This document shows positions 1 through 64,000 of a stretch of 64,000 nucleotides of DNA, piece by piece. The stretch is from Gammaproteobacteria bacterium (lineage in GTDB: Bacteria > Pseudomonadota > Gammaproteobacteria > Poriferisulfidales > Poriferisulfidaceae). The DNA is taken from NCBI GenBank assembly GCA_028819565.1, contig JAPPLD010000020.1:97319-161318 (forward strand). Direction: 5' to 3'. The translations under genes were made by a program, and so were the position numbers. The stretch's first letter is position 1; every line of letters begins with the position of its first letter. The notes under the pieces were generated by a model. That model was not told the DNA's origin. It searched no databases and saw nothing but the letters and a program-made list of their open reading frames with translations.

Positions 1-310
1 GGCGGTTTTCTTCGCTGTGCGTGCTGTGGTATCGGTCGAAATCGATCAGGAAATCGGCGAAATCCTCGCGGTGTTGCTGGCCGATCTCCTCGATCAGTTG
101 CTCCGGGCTGATGCCGCGCTGCTGCGCAAGCAGCATGATCGGCGTGCCATGCGCGTCGTCTGCGCAGACGTAGAGGCAGTCTTCACCGCGCAGGCGCTGA
201 TAGCGCGTCCAGATGTCGGTCTGCAGGTATTCGACCAAATGGCCGAGATGGATTGGCCCATTGGCGTAGGGCAGGGCGCTGGTGACCAGGATGCGGCGCG
301 GGGGGGACAT
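1..310 (-). CDS. metG: Methionyl-tRNA synthetase, N-terminal part (cut by window edge)
   Basis: The enzyme charges tRNA-Met with methionine in the cytoplasm. Only the first 103 codons lie in the window; the gene continues beyond base 1. The minus-strand reading from the ATG at 310-308 gives [18 protein letters not shown] and then [13 protein letters not shown], the start of a class I synthetase with the HIGH-type signature HLGH near residue 22-25, followed by [10 protein letters not shown]. This is the usual start region of bacterial MetG. It is transcribed away from the higA-like gene at 391, leaving 80 bases between the two start codons for both promoters. The family call is firm; nothing can be said about the anticodon-binding or C-terminal domains. 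Confidence 0.95.
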
Positions 311-336
311 CGGACGAGGGGCGATTCAAAGGGTCA

Positions 337-364
337 TTGTATATAGTCCAAAATTGCCGATAAT
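337..364 (+). promoter_or_regulatory. Predicted sigma-70 promoter of the HigA-like gene
   Basis: A TTGTAT hexamer (337-342) and a GATAAT hexamer (359-364) are separated by 16 bases, and the start codon of the HigA-like gene follows at 391. This is a motif match only. The region is AT-rich relative to its surroundings. Confidence 0.45.
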
Positions 365-390
365 CTCTAGCGGACCCCAAAGGACCCGAC

Positions 391-705
391 ATGACGATTC
401 TCAAAAAACCAAGCCACCCGGGAGAAATCCTGAAATTTGAATTTCTTGAACCGTTGGGGCTTTCCGGGGGCACGCTTGCCAAGCGTCTTGGCGTGCCTCG
501 AACCCGGATTGAGCGTCTGGTGAAAGGAACAACCTCGGTCACCTTGGACACGGCTTTTCGCCTTGCCCGATTCTTCGGGTCAACGCCACAGTTCTGGCTG
601 AATATGCAGACCAATCACGACATCGCGAATGCGAATATCGATGTCAGCAATATTGAGCCACTTTTGAAGTTCCGGTCGCGGCAACGACGGGGGCCGCTCG
701 TATAA
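391..705 (+). CDS. higA: HigA-family XRE-type antitoxin/regulator, apparently without a toxin partner
   Basis: This 104-residue protein has the layout of HigA addiction-module antitoxins: HPGEILKFEFLEPLGLS at the N-terminus, a helix-turn-helix around residues 25-60 (LAKRLGVPRTRIERLVKG) and the conserved tail FRLARFFGSTPQFWLNMQ. HigA normally represses its own operon and neutralises HigB, an mRNA interferase usually encoded just upstream. Here only 80 bases separate it from the divergent metG start, and the next plus-strand gene is mrp, so no HigB is present. It may be an orphan regulator or the remnant of a toxin-antitoxin locus. The family call is good; the role is open. Confidence 0.85.
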   Translation: MTILKKPSHPGEILKFEFLEPLGLSGGTLAKRLGVPRTRIERLVKGTTSVTLDTAFRLARFFGSTPQFWLNMQTNHDIANANIDVSNIEPLLKFRSRQRRGPLV

Positions 706-761
706 TGAACGCCAGACAGCACGATGACACTTAATTAATAAGGAAAGAAGGAGATTTGACG

Positions 762-1850
762 ATGGCGCTCAGCAAGGAGCAGGTCGAGGACGCGCTCAAG
801 GACGTGCGGGATCCCGGTTCCGGTCAGGACCTGGTGACCTCCCGGGCGCTCGAGAACGTGACGGTGGACGGCGATGCGGTCCAGGTCGCAATCCGGCTGG
901 GTTATCCGGCCAAGGGAATCCGGGACGAATTGGCGCAGGCCGTCGAGACGCGCCTGGCGCAGTTGGACGGCGGGGCCCGGGTCGAGGTCGAGGTGGACTG
1001 GGAGATTCAGGCGCATTCGGTGCAGAAGAATCTCAAACCGATGGAGAACATCAAGAACGTGCTGGCGGTCGCCTCCGGCAAGGGTGGCGTTGGCAAGTCC
1101 ACCACGGCGATCAACCTGGCGCTGGCGCTGTCCGAGGAAGGGGCCAGCGTCGGTGTGTTGGACGCGGACATCTACGGGCCGAGCCAGCCGCGCATGCTCG
1201 GCATCTCCGGGCAGCCCGAGTCGGAAGACGGCAAGAGCTTGGAACCAATGATGAGCCACGGCTTGCAGGCCATGTCGATCGGGTTCCTGATCGATGAAGA
1301 AACGCCGATGATCTGGCGTGGGCCGATGGTGACTCAGGCGCTGGAGCAGTTGCTCGGCGATACCCGCTGGCGCGGCCTCGACTACCTGGTGGTGGATCTG
1401 CCGCCGGGAACCGGCGATGTGCAGTTGACTCTGGCGCAGAAGATCCCGGTCAGTGGCGCGATCATCGTGACCACGCCGCAGGACATTGCCCTGCTGGATG
1501 CGCGCAAGGGTTTGAAGATGTTCCGCAAGGTCGAAGTGCCGGTACTGGGCGTGGTGGAGAACATGAGCCTGCACATCTGCAGCCAGTGCGGGCACGAGGA
1601 ACCGATCTTCGGCACGGGCGGCGGCGAGAGCCTGGCCCGAGAGAGCGACGTGGAACTGCTCGGCCAGTTGCCGCTGGACCGCCGCATCCGGGAGGAAACC
1701 GACAGCGGGAAGCCGACCGTGGTGGCCGAGCCGGACGGCCGGATCAGCCAGATCTACCGGGACATCGCCCGCCGTGCGGCCGCCCGGCTGGCGGCCCAGG
1801 CGAAGGACTACAGCGCCAAGTTCCCGCGCATCGTCATCCAGAACGACTGA
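762..1850 (+). CDS. mrp: Mrp/ApbC iron-sulfur cluster carrier ATPase
   Basis: Mrp/ApbC proteins are P-loop ATPases that carry and transfer Fe-S clusters in the cytoplasm. The 362-residue product has an N-terminal MIP18/DUF59-like domain (about 1-90), the deviant Walker [10 protein letters not shown] near residue 106, the DLPPGTGD motif and a C-terminal CSQC pair for cluster binding. I chose the ATG at 762 over a TTG two codons upstream because AAGGAG (748-753) lies 8 bases before it. dcd begins at 1852, one base after the stop, so the two are probably cotranscribed. The length is normal for bacterial Mrp. Confidence 0.95.
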
Positions 1851-1851
1851 C

Positions 1852-2418
1852 GTGGGCGTCAAGTCAGACCGCTGGATTCGGCAGATGGCCGAACAGGCAC
1901 GCCTGATCGAGCCGTTCGAGCCGAACCAGATCAACCGTGCGCAGGATCGCCGCGCCATTTCCTATGGCACCTCGAGCTACGGCTACGACGTCCGCTGTTC
2001 CACGCATTTCAAGATCTTCACCAACATCAATTCCGCGATGGTGGACCCGAAGCAGTTCGCGGAGGACAGTTTCGTGGACTACGAGGGCGACGTGTGCATC
2101 ATTCCGCCGAACTCGTTCGCCCTGGCCAGCACCGTCGAATACCTTCGGGTGCCGCGCCAGGTGCTGGTGATCTGCCTCGGCAAGTCCACCTATGCGCGCT
2201 GCGGCATCATCGTCAACGTCACCCCGCTGGAACCGGAGTGGGAAGGGCACATCACGCTGGAGTTCTCCAACACGACGCCGCTGCCGGCGAAGATCTACGC
2301 CAACGAGGGCGTGGCGCAGCTGGTGTTCTTCGAGACGGACGAGCCGTGCGAGACCTCGTACGCGGACCGCGGTGGCAAGTACCAGAAGCAGACCGGTGTC
2401 ACCCTGCCGCGGGCCTGA
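1852..2418 (+). CDS. dcd: dCTP deaminase
   Basis: The enzyme deaminates dCTP to dUTP, the first step from dCTP toward dTMP. The 188-residue product opens [15 protein letters not shown] and contains [35 protein letters not shown] and the [17 protein letters not shown] region, all typical of the trimeric Dcd family. Translation starts at a GTG (1852) one base after the mrp stop; the conserved N-terminus begins exactly there and the length equals that of other proteobacterial Dcd proteins. No odd features. Confidence 0.95.
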
Positions 2419-2421
2419 GAA

Positions 2422-2676
2422 ATGAAAGTTCCGACGCCGCTTCGGCGGGTAGTCGTGCTGATTGTCGGCGGCACAATACTACTGACCGGACTGGTCATGC
2501 TGGTCACGCCGGGGCCGGGGTTAGTGGTGATCCTGGTCGGACTGGCGACGCTGGCCAGCGAATTCCCCTGGGCTCGGCGCCTGCTCACCCGCGTCCGCGA
2601 GGAGGCGGGCACCCGAGGCCGGCAGGCCGGCAGTTGGTGGCGCCGCCTTCGGGGCCGGAACTCCTCCGGCTCGTGA
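2422..2676 (+). CDS. Small membrane protein of the PGPGW type
   Basis: This 84-residue protein has two hydrophobic stretches (about 9-26 and 31-45) joined by TPGPGL, then a basic, arginine-rich tail (RRLLTRVREEAGTRGRQ). This matches the small putative transmembrane proteins with a PGPGW motif; here the last position of the motif is Leu rather than Trp. The ATG lies three bases after the dcd stop, so it is probably the last gene of the mrp-dcd unit. Function is unknown; inner-membrane location is inferred from the hydrophobic segments. Confidence 0.7.
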   Translation: MKVPTPLRRVVVLIVGGTILLTGLVMLVTPGPGLVVILVGLATLASEFPWARRLLTRVREEAGTRGRQAGSWWRRLRGRNSSGS

Positions 2677-2680
2677 GAAC

Positions 2681-2727
2681 GGGACAAAAGAGACAGATAT
2701 AAATATATATGATATGGTAATCCATAT
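2681..2727 (+). promoter_or_regulatory. Promoter and palindromic operator of the first VapBC-type module
   Basis: An AT-rich stretch holds GGGACA (2681-2686), 17 bases, then TATATA (2704-2709). Just downstream is a perfect inverted repeat, ATATGG (2712-2717) TAAT CCATAT (2722-2727), overlapping the two candidate start codons of the antitoxin. Antitoxins of this kind usually repress their own promoter, so this is the likely operator. The implied leader is only about 10 bases. Confidence 0.5.
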
Positions 2728-2965
2728 GAAGACGACGCTCAACATCGACGAAACCGTAATGCGGCAACTGAAAAAAGAGGCCGCGCGGCGCGGGACGACC
2801 ATGTCTGCTCTGGTAGAAGCGGGGTTGAGGCGGGTCCTGGCCGGATCTGCCCACCCCAAAAGCAAGTCGAAGGCATCCTGGCGGCTGCCGACCTGGGATA
2901 GCGGCGGGTTCCGGGTCGATGTCGCCAATCGCGAAGAACTCTACCGGATATTGGATGAAGAATAG
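2726..2965 (+). CDS. Ribbon-helix-helix antitoxin (VapB-like)
   Basis: From the ATG at 2726 the product is 79 residues, opening MKTTLNIDETVMRQLKKEA, a ribbon-helix-helix DNA-binding segment of VapB-type antitoxins. The C-terminal half (SWRLPTWDSGGFRVDVANRE) would be the toxin-wrapping tail. An in-frame ATG at 2714 would add MVIH, but the predicted promoter places the transcript start near 2716, favouring 2726. Its stop codon is directly abutted by the PIN-domain toxin gene, the usual antitoxin-first order. It should bind both the palindrome at its own start and the toxin. Confidence 0.8.
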   Translation: MKTTLNIDETVMRQLKKEAARRGTTMSALVEAGLRRVLAGSAHPKSKSKASWRLPTWDSGGFRVDVANREELYRILDEE

Positions 2966-3400
2966 GTGCGGGTCTTCGACACGAACATCTTGGTCTATGC
3001 GGCGGACAGGAAATCGCCGTTTCACGGCCCATGCCATGCCAGCGTTTTGCAAGCCTGCGAAGATCCGGCTCCGGCTTTTCTCACCTGGAACGTTTGCTAC
3101 GAATTTCTTCGGGTCACCACGCACGCCCGTGCCTCAAAGTCCCCCTGGACATCTCAAGAGGCGTGGGGGTTTCTCAGGTTGTTGCTGGAATCGCCAGGGT
3201 TTGACCTGCTGCTGGCGACGTCTCGGCATGAAGCGGTGCTTGCACAAACCTTGGAGGAACTGCCGGACGTGCGTGGGAATCTGTGCCACGACCTGAATAC
3301 AGCGGTGTTGATGCGAGAGCACGGCATCAGCCAGATATACACTCGCGACACCGACTTTCATCGGTTCCCGTTCCTTGCCGTCATTGATCCTTTGCGATAA
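2966..3400 (+). CDS. PIN-domain ribonuclease toxin (VapC-like)
   Basis: The 144-residue product has the four acidic positions of PIN nucleases: FDTNILVYA (Asp 4), a Glu in CYEFLRV (near 46), Asp in CHDLNTAVL (near 109) and TRDTDFHRF (near 127). VapC toxins are magnesium-dependent RNases that often cut tRNA or rRNA. A GTG start at 2966 directly follows the antitoxin stop (2963-2965), so translation is probably coupled. The next gene, eno, has its own upstream region. The family call is strong; the RNA target cannot be read from the sequence. Confidence 0.85.
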   Translation: MRVFDTNILVYAADRKSPFHGPCHASVLQACEDPAPAFLTWNVCYEFLRVTTHARASKSPWTSQEAWGFLRLLLESPGFDLLLATSRHEAVLAQTLEELPDVRGNLCHDLNTAVLMREHGISQIYTRDTDFHRFPFLAVIDPLR

Positions 3401-4753
<1,353 letters not shown>

Positions 4754-4772
4754 CGGCCGTAGGTCCCCTGCG

Positions 4773-5102
4773 ATGCGCGTGCTGATCTGGTTGATGACGG
4801 CGCTGCTTGGAGCGCTGCTGTACTTGCTGGTAGCCGGCGATGGAGGCCTGCTGAGCCTGTGGGACCAAGCGGGAGAGGTTCAGCGACTGAAGGAAGAAAA
4901 TGAAAAACTGGCTGAACGCAACCGTATCCTGTCGGCGGAGTTGGAGGATTTGCGCTCCGGGCTGGAAGGGATCGAGGGCCTGGCGCGGGATCGTCTCGGC
5001 ATGATCCGGGAAGGTGAAGAGTTCTACCAGTTGGTCGGGCCCGAAGTCGGGGAGCATCCGGTTGAGCCGGTTGTTCCTGCACCTGTGCCCGAGGCGCCGT
5101 GA
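4773..5102 (+). CDS. ftsB: Cell division protein FtsB
   Basis: FtsB is a small bitopic inner-membrane protein of the FtsQLB division complex. The 109-residue product has a short cytoplasmic start, one membrane helix (about residues 3-20), a coiled coil (VQRLKEENEKLAERNRILSA) and the downstream ARDRLGMIREGEEFYQ segment characteristic of FtsB. A proline/valine-rich tail (PVEPVVPAPVPEAP) follows. The stop overlaps a GTG of the ispD reading frame, and ftsB sits between eno and ispD as in many proteobacteria. Confidence 0.9.
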   Translation: MRVLIWLMTALLGALLYLLVAGDGGLLSLWDQAGEVQRLKEENEKLAERNRILSAELEDLRSGLEGIEGLARDRLGMIREGEEFYQLVGPEVGEHPVEPVVPAPVPEAP

Positions 5103-5119
5103 GAGCGAGCGAAGCAGTC

Positions 5120-5830
5120 ATGAAGGAAGTACATGCAGTCGTGGCGGGGGGCGGTTCCGGTTCCCGTTTCGGCAGCGCCAAGTGGGATGCGCCGCTTGGA
5201 GGACGGCGGATACTGGACTATGCACTGCGGCCGTTCGCGATGTGTCACCCGACGGTCCGGAGCATTACCTTGTTGTTGCCGGAGTCGGCGCTCGGCGGCG
5301 AACCGCCGCGGCTTCCGGCGGTGGTGGCATTCCGGGAATTGTCTGGTGGGGCGACCCGGGCCGACAGCGTTCTGCGCGGGCTGGAGGCCGTGCGGCAGGA
5401 TGCGGGGAAAGATGCTTGGGTGCTGGTGCACGATGTTGCACGGCCCTGCGTCTGGCAGTCGGATGTCGAAAAGCTGTTGAGCGAGGCTGGTGCGGACGGA
5501 GGCCTGCTGGCGGTGCCGGTGACCGACAGCGTCAAGCGTGCCGAGGGCGATCGAGTCGCGGCGAGCGAGGACCGGCAAGTTTTGTGGCGGGCGCAGACGC
5601 CGCAGTTGTTCGAACTGGCCGCGCTGCACCGTTGTTTGCGCCAGGCGCTGGAGGAGGGCGCGGAAGTGACCGACGAATCGCAGGCAATGGAACATGACGG
5701 CTACCGGCCGCGCCTCATTGCCGGTCGTGAGGATAATATAAAGGTGACATGGCCCGAAGACCTTGCTCGGGCCGAGTCGATTTTGCAACAGGATCCGGAT
5801 CATGCGTATTGGAGGGATTTATATACGTGA
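5120..5830 (+). CDS. ispD: 2-C-methyl-D-erythritol 4-phosphate cytidylyltransferase with a transposon-altered C-terminus
   Basis: IspD joins CTP to MEP in the non-mevalonate isoprenoid pathway. The 236-residue product keeps the nucleotide-binding glycine-rich start (AVVAGGGSGSRFG with a following Lys), VLVHDVARP, PVTDSVKRA, LWRAQTPQLF, VTDESQAME and DNIKVTWPEDL. ATG 5120 is preferred over GTG 5099, which overlaps the ftsB stop, because the conserved fold starts there. The last codons are not native: a 9-bp duplication at 5805-5813 marks an insertion, and the TGA at 5828-5830 lies in the left inverted repeat of the element. Without the insertion the frame would end ...HAYWTRL; now it ends ...HAYWRDLYT. 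The catalytic core is intact. Confidence 0.93.
   Translation: MKEVHAVVAGGGSGSRFGSAKWDAPLGGRRILDYALRPFAMCHPTVRSITLLLPESALGGEPPRLPAVVAFRELSGGATRADSVLRGLEAVRQDAGKDAWVLVHDVARPCVWQSDVEKLLSEAGADGGLLAVPVTDSVKRAEGDRVAASEDRQVLWRAQTPQLFELAALHRCLRQALEEGAEVTDESQAMEHDGYRPRLIAGREDNIKVTWPEDLARAESILQQDPDHAYWRDLYT
5805..5813. repeat. Left copy of 9-bp target-site duplication
   Basis: The bases CGTATTGGA occur here and again at 7155-7163, exactly bordering the element. Here they follow ATG (5802-5804), giving the codons Met-Arg-Ile-Gly, the normal beginning of ispF. This marks the insertion point inside the original ispF start. Confidence 0.85.
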
Positions 5831-5835
5831 CTCCC
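5814..5835 (+). repeat. Left terminal inverted repeat
   Basis: The sequence starts GGGATTTATATACG and ends TCCC. It pairs with the right repeat (7133-7154) at 18 of 22 positions. It carries the TGA (5828-5830) that now terminates ispD. Confidence 0.8.
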
Positions 5836-5857
5836 AAGTGGACCAAGCCTGGCTGGG

Positions 5858-5894
5858 GCATGCTATCATGCGTGTACGGGCGCTGTAACGCCCG
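5858..5894 (+). other. Two adjacent hairpins in the left end of the element
   Basis: GCATG (5858-5862) CTAT CATGC (5867-5871) and CGGGCG (5877-5882) CTGTAA CGCCCG (5889-5894) are perfect stem-loops lying between the left inverted repeat and tnpB. Subterminal hairpins are a feature of IS200/IS605 left ends, so they may be relics of the ancestral home of the tnpB gene. Confidence 0.55.
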
Positions 5895-5901
5895 CACCAA
5901 A

Positions 5902-5917
5902 GGACAAAGGAGTGTCC
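5902..5917 (+). promoter_or_regulatory. Ribosome binding site of tnpB held in a hairpin loop
   Basis: GGACA (5902-5906) and TGTCC (5913-5917) form a perfect 5-bp stem whose six-base loop is exactly AAGGAG (5907-5912), the Shine-Dalgarno sequence. The tnpB ATG follows at 5923. Presentation in a loop could either expose the site or limit access; the sequence cannot tell which. Confidence 0.6.
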
Positions 5918-5922
5918 ACCGC

Positions 5923-7128
5923 ATGGCGGACTGTACCGAGTGTCGTTCTGTCGTCTTCCGGTTGCACCCCGGAAGCCGAGCCAAACATAATCTTCTGATC
6001 CAGACCGCCGGTGCCTGCCGCTGGCTCTGGAACGCCATGCTTGAAGAGAACCGGCGCGCGAACGAGGAACACATCCTGACCGGACGGCCCCGGCCCTCGG
6101 TCTCGTTCCAGTCGATGGGCGTGGCGTTCACCCAACTGCGGCGCCAGACGCCGTGGTTGCAGGCATTGCCTTATGCGCCGGTCCGGTACCTCCTGAGGTA
6201 TCAGGCGGACGCCTGGAAACGGGCATTCAAGCGCGGCGGCTTTCCGAAGTTTCATGCGCGTCGGGGCGACGACAGTTTCACGATCCCACAGGATGTGAGG
6301 ATCACCGGCGAGTATCTGCATATTCCGAAGATCGGCCTGTGCCGCCTGTCGCGGCGTGGCGGCAACCCCTACGTGGATTGCCCGCCGGTGAAGGCGGTCG
6401 TGAAGCGGTCGCTGGGTCGCTGGGGGTGCGTGGTGGTGTACCGGGTGCCGGTTGAGCGTCAGGATAATGGGTTGGCCTTGGGCGTGGATATGAACTGTGG
6501 GCAGGTGGCGACAAGCACGGGAGAGATTCTGCCCCAGCCGGATCTAACCCGGCTGGAGGCGCGCAGGAAGCGTTACCAGCGGCAGGTGGCGCGACGCAAG
6601 AAGGGATCGAATCGGCGTGCGCTGTCCCGCCATCGGATGGCTAAGACGCAGCGCAAAATTGCGGCCATCCGGCACGATTGGCGCCATCAAGCCAGCCGTA
6701 CGCTGGCCAATACGGCCGGACATATCGTGATCGAAGACCTAAAAGTCAAGGCGATGACACGCTCGGCCAGAGGCACGGTCGAGGATCCGGGTCAGAACGT
6801 CCGGCAGATGGCAGGGCTGAACCGGGAGATCCGTAATACCGGCTGGGGTGCGTTGCGGCGGATGATTGAGTATAAGGCGGTGGAAGTCGAGACGGTGAAC
6901 CCGGCCTACACCAGCCAGGCCTGCCACCGGTGCGGGCACATCGACAAGGACAATAGAAAGGAACAATCGACCTTCGAGTGCACCGCTTGCGGGTACGCGG
7001 GCAACGCGGACGTCAACGCCGCGTTGAATATCTTGGCCTCGGGGACTGGGGCGACTGGACGGCGAGGGGCGTGGGCTTTGGCCCCCCCGATGAACCGTCA
7101 AAATGTATACACAAACCTCGCGGCTTGA
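5923..7128 (+). CDS. tnpB: TnpB-family RNA-guided nuclease (IS605 OrfB-like)
   Basis: TnpB proteins are RNA-guided DNA endonucleases related to Cas12. The 401-residue product has the N-terminal fold start VVFRLHPGSRAKHNLLIQT, a central basic stretch, and a RuvC-like nuclease with all three acidic positions: GVDMNCG (Asp), VIEDLKVKAM (Glu) and GNADVNAALN (Asp). A zinc ribbon CHRCG...CTACG lies between the last two. ATG 5923 is chosen for its Shine-Dalgarno at 5907-5912. Length is typical and the catalytic residues are intact, so it may be active. It lies inside a DDE-type element rather than an IS605. The guide RNA of such genes usually overlaps the 3-prime end of the gene; here that would be about 7030-7154, not verified. 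Confidence 0.9.
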   Translation: MADCTECRSVVFRLHPGSRAKHNLLIQTAGACRWLWNAMLEENRRANEEHILTGRPRPSVSFQSMGVAFTQLRRQTPWLQALPYAPVRYLLRYQADAWKRAFKRGGFPKFHARRGDDSFTIPQDVRITGEYLHIPKIGLCRLSRRGGNPYVDCPPVKAVVKRSLGRWGCVVVYRVPVERQDNGLALGVDMNCGQVATSTGEILPQPDLTRLEARRKRYQRQVARRKKGSNRRALSRHRMAKTQRKIAAIRHDWRHQASRTLANTAGHIVIEDLKVKAMTRSARGTVEDPGQNVRQMAGLNREIRNTGWGALRRMIEYKAVEVETVNPAYTSQACHRCGHIDKDNRKEQSTFECTACGYAGNADVNAALNILASGTGATGRRGAWALAPPMNRQNVYTNLAA

Positions 7129-7132
7129 CCAC

Positions 7133-7154
7133 GGGAATCATGTATAAAAGTCCC
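7133..7154 (-). repeat. Right terminal inverted repeat
   Basis: Inverted counterpart of 5814-5835. It contains the ATG (7140-7142) that now serves as the ispF start, followed by TATAAAAGTCCC up to the duplicated target bases. Confidence 0.8.
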
Positions 7155-7628
7155 CGTATTGGACACGGTTATGACGTTCACGCGTTCACCGCCGGGGATG
7201 GTCTCTGGCTCGGTGGTGTGCGCATCGAACACGATCAGGGTGTGACGGCCCATTCCGACGGCGACGTGGTGCTGCATGCGTTGATGGATGCTCTTCTCGG
7301 GGCAGCGGGATTGGGGGACATCGGACAGCATTTCCCGGATCACGACGCCCGCTATCGCGATGCCGCGAGCGGCGACTTGCTGCAGGACGTGTTGCAGAAG
7401 ATCCGGGCACAGGGCCTGGGCGTGGTCAATGTCGATATCACGGTCATCGCGCAGGCTCCCCGGCTCGGACCACACCGCGAGGCCATGGTCCGGTCGATGG
7501 CGCAACTGCTGCAGTTGGATGAGAACCGGGTCAATCTCAAGGCGACTACGCATGAAGGCCTTGGCGCGCTGGGCAGGGGCGAAGGTATCGCCGCGCATGC
7601 CGTGGCGCTGCTCGAGGACGTCGACTGA
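7140..7628 (+). CDS. ispF: 2-C-methyl-D-erythritol 2,4-cyclodiphosphate synthase, start rebuilt by the transposon
   Basis: IspF cyclises CDP-ME 2-phosphate to MEcPP, two steps after IspD. The product contains RIGHGYDVHAF with the metal-ligating Asp and His, AHSDGDVVLHALMDALLGA, GDIGQHFPD and the LKATTHEGLGALGRGEGIAAHAV tail. Native IspF proteins start M-R-I-G-H-G-Y; here the protein starts M-Y-K-S-P-R-I-G, with the first five codons supplied by the right inverted repeat and duplication. The original ATG remains at 5802, upstream of the element. No strong Shine-Dalgarno precedes 7140 (only CGGGA), so expression may be reduced. Because the gene is normally essential, it is presumably still translated. 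Confidence 0.93.
   Translation: MYKSPRIGHGYDVHAFTAGDGLWLGGVRIEHDQGVTAHSDGDVVLHALMDALLGAAGLGDIGQHFPDHDARYRDAASGDLLQDVLQKIRAQGLGVVNVDITVIAQAPRLGPHREAMVRSMAQLLQLDENRVNLKATTHEGLGALGRGEGIAAHAVALLEDVD
7155..7163. repeat. Right copy of 9-bp target-site duplication
   Basis: CGTATTGGA, identical to 5805-5813. Here it is followed by CACGGTTATGACG, the continuation of the ispF coding sequence. Confidence 0.85.
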
Positions 7629-7630
7629 CC

Positions 7631-9559
7631 GTGTCGGCACTGGAGTTCGACGCGGAAACCTGTTTCGGTAGCGACGGGCAGTTGGCCCGGGAGGTTCACG
7701 GCTACCGCCCAGGTGAAGAACAAAGCGCCATGGCGGCGGCGGTGTGGAATGCCTTGCGCCGGGAACGCACGTTGGCCGTCGAGGCGGGGACTGGGGTCGG
7801 CAAGACATTTGCCTATCTGATGCCGGTACTGGCGTCCGGGCGCAAGACCCTGATCGCGACCGGCACTCGCCACCTGCAGGACCAACTGTTCCGAAAGGAC
7901 CTGCCGGTCGCGCTCAAATCGATCTACGGTGCCGCCGGCAGCCGGGTCTGCCTTCTGAAAGGCCGCGCCAACTACCTGTGCCTCCATCGCTACCAGGCCT
8001 ATGTGGCCGGAGACTTCGGCCGAAGTCCGGATGAACAGGTGGAAAGGCTACAGGCATGGGCGGACGACACCGACACCGGCGACTTGGCGGAACTCGACTG
8101 CCCCGAGGACGATCCGATCGTCCCGGCCATCACTTCGACACTGGAAAATTGCCTCGGGAAGAAGTGTCCGGAATACGAGGACTGCTTCGTGGTCCGGGCC
8201 CGTGAGCGGGCGAGACGGGCGGACTTGGTGATTGCCAACCATCACCTGTTTGCGGCGGATTTGGTACTGCGCGAGGATTCACTCGGTGAGCTGCTGCCGG
8301 ATTTTGAGGTACTGGTGTTCGATGAGGCACACAAACTGGCGGAAGTGCTGGAGGTGTTCTGGAGCAGCCAGCTGAGCACCGCTAGAATCCAGCAGTTGTG
8401 CCGCGATGCGGAAACGGTGGCCCAGCGCGAACCGGACGGGAATCAGGCGTTGATCCTATGCGCGCGTATGGTGCGCCAGGCTGTGAAGCAGGTGATGGTG
8501 CAACTGCAGACGGCGCTGGAAGGGACGGGGCCGGGCGATCGGGTTCCGCCACCGGAGGGATTTGCCGAATGGGTGCAGCCGCTGGTCTCCGCGCTGGAAG
8601 TGCTACGCAAGGAAGTCGAGGATCGTCGGCAGGACAGCCTGGACATCGAGAACCTGGCCGAGCGCTGTGGGCGGTTGACGGAGGAATTGGCAGGTTGGCC
8701 GAGCGGAGAGGAGGATTGCTGTGAATACCTGAATCTCTCCCGGCAGGGGTTCACCCTGCATCAGGTGCCGATCGACATCAGCGGCATCTTCGCGCAGGCG
8801 CGCACGCGGTACGCACCCCGCTGGGTGTTCACGTCCGCAACCCTGTCCGTCGGCGGGGACTTCGACTATTTCGTCCGAAAGCTCGGTCTCGGCGCAGAGA
8901 CTGACACCCTGCAACTCGACAGCCCTTTCGATTTCCAGGCACAGACACTGTTGTACCTGCCGCCGGACCTGCCGGACCCGCGCACCCCGGAGTACAACGA
9001 AGCCATGCTCGAGGCCGTGTTCCCGCTACTCGAACAGTTGCGTGGCCGGACCTTCCTGCTGTTCACCAGCCTGCGTGCGATGGAGGAAGCGGGGCAATGG
9101 CTTGAGGGACGCCTTGATTGCACGTTACTCAAGCAGGGAGAGGCTCCGCGGCGGAAACTGCTGGAACGTTTCACCGAGCGATCGGACGCCGTACTGCTCG
9201 GCTCGGTCGGGTTCTGGGAGGGCGTGGACATCCGCGGCTCCGCGCTCAGCTGCGTGATCATCGACAAGATCCCGTTCGTCTCGCACACGGATTTGCTCTA
9301 CCAGGCCCGGATGAACGCGATCCGGGAGGCGGGCGGCGACCCATTCCGGCAACTACAATTGCCGCGAGCCGCGCTGATGCTGAAGCAGGGAGTGGGGCGG
9401 TTGATCCGCAGCGTGACGGATCAGGGCGTGGCCGTAATCGCCGACCCGCGGCTTCAGAGCCAGTGGTACGGACGCCACCTAATGGCTGGCTTGCCGGACA
9501 TGCCGGTCAGCACGGACCTTGGACAGACGCTGGAATTCCTGCAGGAGCGGGTCGAATGA
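7631..9559 (+). CDS. yoaA: ATP-dependent DNA helicase of the YoaA/DinG type
   Basis: This is an XPD-like superfamily 2 helicase with an Fe-S cluster, a group involved in DNA repair and replication-fork rescue. The 642-residue product has Walker A EAGTGVGKT (51-59), a cysteine set between motifs I and II (CLLKGRANYLC near 105, then CLGKKCPEYEDC near 172-183), the Walker B VFDEAHKL, FTSATLS, and the C-terminal GSVGFWEGVDIRG and QGVGRLIRS motifs. GTG 7631 follows the ispF stop by two bases. The tsaB start overlaps its stop, matching the common yoaA-tsaB pairing. DinG and YoaA are hard to separate by eye; YoaA is preferred from neighbourhood and size. Confidence 0.9.
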   Translation: MSALEFDAETCFGSDGQLAREVHGYRPGEEQSAMAAAVWNALRRERTLAVEAGTGVGKTFAYLMPVLASGRKTLIATGTRHLQDQLFRKDLPVALKSIYGAAGSRVCLLKGRANYLCLHRYQAYVAGDFGRSPDEQVERLQAWADDTDTGDLAELDCPEDDPIVPAITSTLENCLGKKCPEYEDCFVVRARERARRADLVIANHHLFAADLVLREDSLGELLPDFEVLVFDEAHKLAEVLEVFWSSQLSTARIQQLCRDAETVAQREPDGNQALILCARMVRQAVKQVMVQLQTALEGTGPGDRVPPPEGFAEWVQPLVSALEVLRKEVEDRRQDSLDIENLAERCGRLTEELAGWPSGEEDCCEYLNLSRQGFTLHQVPIDISGIFAQARTRYAPRWVFTSATLSVGGDFDYFVRKLGLGAETDTLQLDSPFDFQAQTLLYLPPDLPDPRTPEYNEAMLEAVFPLLEQLRGRTFLLFTSLRAMEEAGQWLEGRLDCTLLKQGEAPRRKLLERFTERSDAVLLGSVGFWEGVDIRGSALSCVIIDKIPFVSHTDLLYQARMNAIREAGGDPFRQLQLPRAALMLKQGVGRLIRSVTDQGVAVIADPRLQSQWYGRHLMAGLPDMPVSTDLGQTLEFLQERVE

Positions 9560-10236
9560 AAGATACCCCCGCATTGCTGGCGCTCGAGACCTCTACCGAG
9601 ATCTGCTCGGCGGCCTTGGCGGCAGGCGGACGGATCGAAGAGCACACTCTGACGGTGCCGCGGGAGCACACCCGGCACATCCTGGGACAGGTGGACGAAC
9701 TGCTTGGCAAGGCGGGGATGACGGCCGGGAACCTTGCAGCGGTGGCGTTTGGCCGCGGCCCGGGGACGTTCACGGGGGTACGGGTAGCTACTGCCCTGGC
9801 GCAGGGGCTGGCGGTTGCCCATGGCCTGCCTTTGCTGCCGATCTCTTCGCTGGCTGCGCTGGCTTGGAGGGCTTGGCACGAACATCAGGTCTCGCCGGTG
9901 CTCGCGGTGATGGACGCACGGTTGGAAGAAGTCTACTGGGCAATGTTCGGGGTTGATGCCGAGGAAATTTCGGTCTTGCATCCGGAGTCGCTATCGACAC
10001 CAGTGGAACTACTCGCGCAATTGCCCTCGTTGCCCGGTGGCTGGCAGGGTGCCGGATCCGGTTGGGCTCTACCCGAGATGCAGCCGGGTGTTGAGCCGGG
10101 AATGGCCGTGGACTCCGGCCTGCGGCCGGATGCTCGATCGGTACTGGAGCTTGCGTTGCAGGATTTTCGAGCTGGCCGGGTTGCGGATTTCGAACAGGCC
10201 CAGCCGACCTATCTCCGGCATCCGGTGCGGTCGTGA
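9556..10236 (+). CDS. tsaB: tRNA threonylcarbamoyladenosine biosynthesis protein TsaB
   Basis: TsaB is the ASKHA-fold partner of TsaD and TsaE in making t6A at position 37 of ANN-decoding tRNAs. The 226-residue product has LLALETSTEICSAAL, the REHTRHILGQVDELL stretch, VAFGRGPGTFTGVRVATALAQGLA, and VMDARLEEVYWAMF, all characteristic. The ATG at 9556 overlaps the helicase stop (ATGA), indicating translational coupling. The downstream VOC gene overlaps its stop in the same way. Confidence 0.94.
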   Translation: MKDTPALLALETSTEICSAALAAGGRIEEHTLTVPREHTRHILGQVDELLGKAGMTAGNLAAVAFGRGPGTFTGVRVATALAQGLAVAHGLPLLPISSLAALAWRAWHEHQVSPVLAVMDARLEEVYWAMFGVDAEEISVLHPESLSTPVELLAQLPSLPGGWQGAGSGWALPEMQPGVEPGMAVDSGLRPDARSVLELALQDFRAGRVADFEQAQPTYLRHPVRS

Positions 10237-10667
10237 GCGAGTCGCGTCCGCGGTTTCATCTGGCAATTGGAGTCGATGACCTGTCCGCGGCGGAAGCCTT
10301 CTATGCTGGGGTCCTGCAGTGCCGCATCGGGCGCGCGTCCGAGAAATGGATCGACTTCGATCTTATGGGGCACCAGGTCACGGCACACCACTGTGACACG
10401 ACTCGGGAAGAGGCCCGCAACCCGGTTGACGGAAAGTCTATCGCGGTTCCCCATTTCGGACTGATCTTGGAATGGGAGCAGTGGGAAATTCTAGTGGAAC
10501 GCCTCCGGGTCTGCGGAGCGGCGTTCGATTTGGAACCGACTGTCCGCTTCCAGGGAGAAGTCGGAGAACAGGCAACCGTGTTCGTGCGCGACCCGGCTGG
10601 CAACGTGCTTGAGTTCAAGGCATTTCGAAATCCGGATCAGGTGTTTGCCCGGCACTTGGACAAATAA
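10233..10667 (+). CDS. VOC/glyoxalase-fold protein
   Basis: The 144-residue protein has the paired beta-alpha-beta-beta-beta layout of the vicinal oxygen chelate superfamily: FHLAIGVDDLSAAEAFYAGVLQCRIG in the first half, and a second half ending in TVFVRDPAGNVLEFKAF. The metal-ligand pattern His (about 9), His or Glu in the middle, and Glu near the end is compatible with a metal-binding dioxygenase, lyase or isomerase, but the substrate cannot be assigned. The GTG start at 10233 overlaps the tsaB stop. It is the last gene before an 840-base region with no credible gene. Confidence 0.8.
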   Translation: MSESRPRFHLAIGVDDLSAAEAFYAGVLQCRIGRASEKWIDFDLMGHQVTAHHCDTTREEARNPVDGKSIAVPHFGLILEWEQWEILVERLRVCGAAFDLEPTVRFQGEVGEQATVFVRDPAGNVLEFKAFRNPDQVFARHLDK

Positions 10668-10709
10668 AATCATTCTCTTACCTGGTGACTGACAAGCTGG
10701 GCGCACAAG

Positions 10710-10739
10710 TTGCACGCCCATTCTCCCCCATGCTACAAT
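10710..10739 (+). promoter_or_regulatory. Predicted sigma-70 promoter of the structured region
   Basis: TTGCAC (10710-10715), an 18-base spacer and TACAAT (10734-10739) make a good match to the consensus, predicting a transcript start near 10746. No gene with a ribosome binding site follows, which points to a noncoding product. Confidence 0.6.
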
Positions 10740-10744
10740 CAAAT

Positions 10745-10822
10745 TGCCCAGTTTATCTCCCATCAGTCACTGAAAGGATGGTGCGATGCTGTCTGGGCAT
10801 GTTGGCGAGGGTTGCCCTTTTT
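10745..10822 (+). promoter_or_regulatory. Attenuator-like pair of mutually exclusive hairpins
   Basis: CTGGGCA (10793-10799) can pair with the upstream TGCCCAG (10745-10751) or, through GGGCA (10795-10799), with the downstream TGCCC (10813-10817). The second hairpin is followed directly by TTTTT (10818-10822), the form of an intrinsic terminator. The two structures exclude each other. The upstream arm sits at the predicted transcript start, so whether it is fully transcribed is uncertain. Confidence 0.4.
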
Positions 10823-11119
10823 GGCTTTATTCCTGCGGCAAATTTTCCTGTCCCGCCTCTTTTCCTGCCGAGCCATTTCGGTGGGTTGGAAGCCTGCTGG
10901 GCCTGAATTCAGACGTTCCCAGTTCGGGGTCGCGGCGGTTTTGCTCCGGCAAAGCCGTCGCGGATTCCAATGGTTTCTCTCTTAAGAACCGCATTCAGGT
11001 CCAAGCACCAACCTCCTTTCATTCTGCCTTGTACCAAATGGGGCAGACCCGAAGCTTAGCCTGCTCGATTCGCAGCTTGGTTGCATGGTCTTTCCCGGTG
11101 TTTTGGAGAAAAGGTAAAT

Positions 11120-11185
11120 GTCCCACCCGCCGAGCGTTTAGGCACAGAACTGGACTATAGCCTTAACGATTCCGGCGGGTGAGAC
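11120..11185 (+). repeat. Long imperfect inverted repeat
   Basis: Bases 11120-11132 pair with 11173-11185 at 12 of 13 positions, and 11135-11143 with 11160-11168 at 8 of 9, leaving a 16-base loop. It could be an RNA hairpin or a DNA element; no coding frame needs it. Confidence 0.6.
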
Positions 11186-11196
11186 ACTCTCCCCAG

Positions 11197-11218
11197 TGCG
11201 TCGTCTTTAGACGACGCA
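11197..11218. repeat. Perfect 22-bp palindrome
   Basis: TGCGTCGTCT (11197-11206), TT, AGACGACGCA (11209-11218). It is not followed by a T-run on the plus strand, so it is not an ordinary intrinsic terminator. It could end or cap a structured RNA, or be a protein-binding site. Confidence 0.75.
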
Positions 11219-11509
11219 ATGAATACAAAGTTTGCGCCGATGCGCGGTTCGAAATTGGCGAGGCACTGAATTCTCAGGCAACGCCATGCCGGCATAGATC
11301 GGGCGGGTTGGAACTGTCGCGACACTTGTTTATCTCTTGGTAGCTCCATGCTCCGATTCTACTGCGGATGAAGCATTTGGCGAAATATAATCGGGTCTGA
11401 CAGCAAGAATCCGTGTTCCGAGTCGACAGGTTGAAAACGGCCAGGATTCGTGCTCCTTTCTTTTGACATAATGCAGGGATGGAGACGGTGAGGTGCGGCG
11501 TTTATTGGG

Positions 11510-13243
11510 ATGGCCATCAAGAAGCTTAAAGCGGGCCTGATTAATCAAATCACGGCAGGAGAGGTCATCGAGCGACCGGCTTCCGTCGTCAAGGAATTGG
11601 TGGAGAACAGCCTGGACGCCGGCGCGCGCCACATCCGGGTGCAGGTCGAAGAGGGAGGACGGCGACGTCTGGCCGTGACCGACGACGGTTGCGGCATCGA
11701 CCGCGGTGAATTGGCGTTGGCGCTTTCGCGGCACGCAACATCCAAGCTGAGCAACGCTGATGACCTGTGGCAACTGCAAACTTTGGGATTCCGAGGAGAA
11801 GCGCTGCCGAGCATTGCTTCCGTTTCGCGCCTGACACTGACTTCTGCAGTAGAAGGCGATGAGCATGGTTGGCGTCTTGAAGGTGATGCTGCCGAAGAGG
11901 AACCACAGGCGCATCCACATCCGCGCGGGACCACGGTCGAGGTCTGCGACCTCTTCTACAACACGCCGGCACGGCGCAAGTTCCTGCGCGCTCCTGCAAC
12001 CGAATGGAAACACATCGCCACGATCCTGCGTAGCTTGGCGCTCGGTCATCTTGCGGTGACCTTCGAAACCAGCCACGATGGACGCCGCCTGCTGCACTAC
12101 CCGGGCGTCGGGGAAGGTGTAACGGAGCGGGAGCGGCTGGAAGCGATACTCGGCAGCGACTTTGCCGAGCAGTCCGCGTTCTTCGAGGAAGTTTCAGGGG
12201 CATTGCGGGCATTTGGCTGGATCGGGCTGCCAACGTATTCGCGCAGCCAGCCGGACCAGCAGTATTTTCACGTCAATGGCCGCACCGTGCGCGACAAGGT
12301 TGCAATGCACGCGATTCGGCAAGCATATGCCGACGTGCTCTATGGACAGCGCCATCCCTGTTATGTGGTCTACCTGGAAGCCCCGCCCGGAGAAGTCGAC
12401 GTCAATGTGCATCCCACCAAGATGGAAGTGCGTTTCCGAGAGTCCCGTCAGGTGCATCAGATTCTTTCGCATGGGGTGGCCGAAGCGATCGGGACGGTTC
12501 GGCCTGGCGATGTCGGGCACGACGTGACAAGTTTCAGGACCCTGGTTAACGAAAATCCGCAGGCACAGCAATCCCCGATGCCGCTGCCTGCCGCGTCCGA
12601 CGGTGGTGGGGTCGCACTGCGGGCTGCGACTGAATCGCCCGCGGTTTCTTGCGGGGAGGTGCCGCCTCTCGGGTTTGCCCGCGCGCAGTTGCACGGCATC
12701 TATATCCTGGCGGAGAACACGGAAGGGATGATTCTGGTCGACATGCATGCGGCACATGAGCGGATTACGTACGAGCGTTTGAAGTCCTCGCGCGACGGTC
12801 AGGGAGTGCGCATGCAGCCGTTGCTGGTGCCACAGAGCCTGAGTTTGAGCGAATCCGAAATTGCCTGCGTAGAGGAACAACAGGAACTTTTGCAAAGTCT
12901 GGGTATCGAGGTGGACGTGACCGGGCCGACCCGGTTGCGGATTCGCGCGGTACCCGCATTGCTGTCGCGGGCCGACCCGTCCGCGTTGGTGCGCGACGTC
13001 GTGGCGGATTTGGTGGAACATGGGCAGAGCGAGCGGGTGCGGGAGCAAGAAAATGAATTGCTGTCTTCGATGGCTTGCCATGCCGCGGTACGTGCGGGCC
13101 GGCAGTTGTCTTTGGAGGAGATGAATGTGTTGTTGCGCGACATGGAGGAAACCGAACGGTCCGGACAGTGCAACCACGGACGTCCGACTTGGGTACTGCT
13201 GAGCATCGACCAACTCGACAAGCTGTTCATGCGCGGGCAGTGA
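11510..13243 (+). CDS. mutL: DNA mismatch repair protein MutL with endonuclease motif
   Basis: MutL couples mismatch recognition by MutS to strand incision. The 577-residue protein has the GHKL ATPase: INQITAGEVIERPASVVKELVENSLDAGA, DDGCGI, RHATSKL, TLGFRGEALPSI and FYNTPARRKF. The C-terminal domain contains DMHAAHERITYE, which fits the DQHA(X)2E(X)4E endonuclease signature of MutL from bacteria lacking MutH, and a CNHGRP tail motif. The ATG at 11510 starts the conserved MAIKKL region. A TATAAT at 11386-11391 may be its -10. miaA overlaps its stop, as in many gammaproteobacteria. Confidence 0.96.
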   Translation: MAIKKLKAGLINQITAGEVIERPASVVKELVENSLDAGARHIRVQVEEGGRRRLAVTDDGCGIDRGELALALSRHATSKLSNADDLWQLQTLGFRGEALPSIASVSRLTLTSAVEGDEHGWRLEGDAAEEEPQAHPHPRGTTVEVCDLFYNTPARRKFLRAPATEWKHIATILRSLALGHLAVTFETSHDGRRLLHYPGVGEGVTERERLEAILGSDFAEQSAFFEEVSGALRAFGWIGLPTYSRSQPDQQYFHVNGRTVRDKVAMHAIRQAYADVLYGQRHPCYVVYLEAPPGEVDVNVHPTKMEVRFRESRQVHQILSHGVAEAIGTVRPGDVGHDVTSFRTLVNENPQAQQSPMPLPAASDGGGVALRAATESPAVSCGEVPPLGFARAQLHGIYILAENTEGMILVDMHAAHERITYERLKSSRDGQGVRMQPLLVPQSLSLSESEIACVEEQQELLQSLGIEVDVTGPTRLRIRAVPALLSRADPSALVRDVVADLVEHGQSERVREQENELLSSMACHAAVRAGRQLSLEEMNVLLRDMEETERSGQCNHGRPTWVLLSIDQLDKLFMRGQ

Positions 13244-14199
13244 GCGGATCGCGAATTCAGGCACTGGCGCTGATGGGCCCGACCGCGTCGGGCAAGACCG
13301 AGTGCGCGGTGGAACTGGTTCGCCGCTGGCCGTTCGAGATCATCAGCGTCGACTCCGCGATGATCTACCGCGGGATGGATATCGGAAGCGCCAAGCCGGG
13401 ACCGGATGTCCTGGCGCTCGCGCCGCACCGCATGATCGATATCCTGGATCCGGCGCAAGGATTCTCGGCGTACGAGTATGCCCGGCAGGCGCGTCGACAC
13501 ATTGAAGAAGTTCATGCGGCCGGACGCATCCCGCTGCTGGTCGGCGGCGCCCGCCTGTATTTTCTCGCTTTGATGGAAGGGCTGTCGCATGTGCCAGATG
13601 CAGATTCGGAAGTCCGGGAGCGCCTGCGCCATGAGCTGGAGGAGCAGGGCGCTCCGGCATTGCACGAGCGCCTGTCCCGGTGTGATCCACTGACGGCGCA
13701 ACGACTAAAGCCGGGTGACAGCCAGCGCATCGTACGTGCACTGGAAGTGTTCGAGTCGAGCGGTCGGCCGATGAGCGCTTGGATCTCCGAACCTCCGCAG
13801 GTGCCAGGGAACATTGACTACCATCAGTTGGCGCTTTGGCCGAAGGATCGCGCCCATTTGCAGGAGCGGATTGGCGAGCGTTTCGACCGCATGCTGGAGG
13901 CGGGACTGGTCGGGGAAGTTCGGGGCCTTCATGCACGCAAGGATTTGAATTTGACTAGCCCTGCGATGCGCTGCGTGGGGTACCGGCAAGTGTGGCGACA
14001 CTTGGACGGAGGGTGTACCTACGAGCAGATGCGGGAGCAGGCGGTAGCGGCCACGCGGCAGTTGGCAAAGCGGCAGTTGAGTTGGCTGCGGCATGCCCCG
14101 GACGTGATACACTGTGCGACGGACTGTCTGCGGCCGGATGAAGCGGTCGCGGCAGTGGCTCGCTGGCGGTCCTCGGGCCGGGCCGGCGCCAGACAATAA
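13240..14199 (+). CDS. miaA: tRNA dimethylallyltransferase
   Basis: MiaA transfers a dimethylallyl group to N6 of A37 in tRNAs reading UNN codons. The 319-residue product has the P-loop LMGPTASGKT, ISVDSAMIYRGMDIGSAKP, HRMIDILDP, FSAYEYA, RIVRALEV and the CVGYRQVW segment. Translation starts with a GTG at 13240 that overlaps the mutL stop. One oddity: the stretch usually written GGTxLYF reads GGARLYF, with Ala in place of the customary Thr. hfq follows after 33 bases, the classic mutL-miaA-hfq order. Confidence 0.95.
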   Translation: MSGSRIQALALMGPTASGKTECAVELVRRWPFEIISVDSAMIYRGMDIGSAKPGPDVLALAPHRMIDILDPAQGFSAYEYARQARRHIEEVHAAGRIPLLVGGARLYFLALMEGLSHVPDADSEVRERLRHELEEQGAPALHERLSRCDPLTAQRLKPGDSQRIVRALEVFESSGRPMSAWISEPPQVPGNIDYHQLALWPKDRAHLQERIGERFDRMLEAGLVGEVRGLHARKDLNLTSPAMRCVGYRQVWRHLDGGCTYEQMREQAVAATRQLAKRQLSWLRHAPDVIHCATDCLRPDEAVAAVARWRSSGRAGARQ

Positions 14200-14232
14200 T
14201 AAGAAAAACAAGTTGTCGCCGCAGGTGGGTTA

Positions 14233-14475
14233 ATGGCTAAAGGACAAACGATTCAGGAACCGTTTCTCAACCAACTGCGCAAGCACCATGTTCCCGTCTC
14301 CGTCTATCTGGTCAACGGGATTAAGTTGCAGGGACAGGTGCATTCGTTCGACCAATTCGTCGTCGTGCTGAAGAACTCTGTCAACCAGGTGATCTACAAG
14401 CACGCGATCTCCACCATCGTTCCGTCGCGTCCAGTGGACTTGGATCCTATGGCGGACGAGGAGTCGGCCGATTAG
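14233..14475 (+). CDS. hfq: RNA chaperone Hfq
   Basis: Hfq is a hexameric Sm-like protein that pairs small RNAs with mRNAs. The 80-residue product matches the family closely through the Sm core: [39 protein letters not shown] and [17 protein letters not shown]. The C-terminal tail is short ([12 protein letters not shown]) and acidic, shorter than that of E. coli. Position between miaA and hflX is standard. Confidence 0.97.
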
Positions 14476-14495
14476 TCACAAGCGAGGAACCCCGT

Positions 14496-15800
14496 TTGTT
14501 TGAACGGGTTTCCGCCGATCCCGCCTGCGTGCTGGTGCACGTGGCGGTCGGTGCAAACACGCGGGCGGAGAATCCTGAACGCGAAGAATTTGTTGAGTTG
14601 GCGCGCAGCGCCGGCTTGATGCCGCAGGCGCAACTGAACTTCCGGCGTCGCGCCCCTCATCCTCGTTTCTACTTCGGCCGGGGCCAGGCCGAGCAGCTTC
14701 GGCATAGCTGCGTGCAGCACGACGTTCAACTGGTGGTCGTCAATACGGACTTAAGCCCAAGCCAGGAACGCAACTTGGAAGCGGAACTGGAGTGCCGGGT
14801 ACTGGGCCGCACCGGGTTGATCCTGGACATCTTCGCGCAGCGCGCCCGGTCACACGAAGGCAAGTTGCAGGTTGAGCTTGCCCAACTGAATTATCTCTCG
14901 ACCCGTTTGGTGCGCGGCTGGAGTCACTTGGAACGGCAGAAGGGCGGCATCGGGTTGCGCGGGCCAGGTGAAACCCAGTTGGAGTCGGACCGTCGGTTGC
15001 TGACGCAGCGAGTCCAGACTTTACGGCGGCGCTTGATGCTGGTCGAACGCCAGCGCAACCAGAGCCGTGCACGTCGACGACGAGCGCAGTTGTATCACGT
15101 CGCATTGGTCGGCTACACCAATGCCGGCAAGTCGACCTTGTTCAATTGCCTGACTGGCAGCGACGTGCCGGCTGCGGATCAGTTGTTCGCGACGCTGGAT
15201 CCGATACACCGCCGTCTTCACTTGGGCAAGGGACGGGATATCGTGCTGTCCGACACCGTAGGATTCGTTCGCGATCTACCGGTGGAACTGGTGCGTGCGT
15301 TTCATTCGACTTTGGAGGAATTGCAGGAATGCGACCTCCTGCTGCACGTGATTGACTGCAGCGATGAAAGACGTGTGGAACATGCGGCACAGGTGAGGGA
15401 AGTGCTGGCGCAAATCGGTGCAGGGCAGGTTCCGGTTATCGAGGTTTACAACAAAGTTGATTGCTTGGAACCGATGGAGCGGATTCCGGAAGCACCGAAT
15501 CGCGTGTGGTTGTCGGCGCGCACGGGCGCGGGAGTAGACGCATTGCGTGCCCAGTTGTTGCAACGGAGGCAGGCGGAAGAATCCGAAGTTTATCTTCGGT
15601 TGCCGCTGGCGGCCTATCCGCTTCGAGCGGAATTACATCGGGTCGGACAGGTCGAGGAAGAGAAGTTCACGGAAGAAGGGGAATGCGAGATGCGCCTACG
15701 GTTGCCGTTGCCACACCTTGCGCGTTTCGAGAAGTTCCGGGTCACAATCCCGGAGGCATCGCAAGGATCGATGTTCGGTTTGGCAAGTCAGAACGGGTGA
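14496..15800 (+). CDS. hflX: Ribosome-associated GTPase HflX
   Basis: HflX splits stalled 70S ribosomes and is implicated in heat-stress recovery. The 434-residue product has the N-terminal HflX domain (FRRRAPHPRFYFGRGQAEQL), the LNYLSTRLVRGWSHLERQ linker, KGGIGLRGPGETQLE, then the GTPase motifs GYTNAGKSTLFN, DTVGFVRDLP and NKVD. A TTG start at 14496 is chosen because MFERVSADPACVLVHV aligns with HflX N-termini and a GAGG lies 8 bases upstream; no ATG or GTG fits. It lies between hfq and hflK. Confidence 0.93.
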   Translation: MFERVSADPACVLVHVAVGANTRAENPEREEFVELARSAGLMPQAQLNFRRRAPHPRFYFGRGQAEQLRHSCVQHDVQLVVVNTDLSPSQERNLEAELECRVLGRTGLILDIFAQRARSHEGKLQVELAQLNYLSTRLVRGWSHLERQKGGIGLRGPGETQLESDRRLLTQRVQTLRRRLMLVERQRNQSRARRRRAQLYHVALVGYTNAGKSTLFNCLTGSDVPAADQLFATLDPIHRRLHLGKGRDIVLSDTVGFVRDLPVELVRAFHSTLEELQECDLLLHVIDCSDERRVEHAAQVREVLAQIGAGQVPVIEVYNKVDCLEPMERIPEAPNRVWLSARTGAGVDALRAQLLQRRQAEESEVYLRLPLAAYPLRAELHRVGQVEEEKFTEEGECEMRLRLPLPHLARFEKFRVTIPEASQGSMFGLASQNG

Positions 15801-15906
15801 GTCGGGCCGGTTGGGCCCCGGCGAAGCAACGGCGGTTGGACTGTACGCAATGGCCCCCGCAATTCCTTTGCTAAAATAATTAGTCGCGTCCTCACTCGGA
15901 ACTTTC

Positions 15907-17043
15907 ATGGCTTGGAACGACAACGGTGGAAACCCGTGGCAGCGCAATGCGCGGCAGGGGCCGCCGGATCTGGATGACCTGTTCGGAAACCTGTTCCGGC
16001 GCCTGTTCGGTTCGGGTCGCGGGAGCGGGAGCGGCGGTAGCGGTCGCAAGTGGTCGGTTGGCACTGGCAGTATCCTGCTCGTCCTCCTAGTCCTGTGGTT
16101 GCTGTCCGGCTTCTATATCGTCGAGGCCAGCGAGCGAGGCGTTGTGCTTCGCTTCGGCAAGCACGACCGTACCACTATGCCGGGACCGGGGTGGCACATC
16201 CCGTATCCGATCGAAAGCGTCGAAGTGGTCAACGTGACCGGGAACCGGAGCGTGGAGAAGCGAACCACGATGCTGACGCAGGACGAGAATATCGTCGAAC
16301 TCAAGTTTTCGGTGCAGTATCGACTCAAGAATGCCGAAGATTATCTGTTCAATACCGAAAATCCAGACATCGCATTTGATCGCGCATGCCGCTTTAAGAG
16401 CACCATCTGTGGCGTGCTCGACAGCGCCATCCGTACCGTGGTGGGTCGCAACAATATGGATTTCATCCTGCGCGAGGGTCGTGCGGAAATCGCCAGCCGG
16501 ACCATGGTGCTGATGCAGGAGATTCTCGACTCCTATGGAACCGGCCTCGAGATCCTGACAGTCAACTTGGAAGACTCGCAGCCGCCGAACGCGGTGCAGG
16601 ACGCATTCCAGGACGCCACCAAGGCGCGCGAGGACATGGAGCGCTTCAAGAACGAGGCGCAGGCCTACGCCAACGAAGTTCTGCCGCAGGCGCGCGGCGA
16701 GGCCGCGCGAATGCTGGAAGACGCCAAGGCCTACCGCGCTCAAGTGATCGCCAATGCCGAAGGTGAAGCGTCCCGCTTCACCCAGTTGTTGACCGAGTAC
16801 CGTAAGGCACCGGAGGTAACTCGCCAGCGCATGTATCTGCAGGCAGTGGAGTCGGTCTTGTCCAACTCTTCCAAGGTGGTGGTCGATGTCGACAAGGGCA
16901 GCAACATGCTGTTCCTGCCGCTGGACCGGATCCTGGAGCACCGCGGCTCGTCCCGTTCGCCAAGATCTTCGTCTCCAGAGCGGAAGCCGGGCAATCCGAC
17001 GGGTTCCGGCAGCCTCTCTCCGCGTCTGAGGGAGGGCCGTTGA
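15907..17043 (+). CDS. hflK: FtsH modulator subunit HflK
   Basis: HflK and HflC form an SPFH-domain complex in the inner membrane that encloses and modulates the FtsH protease. The 378-residue product has a glycine/asparagine-rich cytoplasmic head (WNDNGGNPWQ), a membrane helix near residues 55-73, the start YIVEASERGVVLRFGKH, and the SPFH/band-7 domain with GTGLEILTVNLEDSQPP and a long alanine/glutamate-rich helix. The tail is serine/proline/arginine-rich. hflC starts one base after its stop. Confidence 0.95.
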   Translation: MAWNDNGGNPWQRNARQGPPDLDDLFGNLFRRLFGSGRGSGSGGSGRKWSVGTGSILLVLLVLWLLSGFYIVEASERGVVLRFGKHDRTTMPGPGWHIPYPIESVEVVNVTGNRSVEKRTTMLTQDENIVELKFSVQYRLKNAEDYLFNTENPDIAFDRACRFKSTICGVLDSAIRTVVGRNNMDFILREGRAEIASRTMVLMQEILDSYGTGLEILTVNLEDSQPPNAVQDAFQDATKAREDMERFKNEAQAYANEVLPQARGEAARMLEDAKAYRAQVIANAEGEASRFTQLLTEYRKAPEVTRQRMYLQAVESVLSNSSKVVVDVDKGSNMLFLPLDRILEHRGSSRSPRSSSPERKPGNPTGSGSLSPRLREGR

Positions 17044-17044
17044 G

Positions 17045-17905
17045 ATGAACCTGCAAATGCGCCTGATCTTGGCCGCCATCGTGGTGGTGTTGGTCTGGGC
17101 CTCCACGTTCTACGTACGGCAGACCGAGACGGCGATCGTATTCCAGCTCGGCGAAATCCGGCGCGCGGGTCTGGAGCCGGGATTGCACTTCCAGATGCCA
17201 TTCATTAATAATGTGCAGAAGTTCGATGCTCGAGTGCTGTCGCTGGATTCCAAACCGGAGTTATTCCTGACCAGCGAGAAGAAAAACGTGTCGGTGGACT
17301 TCTTCGTCAAGTGGCGGATCAAGAACGTCAGCCAATACTTCCGCGCCACCCAGGGCGACCGTTCACGCGCCGAAGGACGGTTGACCCAGATCGTCAAGGA
17401 CGGGCTTAAGAACCAGTTCGGTGTGCGCACCATCCAGCAGGCGATCTCCGGCGAGCGGCGCGAAATCATGGACGTGCTGCAGGTGCAATCCAACCGCAAT
17501 GCGAGCGAGCTTGGCATCAAAGTGGTGGATGTCCGTATCAGCCGTATTGAACTGCCGGACGAAGTAAGTGATTCGGTCTATCGCCGGATGCGGGCGGAGC
17601 GTAGCCGGACGGCCAAGGACTTCCGTGCTCGTGGCCAGGAGACAGCGGAGCGCATCCGTGCCGATGCTGACCGCCAGCGAACAGTGATTCAGGCCGAGGC
17701 ATATCGCGACGCCGAGAAAATCCGCGGTGAGGGCGACGCCCAGTCCACCGAGATTTATGCCGAGGCCTACAATCAGGATCCCGAGTTCTTTGCGTTCACT
17801 CGAAGCCTGAACGCCTACATCAACACGTTCCGCGACAAGGGCGACGTGCTGGTCGTGGAGCCGGACTCGGAATTTTTCCAGTACTTCAAGCAACTCAAGA
17901 AGTAA
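17045..17905 (+). CDS. hflC: FtsH modulator subunit HflC
   Basis: Partner of HflK. The 286-residue product has an N-terminal membrane anchor (residues 3-20), FYVRQTETAIVFQLGEI, GLEPGLHFQMPFINNVQKFDARVLSLDSKPE, the VDVRISRIELPDEVSDSVY region and a heptad-rich C-terminal helix (RTVIQAEAYRDAEKIRGEGDAQ) ending in FFQYFKQLKK. ATG 17045 overlaps the hflK end region closely, so the pair is coupled. Confidence 0.96.
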   Translation: MNLQMRLILAAIVVVLVWASTFYVRQTETAIVFQLGEIRRAGLEPGLHFQMPFINNVQKFDARVLSLDSKPELFLTSEKKNVSVDFFVKWRIKNVSQYFRATQGDRSRAEGRLTQIVKDGLKNQFGVRTIQQAISGERREIMDVLQVQSNRNASELGIKVVDVRISRIELPDEVSDSVYRRMRAERSRTAKDFRARGQETAERIRADADRQRTVIQAEAYRDAEKIRGEGDAQSTEIYAEAYNQDPEFFAFTRSLNAYINTFRDKGDVLVVEPDSEFFQYFKQLKK

Positions 17906-17920
17906 CCTCCGTTCCCCGCC

Positions 17921-18114
17921 ATGCAGTGGGAATTCGTTCTGGCGGCCATCGCTCTGGTAATCATGCTGGAAGGGCTCATCGCTCTTTTGAGCCCGGAGCT
18001 GGCGCGACGCATGATGCTGCGCATGATCGAACTGCCGACCCCGCAATTCCGCATGATGGGGCTGATTGCCGTGACGTTGGGCGTACTGCTCTTGTATCTC
18101 ACGCGGTGGCTGTC

Positions 18115-18118
<4 letters not shown>
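17921..18118 (+). CDS. yjeT: DUF2065-type small inner-membrane protein
   Basis: The 65-residue protein consists of two hydrophobic helices (about 5-22 and 46-62) joined by PELARRMMLRMIELPTPQFRMMG. This is the DUF2065/YjeT family, typically encoded between hflC and purA or hisZ. Its function is not known. hisZ overlaps its stop codon by ATGA. Confidence 0.85.
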
Positions 18119-23147
<5,029 letters not shown>

Positions 23148-23253
23148 GGGAGAAAGGGGCCGGTCTCATTGTAGTGGTGACAGGTCGCTTTCCTGTTTAA
23201 ATGGCATCCCCTGTGGCATAATGCGTTCCACTCGAACCGGTGCATCCGACCCC

Positions 23254-23580
23254 ATGTTTTTGATCGACGACGCGATGGCGCAGGACGCGGCAGGCCCCAT
23301 GGGCGGCTGGTCCATGTTCGCCATGATCGCGATCTTCTTCGCGATCATGTACTTCATGATTATTCGCCCGCAGAACAAGCGGGTTAAGGAACACCGCGCC
23401 CTGATCGATTCCCTGCAAAAAGGCGACGAAGTATCCACCAACGGCGGCCTGATGGGGCGGATCACGCACATCGGCTCCAGCACGGTGCGCCTGGAGTTGG
23501 CGGAGGGGGTGGAGGTCCGCCTGCGGCGGGATTCGGTCAGCAACGTCTTGCCTAAGGGTTCGCTCTCGAAAAGTGATTGA
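23254..23580 (+). CDS. yajC: Sec translocon accessory subunit YajC
   Basis: YajC associates with SecDF and the SecYEG channel. The 108-residue product has one membrane helix (about 22-40, MFAMIAIFFAIMYFMIIRP), followed by QNKRVKEHRALIDSLQKGDEV, TNGGLMGRITHIG and NVLPKGSL. ATG 23254 is chosen because MFLIDDAMAQ aligns with YajC N-termini; in-frame upstream ATGs would add unrelated sequence. The queA-tgt-yajC-secD-secF order is interrupted only by the opposing DUF192 gene. Confidence 0.93.
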   Translation: MFLIDDAMAQDAAGPMGGWSMFAMIAIFFAIMYFMIIRPQNKRVKEHRALIDSLQKGDEVSTNGGLMGRITHIGSSTVRLELAEGVEVRLRRDSVSNVLPKGSLSKSD

Positions 23581-23616
23581 TACGGGTCGCCGAATCGGCG
23601 GCCTTTGGACAAATCA

Positions 23617-25482
23617 ATGAAGGCCAACCAATATCCGTGGTGGAAGAATCTTCTGGTGATCGGCATCCCGCTGATCGCGGCGCTTTATGCGGCGCCCAAC
23701 CTGTATCCTTCCGATCCCTCGGTTCAGGTCTCCTCATCCCGGGTCGCCATTGGTGAAGCAGAACGGAAGCAAGTCGAGCAGATCCTCAAACTTAAAGGAC
23801 TGGGTCACGATCAGGTCGAGCAGGAAGGAGAAGAATCCCTGCTGATCCGCTTTGCCGACCCGGAGGATCAACTTAAAGCCGCGGACGCTCTGCGCGACGC
23901 CCTGTCGGACCGGTTCTCGGTGGCGCTGCATCTGGCACCGGCCACGCCGGGTTGGCTTGAGTCGCTGAATGCGCACCCGATGAATCTCGGGCTGGATTTG
24001 CGCGGCGGCGTGCATTTTCTTCTGGAAGTCGATCTGGACGCTTCGATCAGCAAGGCATACACCCGACATGCCACGGATGTCCGGACTTTACTGCGCGAGG
24101 AGGAAATCCGCTATCGCGGGGTACGGGTGCATGGCGAAGAAGTGCACATCCTGGCGCGTGATGCAGAGACTCTCGAACAGATTGAAGAGGTTGTCAAAGA
24201 CAATTATTTCGGCACCTTCGATGTCACTGCGGGGGAGACCGAGGGACAGCCGAGCGTCATCATGCGCCTGACCCAGACCGCGCACAGCGATATCCGTCGC
24301 AATGCCATCAGCCAGAACCTGATAACCCTGCGCAAGCGGGTCAACGAACTGGGTGTGGCGGAGCCGGTCATCCAGCAGCAGGGGCGCACCCGGATCGCGG
24401 TGCAGTTGCCGGGCGTGCAGGATACGGCGCGGGCCAAGGAAATCCTGGGCGCGACCGCCACCCTAGAGTTCCGGCTGGTGGACGAGCAGTCGGACCCGTA
24501 CTTGGCCGCGGAGACGGGCAAGGTGCCGCTGGCGGACGAGTTGTACTACGAACGCGACGGCAATCCGGTTCTGCTCAAGCGCCGGGTGATGCTGACCGGG
24601 GAGCACATCATTGATGCATCGTCGGGATTTGACGAGCGCGGTTTGCCCGCGGTGCACATCACGCTGGACAGCGATGGCGCCCGCCAGTTCGCCAAGGTGA
24701 CCGGCGAGAACGTCAAGCGGTTGATGGGCGTGGTGTTCATTGAACAACGCAGTGACACGGTGGTCACTGATGGCGAAACGCACCGGATCACCCGTGAGAG
24801 CCGAGAAGTCATCAATGTCGCACGCATTCAGGAGCAGTTGTCCAAGCGCTTCCAGATCACCGGGCTGGACACGTCGCGCGAAGCGCGCAACTTGGCGTTG
24901 CTGCTACGCGCCGGTGCGCTGGCAACTCCCATGTACATCGTGGAGGAACGGACGGTCGGCCCAAGCCTGGGTCAACAGAACATCGAACTCGGTGCCTTGT
25001 CGGTGTTGATTGGCTTCCTGCTGGTGATGGTGTTCATGACGCTGTACTACCGCCTGTTCGGGCTGGTCGCCGATCTGGCGCTGATCGCCAACCTGGTTCT
25101 GATCGTGGCGGCGATGTCGATGATTCCGGGAGCGACGCTGACCCTGCCGGGTATCGCCGGCATCGTGCTGACCGTGGGCATGGCGGTGGATGCCAACGTG
25201 CTCATCTTTGAACGTATCCGGGAAGAGCTGGACAACGGCAATTCCCCCCAGGCCAGCATCCAGGCCGGCTACAGCAAGGCGCTGTCGACCATCGCCGACG
25301 CGAACATCACCACCCTGATCGCGGCGATCGTGCTGTTTGCCTTCGGTACCGGGCCGATCAAGGGATTTGCGGTCACTCTTTCCATTGGCATCGTGGCTTC
25401 CATGTTCACCGCGATCATGGGAACCCGGGCGATCATCAACCGAGTCTACGGGACCCGCCGTAGCCCCACCCTGGCGGTCTGA
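23617..25482 (+). CDS. secD: Protein-export membrane protein SecD
   Basis: SecD with SecF uses the proton motive force to complete protein export. The 621-residue product has an N-terminal helix, HPMNLGLDLRGGVHFLLEVDLD (the SecD signature), the large periplasmic P1 region, and a C-terminal six-helix RND-type domain with VGPSLGQQNIELGALSVLIG, GIVLTVGMAVDANVLIFERIREE and DANITTLIAAIVLFAFGTGPIKGFAVTL. ATG 23617 is preferred to a TTG four codons earlier. secF starts two bases after its stop. Confidence 0.96.
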   Translation: MKANQYPWWKNLLVIGIPLIAALYAAPNLYPSDPSVQVSSSRVAIGEAERKQVEQILKLKGLGHDQVEQEGEESLLIRFADPEDQLKAADALRDALSDRFSVALHLAPATPGWLESLNAHPMNLGLDLRGGVHFLLEVDLDASISKAYTRHATDVRTLLREEEIRYRGVRVHGEEVHILARDAETLEQIEEVVKDNYFGTFDVTAGETEGQPSVIMRLTQTAHSDIRRNAISQNLITLRKRVNELGVAEPVIQQQGRTRIAVQLPGVQDTARAKEILGATATLEFRLVDEQSDPYLAAETGKVPLADELYYERDGNPVLLKRRVMLTGEHIIDASSGFDERGLPAVHITLDSDGARQFAKVTGENVKRLMGVVFIEQRSDTVVTDGETHRITRESREVINVARIQEQLSKRFQITGLDTSREARNLALLLRAGALATPMYIVEERTVGPSLGQQNIELGALSVLIGFLLVMVFMTLYYRLFGLVADLALIANLVLIVAAMSMIPGATLTLPGIAGIVLTVGMAVDANVLIFERIREELDNGNSPQASIQAGYSKALSTIADANITTLIAAIVLFAFGTGPIKGFAVTLSIGIVASMFTAIMGTRAIINRVYGTRRSPTLAV

Positions 25483-25484
25483 CC

Positions 25485-26411
25485 ATGCGATTGCTTCCGC
25501 GCAAGCTTGCTCTCAACTTCATGGGTCGCGCCCGGCATGCGATGGTGCTGTCGGGGAGTCTGCTGGTCCTGTCCATTGGTTCGCTGCTGTTCCAGGGCTT
25601 GAACCTGGGCGTGGACTTCGAAGGGGGCACCCTGATCGAGGTTGGCTACCCGGCTCCGGTGGAACTCGATGAAATCCGCGGGCAACTGGAGGCGGCCGGC
25701 TTCGACCGGGCAGTCGTGCAGCATTTCGGATCGGCGCAGGACGTGCTGGTGCGAATCAAGCCGGACGACCGTCCGCAGAGCGAACTGAGCAACCAGGTGC
25801 TGGAGACCCTGCGCGGTGGAAGCCAGGAACTTCAACTGAGGCGGGTCGAGTACGTTGGCCCGCAGGTGGGTGAGGAGCTGCGCGACGATGGGGGCCTTGC
25901 CATGCTGTACGCATTGGGGCTGATCCTGATCTATGTGGCGCTTCGCTTTGAATACCGGTTCTCGTTCGGTGCCGTCATTGCACTGGTTCACGACGTGATC
26001 CTGACTATCGGGTTCTTCTCGCTGACCCAGATCGAATTTGATCTGACGGTGCTGGCGGCCATCCTGGCGGTGATCGGCTACTCTCTGAACGACACCATCG
26101 TCGTGTTTGACCGGATCCGGGAGAATTTCCGGGCGTTGCGGCGCCAGTCCAGTATCGAGGTTCTCAACGTCTCAATCAACCAGACCCTGTCACGTACCCT
26201 GATGACTTCGCTGACCACGCTGCTGGTGTTGTTCGCACTGTTCTTCTTCGGCGGCGAGGTGATCCACGCGTTCTCCATCGCGCTGATCGTGGGCGTCATC
26301 ATTGGCACCTATTCGTCGATTTACGTAGCGGGCAGTTCCCTGCTGGTGCTCGGCGTGAGCGGGCAGGATCTCGACACGACGCCGACGGAGGATGCGGACG
26401 ACCGCCCGTAG
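25485..26411 (+). CDS. secF: Protein-export membrane protein SecF
   Basis: Partner of SecD. The 308-residue product has GLNLGVDFEGGTLIEV, the VGPQVGEELRDDGGLAMLYALGLILIYVALRFE transition into the membrane domain, GYSLNDTIVVFDRIREN and TLSRTLMTSLTTLLVLFALFFFGG. Its stop is embedded in a GC-rich hairpin, CCGCCC (26402-26407) / GGGCGG (26414-26419), that lacks a T-run. It converges on the PIN-domain toxin gene. Confidence 0.96.
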   Translation: MRLLPRKLALNFMGRARHAMVLSGSLLVLSIGSLLFQGLNLGVDFEGGTLIEVGYPAPVELDEIRGQLEAAGFDRAVVQHFGSAQDVLVRIKPDDRPQSELSNQVLETLRGGSQELQLRRVEYVGPQVGEELRDDGGLAMLYALGLILIYVALRFEYRFSFGAVIALVHDVILTIGFFSLTQIEFDLTVLAAILAVIGYSLNDTIVVFDRIRENFRALRRQSSIEVLNVSINQTLSRTLMTSLTTLLVLFALFFFGGEVIHAFSIALIVGVIIGTYSSIYVAGSSLLVLGVSGQDLDTTPTEDADDRP

Positions 26412-26432
26412 GAGGGCGGCGAGACTCTGGAG

Positions 26433-26834
26433 TCAGTGGTGCTCGGTGGGTGCGAGGACCAGACCGAAGCGCTCGAATTTCTGGAAGTCTTTCAGGTTCG
26501 CGGTGGCGATGCGGGCGCGCTTCGTGATGGCGGTGGCGGCGATCATGCAGTCTCTTAACATACTGCGACGACGTCCTGTCTCGTTGAACAATCGTGCGGA
26601 CAGGGACGCCATCTCTTCCGTGAAATCGACCCGGTTGGGCACGACCTGGTTAGCGAGTGAAAGGTCCTCGTCCGTTTCCGGCCCGCCGCACAGGTATTCC
26701 GCCCATGCCACGGTGCTCATGCTCAAGACCTCTCCGGAACGCAGCCACGACTTGATCTTTTCGCTTTCATGAGAGCCCGCGTGGACAGCGCGGGCTAGGA
26801 AACTGGTGTCCAGATGGATTATTTGGGTATCCAT
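26433..26834 (-). CDS. PIN-domain ribonuclease toxin of the second antitoxin/toxin pair
   Basis: The 133-residue product has PIN acidic positions in IHLDTSFLARAV (Asp 9), VAWAEYLCG (Glu near 46), LRDCMIAATA (Asp near 95) and a C-terminal IATANLKDFQKF, where Asn occupies a position often acidic. Four such residues bind the metal in PIN RNases. Its start overlaps the end of the upstream antitoxin gene by 16 bases, so translation should be coupled. It is convergent with secF, from which it is separated by 21 bases. Confidence 0.82.
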   Translation of the reverse strand: MDTQIIHLDTSFLARAVHAGSHESEKIKSWLRSGEVLSMSTVAWAEYLCGGPETDEDLSLANQVVPNRVDFTEEMASLSARLFNETGRRRSMLRDCMIAATAITKRARIATANLKDFQKFERFGLVLAPTEHH

Positions 26835-27106
26835 CTCAGGCTCCTTCTAGAACTGGCCCGGCGTTCTTCCCGTATTTCCTTCACCCATTTCTCGGTATCC
26901 ACGCCTGCCTCGGCCATCCGCCTCTGCAATTCTTCCAGTGCCGCGATCGCGTCTTCGCAGTTGCGCAGGGTCTGTTCCGCAACCCGGTCGATGCTGCGCC
27001 GCAGGGCCTCGGACTTGGACGTGCTCCAGTGTTCCGCCAAGCGGTCCAGTTTTTGCACGGTCTCGACGTCGAAAGTGTAGGTCGAGCGGATTGTCATCTT
27101 GGCCAT
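26819..27106 (-). CDS. Ribbon-helix-helix antitoxin of the second pair
   Basis: The 95-residue product begins MAKMTIRSTYTFDVETVQKLDRLAEHW and continues SKSEALRRSIDRVAEQ, a ribbon-helix-helix DNA-binding domain with a leading beta strand. The charged second half would bind the toxin. The start codon at 27106 coincides with the predicted transcription start from the promoter at 27113-27141, so the mRNA may be leaderless; an internal ATG at 27097 is the alternative. It likely represses itself through the palindrome at 27103-27124. Confidence 0.78.
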   Translation of the reverse strand: MAKMTIRSTYTFDVETVQKLDRLAEHWSTSKSEALRRSIDRVAEQTLRNCEDAIAALEELQRRMAEAGVDTEKWVKEIREERRASSRRSLRWIPK

Positions 27107-27141
27107 GCCAGTAGTATGGCATGGTCATACCATCATGTCAA
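27103..27141 (-). promoter_or_regulatory. Strong promoter with overlapping palindromic operators
   Basis: On the minus strand TTGACA (27141-27136), 17 bases and CATACT (27118-27113) form a near-consensus promoter. A perfect inverted repeat CCATGCCA (27103-27110) / TGGCATGG (27117-27124) covers the -10 and the start codon, and a second one, ATGGT (27121-27125) CAT ACCAT (27129-27133), lies in the spacer. This is the expected layout of an autoregulated antitoxin operon. Confidence 0.65.
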
Positions 27142-27157
27142 ACAAGGTGGAATCCGC

Positions 27158-27946
27158 CTAATCCTTCAAGGCTTCGAGCCGTCCCAGCATTTCTTCCAAT
27201 ACCTTCGGCGTTGCAGCGATGATGTTGCCGCTGGCGAGCGGGTCTTCGCTGCCATCCAGGCCTTTCACGATCGCGCCCGCTTCCCTTGCAAGAACGATCC
27301 CGGCGGCCATGTCCCAGGGCTTGAGGCCGAACTCCCAGAAGCCGTCGAATCGCCCTGCCGCGACGTAGGCAAGATCCAATGCCGCCGAGCCTGCGCGGCG
27401 GACTCCGGCAGTCTCCGGAATCAGGACCCGCAGGGTGGCCAGGTAGTGGTCAAGGTCGGCGCCGTCGCGGAACGGGAACCCGGTTGCGAGCAGGGCATCG
27501 GCCAATCCCTGCCCGGTGCGGGCGCGGATGCGCCGCCCGTCGAGAAAGGCCCCGCGGCCGGTCTCCGCGGTGAACAGTTCTTGCTTGAACGGATCGTACA
27601 CGACTCCGAGCAGCAGTTTGTCCCGCTGCCGCAGGGCGATAGACACCGCGTAGTGGGGGATGCCGAACAGGAAGTTGGTGGTGCCGTCGAGTGGATCGAC
27701 CAGCCACTCGAATTCGGCGTCGAAGGACGTGTTGGCCGCTGCTTCTTCCGCCAGGATGGCGTGTTCCGGATGCGCCTTGTGCAGGCGGGCGACGATCTCC
27801 TGCTCGGCCTCGCGGTCCACGCTGGAGACGAAATCATGCGAACCCTTGCGCTCCACCGCGACCCGGTCGGTGAAGTTGTGGTGGCGGATGATGATTCGAC
27901 CGGCGGCTTCGGCGGCGTCGACGGCGATGTTCAGCAGGGCGCTCAT
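27158..27946 (-). CDS. suhB: Inositol-1-monophosphatase family protein SuhB
   Basis: SuhB dephosphorylates inositol phosphates in vitro and in E. coli also acts as an RNA polymerase antitermination factor. From the ATG at 27946 the product is 262 residues: SALLNIAVDAAEAAGRII, HDFVSSVDREAEQEI, ILAEE, the metal-binding WLVDPLDGTTNFLFG and the C-terminal KPWDMAAGIVLAREAGA. Upstream in-frame codons do not match the family. It diverges from iscR across 205 bases, a frequent gammaproteobacterial arrangement. Confidence 0.92.
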   Translation of the reverse strand: MSALLNIAVDAAEAAGRIIIRHHNFTDRVAVERKGSHDFVSSVDREAEQEIVARLHKAHPEHAILAEEAAANTSFDAEFEWLVDPLDGTTNFLFGIPHYAVSIALRQRDKLLLGVVYDPFKQELFTAETGRGAFLDGRRIRARTGQGLADALLATGFPFRDGADLDHYLATLRVLIPETAGVRRAGSAALDLAYVAAGRFDGFWEFGLKPWDMAAGIVLAREAGAIVKGLDGSEDPLASGNIIAATPKVLEEMLGRLEALKD

Positions 27947-28084
27947 GGCAGATGTGCGGGGCGGGATGAAGAAGCGTTCAAGGTGGATTTCCGGCCTCCA
28001 GAGCCGGCTTTCGAGTGCGGGCAGAGGGCGCCTATCATAATGTAAAGGGGCGATTCCGGGTTTTTCCTTTCTATCCCTTAAGGA

Positions 28085-28117
28085 ATACTTGACTAACGCA
28101 GTCAGGTATGTCAATAT
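28085..28117 (+). promoter_or_regulatory. IscR type-1 box overlapping the isc promoter
   Basis: Bases 28085-28109 fit the 25-bp type-1 IscR consensus at all but two central positions: ATACTTGACT, five bases, AGTCAGGTAT. The box contains the -35 hexamer TTGACT (28089-28094); CAATAT (28112-28117), 17 bases on, is the likely -10. [2Fe-2S]-IscR binding here would repress the operon, the known feedback on Fe-S biogenesis. Confidence 0.85.
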
Positions 28118-28151
28118 GATTGGCGTTCCGCACCGCCGGAGACTCGATGCC

Positions 28152-28649
28152 ATGAAACTGAATGCGAAAGGACGTTATGCCGTGACTGCCATGCTGGACG
28201 TGGCGTTGCACGGCGAGGAAGGGCCGGTGGCGCTCGCGAGCATCGCCGAGCGTCAGGGTATCTCGCGCTCTTACCTCGAACAGCTGTTCTCCCGCCTGCG
28301 GCGGGCCGGGCTGGTCGACAGCGTGCGCGGGCCCGGCGGCGGATATTGCCTGGCGCGGGACGTGCCGGAGATCTCGATCGCCGAGGTGATTGCGGCGGTC
28401 GACGAAAGCGTGGACGCGACGCGCTGCGGCGGTCGCGAGAACTGCCAGGACAACCAGCCCTGCCTGACCCACGGCCTGTGGGAAGGATTGGGCCGTGAAA
28501 TCGAGCGCTACCTGGGCCGCGTCAGTTTGGCGGACGTGCTGCGCCAGCGGCGGGTCCGGGAAGTGGCCCAGCGCCAGAACGTCAAATTCGCCGAGCATCA
28601 CGGATTCCCCGCGAGGCCGGCCATGGAAGGGCAGGAGGCCGTGCTATGA
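28152..28649 (+). CDS. iscR: Fe-S cluster assembly transcriptional regulator IscR
   Basis: IscR is an Rrf2-family repressor that senses a [2Fe-2S] cluster. The 165-residue product has [20 protein letters not shown], the winged helix with [30 protein letters not shown], and the cluster ligands [16 protein letters not shown] (three Cys and a nearby His). ATG 28152 starts exactly at the conserved N-terminus. iscS overlaps its stop. The operator lies 43 bases upstream. Confidence 0.96.
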
Positions 28650-29869
28650 GCGACATCAATCTTCCGATCTACCTGGACTATTCCGCGACCACGCCGGTGG
28701 ATCCCCGGGTCGCGGACAAGATGCGCCAGTTCCTGACGCCGGACGGCGAGTTCGGCAATCCCGCCTCGCGTTCGCACAGCTTCGGCTGGCATGCCGAGGA
28801 GGCGGTCGACGAGGCACGCAAGCAGGTCGCGGCCCTGATCGGCGCGGACCCGCGCGAAATTGTCTGGACCAGCGGCGGCACCGAGTCGGACAACCTGGCG
28901 ATCAAGGGTGCCGCTCATTTCTATCAGAAGAAAGGCAAGCACATCGTCACCGTCAAGACCGAACACAAGGCAGTGCTGGACACCTGCCGGCAACTGGAGC
29001 GGGAAGGCTTCGAAGTGACTTATCTGGCACCGCAGGCGGACGGCCTGCTCGACCTGGCCGAACTGGAAGCCTCGCTGCGCGACGACACGGTGCTGGTGTC
29101 GGTGATGCACGTCAACAACGAAATCGGCGTGGTCCAGGATATCGGCGCGATCGGCAAGATGACCCGCGAGCGCGGCATCATCCTGCACGTCGATGCGGCG
29201 CAGGGCGCCGGCAAGATTCCGATCGACGTGCACGAAATGCAGGTCGACCTGATGACCCTGTCCGCGCACAAGATCTACGGCCCGAAAGGAATTGGCGCCT
29301 TGTATATCTGTCGCAAGCCCCGGGTGCGCTTGGAGGCGCAGATGCACGGTGGCGGCCACGAGCGCGGGTTGCGCTCCGGCACCCTGCCGACACACCAGAT
29401 CGTCGGCATGGGCGAAGCATTCCGGGTTGCCCGCGAGGAAATGGCGGAGGAATCGGCGCGCATCCGCGCGCTGCGCGACCGACTCTGGGATGGCCTGAAC
29501 AAGATGGAAGAGGTCTACCTCAACGGCGACCTCGAACAGCGGGTCCCGGGCAACCTCAACGTCAGCTTCAACTTCGTGGAAGGCGAATCGCTGATCATGG
29601 CGCTCAAGGATGTCGCGGTGTCCAGTGGTTCGGCCTGTACCTCGGCCTCGCTGGAACCCAGCTATGTACTGCGTGCGCTGGGTCGCAACGACGAATTGGC
29701 GCACAGTTCGCTGCGCTTCACCATCGGGCGTTTCACGACCGAGAAAGAAATCGATTACACCATCTCACTCATCGAGCAGGCCGTGCAGCGGCTTCGCGAC
29801 CTCTCTCCTCTTTGGGAGATGTACCAGGAAGGGGTCGACTTGGACTCGGTGCAGTGGGCGGTTCACTGA
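28646..29869 (+). CDS. iscS: Cysteine desulfurase IscS
   Basis: IscS removes sulfur from cysteine and passes it as persulfide to IscU and other acceptors. The 407-residue PLP enzyme shows [19 protein letters not shown], the PLP lysine in [16 protein letters not shown], and the mobile active-site loop [17 protein letters not shown] with the persulfide Cys. The C-terminus ([17 protein letters not shown]) is the IscU-docking tail. Start overlaps the iscR stop. Confidence 0.98.
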
Positions 29870-29893
29870 CAATGCTAAGCAGGAGAAAGCATC

Positions 29894-30310
29894 ATGGCAT
29901 ATGGAAAAAAAGTTCTGGATCACTATGAGAACCCGCGTAACGTCGGCTCTTTGGACAAGAGCGACGCGCAGGTGGGCACCGGCATGGTCGGGGCACCGGC
30001 CTGCGGGGACGTGATGAAGCTTCAGATCAAGGTCAACGACGAAGGCGTGATCGAGGACGCCAAGTTCAAGACCTACGGCTGTGGCTCGGCGATCGCGTCG
30101 TCCAGCCTGTTGACCGAATGGGTGCGCGGCAAGACCCTGGCGGAAGCCGGCGAGATCCGCAACACCGACATCGCCGAAGAACTGGCGTTGCCGCCGGTGA
30201 AGATTCACTGCTCGGTGCTGGCGGAAGACGCCATCCGGGCGGCGATCGAGGACTACGAAGGCAAGCAGGCCCGCACGCCGGGCGAGGCAGAATTGGCGGA
30301 AGCCGTCTGA
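29894..30310 (+). CDS. iscU: Fe-S cluster scaffold IscU
   Basis: IscU is the scaffold where clusters are built. The 138-residue product has the three cluster cysteines in [22 protein letters not shown] and [11 protein letters not shown], and the LPPVK motif recognised by HscA just before the last one. It ends with a short family-variable tail ([16 protein letters not shown]). SD-like AGGAGA precedes the ATG. Confidence 0.97.
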
Positions 30311-30323
30311 ATCGGCGACCGCC

Positions 30324-30647
30324 ATGGCCATCTCGCTGACCGAAGCCGCAGCTGGGCAGATTCGCGCTCATTTGGAGAAGCGCGGACGCGGGCTCGGCCT
30401 GCGCCTGGGAGTGAAGACCACCGGGTGTTCCGGGATGGCCTACGTGTTGGAATTCGCCGATGCCGTGGAAGAGGGTGACGAGATATTCGAGGACAAGGGC
30501 GTGAAGGTGGTGGTGTCTCCGAAAAGCCTGGCCTATCTGGACGGCGCTGAGCTGGATTACGGACGCGAAGGACTGAACGAGGGATTCCGCTTCACCAACC
30601 CCAACGAAAAAGCACGGTGCGGGTGCGGCGAAAGCTTCAGCATCTGA
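30324..30647 (+). CDS. iscA: A-type Fe-S carrier IscA
   Basis: IscA carries iron or clusters to target apoproteins. The 107-residue product has the A-type signature with three cysteines: [14 protein letters not shown] and the C-terminal CGCGESF. The region [21 protein letters not shown] is a normal N-terminus. It lies 13 bases after iscU. Confidence 0.96.
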
Positions 30648-30668
30648 ACATCAGACCAGGGAGCGGCG

Positions 30669-31193
30669 GTGCCGCTGGAACTTCCCCAGAATTATTTCGA
30701 ACTGTTTCAGTTGGCGTGCGCGCTCGAGGTGGACGAGCAGCAGTTGACCGAGCAGTACCGGGCCCTGCAGCGAGAACTGCACCCGGATCGCTTTGCGGCA
30801 GCCGGCCCACAGGAGCGGCGCCTCGCGGCGCAGGCCGCGGCCCACGTCAACCAGGCGTATCGCACCCTGAGCGACCGGCACGAACGTGCCGCCTATCTCC
30901 TCCACTTGCAGGAGGTCGAGATGGATGACGAGAAAGATACATCGACCGACACCGAATTCCTGATGCAGCAGATGGAATTGCGCGAGGGGCTGGAGGCACT
31001 TGACGGGATGCCGGCAGTCGAAGCCCTTGGTGCCCGTCTTGAACAGGAGGCCGAGGCGCTGTGGGAGGATTTCGGGGCGTGCTACGCCGGGGAGCGCTGG
31101 CCAGATGCGCGGGAAGCCTTGCTGAAGCTCCGCTTCTACCGCCGCCTGCAGCAACAGTTGCAGGCCCGCAAAGAGCAATTCGCTACGGAATAG
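30669..31193 (+). CDS. hscB: Co-chaperone HscB
   Basis: HscB is a J-domain protein that brings IscU to HscA. The 174-residue product has the J domain at residues about 8-75 with the HPD triad in RELHPDRFAA, followed by the C-terminal helical IscU-binding domain (LMQQMELREGLEALDG...). A GTG at 30669 is used; it lies 21 bases after iscA and begins at the conserved NYFELFQL region. Confidence 0.94.
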   Translation: MPLELPQNYFELFQLACALEVDEQQLTEQYRALQRELHPDRFAAAGPQERRLAAQAAAHVNQAYRTLSDRHERAAYLLHLQEVEMDDEKDTSTDTEFLMQQMELREGLEALDGMPAVEALGARLEQEAEALWEDFGACYAGERWPDAREALLKLRFYRRLQQQLQARKEQFATE

Positions 31194-31197
31194 GAAG

Positions 31198-33045
31198 ATG
31201 ACCCTGCTGCAAATTTCGGAACCGGGACAGGGCGGCCCCAGACGGCGCGCCTGCGGCATCGACCTGGGTACGACGCATTCGCTCGTCGCGGTGATGCGAG
31301 ACGGGCAGGCGGTCACGCTGCCGAATGCCGAGGGACGCCACCGTCTTCCTTCGGTGGTGCACTACGGAGCCGGATCAGAGACGGTCGGCTGGTCGGCCGT
31401 GCAGGCTGCCGCGGATGATCCGGACAATACGTTCTTTTCGATCAAGCGCTCGATGGGCCGTGGCACTGCGGATCTCGATGACGCACACGATCTGGTCGAG
31501 GATTCGGCGGCGGGTGTGCCGCGCTTTCAAACGGCGGCCGGGCCGAAGACCGCCGTGGAAATCTCGGCCGATATTTTGAGTGCCCTGCGGGCTCGGGCCG
31601 AAGAGGAATTGGGGGGCGAGCTGGACGGGGCCGTGATCACGGTGCCGGCTTACTTCGATGAAGCCCAGCGGCAGGCGACCAAGGATGCGGCCCGCTTGGC
31701 CGGATTGCCGGTTCTGCGGCTGATCAACGAGCCGACCGCAGCCTCGATCGCCTATGGACTGGACCAACAGGACGACCGCGGACTGATCGCGGTGTTCGAC
31801 TTGGGCGGGGGAACGTTCGACATTTCGATCCTGCGCCTGAGCCGGGGCGTGTTCGAAGTATTGGCGACGGGCGGTGATACCGAATTGGGCGGAGACGATC
31901 TGGATCGGATCCTGTTGGCTTGGGCGCAGAAGGAATGCGGCGTGGAAGAAGCGGATCGGGCCTGGACGCGGAGGATTCTCCAAGCCGTGCGCGAGGCTCG
32001 GGAAGCCTTGTCGGAGCAGGAGTCGGTTCAGGTTGATTGTGGCGACGGGCGAATCTTGACCCTGACCCGAGGCGAACTGGAGCAATGGTCGGCGCCTCTG
32101 CTTGAACGAATGTTGCAGTGCTGCCGCCGTGCCTTGTCGGACGCCGGAGTCGAGGCGGGCGAAGTGCAGGAGGTGGTCATGGTCGGGGGCGTGACGCGGA
32201 TGCCGTACCTGCGTCGCGAGGTCTCGAAGTTTTTCTCCCGCGAGGTCCATACTGGGATTGACCCGGACCGGGTGGTGGCGCTGGGCGCCGCGGTCCAGGC
32301 CGACGTACTGGTGGGCAACGCGCAAGATCAGGATCTGCTGCTGTTGGACGTGATTCCCCTGTCGCTCGGGATCGAAATCATGGGCGAGATGGTCGAACGG
32401 ATCATCGACCGCAACACCACCATTCCGGCTCACCATGCCCAGGAATTCACCACATTCAAGGATGGGCAGACCGCGCTTGCGGTACACGTGGTGCAGGGCG
32501 AACGGGAGTTGGTGTCGGATTGCCGCTCGCTGGCGCGCTTCGAATTGCGCGGCATCCCGCCGATGACTGCGGGCGCTGCGCGCATCCGGGTCGAGTTTCA
32601 GGTCGATGCGGACGGCTTGCTGACAGTGGAGGCGATGGAGACCGTCAGCGGGGTGCGTGCCGGGGTGTCGGTCAAGCCCTCCTACGGGCTGGAAGAATTG
32701 GAAATCGAACAGATGCTCCGGGAATCGGTCGAGCATGCCGAGGAAGACGTGGCGAGCCGTGCCCTGAACGAGCAGCAGGTCGAGGCGGATCGGGTGATGC
32801 AGGCTTTGCGGGACGCGTTGGCGGCGGACGGGGATATACTGTCGGATGATGCGGAGCGCGCCGGGATCGAGGCAGCGGCGCAGGCCCTGATACAGCTGCG
32901 GGACGGGACGGATGCCGACGCGATCCGAGCCGGGATCAAGGCGCTGGAAGAGGCGTGCGAGCCTTTCGTGGAACGGCGTATGAACCGCAGTATCCGGCAA
33001 GCCATGCAGGGGCACAGGGTCGAGGAATTTCAGGAGCAGGACTGA
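31198..33045 (+). CDS. hscA: Fe-S chaperone HscA
   Basis: HscA is the specialised Hsp70 that releases clusters from IscU. The 615-residue product has CGIDLGTTHSLVAVMRDG, the Hsp70 signatures VFDLGGGTFDISIL and VVMVGGVTRMPYLRREV, RLINEPTAASIAYGLD, and the substrate-binding domain starting DVIPLSLGIEIMG. Length and lack of the long DnaK C-terminal tail fit HscA. The fdx ATG overlaps its stop (TGATG). Confidence 0.96.
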   Translation: MTLLQISEPGQGGPRRRACGIDLGTTHSLVAVMRDGQAVTLPNAEGRHRLPSVVHYGAGSETVGWSAVQAAADDPDNTFFSIKRSMGRGTADLDDAHDLVEDSAAGVPRFQTAAGPKTAVEISADILSALRARAEEELGGELDGAVITVPAYFDEAQRQATKDAARLAGLPVLRLINEPTAASIAYGLDQQDDRGLIAVFDLGGGTFDISILRLSRGVFEVLATGGDTELGGDDLDRILLAWAQKECGVEEADRAWTRRILQAVREAREALSEQESVQVDCGDGRILTLTRGELEQWSAPLLERMLQCCRRALSDAGVEAGEVQEVVMVGGVTRMPYLRREVSKFFSREVHTGIDPDRVVALGAAVQADVLVGNAQDQDLLLLDVIPLSLGIEIMGEMVERIIDRNTTIPAHHAQEFTTFKDGQTALAVHVVQGERELVSDCRSLARFELRGIPPMTAGAARIRVEFQVDADGLLTVEAMETVSGVRAGVSVKPSYGLEELEIEQMLRESVEHAEEDVASRALNEQQVEADRVMQALRDALAADGDILSDDAERAGIEAAAQALIQLRDGTDADAIRAGIKALEEACEPFVERRMNRSIRQAMQGHRVEEFQEQD

Positions 33046-33383
33046 TGCCGACGATACGTTTCCTGCCGCATGAGGAGATCTGCCCGACCGAGCAGGCAGT
33101 CGAGGTCGAGCCTGGGGTGAGCATCTGTGATGCGGCCCTGTCCCGCGGCATCGAGATCGAGCATGCCTGTGAGAAGTCCTGCGCGTGTACGACCTGCCAT
33201 GTCTACGTCCGGGAAGGAGGCGACTCGCTGAACGAGGCGAGCGAGGACGAAGAGGACCTGCTGGACCGGGCGTGGGGCCTGGATCCGGATTCGCGGCTGA
33301 GTTGCCAGGCGATCGTGGGTGACGAGGACCTGGTGGTCGAACTTCCGCGCTACACTATCAACCAGGTTTCCGAGCACCACTAG
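33045..33383 (+). CDS. fdx: [2Fe-2S] ferredoxin of the isc system
   Basis: This adrenodoxin-type ferredoxin supplies electrons for cluster assembly on IscU. The 112-residue product has the ligands in HACEKSCACTTCHVYV and a fourth cysteine in RLSCQAIVGDEDLVVELP, with the acidic EASEDEEDLLDRAWGL helix. ATG 33045 overlaps the hscA stop. iscX follows after 8 bases. Confidence 0.96.
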   Translation: MPTIRFLPHEEICPTEQAVEVEPGVSICDAALSRGIEIEHACEKSCACTTCHVYVREGGDSLNEASEDEEDLLDRAWGLDPDSRLSCQAIVGDEDLVVELPRYTINQVSEHH

Positions 33384-33391
33384 GAGGGGAG

Positions 33392-33592
33392 ATGGGGCTT
33401 CGCTGGACGGATTCGCTGGACATCGCGATCGAGCTTGAAGAAGCGCATCCAGACGTCGATCCGCAGTACGTGCGGTTCACCGACCTGTACGAATGGATTT
33501 TGGCGCTGGAGGACTTCGAGGACGACCCGGAACACTGTGGGGAACGTATCCTGGAAGCGATCCAGATGGCCTGGATCGACGAGCACGACTAA
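33392..33592 (+). CDS. iscX: Fe-S assembly protein IscX
   Basis: IscX is a small acidic protein that binds IscS and modulates assembly. The 66-residue product has the family features MGLRWTDSLDIAIELEEAHP, VRFTDLYEWILALEDF and the DDPEHCGERILEAIQMAWIDE end. It is the final gene of the isc operon. Immediately after it, AGGCTC (33598-33603) / GAGCCT (33614-33619) can form a hairpin without a T-run. Confidence 0.95.
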   Translation: MGLRWTDSLDIAIELEEAHPDVDPQYVRFTDLYEWILALEDFEDDPEHCGERILEAIQMAWIDEHD

Positions 33593-33643
33593 ACGGGAGG
33601 CTCTCTCTAGACTGAGCCTGCACACCCAAGCACTGGAGAGCCA

Positions 33644-34015
33644 ATGTTATACCCTCCGTGTCCAGTTCCCGTGCCCTCCGAGAATGGATTTGACGAGGGA
33701 TTTCGCAAACCCGAAAGTCGGAAAATGATGAGGCGGGCCGGCTTGAACGGAATCGTGATGAACAACAAGATTATGCTTGGCGAACTGCTTTCGCTCGGCA
33801 TTCTGATGGTGACGCTGGCAGGGGGCGGATATGCCCTGCACTCGGATATCGCCCAGGTCCAGCTTGAATTGGGCGAGAAGATTGACGCCAAGTTCGATCA
33901 GGTCGATGCAAAGGTCAATGAAGTGAACCGACGTATGGCTGACCTGCAGGAACGTGTGGCAACGGTTGAGACCATCGTGCGCGTTCAGGCATCAGGAATG
34001 GCAACGGACAAGTAG
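33644..34015 (+). CDS. Hypothetical small membrane-anchored coiled-coil protein
   Basis: I do not recognise this gene. The 123-residue reading has one hydrophobic segment (about 46-65, GELLSLGILMVTLAGGGYAL) followed by an amphipathic helix with heptad spacing (LGEKIDAKFDQVDAKVNEVNRRMADL) suggesting a coiled coil outside the membrane. GGAG at 33635-33638 supports ATG 33644, but an ATG at 33758 would start just before the membrane segment and may be the real start. It stands alone between isc and adk. Function unknown. Confidence 0.55.
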   Translation: MLYPPCPVPVPSENGFDEGFRKPESRKMMRRAGLNGIVMNNKIMLGELLSLGILMVTLAGGGYALHSDIAQVQLELGEKIDAKFDQVDAKVNEVNRRMADLQERVATVETIVRVQASGMATDK

Positions 34016-34124
34016 ATACTCGATAGATCTTGCGTCGCCTCAAATCCTGAAAAGCACGATCGGGGTGTGCCTGAAGCCTGCGCAAAGCCCGATTTGGTTT
34101 GATTGCCTGTGATAAAATTCGCGC

Positions 34125-34144
34125 GCCCGCGGTGCGCCGCGGGC
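34125..34144 (+). promoter_or_regulatory. Perfect GC hairpin in the adk leader
   Basis: GCCCGCGG (34125-34132), TGCG, CCGCGGGC (34137-34144) is a perfect 8-bp stem with a 4-base loop, 32 bases before the adk start. A TAAAAT (34113-34118) just upstream could be the -10, placing the hairpin at the very 5-prime end of the mRNA, where such structures slow decay. Confidence 0.5.
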
Positions 34145-34176
34145 TGATTATTAGATTCTGAACCGACACTACATCG

Positions 34177-34830
34177 ATGCGCATCATTCTGCTGGGCGGG
34201 CCCGGCGCTGGCAAGGGAACCCAGTCCAGTTACATCTGCGAACGCTACGGGATCCCGCAAATTTCGACGGGGGACATGCTGCGCAAGGCAGTCGCGGACG
34301 GCACGCCACTGGGTAAGGAGGCGGAGCAGATCATGAGCCAGGGTGCCCTGGTGCCGGACGAACTGATCCTGGGGCTGGTCGAGCAGCGGATTGCCGAGCC
34401 GGATTGCAATGACGGTTTTCTGCTGGACGGATTCCCCCGGACTTTAGCGCAGGCGGAAGCGCTGCGCGACTACGAGATTGACATCGACCACGTGGTGGAG
34501 ATCCGGGTGAGCGACGAAGAAATTGTTCGCCGTATGAGTGGACGGCGGGTTCATCCGGCTTCCGGGCGCGTCTATCATATTGAGAACAACCCGCCTCAGC
34601 AGGAAGGGTTGGATGACGCCACCGGAGAACCGCTGATTCAGCGCGACGACGATCAGGAAGAAGTCGTTCGGCAACGCCTAGAGGTTTATCATGATCAGAC
34701 TGAACCGCTCATCGACTACTATTCCAGTTGGGCGGAATCTGGTGGTGAAGGGGCGCCGCGCTATCACGTGATCGACGGAATCGGTACAATCGAGGACATC
34801 CGGGATCAAGCATTTTCTTCTCTGGACTAA
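34177..34830 (+). CDS. adk: Adenylate kinase
   Basis: Adk interconverts ATP plus AMP and two ADP. The 217-residue product has the P-loop [55 protein letters not shown] of the LID domain, and [19 protein letters not shown]. The LID carries no cysteines, so it is the non-zinc gram-negative type. It stands alone with its own leader. Confidence 0.97.
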
Positions 34831-34878
34831 ACACTAGATTACGGTTTGGATCGACAGGATTAAGGAGTACCGAACGCC

Positions 34879-35352
34879 ATGGCAACACCGACTTTCTTCA
34901 TGGGTCTTCTCGGAGCGCTGGTCGCGATAACGCTGGTGCTGTTCATCATCGCGCAGAACATCGTGGAGCCGGACCTGAAGCTGGACGACCCCGAGGTAGC
35001 CGAAGCCATTCAAAAGCGGATCGAGCCGATCGGCCGGCTCAACACCGGCGACGCTCCGATTGCGGTCGCGTCCCTGCCGCTCATCTCGGATGCCCAGGCC
35101 GCACCCGATTTCGAGTCGGGCGAGGCCGTTTACAACGGCGTCTGTCAGGCCTGCCACACCACGGGCGTCCTGAACTCGCCGAAGCTGGGCGATCCCGCAG
35201 GCTGGGGGGACCGTTTGGCGAAAGGAAAAGAGGCGATGTACCTGAGTGTGCTCAACGGCCTCAACCTGATGCCGCCCAAGGGTGGGCGCCCGGACCTGTC
35301 GGACGAACAGATCCAAATGGCCGTCGACTATATGCTGGAAAGCCTCAACTGA
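34879..35352 (+). CDS. Membrane-anchored c5-type cytochrome c
   Basis: The 157-residue product has an N-terminal membrane helix (about 6-26), a linker, then a single-haem domain: GEAVYNGVCQACHTTGVLNSPKLGD with the CQACH haem-binding motif, and NLMPPKGGRPDLSDEQIQMAVDYMLE supplying the axial Met (LMPPKGG). It resembles small cytochrome c5 proteins that carry electrons in the periplasm. AAGGAG at 34862-34867 precedes ATG 34879. Its last 8 bases overlap the end of the convergent ubiK. Its partner oxidase or dehydrogenase is not in the window. Confidence 0.88.
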   Translation: MATPTFFMGLLGALVAITLVLFIIAQNIVEPDLKLDDPEVAEAIQKRIEPIGRLNTGDAPIAVASLPLISDAQAAPDFESGEAVYNGVCQACHTTGVLNSPKLGDPAGWGDRLAKGKEAMYLSVLNGLNLMPPKGGRPDLSDEQIQMAVDYMLESLN

Positions 35353-35623
35353 CCGGATCTTCGGGATCCTGATCGCTCTCCAGCGCATCCAGACGTTTCT
35401 GCAGTTCTCCTAGGCGCCCGCGGGTCTTGGCGAGCAGCTTGGACTGCACGTCGAATTCTTCCCGGGTAACCACGTCCAGGCGTTGCAGCAGGCTTTCGAT
35501 GCAGGCCCGAACGGTCTTGTGGATTTCTTCGCGGGTCGAGTGCAGGGATTCCGGAATCAGCGCGTCCAGGCGCCGAGCCAGATCATCCAGTTGCTTGGGG
35601 TCGAGGCGAATCATAAATTTCAT
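35345..35623 (-). CDS. ubiK: Ubiquinone biosynthesis accessory factor UbiK
   Basis: UbiK (YqiC/BMFP family) forms coiled-coil trimers and helps assemble the aerobic ubiquinone synthesis complex. The 92-residue product has LDDLARRLDALIPESL, a middle TREEIHKTVRACIESLLQRLDVVTREEFDVQ and a C-terminal leucine-rich coiled coil (LLAKTRGRLGELQKRLDALE), all characteristic. Convergent with the cytochrome gene and divergent from rluC. Confidence 0.9.
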   Translation of the reverse strand: MKFMIRLDPKQLDDLARRLDALIPESLHSTREEIHKTVRACIESLLQRLDVVTREEFDVQSKLLAKTRGRLGELQKRLDALESDQDPEDPVS

Positions 35624-35712
35624 TATACGAGCCTGCCGAAAGCCGAGTAGCGGTGATCCACCACGCCCATACCCTGTCTAGAATGAACATGTTGCGGCAG
35701 GGATGAATCGAA

Positions 35713-36678
35713 ATGACCTCCGGGAAGACGACCGTCAAAACCCGCCAGGTGGAGCGGGTCGTCGCCGGTGTGGAAGACCTTGGGCGACGTTTGGACAATT
35801 TTTTGCTGGCGCGGGTGGCGGTGCCGCGCCAAGTCGTCTACCAGTGGATCCGTACCGGTCAGGTCCGGGTCAATCGCGGCCGGGCAAAGCCGTCTTACCG
35901 CCTCAAGACGAATGACGAGGTGCGGGTCCCCCCGCACAGCCCGGAGGGACAGGACCGATCCGATGCGCCGGTTCCGGACATTCCGGTGCCAGTGCTGTAC
36001 GAAGATGCGGATTTGCTGGTTGTCGACAAGCCGGCCGGACTGGCCGTGCATGGCGGCAGCCGGATCCGTTTCGGGTTGATCGATGTGTTGCGGCAGTGCC
36101 GGGGCGAGGACGCATTCCTGGAATTGGCGCATCGGCTGGATCGAGGCAGCAGCGGGTGCCTCGTCCTGGCCCGAAACCGCAGTGCATTGCTCGGACTGCA
36201 GGCTCAATTTCGGAATAGGGCGGTGCAGAAAACCTATTGGGCGTTGGTGGCCGGACAGTGGCCGGAGCATGTCCGGGAAGTCCGCCAGCCTCTCCGGGTC
36301 AATCGGCACCATGCCCGGCACCGCAAGGCGGTGGCCGACGAGTCGGGGAGGGATGCGTACACCCGGTTCCGGCCATTGGACCAATTCGCGCGGAATTGCC
36401 TTGTCGAAGCTCGCATCGAGACCGGGAGAACCCACCAGATTCGGGTGCATGCCGCCGAGGCCGGACATCCGGTCGTTGGAGACGACCGCTATGGGAATCG
36501 GCAGGTGAACGGATGGGCCCGGGAGCGGGGCTTCAGGCGCCTGTTCCTGCATGCGCGGTCGCTGGGCTTTGCCCATCCGGCAAACCAGTCCAAGATAACG
36601 GTACGGGCGCCCCTGGATACAGCCTGCAAAAAACTGCTGGCTTCCCTGCGTGATGAAACCGGAACGCCTTCTCTATAA
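35713..36678 (+). CDS. rluC: 23S rRNA pseudouridine synthase RluC
   Basis: RluC converts U955, U2504 and U2580 of 23S rRNA (E. coli numbering). The 321-residue product has an N-terminal S4 domain (GRRLDNFLLARV...VYQWIRTGQVRVNRGRAKPSY), then PVLYEDADLLVVDKPAGLAVHGG, the catalytic AHRLDRGSSGCLVLAR with the essential Asp, and TGRTHQIRVHAAEAGHPVVGDDRYG. Its end runs into the promoter of the tRNA cluster. Confidence 0.93.
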   Translation: MTSGKTTVKTRQVERVVAGVEDLGRRLDNFLLARVAVPRQVVYQWIRTGQVRVNRGRAKPSYRLKTNDEVRVPPHSPEGQDRSDAPVPDIPVPVLYEDADLLVVDKPAGLAVHGGSRIRFGLIDVLRQCRGEDAFLELAHRLDRGSSGCLVLARNRSALLGLQAQFRNRAVQKTYWALVAGQWPEHVREVRQPLRVNRHHARHRKAVADESGRDAYTRFRPLDQFARNCLVEARIETGRTHQIRVHAAEAGHPVVGDDRYGNRQVNGWARERGFRRLFLHARSLGFAHPANQSKITVRAPLDTACKKLLASLRDETGTPSL

Positions 36679-36679
36679 T
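36651..36679 (+). promoter_or_regulatory. Predicted promoter of the tRNA-tuf cluster
   Basis: A perfect TATAAT (36674-36679) lies 17 bases after a weak TGATGA (36651-36656), overlapping the end of rluC. The bases after it are GC-rich (GAGCGGGCACC), like the discriminator of stringently controlled stable-RNA promoters. Confidence 0.55.
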
Positions 36680-36699
36680 GAGCGGGCACCACGGATCGG

Positions 36700-36775
36700 G
36701 CTGGCGTAGCTCAGTTGGCAGAGCAGCTGTCTTGTAAACAGCAGGTCGGGGGTTCGAATCCTCTCGCCAGCTCCA
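36700..36775 (+). tRNA. tRNA-Thr(TGT)
   Basis: 76 bases with acceptor GCTGGCG / CGCCAGC, D-arm GCTCAGTTGGCAGAGC, anticodon loop CTTGTAA (anticodon TGT, reading ACA), T-arm GGTTCGAATCC and an encoded CCA. First of four tRNAs upstream of tuf. Confidence 0.97.
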
Positions 36776-36840
36776 CCCCGATTTCCCACCTAAATCCCGG
36801 TTTCGCGTAGCTTTTTCGGGCCCGCTGAAGATTCGCTTTA

Positions 36841-36849
36841 TGGTATAAT
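36841..36849 (+). promoter_or_regulatory. Extended -10 element upstream of tRNA-Tyr
   Basis: TGGTATAAT (36841-36849) is a TG-extended -10 with a perfect hexamer, 21 bases before the tRNA. No clear -35 is visible, which is tolerated by extended -10 promoters. Confidence 0.5.
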
Positions 36850-36870
36850 CCATACTTTAGCCTAATTTTG

Positions 36871-36955
36871 GGAGGGGTACCCAAGCGGTCAACGGGGGCA
36901 GACTGTAAATCTGCTGGCTCAGCCTTCGTAGGTTCGAATCCTACCCCCTCCACCA
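36871..36955 (+). tRNA. tRNA-Tyr(GTA)
   Basis: 85-base class II tRNA with acceptor GGAGGGG / CCCCTCC, anticodon GTA in the loop CTGTAAA, a long variable arm (GGCTCAGCCTTC) and encoded CCA. Confidence 0.97.
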
Positions 36956-36988
36956 GGGGGCTGCAGACCAGCGGAAACAGCGGGTTGG

Positions 36989-37062
36989 GCGGGTGTAGTT
37001 CAACGGTAGAACCTCAGCCTTCCAAGCTGATAGTGGCGGTTCGATTCCGCTCACCCGCTCCA
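36989..37062 (+). tRNA. tRNA-Gly(TCC)
   Basis: 74 bases with acceptor GCGGGTG / CACCCGC, anticodon TCC in the loop CTTCCAA, T-arm GGTTCGATTCC and encoded CCA. Confidence 0.97.
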
Positions 37063-37087
37063 CTGCCGCCGACGGCGGAGGGACGCG

Positions 37088-37163
<76 letters not shown>

Positions 37164-37200
37164 GATTGAGGCGACAACCTAACCACGAGGAGACAGAACG

Positions 37201-38391
<1,191 letters not shown>

Positions 38392-38429
38392 CCGGCCAGG
38401 CATTGCTTCAGGCCGGAGAGTGGTAAAGT
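38392..38429 (+). promoter_or_regulatory. Hairpin after tuf followed by a possible extended -10 for tRNA-Trp
   Basis: CCGGCC (38392-38397) / GGCCGG (38411-38416) forms a stem directly after the tuf stop without a T-run. TGGTAAAGT (38421-38429) is a TG-extended -10-like sequence 12 bases before tRNA-Trp. The two could separate tuf from the secE unit or be a processing site. Confidence 0.35.
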
Positions 38430-38440
38430 CATGTCTGCAA

Positions 38441-38516
38441 AGGCCAGTAGCTCAATTGGTAGAGCAGCGGTCTCCAAAACCGCAGGTTGGGGGTTCGAGT
38501 CCCTCCTGGCCTGCCA
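38441..38516 (+). tRNA. tRNA-Trp(CCA)
   Basis: 76 bases with acceptor AGGCCAG / CTGGCCT, D-arm GCTCAATTGGTAGAGC, anticodon CCA in the loop CTCCAAA, T-arm GGTTCGAGTCC and encoded CCA. It lies between tuf and secE, a standard position. Confidence 0.97.
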
Positions 38517-38534
38517 GCGATGGGAGGCCGTGTA

Positions 38535-38906
38535 ATGGTGCAAGAACGCATCGAGTCGAGCCTCTCGCAAGCGGACATCGTCCGCTGGACGATCGTGGCC
38601 ACACTGCTGGTGACGGGAGTCGGCGGCTTCTACTACTTCGCGAATCAGGCGCTCCTGTATCGGGTGCTGGGTCTGGTCGCATTGTTCGCGGCGGCGGCGG
38701 CCGTTGCGGCGGGCTCGGCGCACGGGCAGCGTTTTCTGGGCTTCATGCGCGAATCCCGTGGCGAAGTGCGCAAGATGGTGTGGGCCACTCGCGCAGAAAC
38801 CCTGCAGACCTCCCTGGTGGTGTTCGCGGCGGTGATCGTGATGGCTCTGTTCCTGTGGCTTTTGGATCGGCTCCTCTCCTGGGGGGTCAGCCTGCTTCTG
38901 GGGTGA
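38535..38906 (+). CDS. secE: Preprotein translocase subunit SecE
   Basis: SecE is an essential part of the SecYEG channel. The 123-residue product has three hydrophobic helices (about 20-37, 43-61 and 93-115) as in gammaproteobacterial SecE, and the conserved amphipathic stretch FMRESRGEVRKMVWATRAETLQT before the last helix. GGGAGG at 38522-38527 supports ATG 38535. nusG follows after 5 bases. Confidence 0.95.
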   Translation: MVQERIESSLSQADIVRWTIVATLLVTGVGGFYYFANQALLYRVLGLVALFAAAAAVAAGSAHGQRFLGFMRESRGEVRKMVWATRAETLQTSLVVFAAVIVMALFLWLLDRLLSWGVSLLLG

Positions 38907-38911
38907 GGACG

Positions 38912-39481
38912 ATGACGGAAGATCAGATCAAGGAAAGCGACCAAGACCAAGGGCTGCAGTGGTACGCGGTTCACGCCTACTCCAACTACGAGGAGCAGGT
39001 GCGCGTCCAACTTGAGGAGCGAATCGAGCGCCTCGGCAAGCAAGACGAATTCGGACGCATCGAAGTGCCGTCGGAAGCCAGCATCGAGCTGCGCGACGGC
39101 AAGCAGAAGGTGATCCGGCGCAAGACCTTCCCCGGCTATGTCCTGGTCCAGATGAAATGGTCCGAGGAAAACTGGCATCTGGTGCGCAACACGCCGAAGG
39201 TGCTGGGCTTCATCGGCGGCGCACGCCATCACCCGGAACCGATCCCGGACTCCCAGGTCGAGTCCATTCTGGAACGGGCCGAAGAAGGGCAGACGGCGCC
39301 GCGGATCAAGGTGATGTACGAGCCGGGCCAGGTGGTCCGGGTCATCGACGGGCCGTTCAACGACTTCAACGGCGTGGTCGAGGAGGCCAACCATGAAAAG
39401 GGTCGCCTGCGCGTCGCCATCCAGATTTTCGGGCGTTCCACGCCGGTCGAGTTGAGTTTCGACCAGGTCACCAAGGACTGA
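38912..39481 (+). CDS. nusG: Transcription termination/antitermination factor NusG
   Basis: NusG binds RNA polymerase, suppresses pausing and couples to Rho or ribosomes. The 189-residue product has the NGN domain ([56 protein letters not shown]) and the C-terminal KOW domain ([40 protein letters not shown]). ATG 38912 is the natural start; the open frame extends upstream only through tRNA and secE sequence. Confidence 0.97.
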
Positions 39482-39491
39482 GGCTCCGCTC

Positions 39492-39923
39492 ATGGCAGAC
39501 AAGGACATCCAGGCGTACGTCAAGCTGCAGGTGCCGGCGGGTTCCGCCAACCCGGCGCCTCCGGTCGGCCCGGCTCTGGGCCAGCATGGTCTCGCCATCC
39601 AGGACTTCTGCAAGGCTTTCAACGATCGTACGGCATCGATGGAGAAGGGGATGCCGCTGCCGGTGGTGATCACGGTGTACGCCGACCGCAGTTTTGATTT
39701 CATCATCAAGACGCCGCCTGCCGCCGTGCTGTTGCGCAAGGCGGCTGGCATTGAGAAGGGCAGCGCGACCCCGAATTCGGAAAAAGTCGGCAAGGTGACG
39801 CGCAAGCAATTGGAAGAGATTGCGACGGTCAAGATGCCGGACCTGAGCGCGAATGACCTGGACGCGGCCGTGAAGATCATTGCGGGAAGCGCCCGAAGCA
39901 TGGGTTTGGAGATGGACCAATGA
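39492..39923 (+). CDS. rplK: 50S ribosomal protein L11
   Basis: L11 binds the GTPase-associated region of 23S rRNA. The 143-residue product has [27 protein letters not shown], the [25 protein letters not shown] segment and [37 protein letters not shown]. It overlaps rplA by an ATGA. Standard secE-nusG-rplK context. Confidence 0.98.
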
Positions 39924-40606
39924 AGAATCGTCGGATTACCGAGGCTCGGGCCAAGATCGATGTACTGCAGTTGTACCCGGTCGACGAAGCGGTCGAACTG
40001 GTACGCACGGCGAGCGGGACAGTGAAATTCGAGGAAAGTATCGACGTCAGCATCAACCTCGGCGTGGATCCGAAGCAGAGCGACCAGAACGTGCGCGGGG
40101 CGATGGTCTTGCCGCAAGGCACGGGCAAACGGACACGGGTGGCCGTGTTCGCGCAGGGCGACCCGGCGCAGGCCGCAACCGACGCGGGTGCCGACGTGGT
40201 CGGCCTGGAAGACTTGGCGGAACGGATCAAGGGCGGCGACCTCGATTTCAGCACGGTGATCGCAACGCCGGACAGCATGCCCGTCGTGGGGGCACTGGGA
40301 CAGATCCTGGGCCCGCGCGGCCTGATGCCGAACCCGAAAACCGGGACGGTGACGGCGGACGTCGCCACGGCGGTTAAAAATGCCAAGGAGGGGCAGGTGC
40401 GCTACCGCACCGACAAGGGCGGCATCGTGCACTGCTCGATCGGACGGGCCAGTTTCGAGACGACAGCGCTGGCCGAGAACCTCCGAGCCCTGATCGCAGA
40501 GTTGATTCGGGCCAAGCCGGCCTCCTCCAAGGGGGTGTACATCAAGCGCATCACCGTGTCCCCGACCATGGGGCCGGGCGTCCGGGTGGACCCGGCGACG
40601 GTGTAA
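39920..40606 (+). CDS. rplA: 50S ribosomal protein L1
   Basis: L1 forms the mobile stalk at the E site and in many bacteria represses its own operon. The 228-residue product has [59 protein letters not shown] and a [24 protein letters not shown] end. Overlaps rplK. Confidence 0.98.
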
Positions 40607-40637
40607 GGCGATACGGGAGAACCTAGAGGAACGGATC

Positions 40638-41168
40638 ATGGCGCGCACACGCGAAGAAAAAGAAGCCATCGTGCAGGAAGTGACGCAGGTCGCGGCCCGT
40701 GCGCATTCGCTGGTGGCGGCGGAATACCGGGGCATGAGCGTGACCGAGTTGACCCGTCTGCGCCGACAGGCCCGGGATTACGGCGTCTACGTCCGGGTAG
40801 TCAAGAACAATCTGGCCAAGAGGGCGCTGGACGGCACGGACTATGCGTGCGCGCAAGAGCGCCTGATCGGCCCCCTGCTGCTCGGCTTCTCCGAAGAGCA
40901 GCCGATGGACGGCCCACGCCTGTTCCGGGATTTTGGCAAGGAGAACGAATTGCTGGAACTCAAGTTCGGCGCCATGGACGGCGCTGTACTGGAGGTGGCC
41001 GAGGTGCGGAAGCTGGCAGACCTGCCGACCCGTGACGAGGCCCTGGCACAACTGATGGCAGTCATGCGTGCACCGATCGAGAAGATGGTGCGCATGACGG
41101 CCGACATTCCAGGCAAGCTGGTGCGCACGTTGGCGGCACACCGCGACCGCCAGCAGGCGGCATCCTGA
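40638..41168 (+). CDS. rplJ: 50S ribosomal protein L10
   Basis: L10 is the base of the L12 stalk. The 176-residue product has EEKEAIVQEVTQVAARAHSLVAAEYRGMSV, LRRQARDYGVYVRVVKNNLAKRAL and the C-terminal helix that binds L12 dimers. Only 31 bases separate it from rplA, so the extended leader that L10 binds in E. coli is not present here in the usual form. Confidence 0.97.
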   Translation: MARTREEKEAIVQEVTQVAARAHSLVAAEYRGMSVTELTRLRRQARDYGVYVRVVKNNLAKRALDGTDYACAQERLIGPLLLGFSEEQPMDGPRLFRDFGKENELLELKFGAMDGAVLEVAEVRKLADLPTRDEALAQLMAVMRAPIEKMVRMTADIPGKLVRTLAAHRDRQQAAS

Positions 41169-41201
41169 TTACTGATTGCAACCAAAAGGAGTTATTGACC
41201 C

Positions 41202-41588
41202 ATGACCACAGCAAGTGTTTCTAAGGAAGACGTCCTTGACGTCATTTCCAACATGACCGTGATGGAAATCGTCGACCTGGTCTCCGCGATGGAGGAGAAG
41301 TTCGGTGTTTCCGCGGCGGCAGTGGCGGCAGCACCGGCGGCTGGAGCGGCCGCGGCTGCGCCCGAGGAAGAAGCGGCCACCGAACAGACCGTCATGCTGG
41401 CCTCGGTCGGCGACAACAAGATCGGGGTCATCAAAGTGATTCGCGCGGCCACCGGTCTGGGACTGAAAGAGTCCAAGGAGATGGCGGAAGGTGCACCGTG
41501 TGCGGTGAAAGAGGAGCTTCCTGTCGAAGAGGCCGAGGAGCTGAAGAAACAGTTGGAGGAAGCGGGCGCAACCGTCGAACTGAAGTAA
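41202..41588 (+). CDS. rplL: 50S ribosomal protein L7/L12
   Basis: The stalk protein that recruits translational GTPases. The 128-residue product has the N-terminal dimerisation helix ([26 protein letters not shown]), an alanine/proline hinge, and the C-terminal domain with [22 protein letters not shown] and [26 protein letters not shown] precedes the ATG. Confidence 0.98.
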
Positions 41589-41622
41589 TCAGTGCGCGGT
41601 TTCGCAATCAATCACGACGTGA

Positions 41623-41654
41623 CGGCACGCCGGGCGTGCCGACGGCGTTTTTTT
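41623..41654 (+). terminator. Attenuator/terminator between rplL and rpoB
   Basis: CGGCACGCC (41623-41631) and GGCGTGCCG (41633-41641) form a near-perfect palindrome, followed after six GC-rich bases by seven T (41648-41654). It lies 24 bases before the rpoB start, where partial termination adjusts the ratio of ribosomal protein to polymerase transcripts in other bacteria. Confidence 0.6.
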
Positions 41655-41677
41655 AATTGACGATCACTGAGGTGAGC

Positions 41678-44600
41678 ATGCCTTATTCCTACACCGAGAA
41701 AAAACGCATTCGGAAAGATTTCGGAAAACTTCCGGAAGTGCTCCCGATTCCGGACATGCTGCAGGTCCAGCGCGAGTCTTACCGCGATTTCCTGCAGGTC
41801 GACGTGCCGGCGAAGAAACGCAAGGACCAAGGTATTCAGGCGGTACTGAATGCGGCGTTTCCGATCATCAGCCATGCCGGGCATATCGAGCTGAGCAGCC
41901 TGAAGTACGAACTTGGAGAACCGCGCTTCAACGTGCGCGAGTGCCAGAGGCGGGGTCAGACTTACATGGCGCCTCTGAGGATCAAGACGCGGATGGTCAT
42001 CCACGAGAAGGATTCGCCCAAGGGCGCGCCGCGCAAGGTCAAGGAAATCAAGGAACAGGATGTGTATCTGGGCGACATCCCGCTGATGACCGAGCATGGC
42101 ACGTTCGTGATCAATGGTACGGAGCGAGTGGTCGTATCCCAGTTGCTGCAATCACCAGGCGTCATCTTTACCGACGACAAGGGACGAAGCCATTCCTCGG
42201 GCAAGATCCTCCACCATGCCCGAATCAAACCAGAATACGGATCCTGGCTGGAGTTCGGGTTCGACCATAAGGACCTGTTGTACCTGAGGGTAGACAGCCG
42301 CCGCAAGATTCCGGTAACGATCCTGCTGCGCGCGATCGGCATGTCGGAAGAAGAGATCCTGGAGACTTTCACGACGCGCTGCCCGGTGCGGATGGAGCAG
42401 TGGCGCGAGGTTCCGCTGCCGCTGCTTGAGGGCGCGAAGCCGGCATTCCCGCTGGTGGATGCCGGAAAAGGAGACGTGGTCCTGAACAAGGGCAAGAAAG
42501 TGACATCGACTGTGATCACCAAACTGACTCAGGCCGGGGTGGAGAGCGTGCTGGCGCCGCAGGATTTCCTGCAGGACCTGTTGACGACCGGCGGGGAAGA
42601 TACCGCGTATGTCTTTGACGCGAACGAATGGCAGGCGCGTCCGGCTTCGCTGGTCGGAAAGAAACTGCCGCTGACGCTGCTGCACGAAGACCGCATCGCG
42701 GTCAAGGCTGGCACCAAGCTGACGGCGGCTCGGGCCGGAAAACTGCCGGAACTTTGCGCCATTTCCCTGCCGTTGCGCAGCCGGTTCTTCATCGGGGTGG
42801 AGCACTTCCAGCGTCAGAAACTGTCGTTCGATATTCGTGCGGAGAAGGCCGGCGTGGAAGTGCGGGCCGGGCGTACCCTCATGCCGATCCATGTGAAGAA
42901 GTTGCTGGAGGCGGGGCAGAAGGAAATCGAGGTTCCGGCTTCGTTCTTCTACGATCGTGCGCTGGCGCGCGACCTGTTCGATCCTGAAACCGGAGAGATC
43001 TACGGGCGGCTGCGTCTCAACGCCCTGCTCGACGAGGACCTGCTGGGGGAACTGATGAGCCTGCCGGTCACGGGATTCGAAATCATCCAGAATTCCGAAG
43101 CGACCCAGGGCATTCCCGGCACCCTGCGCACGGACGACTTCCATTTCCGTCCGCCCCGGTACAGTCCGGAGGCAGTGACTCTGGAAGCCCAGACCTACAT
43201 TTACCGCATCCTGCGCCCCAGCGAGCCGATTACGGCGGAGACGGTGCGGAATTACTTCAATAACCTGTTTTTCAACGCGGAGCGTTACGACCTTTCCCCG
43301 GTGGGGCGGATGCGGTTGAATCGCCGATTGCGGCGCGACAGCATGCAGGGCTCGGGGACCCTCCAGGTCGAGGACATCATCGACGTGCTGCAGGTTCTGA
43401 TTGATATTCACCAGGGTCGTGATGTAGTGGACGATGTGGATCACCTTGGTAATCGCCGGGTGCGTTGCGTCGGCGAGCAGGTGGAGCAGGCCTTCCGGAC
43501 GGGGCTGTCCCGGGTGCAGCGGGCGGTCAAGGAGCGCCTGACCCAGGTCGAGGCGGATGATCTGACCGTACAGGATATGGTCAATGCCAAGCCGGTGTCT
43601 GCGGCGATCAAGGAATTCTTCGGCTCCAGCCAGTTATCCCAGTTCATGGATCAGAACAACCCGCTGGCGGAGGTGACGCACAAACGCCGGATTTCCGCGT
43701 TGGGCCCGGGCGGCCTGACTCGTGAGCGGGCTGGCTTCGAGGTGCGCGACGTGCACCCGACCCACTATGGTCGGGTCTGTCCGATCGAGACCCCGGAAGG
43801 ACCGAATATCGGCTTGATCAATTCCCTGGCGGTCTACGCCCGGCTCAACAACTTCGGTTTCCTCGAGACTCCGTACCGGAAAGTGACGAACGGCCAGGTC
43901 ACGGATCAGATCGACTATTTGTCGGCGATCGAGGAAGGGCAGTACATCATCGCGCAGGCGAATGCGGCGCTCGATCAGGATCGCCGATTCACCGACCAGT
44001 TGGTGTCCTGCCGGCACCAGAAGGAATTCATGATGGAGAGGCCGGAGAAGATCGACTACATCGACGTCTCGCCGCGCCAGATCGTTTCGGTGGCGGCTTC
44101 GCTGATTCCGTTTTTGGAGCACGACGACGCCAACCGGGCGCTGATGGGATCAAACATGATGCGTCAGGCGGTGCCGACTCTGCGTGCTGAAAAACCCCTG
44201 GTCGGAACCGGCATGGAACGCGCGGTTGCGGTGGATTCCGGGGCCATGGTATTGGCGCATCGCGGCGGCACGGTACACGACGTGGATGCCAACCGGATCG
44301 TTGTGCGGGTCGAGGACGAAGAGGCCGGCGAAGGACAGTCCGGCGTGGACATCTACAACCTGACCAAGTACATCCGCTCCAACCAGAGCACCTGCATCAA
44401 CCAGCACCCGCGGGTGCGTCCGGGTGACGGTATCGAAAAAGGCGACGTGCTGGCGGACGGCTCAGCCACGGACTTGGGCGAGTTGGCGGTCGGGCAGAAC
44501 ATGCTGGTCGCATTCATGCCGTGGAACGGCTACAACTTCGAAGACTCCATCGTGCTTTCGGAACGGGTGCTGGAAGAGGATCGTTACACCACGATCCATA

Positions 44601-46195
44601 TCGAGGAGCTGACCTGCGTAGCGCGCGAGACCAAGATGGGGGCGGAGGAGATCACCGCCGACATCCCGAACGTCAGCGAAGGATTGCTGGGCAAGCTTGA
44701 CGAGTGCGGCGTGGTTTACATCGGTGCGGAGGTTCGCCCGAACGATATCCTGGTCGGCAAGGTCACGCCGAAAGGGGAGACCCAGCTGACTCCGGAGGAG
44801 AAGTTGCTGCGCGCGATCTTCGGCGAGAAAGCGTCCGAGGTGAAGGACACCTCGCTGCGCGTGCCTTCGGGGATGGAAGGCACGGTGATTGATGTGCAGA
44901 TTTTCACTCGCGAAGGCGAAACCAAGGACGAGCGCGCGGTCGAGGTCGAAGCCATTGCGGTTGAGCAGGCGCGCAAGGACATGGAAGACCAGTTGCGCAT
45001 TTATGAGGAAGACATCTACTTGCGTGCCCGCACCTTGATGGAAGGCAAGATGGCGGACAAGGGGCCGAAGAAGAAAGGAGGCTTCACGGTCACTGCGGCA
45101 TACTTGGACGGTTTGGAGCGCAAGGACTGGTTCAAGATCAGCCTGCGCCAGGAGAAGCTCAGCCGTAACCTGGAAGCGTTGCAGAAGCAGTTGCAATCTC
45201 AGAGCCAGCTCCTGAATCAGCAATTCGAGCATCAGAAAGAGAAAATCGAGGCGGGAAGCGAACTGGCCCCCGGCGTACTGAAGACGATCAAGGTCTCGCT
45301 GGCGGTTAAGCGGCGCATGCAGCCGGGCGACAAGATGGCCGGGCGGCACGGCAACAAGGGCGTGGTCTCCATGGTGGTCCCGGTTGAGGACATGCCGTAC
45401 ATGGAAGACGGCACACCGGTCGACATCGTGCTCAATCCTCTCGGTGTCCCGTCGCGGATGAACGTCGGGCAGGTGCTGGAAACCCACCTGGGCTGGGCGG
45501 CGAAGACACTCGGTGCGCAGGTTCGTCAACTGCTCGAACAGACCCCCAAGGCGACTGAGATCCGCCAGTTTCTGGAGCAGGTTTACCAGGGTGCCGGGAA
45601 CCCGGAAGTGAAACTCAGCGGCTTCAACGCAGAGGAGATTCGCAACCTGGCGGAAAACCTGTGCGACGGCATTCCGGTCGGCACGCCGGTGTTCGACGGT
45701 GCCAATGAGCAGGAAGTCAAGACGATGCTGGAACTGGCAGGGCTGCCAACCAGCGGGCAGACGCGGTTGTACGACGGGCGGACCGGGAATGCGTTCGACC
45801 GTGAAGTGACCGTCGGCTACATGTACATGCTCAAGCTCAACCACTTGGTGGACGACAAGATGCACGCGCGTTCCACCGGGCCGTACAGCCTGGTCACCCA
45901 GCAGCCGCTGGGCGGGAAGGCGCAGTTTGGCGGCCAGCGTTTCGGCGAGATGGAAGTGTGGGCGCTCGAGGCTTACGGAGCCAGCTACACCTTGCAGGAA
46001 ATGCTGACCGTGAAATCCGACGATGTCGAAGGTCGCAACCGCGTGTACAAGAGCATCATCGGAGACGAACTGGAGCTCCAGGCGTCGCTGCCCGAATCAT
46101 TCAACGTCCTGTTGCGCGAGGTGCGGGCGCTTGGCATCAACATCGACATGGAACGCGACCGCACGCCGGATCCGTTGTCGCCGCTGTCCCTGTGA
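41678..46195 (+). CDS. rpoB: RNA polymerase beta subunit, enlarged
   Basis: The beta subunit forms one half of the polymerase active centre. From ATG 41678 (GAGGTGA upstream) the product is about 1505 residues, against 1342 in E. coli. The rifampicin region ([37 protein letters not shown]), [67 protein letters not shown] and the C-terminal [24 protein letters not shown] are normal. The extra length is mainly between residues 231 and 384 (42368-42829), in the beta-lobe, where about 120 residues appear that resemble the neighbouring lobe segment. rpoC follows after 23 bases. Confidence 0.97.
42476..42949 (+). repeat. Internal protein-level repeats in the RpoB beta-lobe
   Basis: Three stretches share a G-[KR]-x2-[VL]-T pattern and, for the two full ones, a following K-L-x2-AG: residues 267-298 (42476-42571, [20 protein letters not shown]), 340-356 (42695-42745, [17 protein letters not shown]) and 393-424 (42854-42949, [20 protein letters not shown]). 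The last corresponds to VYVEKGRRITARHIRQL of E. coli RpoB. The similarity is weak and read by eye. Confidence 0.45.
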
Positions 46196-46218
46196 GGCGG
46201 ATCTGACTGGAGAACATC

Positions 46219-50445
<4,227 letters not shown>

Positions 50446-50507
50446 TTCGGTTCGAAACCCCTGATTTTTTACTCGCTTTAGGGCGAGTGGTCGCCTAAAA
50501 TATAGGT

Positions 50508-51542
50508 ATGAATGCCTCGACCGCCTCTTTTACACCGCCGCGGGACCGTCGTGGACGGTCGTTGCACGATCTGCGGATCTCGGTGACGGACCGCTGCAAT
50601 TTCCGCTGCACTTACTGCATGCCGAAAGAGGTCTTCAATTCCGATTATGTTTTCCTTGAGCGTTCCCGGCTGCTGACCTTCGAAGAAATCGAGCGTTTGG
50701 TTCGCGTGTTCGTCGATCTGGGCGTGGTTAAGTTGCGTCTGACCGGTGGCGAACCGCTCCTTCGACGGCATCTGGATAACCTGGTCGAACGCCTGGCCCA
50801 GATTCCGGAAATCGAGGATATTTGCCTGACGACCAACGGGTCCCTGCTGACCGGCGAGACGGCAGCGCGCTTGGCCGAGGCCGGGCTGGATCGGATTACG
50901 ATCAGCCTCGACGGGCTCGACAACGAAGTGTTTCAACGCCTTTCCGATGTGCAGCGCCCGGTCGACGAAGTGCTGGAGGCCATCGATCATGCGTCCGCGG
51001 CAGGCTTGGGACCGGTCAAGATCAATATGGTGGTCAAGCGGGGCGCCAACGAAGACCAGATCCTTCCGATGGCGGAGCATTTTCGGGGCACAGGACATAT
51101 CCTCCGCTTTATCGAATACATGGATGTGGGCAACGCCAACGACTGGAAACTCGATGCGGTCGTGCCCGCCGAGGAAGTCCTTCAAATAATTGACGGGCAA
51201 TGGCCGATCGAGCCCGCGGAACCGAATTACCCGGGAGAGGTCGCACGGCGCTGGCGTTATCGGGACGGACAAGGCGAGATTGGTGTGATCGCATCTGTGA
51301 CCCGGCCGTTCTGCGGCGGGTGCCACCGTGCGCGTTTGAGCGCCGACGGCATGCTGTATACCTGCCTGTTCGCCTCAGACGGTCACGACTTGAAGAGTTT
51401 GTTGCGTTCAGGAGCTGACGATCCGGCTCTGAAGCGTGACCTGATCCGCCTGTGGACGGATCGAGGAGATCAATATTCTGAACTTCGCACTGAAGCGACG
51501 TCCAAGATTAAAAAAGTGGAGATGTCGTATATCGGCGGGTGA
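50508..51542 (+). CDS. moaA: GTP 3',8-cyclase (molybdenum cofactor biosynthesis)
   Basis: MoaA is a radical SAM enzyme that, with MoaC, turns GTP into cyclic pyranopterin monophosphate. The 344-residue product has LRISVTDRCNFRCTYCMP with the CxxxCxxC cluster motif, LTGGEPLLRR, ITISLDGLDNEVF, the C-terminal second cluster ligands in FCGGCHRARLSADGMLYTCLF, and ends in a Gly-Gly tail (MSYIGG), which is required for activity. The start is 62 bases after rpoC. One base separates its stop from that of the convergent moaB. Confidence 0.95.
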   Translation: MNASTASFTPPRDRRGRSLHDLRISVTDRCNFRCTYCMPKEVFNSDYVFLERSRLLTFEEIERLVRVFVDLGVVKLRLTGGEPLLRRHLDNLVERLAQIPEIEDICLTTNGSLLTGETAARLAEAGLDRITISLDGLDNEVFQRLSDVQRPVDEVLEAIDHASAAGLGPVKINMVVKRGANEDQILPMAEHFRGTGHILRFIEYMDVGNANDWKLDAVVPAEEVLQIIDGQWPIEPAEPNYPGEVARRWRYRDGQGEIGVIASVTRPFCGGCHRARLSADGMLYTCLFASDGHDLKSLLRSGADDPALKRDLIRLWTDRGDQYSELRTEATSKIKKVEMSYIGG

Positions 51543-51543
51543 G

Positions 51544-52059
51544 TCACTCGCCGAGGCGTGGCATCAATTCGACCAGGTTGCAGGGACGAGTTCGGTAGTC
51601 CAGCTGTTTTTCAATCAGCTTCTCCCAGGCATCCCGGCATGCACCCGGGGAACCCGGCAGGCAAAATACGTAACAGCGGTTGGCCACGCCGGCCATGGCC
51701 CGGGACTGGAGCGTAGACGTTCCGATCACTTCGTACGAGAGCGAACGGAACATTTCCCCGAAACCGTCGATCTGTTTGTCCAGCAGGGGGGAAACCGCTT
51801 CCGGTGTCCCGTCCCGTCCGGTCACACCGGTCCCCCCGGTCGTCAGGATTACCTGGATATCCGGTTCCACCAGCCAAGCCGAGACTCGTGCCCGAATCTG
51901 GTAAATGTCGTCCGCGACAAGGTCGCGTGCCGCGAGCCGATGGCCGGACGCCCCGATCTTTTCGGCCAGCAGGTCGCCGGATTTGTCTTGACTTTCGTCC
52001 CGGCTGTCGGAAACGGTCAGGATGGCAATCCCGAGAGGGATAAACTCACGATCTGTCAT
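51544..52059 (-). CDS. moaB: Molybdenum cofactor biosynthesis protein MoaB
   Basis: MoaB-fold proteins adenylylate molybdopterin before metal insertion. The 171-residue product has PLGIAILTVSDSRDESQDKSGDLLAEKI, VILTTGGTGVTGRDGTPEAV, and GFGEMFRSLSYEVIGTSTLQSRAMAGV with FCLPGSPGACRDAWEKLI. These define the MoaB/MogA family; the length and sequence favour MoaB. It is convergent with moaA and upstream of the defence-type island. Confidence 0.93.
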   Translation of the reverse strand: MTDREFIPLGIAILTVSDSRDESQDKSGDLLAEKIGASGHRLAARDLVADDIYQIRARVSAWLVEPDIQVILTTGGTGVTGRDGTPEAVSPLLDKQIDGFGEMFRSLSYEVIGTSTLQSRAMAGVANRCYVFCLPGSPGACRDAWEKLIEKQLDYRTRPCNLVELMPRLGE

Positions 52060-52128
52060 AGGCTTGACTCTCTTGAGTGACGTTAGGTGGTATCTGTCGC
52101 ATGGTGAGATTAATATACTTTCTACAAG

Positions 52129-52935
52129 CTAAGAAGATCGGACAGCCTCTTGACGGTACCGACTTATGTCGTCCTCAGTCATTTGCACAGGATCAATCAA
52201 GCGATAATGTTTCTCGTCAAGGATGGAGATCCCTTGTTCGTCCATATCAAAAGAGAAAAGGGCGATAAGATCATCTTCTATGAATTGCGCTGCGACAGGG
52301 CGACAAATTAATTGAGGAAATTTTGAGGCACATAAAGCAAAGTCCTGTTCAATCTGGACTATTCCAATTTGATCATTTCCACCTTTCGCCTGCACCGGGA
52401 AAACGTATTGAGCTCCACGCTTGTCCGTGCCGACATAGATTTCATCCGTTTCGACTTGGCCCATATCGGGCACTGTGGTCCTCAGATGACTTTGGAGCGA
52501 ATAGCACACGACTCCTGAAAAGATGTCAAGGAGCCGGTTGTAGCGTAGTTTGGCAAGTAGCCCCTGTTCGTCACGAAGTGAATACTGAGAGATAATTCCG
52601 GGAATTGCGTTTGGAATTTTGATTGCGGCAAGAAGTGGGTTGGTACTAACGCGTGCCGCTTTTGCCAAGGAAAACTCATACCTCGCCTGTCCGGTTGGGC
52701 GAATTACCCATTCCAGCCCTTCTGGAGCAGATTTTTGGATTGATTCTGGAAGATCGGTTCGATAACGAAAACTATAGATAACATCTCCGATATTTTTAGG
52801 CAATTTGATCCTAAGTCTTTTCGCGGCCTGGACCAGTTCCTCGCGCTCAAAGGACACCTTGTCCATTCCGGGCTTATGATTTCTAGCGAAAATCTCTTCC
52901 AACAGTTTGGAGTACCGGCTACCGTCTTTTTTCAT
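52129..52935 (-). CDS. Predicted type II restriction endonuclease
   Basis: The 268-residue product (ATG 52935, with GGTGAG upstream) has no clear match I can name. Evidence for a nuclease is a candidate PD-(D/E)xK core: ETDEIYVG (Asp about 164) followed 18-20 residues later by VFPVQAKGG, where Gln-Ala-Lys fits the Q/E-x-K part. It directly follows the methyltransferase gene on the same strand, the usual R-M arrangement. A GTG at 52971 would give a 12-residue extension overlapping the methyltransferase. Base composition is visibly more AT-rich than the surrounding housekeeping genes. Recognition sequence unknown. Confidence 0.65.
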   Translation of the reverse strand: MKKDGSRYSKLLEEIFARNHKPGMDKVSFEREELVQAAKRLRIKLPKNIGDVIYSFRYRTDLPESIQKSAPEGLEWVIRPTGQARYEFSLAKAARVSTNPLLAAIKIPNAIPGIISQYSLRDEQGLLAKLRYNRLLDIFSGVVCYSLQSHLRTTVPDMGQVETDEIYVGTDKRGAQYVFPVQAKGGNDQIGIVQIEQDFALCASKFPQLICRPVAAQFIEDDLIALFSFDMDEQGISILDEKHYRLIDPVQMTEDDISRYRQEAVRSS

Positions 52936-52952
52936 ATGGTGCTCACCACTAA

Positions 52953-54347
52953 TTAGGGATTTTGAGGCCACTGCAAAACGACAACTTCCTCTCTTATTTG
53001 TTGCCGAGTGGTGGTAGCGAGCCGAGTGCGGAACAAATCGACCCCAACGACTCGGTAACCGAGAGATTGGGCAATTTCAGCCAGCAACTGTCCTGTGTGG
53101 ATCATGACTTGCAGGTACGACGCTTGATCGCCAACCACATAGCCGAGGTAGGCGCCCGGCTTCAAGAGAGTTCGCAATTCTGCCAAGTGACGTGCCATGC
53201 CGCCAAAATACAATTTGGTAACCCGTCCGTATTGTCTTTCAAATCCAGAAGTTTTCCCCATGGAAATTCTTCGTTTTTCAATCTCTTCAGCGAGAGTTTG
53301 AATCTTTTCATGATCTTCGACCCATTTGTCGTCATCATTGCATCTGTACGCGTTCCGCGTGTTGGAGCAAAGCAGGCTTTTCTTCAAATTCCTCAAATCC
53401 TCCTTATTCTTGATGAAGCCGAGCAACACACTCTCTAGACGTGTCGTCCTTGTATAGTCTTTTTCATTCGGATAGGGAGGAGAAGTGAAGATGGCACTGA
53501 TACTTTGCGGGGCCAGCAATTCTGCTGCTTGACGCGCGTCGGCATGGTGAACGATTGAAGAAGTATCAATCACATTGCCATGACACGACTGGCGCAGATC
53601 GTTCGCCATTTTGTGGATTTCGACAAGCCAATTCTCAACAACATGTGCGTCGTGTTTCTTGGTTCGCCGGACGCCCACCTCTGGACCAAAGTGCAGATTG
53701 CTGTCGAAGAAGACCAGAGACTTGGCAAAGGCAAGCAATTCATGTTGCCGATAGGGTGAATTCTTTGCGCCTTTGATCTCTTCCAGCAAAATTAAACATT
53801 TATGCAAAGGTTTTTGGCTGATGGAGTTTTTCAGCAAAAGAGCGAACTGTTCTTTTTCGAGAGTGCGTGGAGCAGTTTCCGACTCAATAATTTTTTCTGC
53901 TTTCTTGGCGATTTTGGCAGCATGGTCCAGCAATTCGTCTGGATTGATAAACCAGTCCACCTTAACCGAGCACGCGAAATGGGCCATTGTGTTAGCCTCG
54001 ATGCCGATACTAGGAATACCGTGAAGCTTCGCCTCGACCAGAGTGGTTCCAGTGCCGCAAAAGGGGTCTAGGATGGTGTCCTTTTCACTCAGGCCGAATC
54101 CGCGAATGTAATCACGAACCAAATGGGCAGGAAACGAGAGCACGAACCGATACCAGTCGTGAAAGCCCCGATCTCGGGCCTCCAGTCTGTTGGCACGGCC
54201 ATTGCTTCTTGGTGTCGGTGCGGAAGGCATTCCTCCCGGAAACAGGCTGGGTTGCAGCCCGGTATCCTCCCTCGGTTTCAGGAAGCCAGATGGGCCGAGT
54301 GTTGCTGGATTCATTTGAATGTGTTGGCCCGACCGCACGTTCTGCAT
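52953..54347 (-). CDS. DNA methyltransferase of a restriction-modification system
   Basis: The product has the SAM-binding motif DPFCGTGTTLVEAK and the catalytic TSPPYPNEKDYTR, an amino-methyltransferase (N4-cytosine or N6-adenine) signature; SPPY favours N4-cytosine. FxGxG comes first and SPPY about 195 residues later. ATG 54347 (464 residues) is preferred because GGAG lies six bases upstream; an upstream ATG at 54431 would add 28 hydrophobic residues without family features. It protects host DNA from the nuclease encoded just downstream. AT-rich composition suggests horizontal origin. Confidence 0.85.
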   Translation of the reverse strand: MQNVRSGQHIQMNPATLGPSGFLKPREDTGLQPSLFPGGMPSAPTPRSNGRANRLEARDRGFHDWYRFVLSFPAHLVRDYIRGFGLSEKDTILDPFCGTGTTLVEAKLHGIPSIGIEANTMAHFACSVKVDWFINPDELLDHAAKIAKKAEKIIESETAPRTLEKEQFALLLKNSISQKPLHKCLILLEEIKGAKNSPYRQHELLAFAKSLVFFDSNLHFGPEVGVRRTKKHDAHVVENWLVEIHKMANDLRQSCHGNVIDTSSIVHHADARQAAELLAPQSISAIFTSPPYPNEKDYTRTTRLESVLLGFIKNKEDLRNLKKSLLCSNTRNAYRCNDDDKWVEDHEKIQTLAEEIEKRRISMGKTSGFERQYGRVTKLYFGGMARHLAELRTLLKPGAYLGYVVGDQASYLQVMIHTGQLLAEIAQSLGYRVVGVDLFRTRLATTTRQQIREEVVVLQWPQNP

Positions 54348-54405
54348 CGGGAACTCCGCACAGTATACGGGAGCGCTGGGAACAAGAAGCTTTTGAGCAT
54401 GTACT

Positions 54406-54470
54406 TCTTTATAAAAAAGAAATATTATCAAATATTTGCATTATATTTATTATATAAAATCTTGATTGAA
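54406..54470 (-). promoter_or_regulatory. Very AT-rich promoter region of the R-M genes
   Basis: About 65 bases are almost free of G and C. On the minus strand they contain two perfect TATAAT hexamers (54454-54449 and 54445-54440) upstream of the methyltransferase. No good -35 is visible. Confidence 0.45.
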
Positions 54471-54481
54471 TCGGATGTCAG

Positions 54482-54826
54482 TCATTGCTCTGCTTCCGGG
54501 GGGACGATCGGTTCCAACTGAGTGATCAACACCGGGAGGTCATTCTGAACGACCTGCCAGACTCGGGCGTTATTGACGCTGAAATAGCCGTGGACAAGAT
54601 GGTGACGCATGCCAACAATCTTTCGCCACTCGATTTCTGGATGCGCTTCCTTGATCTCATCGCTTAGGCGGGATGCCGCTTCTCCGATAATTTCTATGGA
54701 CTTTAGGATGGCATTTCGGTGCAAAAGGCTTTGTTCAAATTCGTGAAACGTCAATTCTGCAGCGAACTCCATGGCATCGCGTGCGGAAGACAGCATGTCG
54801 AGCAGGTAAGAGGGGTCACGCCGCAT
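54482..54826 (-). CDS. hepT: HEPN-domain ribonuclease toxin (HepT-like, DUF86)
   Basis: HepT toxins are RNases inactivated by the paired MNT nucleotidyltransferase. The 114-residue product from ATG 54826 has DPSYLLDMLSSARDAMEFA, FEQSLLHRNAILKSIEIIGEAASRLSDE, and the catalytic Rx4HxY motif RHHLVHGY (Arg 74, His 79, Tyr 81). The Tyr is the residue modified by the antitoxin in characterised pairs. Upstream in-frame sequence does not match the family. It overlaps the end of mntA by 11 bases. Confidence 0.88.
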   Translation of the reverse strand: MRRDPSYLLDMLSSARDAMEFAAELTFHEFEQSLLHRNAILKSIEIIGEAASRLSDEIKEAHPEIEWRKIVGMRHHLVHGYFSVNNARVWQVVQNDLPVLITQLEPIVPPEAEQ

Positions 54827-55145
54827 AAATCGTTTTCGCGGAGTGGAGGATGTCTTCACGCCGTATATAGTTCCGGCTGTTTTCGATGGCAATCCACTCG
54901 ACAAGATCGACTTGTCGGTCGAGCATTCCGCTCAATTCATCCTGTATTCCCACGAAATCCATAAGCGAGTGCCCGGCTTCGGGGGCGAACCTCACCAGCA
55001 CGTCAATGTCGCTCTCAGGCTTGAAATCTTCACGCAATACGGAGCCGAACAACCCGAGTTCCGTGACCTGCCAGCGTTTGCAGAAGGCGGCAATTTGATC
55101 CCGGGACGTGTTCATGCGCGATTTGATGATGTCGTCCGTTTTCAT
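54816..55145 (-). CDS. mntA: MNT-type nucleotidyltransferase antitoxin
   Basis: MntA-type antitoxins AMPylate the HEPN toxin. The 109-residue product contains the minimal nucleotidyltransferase motif GSx10DxD (Gly 34, Ser 35, Asp 46, Asp 48: GSVLREDFKPESDIDVLV) and the third acidic position in RQVDLVEW. ATG 55145 has GAGG upstream. It precedes and overlaps the toxin gene. The overlap indicates coupled translation. Confidence 0.88.
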   Translation of the reverse strand: MKTDDIIKSRMNTSRDQIAAFCKRWQVTELGLFGSVLREDFKPESDIDVLVRFAPEAGHSLMDFVGIQDELSGMLDRQVDLVEWIAIENSRNYIRREDILHSAKTIYAA

Positions 55146-55170
55146 GGGGTTTTCCTCTGGCCCGACATGG

Positions 55171-55193
55171 CGACCGTCATTATAAGGCGGTCG
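55171..55193 (-). promoter_or_regulatory. Palindrome bracketing the -10 of the HEPN/MNT operon
   Basis: CGACCG (55171-55176) and CGGTCG (55188-55193) form an inverted repeat whose centre contains, on the minus strand, a perfect TATAAT (55184-55179). The layout suggests an operator overlapping the promoter; -35 is weak. Confidence 0.45.
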
Positions 55194-55199
55194 TCCGAA

Positions 55200-55874
55200 T
55201 CAGGTGGTAATCTGCCGGACCTCCTCAGCGGAAAGGCACCCTTGATGCAGCATGCTGGCGACCAGAATATCCATGTCAGCATCCAGCAATCGGCGAATGT
55301 CGTCCGCATTCCGGACTCCGCCGGCCGCAGCCAGCCTGCAATCTGGCCGGATTGTCCGAATCCGCTCCAGGAGTTCAAAATCCGGTCCTTCCATGGAACC
55401 GACCCGGTGAAGACACATGATGATGACGCAGGCGGGCCAAGTGCCGGGTTGCGCCCAGATTTCGGTTCCGCCGCGCAAGCCTTCCTGATCGAAGTCGAGC
55501 GACAGGATTGAGCGATCGTCCTGAGCCGGCCAGTTGCAGGCGAATTCAGTGCCAATGACCGGGCGGAGGTTGTCTGGAAAACTTTCGTCCGGATCTGGAG
55601 GAGGTCCGGCATCGACCCAGAATTCGATGGCCGGATGGCGGCGGCATAGTTCTACAATGAGCCGGCATTGGGCGGATTTGCCCATGATGGCATCGAGATC
55701 CGCCAGATAGAAAACCGGAAAGGGAGCGAATCGGAGCAGGTCATCGACCACCTGGAAAGGGTCTACGCTGTACGTCAGGGCGGACTGAATCGGTTCGTAG
55801 AGCGCACGCTCGCCCCCCGCAGCCTGTACGACCTTACCCTGTCGGATGTCCAGGACGGGAATGATGCGACGCAT
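55200..55874 (-). CDS. HisA/HisF-like TIM-barrel protein of the H4MPT/methanofuran group
   Basis: The 224-residue product resembles HisA/HisF (IIPVLDIRQGKVVQAAGGER at the start, ILSLDFDQEG in the middle, LAAAGGVRNADDIRRLLDADMDILVASMLHQG at the end) but is distinct from true HisA. A HisA/HisF-related family occurs in methanogens and in bacteria with H4MPT-dependent formaldehyde oxidation. The genes beside it support that group. The acidic residues at the ends of strands 1 and 5 are retained, so catalysis is plausible. Reaction not assigned. It is transcribed away from the ATP-grasp gene with six bases between start codons. Confidence 0.75.
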   Translation of the reverse strand: MRRIIPVLDIRQGKVVQAAGGERALYEPIQSALTYSVDPFQVVDDLLRFAPFPVFYLADLDAIMGKSAQCRLIVELCRRHPAIEFWVDAGPPPDPDESFPDNLRPVIGTEFACNWPAQDDRSILSLDFDQEGLRGGTEIWAQPGTWPACVIIMCLHRVGSMEGPDFELLERIRTIRPDCRLAAAGGVRNADDIRRLLDADMDILVASMLHQGCLSAEEVRQITT

Positions 55875-55880
55875 TGAGAG

Positions 55881-56810
55881 ATGAAAGTTTTTATTTTCGA
55901 ATACGTTTGTGGAGGAGGGTTTCAGGATGATTCGCCGCCGCCGGATCTGCTTCGGCAGGGGCGTGAGATGCTGCGTGCGGCGCTTGCAGACTTCTCGCGC
56001 TTACCGGATCTGGTGCAAGTTTATACCCTGATCGAGGAACGGTTTGCGTTCGACCTGCCCGGACGAGTCCAGTGTTGGCACCCTGACGGCTCATGGCAGG
56101 ACGCTTGGAAGAGTCTCGTGGGACATTGCGATGCGGTCTTGGTGATCGCCCCCGAAAGCGAAGGTCAGCTCGAATGCTTGTGCGCGGAAGTGCTGGAAGA
56201 GGGCAGGAAGGGATTGAATTGTTCGCTTGAAGCGATTCGCCTGACTGCGGACAAGTGGATGCTTAATCGTCGCCTTCAGGCGGTGGGAATCCCGGCGGTG
56301 GAGACGCGCACATGGAATCCCTCGGAACCGGTTCCGGCTCAGGGCGTGATCAAGCCGCGTGACGGAGCCGGGTGCGAGGAGACATTTGCATTGGACATGC
56401 AGTCAATCTCACCGGTTTTGGACCCTGAGAGCCGGTGGATATGGCAGCCTTGGATCTCCGGGCAACCAGCCAGCCTGAGCCTTCTGATAGGGGAGAACGA
56501 AGTAGAGGTTCTGTCCTGCAATAGAATTCATTGCAAGAACCAGGAGGGGCGGTTGCATGTGCATGAACTTGAAACCGGAGGATTCGATGGGAATCTGCGT
56601 TTCGAAGAAGAAGCGCGGGCCTTGGCCTCCCGGATCGTGGCTGCGGTACCGGGCCTGCGAGGTTACGTGGGCGTGGACGTGATGTGGCAGGAGGAATCGC
56701 TGATCGTGCTGGAGATCAATCCGCGCCTGACCTCGACGTACGCCGGATTGGCAATGCCGCTGGCTGAACGAATGCTCCAGGTGTTTGACTGTATGGAAAT
56801 CCCGGCATGA
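55881..56810 (+). CDS. ATP-grasp ligase of the H4MPT/methanofuran group
   Basis: The 309-residue product has an ATP-grasp layout: MKVFIFEYVCGGGF at the start, RLTADKWMLNRRLQAVGIPAVETR leading into the ATP-binding domain, VIKPRDGAGCEETF and the metal-binding end GYVGVDVMWQEESLIVLEINPRLTSTYAG. Such a ligase in C1 clusters is related to MfnD (tyramine-glutamate ligase of methanofuran synthesis), so attachment of glutamate or another amino acid to the cofactor side chain is likely. The next gene overlaps its stop (ATGA). Confidence 0.78.
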   Translation: MKVFIFEYVCGGGFQDDSPPPDLLRQGREMLRAALADFSRLPDLVQVYTLIEERFAFDLPGRVQCWHPDGSWQDAWKSLVGHCDAVLVIAPESEGQLECLCAEVLEEGRKGLNCSLEAIRLTADKWMLNRRLQAVGIPAVETRTWNPSEPVPAQGVIKPRDGAGCEETFALDMQSISPVLDPESRWIWQPWISGQPASLSLLIGENEVEVLSCNRIHCKNQEGRLHVHELETGGFDGNLRFEEEARALASRIVAAVPGLRGYVGVDVMWQEESLIVLEINPRLTSTYAGLAMPLAERMLQVFDCMEIPA

Positions 56811-57847
56811 GCGATGTGATCGGCTGGGACATTGGGGGGGCCCACGTCAAGGCGGTGCAAGTCGATGAGGGCGGACGGGCCCTGAAGGTCTGGCACCGGA
56901 TGGTGCCGCTTTGGAAGGGTTTGGATTACTTCATGGAGACGGTCAGGGGAATACGGGAGGAGGCAGGCGGGCACGATCTGCGGCACGCTGTCACGATGAC
57001 GGGGGAGTTGGCGGACATCTTTTCAACACGTGCGGAAGGGGTTCGCCGGATCGGCGAGTGTCTGGCGCGGGTCTTGTCCGGCGATGCCCTTTCTTATTTT
57101 TCGGCCAATGCGGAATTCATCGAGGATCCGGTGCAACGATCACACTTGATCGGTTCCATGAACTGGGTCGCTTCGACACGACTGGTCGCGCGCTTTGTCG
57201 AGCAGGGCGTTTTTGTGGACGTCGGAAGTACCACGACGGATTTGATCCGGATTGCGGAAAACCAGGCAAAGGTAACCGGATTTTCCGATGCGGAGCGTCT
57301 GGCTTGCCAAGAGCTCTTGTACACCGGCGTGACTCGGACACCGCTGATGAGTCTGGCTGCCCAGATAGATGTGGACGGCCTTCCCTGCAATCTGATGGTG
57401 GAACACTTCGCGACAACCGCAGATGTATACAACTTGCTGGGTCAATTGCCGGAGGGCCTGTACCCTTTCGACACGGCCGATGGTGCAGGATGTTCCAAGT
57501 TCGAGTCGGCTCGTCGAATCGCTCGGATGATCGGGCGGGACTGCGAAGAAGGAGAGGGCTTGGACGAATGGGTTTGTTTGGCACAGACATTTGCCGATCT
57601 GCAACAGGAACGGATTCTGGAGAACCTGCAGATGCATATTTCTGCAGGCTCTACCGGGATCCTGGTTGGTGTGGGCACTGGGCGGTTCTTGCTGCCGCCG
57701 CTTGCGGAACGCTGTGGGTTGAAGCACCAGGATATTGATGGCCTGCTGGCGTCCCGCTTTACTGCGGAAGGGGCCTTCACCCTGGCGGATTGCCTCCCGG
57801 CCTATTCCGTTGCCGAGTTGTATCGGCTTGAGCATGCGTGTCGTTGA
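56807..57847 (+). CDS. H4MPT-linked C1 pathway protein, hydantoinase/kinase fold (MfnF-like)
   Basis: The 346-residue product has the ASKHA phosphate motifs GWDIGGAHVKAVQVDE and VFVDVGSTTTDLIRI, plus MTGELADIFSTRAEGV and YPFDTADGAGCSKFESARRIARMIGRD. This is the family annotated as a probable H4MPT-linked C1-transfer protein, whose archaeal member MfnF joins the furan and tyramine parts of methanofuran. It overlaps the ATP-grasp gene and its end overlaps pabB by 14 bases. Together with the two preceding genes it indicates methanofuran-type cofactor synthesis in this organism. Confidence 0.82.
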   Translation: MSDVIGWDIGGAHVKAVQVDEGGRALKVWHRMVPLWKGLDYFMETVRGIREEAGGHDLRHAVTMTGELADIFSTRAEGVRRIGECLARVLSGDALSYFSANAEFIEDPVQRSHLIGSMNWVASTRLVARFVEQGVFVDVGSTTTDLIRIAENQAKVTGFSDAERLACQELLYTGVTRTPLMSLAAQIDVDGLPCNLMVEHFATTADVYNLLGQLPEGLYPFDTADGAGCSKFESARRIARMIGRDCEEGEGLDEWVCLAQTFADLQQERILENLQMHISAGSTGILVGVGTGRFLLPPLAERCGLKHQDIDGLLASRFTAEGAFTLADCLPAYSVAELYRLEHACR

Positions 57848-59192
57848 ACTGCCGTGGCAGGCGGATCCAACGCGCCGCTTCAGCAGATTTTCCGACCGGC
57901 CTTGGGCGGTCTTGCTCGACAGTTGCCACGATCAGAGCGGGCAGGGCCGTTTTGACATTTTTGCCGCCGAACCCTACGCAACCTTCGAGTCCACCGGGCG
58001 GCGGGCGGTTCTGACCCGCGGAGGCGAGCGGCAGGTTCTGTACGGAAATCCTTTTCGTCTGCTTTCTGAACTGCTGGGGCCGCAGGCGGAAGGCGACAAG
58101 GGCATTCCTTTCTGCGGTGGCGCAATCGGCTATCTGTCCTACGAACTGGGCCGGGACTGTGTTGGCCTGACTGCCCCCCGGACCGATATGCCGGGCTATC
58201 CGGAACTGGCCATGGGTTTTTACGATTGGTCGGTCGTCAGCGACCACCAGGAGCAGCGTTGCTACTTGGCGACGCACGAACGGTCGCCTGCGACCCGGCT
58301 TGTCTGGGAAGACCTGCACGCTCGATTGCTTGACGAGCCTCCCGTTCAGGAGGATTCATACCGCTTGTTGGCGCCATTGTGTTCAGACTTCACGCAAGAG
58401 GTCTACGCGACGGCGTTTCAAGCGATCCAGAACTATATCGAGGCAGGGGACTGCTACCAGGTCAACTTGGCGCAACGTTTCTCGGCACCCAGCGAGGGCC
58501 GGCTGTGGACAGCCTATCAAACCAGCCGGACGATTAATCCCGCTCCGTTCTCCGCCTACTTCAACCACCCGGAGCTTGAAATTGCCAGTGCTTCTCCAGA
58601 ACGGTTTTTGGAAGTGATGGACGGGCAAGCCGAAACCTGCCCCATCAAGGGGACGGCCCGCCGCATTCCCGGGCAGGAGCAACAACAGCGTGATGAATTG
58701 AAAGAAAGCGTAAAGGATCGGGCCGAAAACCTCATGATCGTGGATCTGTTGCGCAATGACCTGAGCAAGAACTGCGCCGCAGGGACGGTCAAGGTGCCGG
58801 AACTGTTCAAGGTCGAAAGTTTTGCCACAGTGCATCATCTGATCAGCACGGTAACGGGGGAGTTGCGCGAGGGTCGGACGGCACTGGATCTTCTTGAAGG
58901 GTGTTTCCCTGGGGGCTCGATTACCGGAGCCCCGAAGCGTCGAGCGATGGAAATCATCGAGGAACTGGAGCCGAAGCCGAGAGGCGTGTACTGTGGCAGC
59001 CTCGCGTATATCGGATTCAATGGGAACATGGACAGCAACATCGCGATTCGTACGATGGTGCAGGCAGGGGGAGAGACCAGCCTGTACGCAGGCGGTGGAC
59101 TGACACATGGCTCGCAAATGGAAGCGGAGCATCAGGAGTGCTTGGACAAAGCCACGGCCATGCGGGAGGTTTTGGAGAAATACAGGGCGTGA
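57834..59192 (+). CDS. pabB: Aminodeoxychorismate synthase component I
   Basis: PabB turns chorismate and ammonia into aminodeoxychorismate, the precursor of p-aminobenzoate for folate and for pterin cofactors. The 452-residue product has GAIGYLSYELGRDC, AIQNYIEAGDCYQVNLAQRF, SASPERFLEV, the catalytic PIKGTARR, VDLLRNDLSKN and PGGSITGAPKRRAMEIIEELE. ATG 57834 gives MRVVELPW and overlaps the preceding gene by 14 bases. p-Aminobenzoate is also a precursor of H4MPT-type cofactors, which may explain its place here. Confidence 0.92.
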   Translation: MRVVELPWQADPTRRFSRFSDRPWAVLLDSCHDQSGQGRFDIFAAEPYATFESTGRRAVLTRGGERQVLYGNPFRLLSELLGPQAEGDKGIPFCGGAIGYLSYELGRDCVGLTAPRTDMPGYPELAMGFYDWSVVSDHQEQRCYLATHERSPATRLVWEDLHARLLDEPPVQEDSYRLLAPLCSDFTQEVYATAFQAIQNYIEAGDCYQVNLAQRFSAPSEGRLWTAYQTSRTINPAPFSAYFNHPELEIASASPERFLEVMDGQAETCPIKGTARRIPGQEQQQRDELKESVKDRAENLMIVDLLRNDLSKNCAAGTVKVPELFKVESFATVHHLISTVTGELREGRTALDLLEGCFPGGSITGAPKRRAMEIIEELEPKPRGVYCGSLAYIGFNGNMDSNIAIRTMVQAGGETSLYAGGGLTHGSQMEAEHQECLDKATAMREVLEKYRA

Positions 59193-59211
59193 GTGGGGTG
59201 CGCGCGGGGGG

Positions 59212-59239
59212 GCGACAAAAGGAAAAATCTGTGTATGAT
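59212..59239 (+). promoter_or_regulatory. Predicted promoter of the first TonB-dependent receptor
   Basis: GCGACA (59212-59217), 16 bases and TATGAT (59234-59239) lie 46 bases before the receptor ATG. The leader contains GAGGGGGG just before the start. Confidence 0.4.
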
Positions 59240-59285
59240 GGGGATGCCCAGTTGATGCACGTCTAATATCTGCGAGGGGGGCTTT

Positions 59286-62183
59286 ATGCATCTAAGGAAT
59301 TTTCTAATTTCTTCCTGTCTTGTTCCATTCTTGGCTGTCGGCGGCAGTATTTCGGCGCTGGCCGCGGAGGAAGAGACAGAAAAGATCACTGTTGTCGGTA
59401 CTCGGAGTCATGAACGATCGGCAGCCGATTTGGCGGTTCCGGTGGATACGCTTGATGCCAGAACGCTGCTTCGGCAGGGCGCGTCCCGGATGGAAGATAT
59501 GCTGTCCCGGATAGCGCCATCGTTTACCGCAGGCTTGGAGCCGCTTAGTGATGCGGCGACCTTGGTTCGGCCTGCCAACATGCGCGGCCTCCCGCCGGAT
59601 TCGACGCTGGTCTTGGTCAACGGCAAGCGCCGTCACCGATCTTCGGTCATCACGTTCTTAACAAACGGCCTGAATGCCGGGTCGCATGGAGCTGACCTCT
59701 CCGCCATTCCTGCTATCGCCCTTGACCGGGTGGAGATCCTGCGCGACAACGCAGGGGCGCAGTACGGTTCCGACGCGGTCGCAGGAATCATCAATTTCGT
59801 GCTGAAGGAGGATTCCGAAGGGGGAAGCCTGGATGTCCGTTGGGGCCAGTACTACGAAGGGGATGGCGAGAACATCACGGTGTCCGGCAATATCGGCCTG
59901 CCGCTGACGGAAAATGGGTTCCTGAACCTTAGCGCAGAGTACAACGAGGCCGACCCGACCTATCGCAGCACGCAGAGCGGTCGGTCGAACTATCTGATTG
60001 ATGCGGGCAACCAGCACGTGCGGACGAATCCTCCGCCGATGGTCTGGGGGGCACCGGACATCGCGGACAACTACAAATTGTTTGCGAATGCCGCCATCGG
60101 GTTGGGTGCTCTGCATGAGGTTTATGCGTTCGGTAACTACGCTGAACGCACCGTGGATGGTGGATTTTATTTCCGCAGTCCACGGCGGCGCAAAGGAGTT
60201 TTTGCAGACGAGGAGGGCGAAAGCATTGCGATCCGGGACGCGCAACAGCCCTCCATCGTGATCGACCAGATGCCTTGGGCAGACCCTGACAACTATGTCT
60301 CTAGCAATTGCCCGCTGAGTGTGGAGCAATCGGCCAAGGGAGAAGGAACGGAGTTGAATGCTATCGAAGCGGATTCGCGGTGCTACGCTTTCAACCTTAA
60401 GTTCCCCGGTGGTTTCACGCCGCAGTTCGGTGGAGACATTGAGGATTCGAGCTTTGCGCTCGGCATTCGTGGGGAGTTGATGGAGGACTTCACCTATGAT
60501 CTCAGTGCCGTGTACGGCCGCCACGAAGTCGATCATTTCATCTATAACACGCTCAATCCACAGTTGGCAAAACTGAGGAATGACATCCCGACTTCGTACA
60601 AGCCGGGCGGTTACGTCGAGACCGACTACACGATCAATCTCGATTTCACAACGCAAATCGACGTCGACGCCTTCTATTCTCCCCTGCATGTCGGATTCGG
60701 CGTGGAGTACCGTGAGGAGGAGTTCGAAACGAAACGCGGCGAGCTTAATTCGTGGTTCATCGACTACTACACCACTGATTTGAGCGGGGACGGTGATACT
60801 ACTCCCGAAGCCACCGATAGCGGTGAATTTGACGAGCCAGCGAATCTGGCGTCGATGACCTGTGCAGAATACCAGGAATACAGTGCCCGAGAGGATCTGA
60901 AGCAGAAGTATGGTTATTTGGGGGCTGGTTCCAACGGCTTCACCGGATTCTCGCCCTGCGCGGAAGGCAAGGATGACCGTTCCAGCATCGGGGCCTACAT
61001 CGACTTCGAGGCGGACGTGACCGAAAACATGCTGCTGGGCCTGGCGGTCCGGCACGAAGATCCGGAAGAATTCGACTCGACCCTGGATGGCAAGTTCTCC
61101 GCCCGGTTCCAGGCGACGGACTCACTCGCCTTGCGGGGTTCGGTTGGTACCGGTTTCCGAGTGCCGACGGTCGGTCAGGCAAATGTGCAGAACGTCACGA
61201 CGACCATTTCGGATGGACAACTGGTCGACGAACTTACGCTGCCCCCGACGCACACATTGCTGCAGGGGGTCGCCGAGTCGCTGGATGCGGAAGAATCGAC
61301 CAGTTTAGGGTTGGGTACTGTCATCAATGTCGGCGGCTTCGATCTGACCATTGACTACTACCACATCGAAGTTGACGATAGAATCGCAATCACCTCTCCG
61401 GAAGCCTTGGACTGCCTGCTGATGAGGAAAGCAGGCCATGCGGGGCAATGTGTCGACATCACGAAGACGAGCAACATATCGGTAACTGACCGCACCGATA
61501 AAGATTCAACCCGTGTCTTTTCGAGTGTTCTCAGGGACGAGGCCAAAGCCAAAGCGCAGGATGAACCGGCATTGACAGACGCTGAAGAAGCGAGATTTGC
61601 TGATGCAGTGGCGGAAAGGGAGGCGTTGCGCTCTGCGGTGCCGAACATCGATGCCATCAGTCAAGCGAAATACTACGCCAACGACTTCGATACGACCACC
61701 GAAGGGATCGACATCGTGGCAACCTATCCGATGGAGTTTCTGGACGGGCTGACCACGCTGACCCTCGCGGCGAATTGGAATCGGACGAAAATCGACAAAC
61801 GCAACTCTGGGACCATCAATGACCGCAGGAAGCATATTATCGAAAACGGACGGCCGAAAGTCCGCTGGACCCTGACGGCTGACCACGAGTCCGGCCCGTG
61901 GCAGATTCTGGGCCGTGTGCGTTACTACGGGTCCCACGTGGATTATGCTGGGGGAGGTTATGAGAATGACATCACGCTGGCCGAAGCCCGCACTCTCGTG
62001 GACCTTGAGGCGACCTATAATTTCACGGACAATTTCGCTTTCGCTGTCGGTGCGGAGAACCTTCTTGACAACGAACCGACGCGGCATGCACATCAAGGTA
62101 GTTACGGGAACCTCTACCCGGAATCCACGCCGTTCGACTACAACGGAGGGTTCTACTACGCCAAGGCCATGTTGAACTTCTGA
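59286..62183 (+). CDS. TonB-dependent outer-membrane receptor
   Basis: The 965-residue product has a signal peptide (MHLRNFLISSCLVPFLAVGG, cleavage near SALA-AEEE), a TonB-box-like ITVVGTR, a plug domain with MRGLPPDSTLVLVNGKRRH, ALDRVEILRDNAGAQYGSDAVAGIINFVLK, and a 22-strand barrel ending in YNGGFYYAKAMLNF with the terminal Phe typical of outer-membrane proteins. A helical, Ala/Glu-rich segment (about residues 750-785) probably forms an extracellular loop. The substrate is not readable. A terminator follows, then a paralogue. Confidence 0.9.
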   Translation: MHLRNFLISSCLVPFLAVGGSISALAAEEETEKITVVGTRSHERSAADLAVPVDTLDARTLLRQGASRMEDMLSRIAPSFTAGLEPLSDAATLVRPANMRGLPPDSTLVLVNGKRRHRSSVITFLTNGLNAGSHGADLSAIPAIALDRVEILRDNAGAQYGSDAVAGIINFVLKEDSEGGSLDVRWGQYYEGDGENITVSGNIGLPLTENGFLNLSAEYNEADPTYRSTQSGRSNYLIDAGNQHVRTNPPPMVWGAPDIADNYKLFANAAIGLGALHEVYAFGNYAERTVDGGFYFRSPRRRKGVFADEEGESIAIRDAQQPSIVIDQMPWADPDNYVSSNCPLSVEQSAKGEGTELNAIEADSRCYAFNLKFPGGFTPQFGGDIEDSSFALGIRGELMEDFTYDLSAVYGRHEVDHFIYNTLNPQLAKLRNDIPTSYKPGGYVETDYTINLDFTTQIDVDAFYSPLHVGFGVEYREEEFETKRGELNSWFIDYYTTDLSGDGDTTPEATDSGEFDEPANLASMTCAEYQEYSAREDLKQKYGYLGAGSNGFTGFSPCAEGKDDRSSIGAYIDFEADVTENMLLGLAVRHEDPEEFDSTLDGKFSARFQATDSLALRGSVGTGFRVPTVGQANVQNVTTTISDGQLVDELTLPPTHTLLQGVAESLDAEESTSLGLGTVINVGGFDLTIDYYHIEVDDRIAITSPEALDCLLMRKAGHAGQCVDITKTSNISVTDRTDKDSTRVFSSVLRDEAKAKAQDEPALTDAEEARFADAVAEREALRSAVPNIDAISQAKYYANDFDTTTEGIDIVATYPMEFLDGLTTLTLAANWNRTKIDKRNSGTINDRRKHIIENGRPKVRWTLTADHESGPWQILGRVRYYGSHVDYAGGGYENDITLAEARTLVDLEATYNFTDNFAFAVGAENLLDNEPTRHAHQGSYGNLYPESTPFDYNGGFYYAKAMLNF

Positions 62184-62226
62184 AGTGTTTCAGTTCGCGC
62201 CTCTGGGCGCGGAATTGATTGATTTG

Positions 62227-62261
62227 TCGGGCGCAGCCATCAGGTTGCGCCCGATTCTTTT
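62227..62261 (+). terminator. Rho-independent terminator after the first receptor
   Basis: TCGGGCGCA (62227-62235) pairs perfectly with TGCGCCCGA (62246-62254) and is followed by TTCTTTT (62255-62261). It separates the two receptor genes, so the second needs its own promoter; TATAGT at 62348-62353 is a candidate -10. Confidence 0.85.
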
Positions 62262-62390
62262 GTGGCTTTTCTGAATAGCATTGCAGGTCTGCGAGTGACA
62301 GGTGTGCATGGCTGTGAGCAGACTGAAACGAGATAGCCGGTTTGGTATATAGTGAGGCCACAAACTTTTTCTAGGGTGGTTCAGTTCAGC

Positions 62391-64000
62391 ATGTTGCTTA
62401 GAAAAAATACTTTAGTTCCTGTTTGCTGCTTGGCTATCACCATTTGTGGCGGCACCTTGGCGTTGGCCGCCGAGGAAGATGTCGAAGAGATCTCGGTTGT
62501 CGGCTCGCGTGGGCACGAGCGCTCAGCTGCTGATCTGGCGGTTCCGGTGGATGTGCTGGATTCCAGCGAGTTGCTGAGGCAGGGCGACTCCAGGATGGAA
62601 TCAATGCTGTCTAGGATCGTACCGTCTCTCAATGTGAATCAGGAACAAATCAGCGACGAGGCGACGCTTGTGCGTCCGGCGAGCCTTCGGGGCTTGCCTC
62701 CAGATTCAACCTTGGTCCTAGTCAACGGCAAGCGCCGCCATCGTTCGTCCGTGATTACCTTTGTGGGATGGGGATTGAACGATGGTTCGCATGGCGCAGA
62801 TCTTTCTTCGATTCCCGCAATTGCCCTGGAACGGGTCGAAGTCCTGAGGGATGGCGCGGCTGCACAATATGGCTCCGACGCAGTGGCTGGAATTCTGAAT
62901 TTCGTTCTTAAAGATGCAGCCGAGGGCGGGAGCTTGGATGCTCGTTGGGGCCAGTATTACTACGGGGACGGTGAGAGTGTGACCGTATCGGGCAATATGG
63001 GTTTGCCACTGACGGACAACGGGTTCCTCAATCTCAGCGCTGAATTCAACGAAGTCGACCCGACTAGTCGCAGTGTGCAGAGAGCCGATGCACGAGCTCT
63101 GATTGCAGCAGGAAACACGGATGTGCGAACACCTAAAGCACAAATTTGGGGGGCACCCGACATCAAGGACAATTACAAACTTTTCGGAAATGCCGCTATC
63201 GGTTTAGGGGACTCACACGAAGTTTACGCGTTTGGCAATTACTCTGAGCGAACCACAGAAGGAGGGTTTTTCTTCCGCCACCCGCATAACCGGGACGGGG
63301 TTTTTGCCTATCCGGATGAATTGTTGGGTCTTGTGAATAAAAAGCGGGAGCAGGAAGGCAACAAACCGTTTCCATCTCAGAAAGTCTTGGTAGTCCATCA
63401 CGAAAACCCCTCGACGACAGGTCCGCAGGATGGCCTTAGGTATTCGGATCAGGAGATTGCGGATGCCGAGCAGAGCCTTATCAATGGCACATACATGGAT
63501 AACAACGCGAACTGCCCCGACATCAACATTGTCAACGGGGTTATCAATCAGGAAGATTTGGTAGCAGTGAATGCGGCAGAGAATTGCTTTGCCTTCAACG
63601 AGCCTTTTCCTGGCGGCTTCACGCCGCAGTTTGGTGGCGACATAGAAGACTCCAGTATCGCGTTCGGATTCCGCGGCGAATTGCCTTGGGGATTAACGTA
63701 CGATGCAAGTGCTGTTTTCGGGCGCCATGAAGTCGAGTTCTTTATGAAAAACACCATCAACCCGCAGTTGGCGTCAGAGGGAAAGTATATTCCGACCGAT
63801 TACAAGCCCGGCAGTTTCATTGAGACCGATCAGATATTCAACTTGGATTTCACCAAGCAATTCGACATCGAAGCTTTCCATTCCCCTCTGAACGTGGGAT
63901 TTGGTTTTGAATATCGCGAAGAGGAGTACGAGATTGAGCCCGGAGGGAAGAATTCCTGGTTCATCGACTATCTTTCGAAATCCGGCACTGAGCAAGATCC
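62391..64000 (+). CDS. Second TonB-dependent receptor, paralogue of the first (cut by window end)
   Basis: About 536 codons are visible from ATG 62391. The signal peptide runs to ALA-AEED, followed by EEISVVGSR, HERSAADLAVPVDVLD, LRGLPPDSTLVLVNGKRRHRSSVITF, PAIALERVEVLRDGAAAQYGSDAVAGILNFVLK and GGFTPQFGGDIEDSS. It is clearly homologous along its whole visible length to the receptor at 59286, differing most in a stretch around 63300-63560, where it is longer and contains a Lys/Glu-rich loop (LLGLVNKKREQEGNK). This is a tandem duplication with loop divergence. The barrel end lies beyond the window. Confidence 0.9.
   Translation, partial: MLLRKNTLVPVCCLAITICGGTLALAAEEDVEEISVVGSRGHERSAADLAVPVDVLDSSELLRQGDSRMESMLSRIVPSLNVNQEQISDEATLVRPASLRGLPPDSTLVLVNGKRRHRSSVITFVGWGLNDGSHGADLSSIPAIALERVEVLRDGAAAQYGSDAVAGILNFVLKDAAEGGSLDARWGQYYYGDGESVTVSGNMGLPLTDNGFLNLSAEFNEVDPTSRSVQRADARALIAAGNTDVRTPKAQIWGAPDIKDNYKLFGNAAIGLGDSHEVYAFGNYSERTTEGGFFFRHPHNRDGVFAYPDELLGLVNKKREQEGNKPFPSQKVLVVHHENPSTTGPQDGLRYSDQEIADAEQSLINGTYMDNNANCPDINIVNGVINQEDLVAVNAAENCFAFNEPFPGGFTPQFGGDIEDSSIAFGFRGELPWGLTYDASAVFGRHEVEFFMKNTINPQLASEGKYIPTDYKPGSFIETDQIFNLDFTKQFDIEAFHSPLNVGFGFEYREEEYEIEPGGKNSWFIDYLSKSGTEQD

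Follow-up and report, generated by a model that had tools for sequence, protein, structure and literature searches.

The gap between a VOC gene and mutL in a sponge symbiont of the genus Candidatus Porisulfidus may hold a lineage-restricted, structured non-coding locus, shared by two sister genomes, built partly from the remains of a surface beta-barrel gene and a candidate for an RNA, a reading to which we give a probability of about 0.4. The locus folds far better than expected by chance, contains an island conserved beyond its flanks, has a non-coding appearance and is derived from a barrel gene in its 3' part. An RNA function is plausible; its transcription, strand, ends and any function we infer. 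The window, that is, the whole stretch of 64,000 nucleotides analyzed, is G000:C31:97319-161318, G000 being the window's own genome. The features of the locus are as follows.

10233-10667: VOC gene.
10668-11462, no strand: whole extra stretch, from the VOC gene to the region upstream of mutL; only about 90-100 bp lie there in genomes G004 and G005.
10711-10739, + strand: promoter-like site, with TTGCAC, a spacing of 17-18 nt and the extended -10 element TGCTACAAT.
10737-11200, no strand: conserved island, with 21 differences in 464 positions from the sister genome G002 against 38 in 330 in the flanks.
10786-11160, + strand: 124-codon open frame, the longest in the gap, with an AAAGGA site; open in both genomes and judged non-coding.
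10884-11013, + strand preferred: module A.
10884-10889 and 10895-10908 with 10993-11002 and 11004-11013: closing helix of module A, 20 bp.
10932-10944 with 10949-10961: hairpin of module A, 13 bp.
10962-10987: variable, unpaired segment within module A, with 9 differences in 26 nt from G002.
11084-11225, - strand preferred: module B.
11084-11295, + strand: barrel-gene relic, the C-terminal part of a surface beta-barrel gene with its frame broken, reading ...AERLGTEL[D/G]YSLNDSGG*...DAR[F/L]EIGEAL...
11119-11187, - strand: long hairpin of module B that lies within the relic, with an 18-bp lower stem that has four G-U pairs on the - strand.
11197-11218, no strand: perfect 9-bp hairpin, TGCGTCGTC TTTA GACGACGCA.

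The VOC stop (10667) and the mutL ATG (11510) were found to be separated by 842 bp, which confirms the gene-free region of about 840 bases described in the original prediction. None of the nine translated open stretches of this gap matched Pfam or NCBIfam. The full extra stretch was kept at the same place, with 93% identity, in G002 (Candidatus Porisulfidus sp. TsSOB, from a sponge), and a scan of the genome collection with the open frame of the island also returned the contig of this genome, which places the window in the same genus. The region was thus present in one of the five other Candidatus Porisulfidus genomes. In G004 and G005, the VOC gene ends at 2696 and 2661 and mutL starts at 2795 and 2748 (loci L017 and L018, respectively), while G001 and G003 were found to have other genes upstream of mutL.

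We compared the two sister genomes across the gap and found that divergence was 4.5% in the island and 11-13% in the flanks (11.5% pooled; Fisher P 3e-4, P values being somewhat optimistic because the limits of the island were chosen once the data had been seen). Four-fold sites differed at 14.6% over the first 37 kb and at 19.4% over the 96 kb aligned. On the same contigs, divergence was mostly 6-36% in the other ordinary stretches between genes and 2-3% in those bearing tRNAs. The left edge of the island is at the -10 element, and its right edge lies close to the last hairpin. Conservation stops inside the barrel relic, where 3 out of 117 positions differ in 11084-11200 and 9 out of 95 in 11201-11295. 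Between module B and a conserved stretch beside mutL lie about 230 bp of unstructured, diverging sequence.

The differences between the two genomes were found to be placed unevenly with respect to the fold. Nine of the 21 island differences fall within the variable segment, and in module A all 66 paired positions were unchanged, whereas 9 of the 64 unpaired ones differed. When the same 25 substitutions were placed randomly, the observed consensus-fold energy was reached in 0 out of 160 trials on the + strand and 1 out of 160 on the - strand; changes of the same kinds put at random sites are more harmful to the fold than the real ones. Covariation amounted to one clear compensatory pair, from two closely related sequences: positions 11203 and 11212 of the perfect hairpin change from G-C to A-T in G002, and a palindrome such as this one can also be corrected by one mutational event.

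To characterize the fold, we compared the segment 10740-11230 with shuffled controls and obtained a z of -5.2 on the + strand and -4.2 on the - strand; a fold that beats dinucleotide shuffles is what is expected of structured non-coding RNAs in general. As background, 24 other 486-nt segments of the window reached a z of -2.4 at the lowest (a minimum that excludes one segment overlapping the island), and twelve intact barrel-gene segments gave -1.6 to +0.4. Module A had a z of -5.8 on the + strand and -2.2 on the - strand. Module B, composed of a 69-nt hairpin and the perfect 9-bp hairpin, had -8.2 on the - strand and -5.2 on the + strand. In G002, modules A and B on their better strands reached -5.3 and -7.3, respectively. 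The sequence from module B to mutL (11226-11509) was unstructured (z +0.8), and no U tract follows the last hairpin (11197-11218).

Both long-range pairings named in the original prediction are real: 10898-10908 with 10993-11003 is an inverted repeat (I6), and 10884-10889 with 11008-11013 is GGTTGG with CCAACC. The outer, all-enclosing helices of the minimum-energy fold of the window's genome should not be relied upon, because they are not common to the fold of G002. The proposal that G-U pairs favour RNA fits the + strand in module A, but in the 3' hairpins such pairs point to the - strand. The evidence on strand is therefore mixed, since module A folds best on the + strand and the 3' hairpins on the - strand; the extended -10 element sides with module A. 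We also observed that 11007-11022 (CACCAACCTCCTTTCA), which resembles the 3' end of 16S rRNA (anti-Shine-Dalgarno), forms an 8-bp pairing with TGAAAGGA (10771-10778), the site that precedes the 124-codon frame.

A good sigma-70 promoter had been proposed at the start of the region. Its extended -10 element does stand out: TGCTACAAT at 10731-10739 is aligned with TGCTAGAAT in G002, giving TGCTA[C/G]AAT in the two genomes at the left edge of the island. The '-35' TTGCAC, however, matches the consensus at only 3 out of 6 positions, and a consensus promoter scan did not list the site at 10711-10739 for this reason.

We searched for relatives and for known RNA families. The absence of a known RNA core was borne out against Rfam, where curated and permissive thresholds yielded no family and the covariance models gave only a chance match to mir-1266 (19.6 of 70 bits). 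A homology search had been proposed as a check, and it did find a relative whose changes spare the fold, but only in G002. This was the sole relative found at the DNA level in 39 genomes, with two covariance models in 369 genomes of the class, and with peptide patterns in the genome and viral collections. Neither phages and plasmids nor, with DNA patterns, viral contigs held a relative. Covariance matches in G183 and G312 were short, partial and at chance level. The locus resembles orphan structured non-coding RNA candidates without an Rfam family in that it is intergenic, has a non-random fold, is conserved beyond its flanks and has a promoter-like left edge; unlike them, it occurs in two genomes only, favours no single strand and has a 3' part taken from a protein gene. 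6S RNA, RNase P RNA and tmRNA are likewise large folded bacterial RNAs, and none of them matched the locus. A missing housekeeping RNA was rejected as an identity, as RNase P RNA, tmRNA and a 6S-like RNA are found elsewhere in the genome. The 6S-like RNA (L022, G000:C31:31520-31699) scored 39.1 bits (Rfam cut-off 46.4), with an E value of 1e-6 in one genome.

One weak covariance-model match, in G003:C54, was rejected as a distant RNA relative since it falls within a barrel gene that is broken; the relic in the window was recognized from it. The broken G003 gene translates to RLEAELGYGLSGPGGRG, a motif found close to the C-terminus in a family of large surface proteins of the genus that have a barrel-like tail; the relic reads AERLGTELDYSLNDSGG in the window and AERLGTELGYSLNDSGG in G002, each followed by a stop. 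When the barrel tail of G003:C90 was searched against twelve genomes, G002:C20:26209-26322 was listed (E 0.0027, with one TGA). A frameshift-aware alignment spans 11084-11268 and scores 88 for G002 (z 8.4) and 67 for the window's genome (z 4.6), shuffles giving 41.9 +- 5.5 with a maximum of 62. Such an alignment was needed, as a generic barrel profile HMM on six frames gave only E 0.06-0.3. DNA identity with the family is 77% over 48 nt. The frame damage, a TGA after NDSGG and a frameshift, is common to the two genomes, and the relic in G002 is nearer to the intact family, which fits further decay in the window's genome. In intact genes (G003:C90 and G003:C22), 11084-11295 aligns to the C-terminus through ELGYGL...GG...RLEIGEEL; the relic differs from them by its stop codon, frameshifts and divergence. 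Homology beyond shuffles together with shared damage identifies the 3' part of the locus, from 11084 onward, as a barrel-gene pseudogene, and the two 3' hairpins accordingly lie within what is left of a dead gene. The segment upstream (10737-11083) had no secure match to barrel genes (summed scores 275 in the window's genome and 244 in G002; null 233 +- 18).

The barrel family was named by its sequence pattern and one weak Calx-beta match, and no curated model for it was found. In G001, the place of the VOC gene is taken by an intact member of the family (L014:533-2989), a large gene with the weak Calx-beta match and a barrel tail; it is the immediate upstream neighbour of mutL and has the same orientation. 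The relic therefore likely descended from such a neighbour of mutL. At the corresponding place, intact barrel genes have a fold z of about 0, and simple inheritance therefore does not account for the strong fold. Surface-barrel genes form a family in the genus that includes several relics, and L044 (G003:C54), L075 and L076 represent another frame-broken member.

The closest competitor is that the locus is unselected debris, composed of a decaying barrel gene and the sequence 5' of it, with hairpins formed by chance or by template switching at quasi-palindromes and with low divergence that reflects local rate variation or recombination between the sister lineages. We regard this as a serious possibility, slightly below the RNA reading in rank. 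The frame-broken relic common to both genomes speaks for it, as do the opposite strand preferences of the two modules and an ordinary stretch of the same contig (38907-39491) with almost the same level of conservation (5.8%). In G003, inverted repeats with unrelated arms also occur at the homologous place in two further members of the family, as a mutational process would give. One is a perfect 13-bp repeat (GCCGTTGAGGCCG) that flanks the ELGYGL motif of an intact gene (L062, G003:C22, at about 1700-1760), where the background maximum in 150 nt is 11 bp; the other is a hairpin with different arms in the L044 relic (z -2.3/-3.1). Debris does not readily explain why conservation is limited to the folded island and ends at its edge within the same relic, why substitutions spare the fold, or why two modules with z of -5 to -8 occur in one gap. 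A plain pseudogene accounts for the 3' sequence but not for the coincidence of folding and constraint. A structured RNA accounts for that coincidence, although its strand is not settled and its covariation is shallow.

Other explanations have less in their favour. A cis-acting DNA or RNA element, whose hairpins insulate mutL as a bidirectional block or terminator or tune its expression, would suit the position directly upstream of mutL and the strong folding of module B on both strands. We consider it unlikely: in G004 and G005 mutL follows a short gap that lacks the region, the hairpins lack a U tract and are separated from the conserved stretch beside mutL by the diverging sequence described above, and module A would be superfluous. 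Still less probable is that a palindromic mobile element (MITE or REP-like) entered the gap between the two genes and left a remnant there. This would explain the inverted repeats and the presence in two genomes but absence in two others at the same gene pair, yet the locus is single-copy in both genomes, where MITE and REP elements are multi-copy, shows no convincing terminal inverted repeats or target duplication, and is unmatched in phages and plasmids. The least probable alternative is a small protein of 124 aa encoded by the open frame 10786-11160. Its start, stop and ribosome-binding site are kept in G002, and substitutions by codon position are 5/3/11, with 11 out of 19 on position 3 (P 0.024, uncorrected). 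Against it, codon statistics were -0.19 per codon, like out-of-frame sequence and not host-like, while real nearby genes scored +0.14 to +0.32. GC was flat by codon position, the composition was odd, and neither a family match nor a relative outside G002 was found.

We rank the RNA reading slightly ahead of unselected debris. The original claim of a large structured RNA keeps its folding, its conserved island, its fold-sparing changes, the lack of an Rfam family and the lack of a coding signal; what tells against it is that the 3' part is a broken barrel gene, that two genomes carry the locus, that the modules prefer opposite strands and that the outer fold is not kept. If the locus is an RNA, a putative stable non-coding transcript of about 450-480 nt would be made from the extended -10 element at 10731-10739, starting near 10746. 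Its folded core would be module A (10884-11013), the hairpins at 11119-11218 may form or protect its 3' end, and it might work in trans, as a regulatory RNA or a protein-binding one. A more specific version, which we hold to be rather unlikely, is that of a large structured RNA caught soon after birth, in which hairpins from the wreck of a surface gene are now selected as part of a conserved non-coding RNA in just these two symbionts.

Bacterial sRNAs that arose by exaptation are covered in a review by Jose, Gardner and Barquist (2019), as cited in PMC8687705. Like the exapted sRNAs in this account, the locus is non-coding sequence conserved inside a former coding sequence; it may have been taken up as an RNA. 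The origin of new bacterial non-coding RNAs is an open question, and cases in which a protein-coding origin is still readable beside new structure and constraint would be valuable. If transcribed, the locus would be such a case of RNA birth from coding sequence. If not, it would be a warning that a dead gene can hold hairpins with z of -5 to -8 and mimic a structured RNA.

Other differences between the two sister genomes were observed in the window. A TnpB-like (IS605 family) open frame at 5749-7128, between ispD and ispF, is inserted in the window's genome and missing from G002, where the flanks of the insertion join with a 9-base overlap in the alignment. The segments 342-685, 2659-3457 and 26413-27157 are also present in the window's genome and missing from G002, and the last of these contains two short frames on the minus strand whose codon scores are good.
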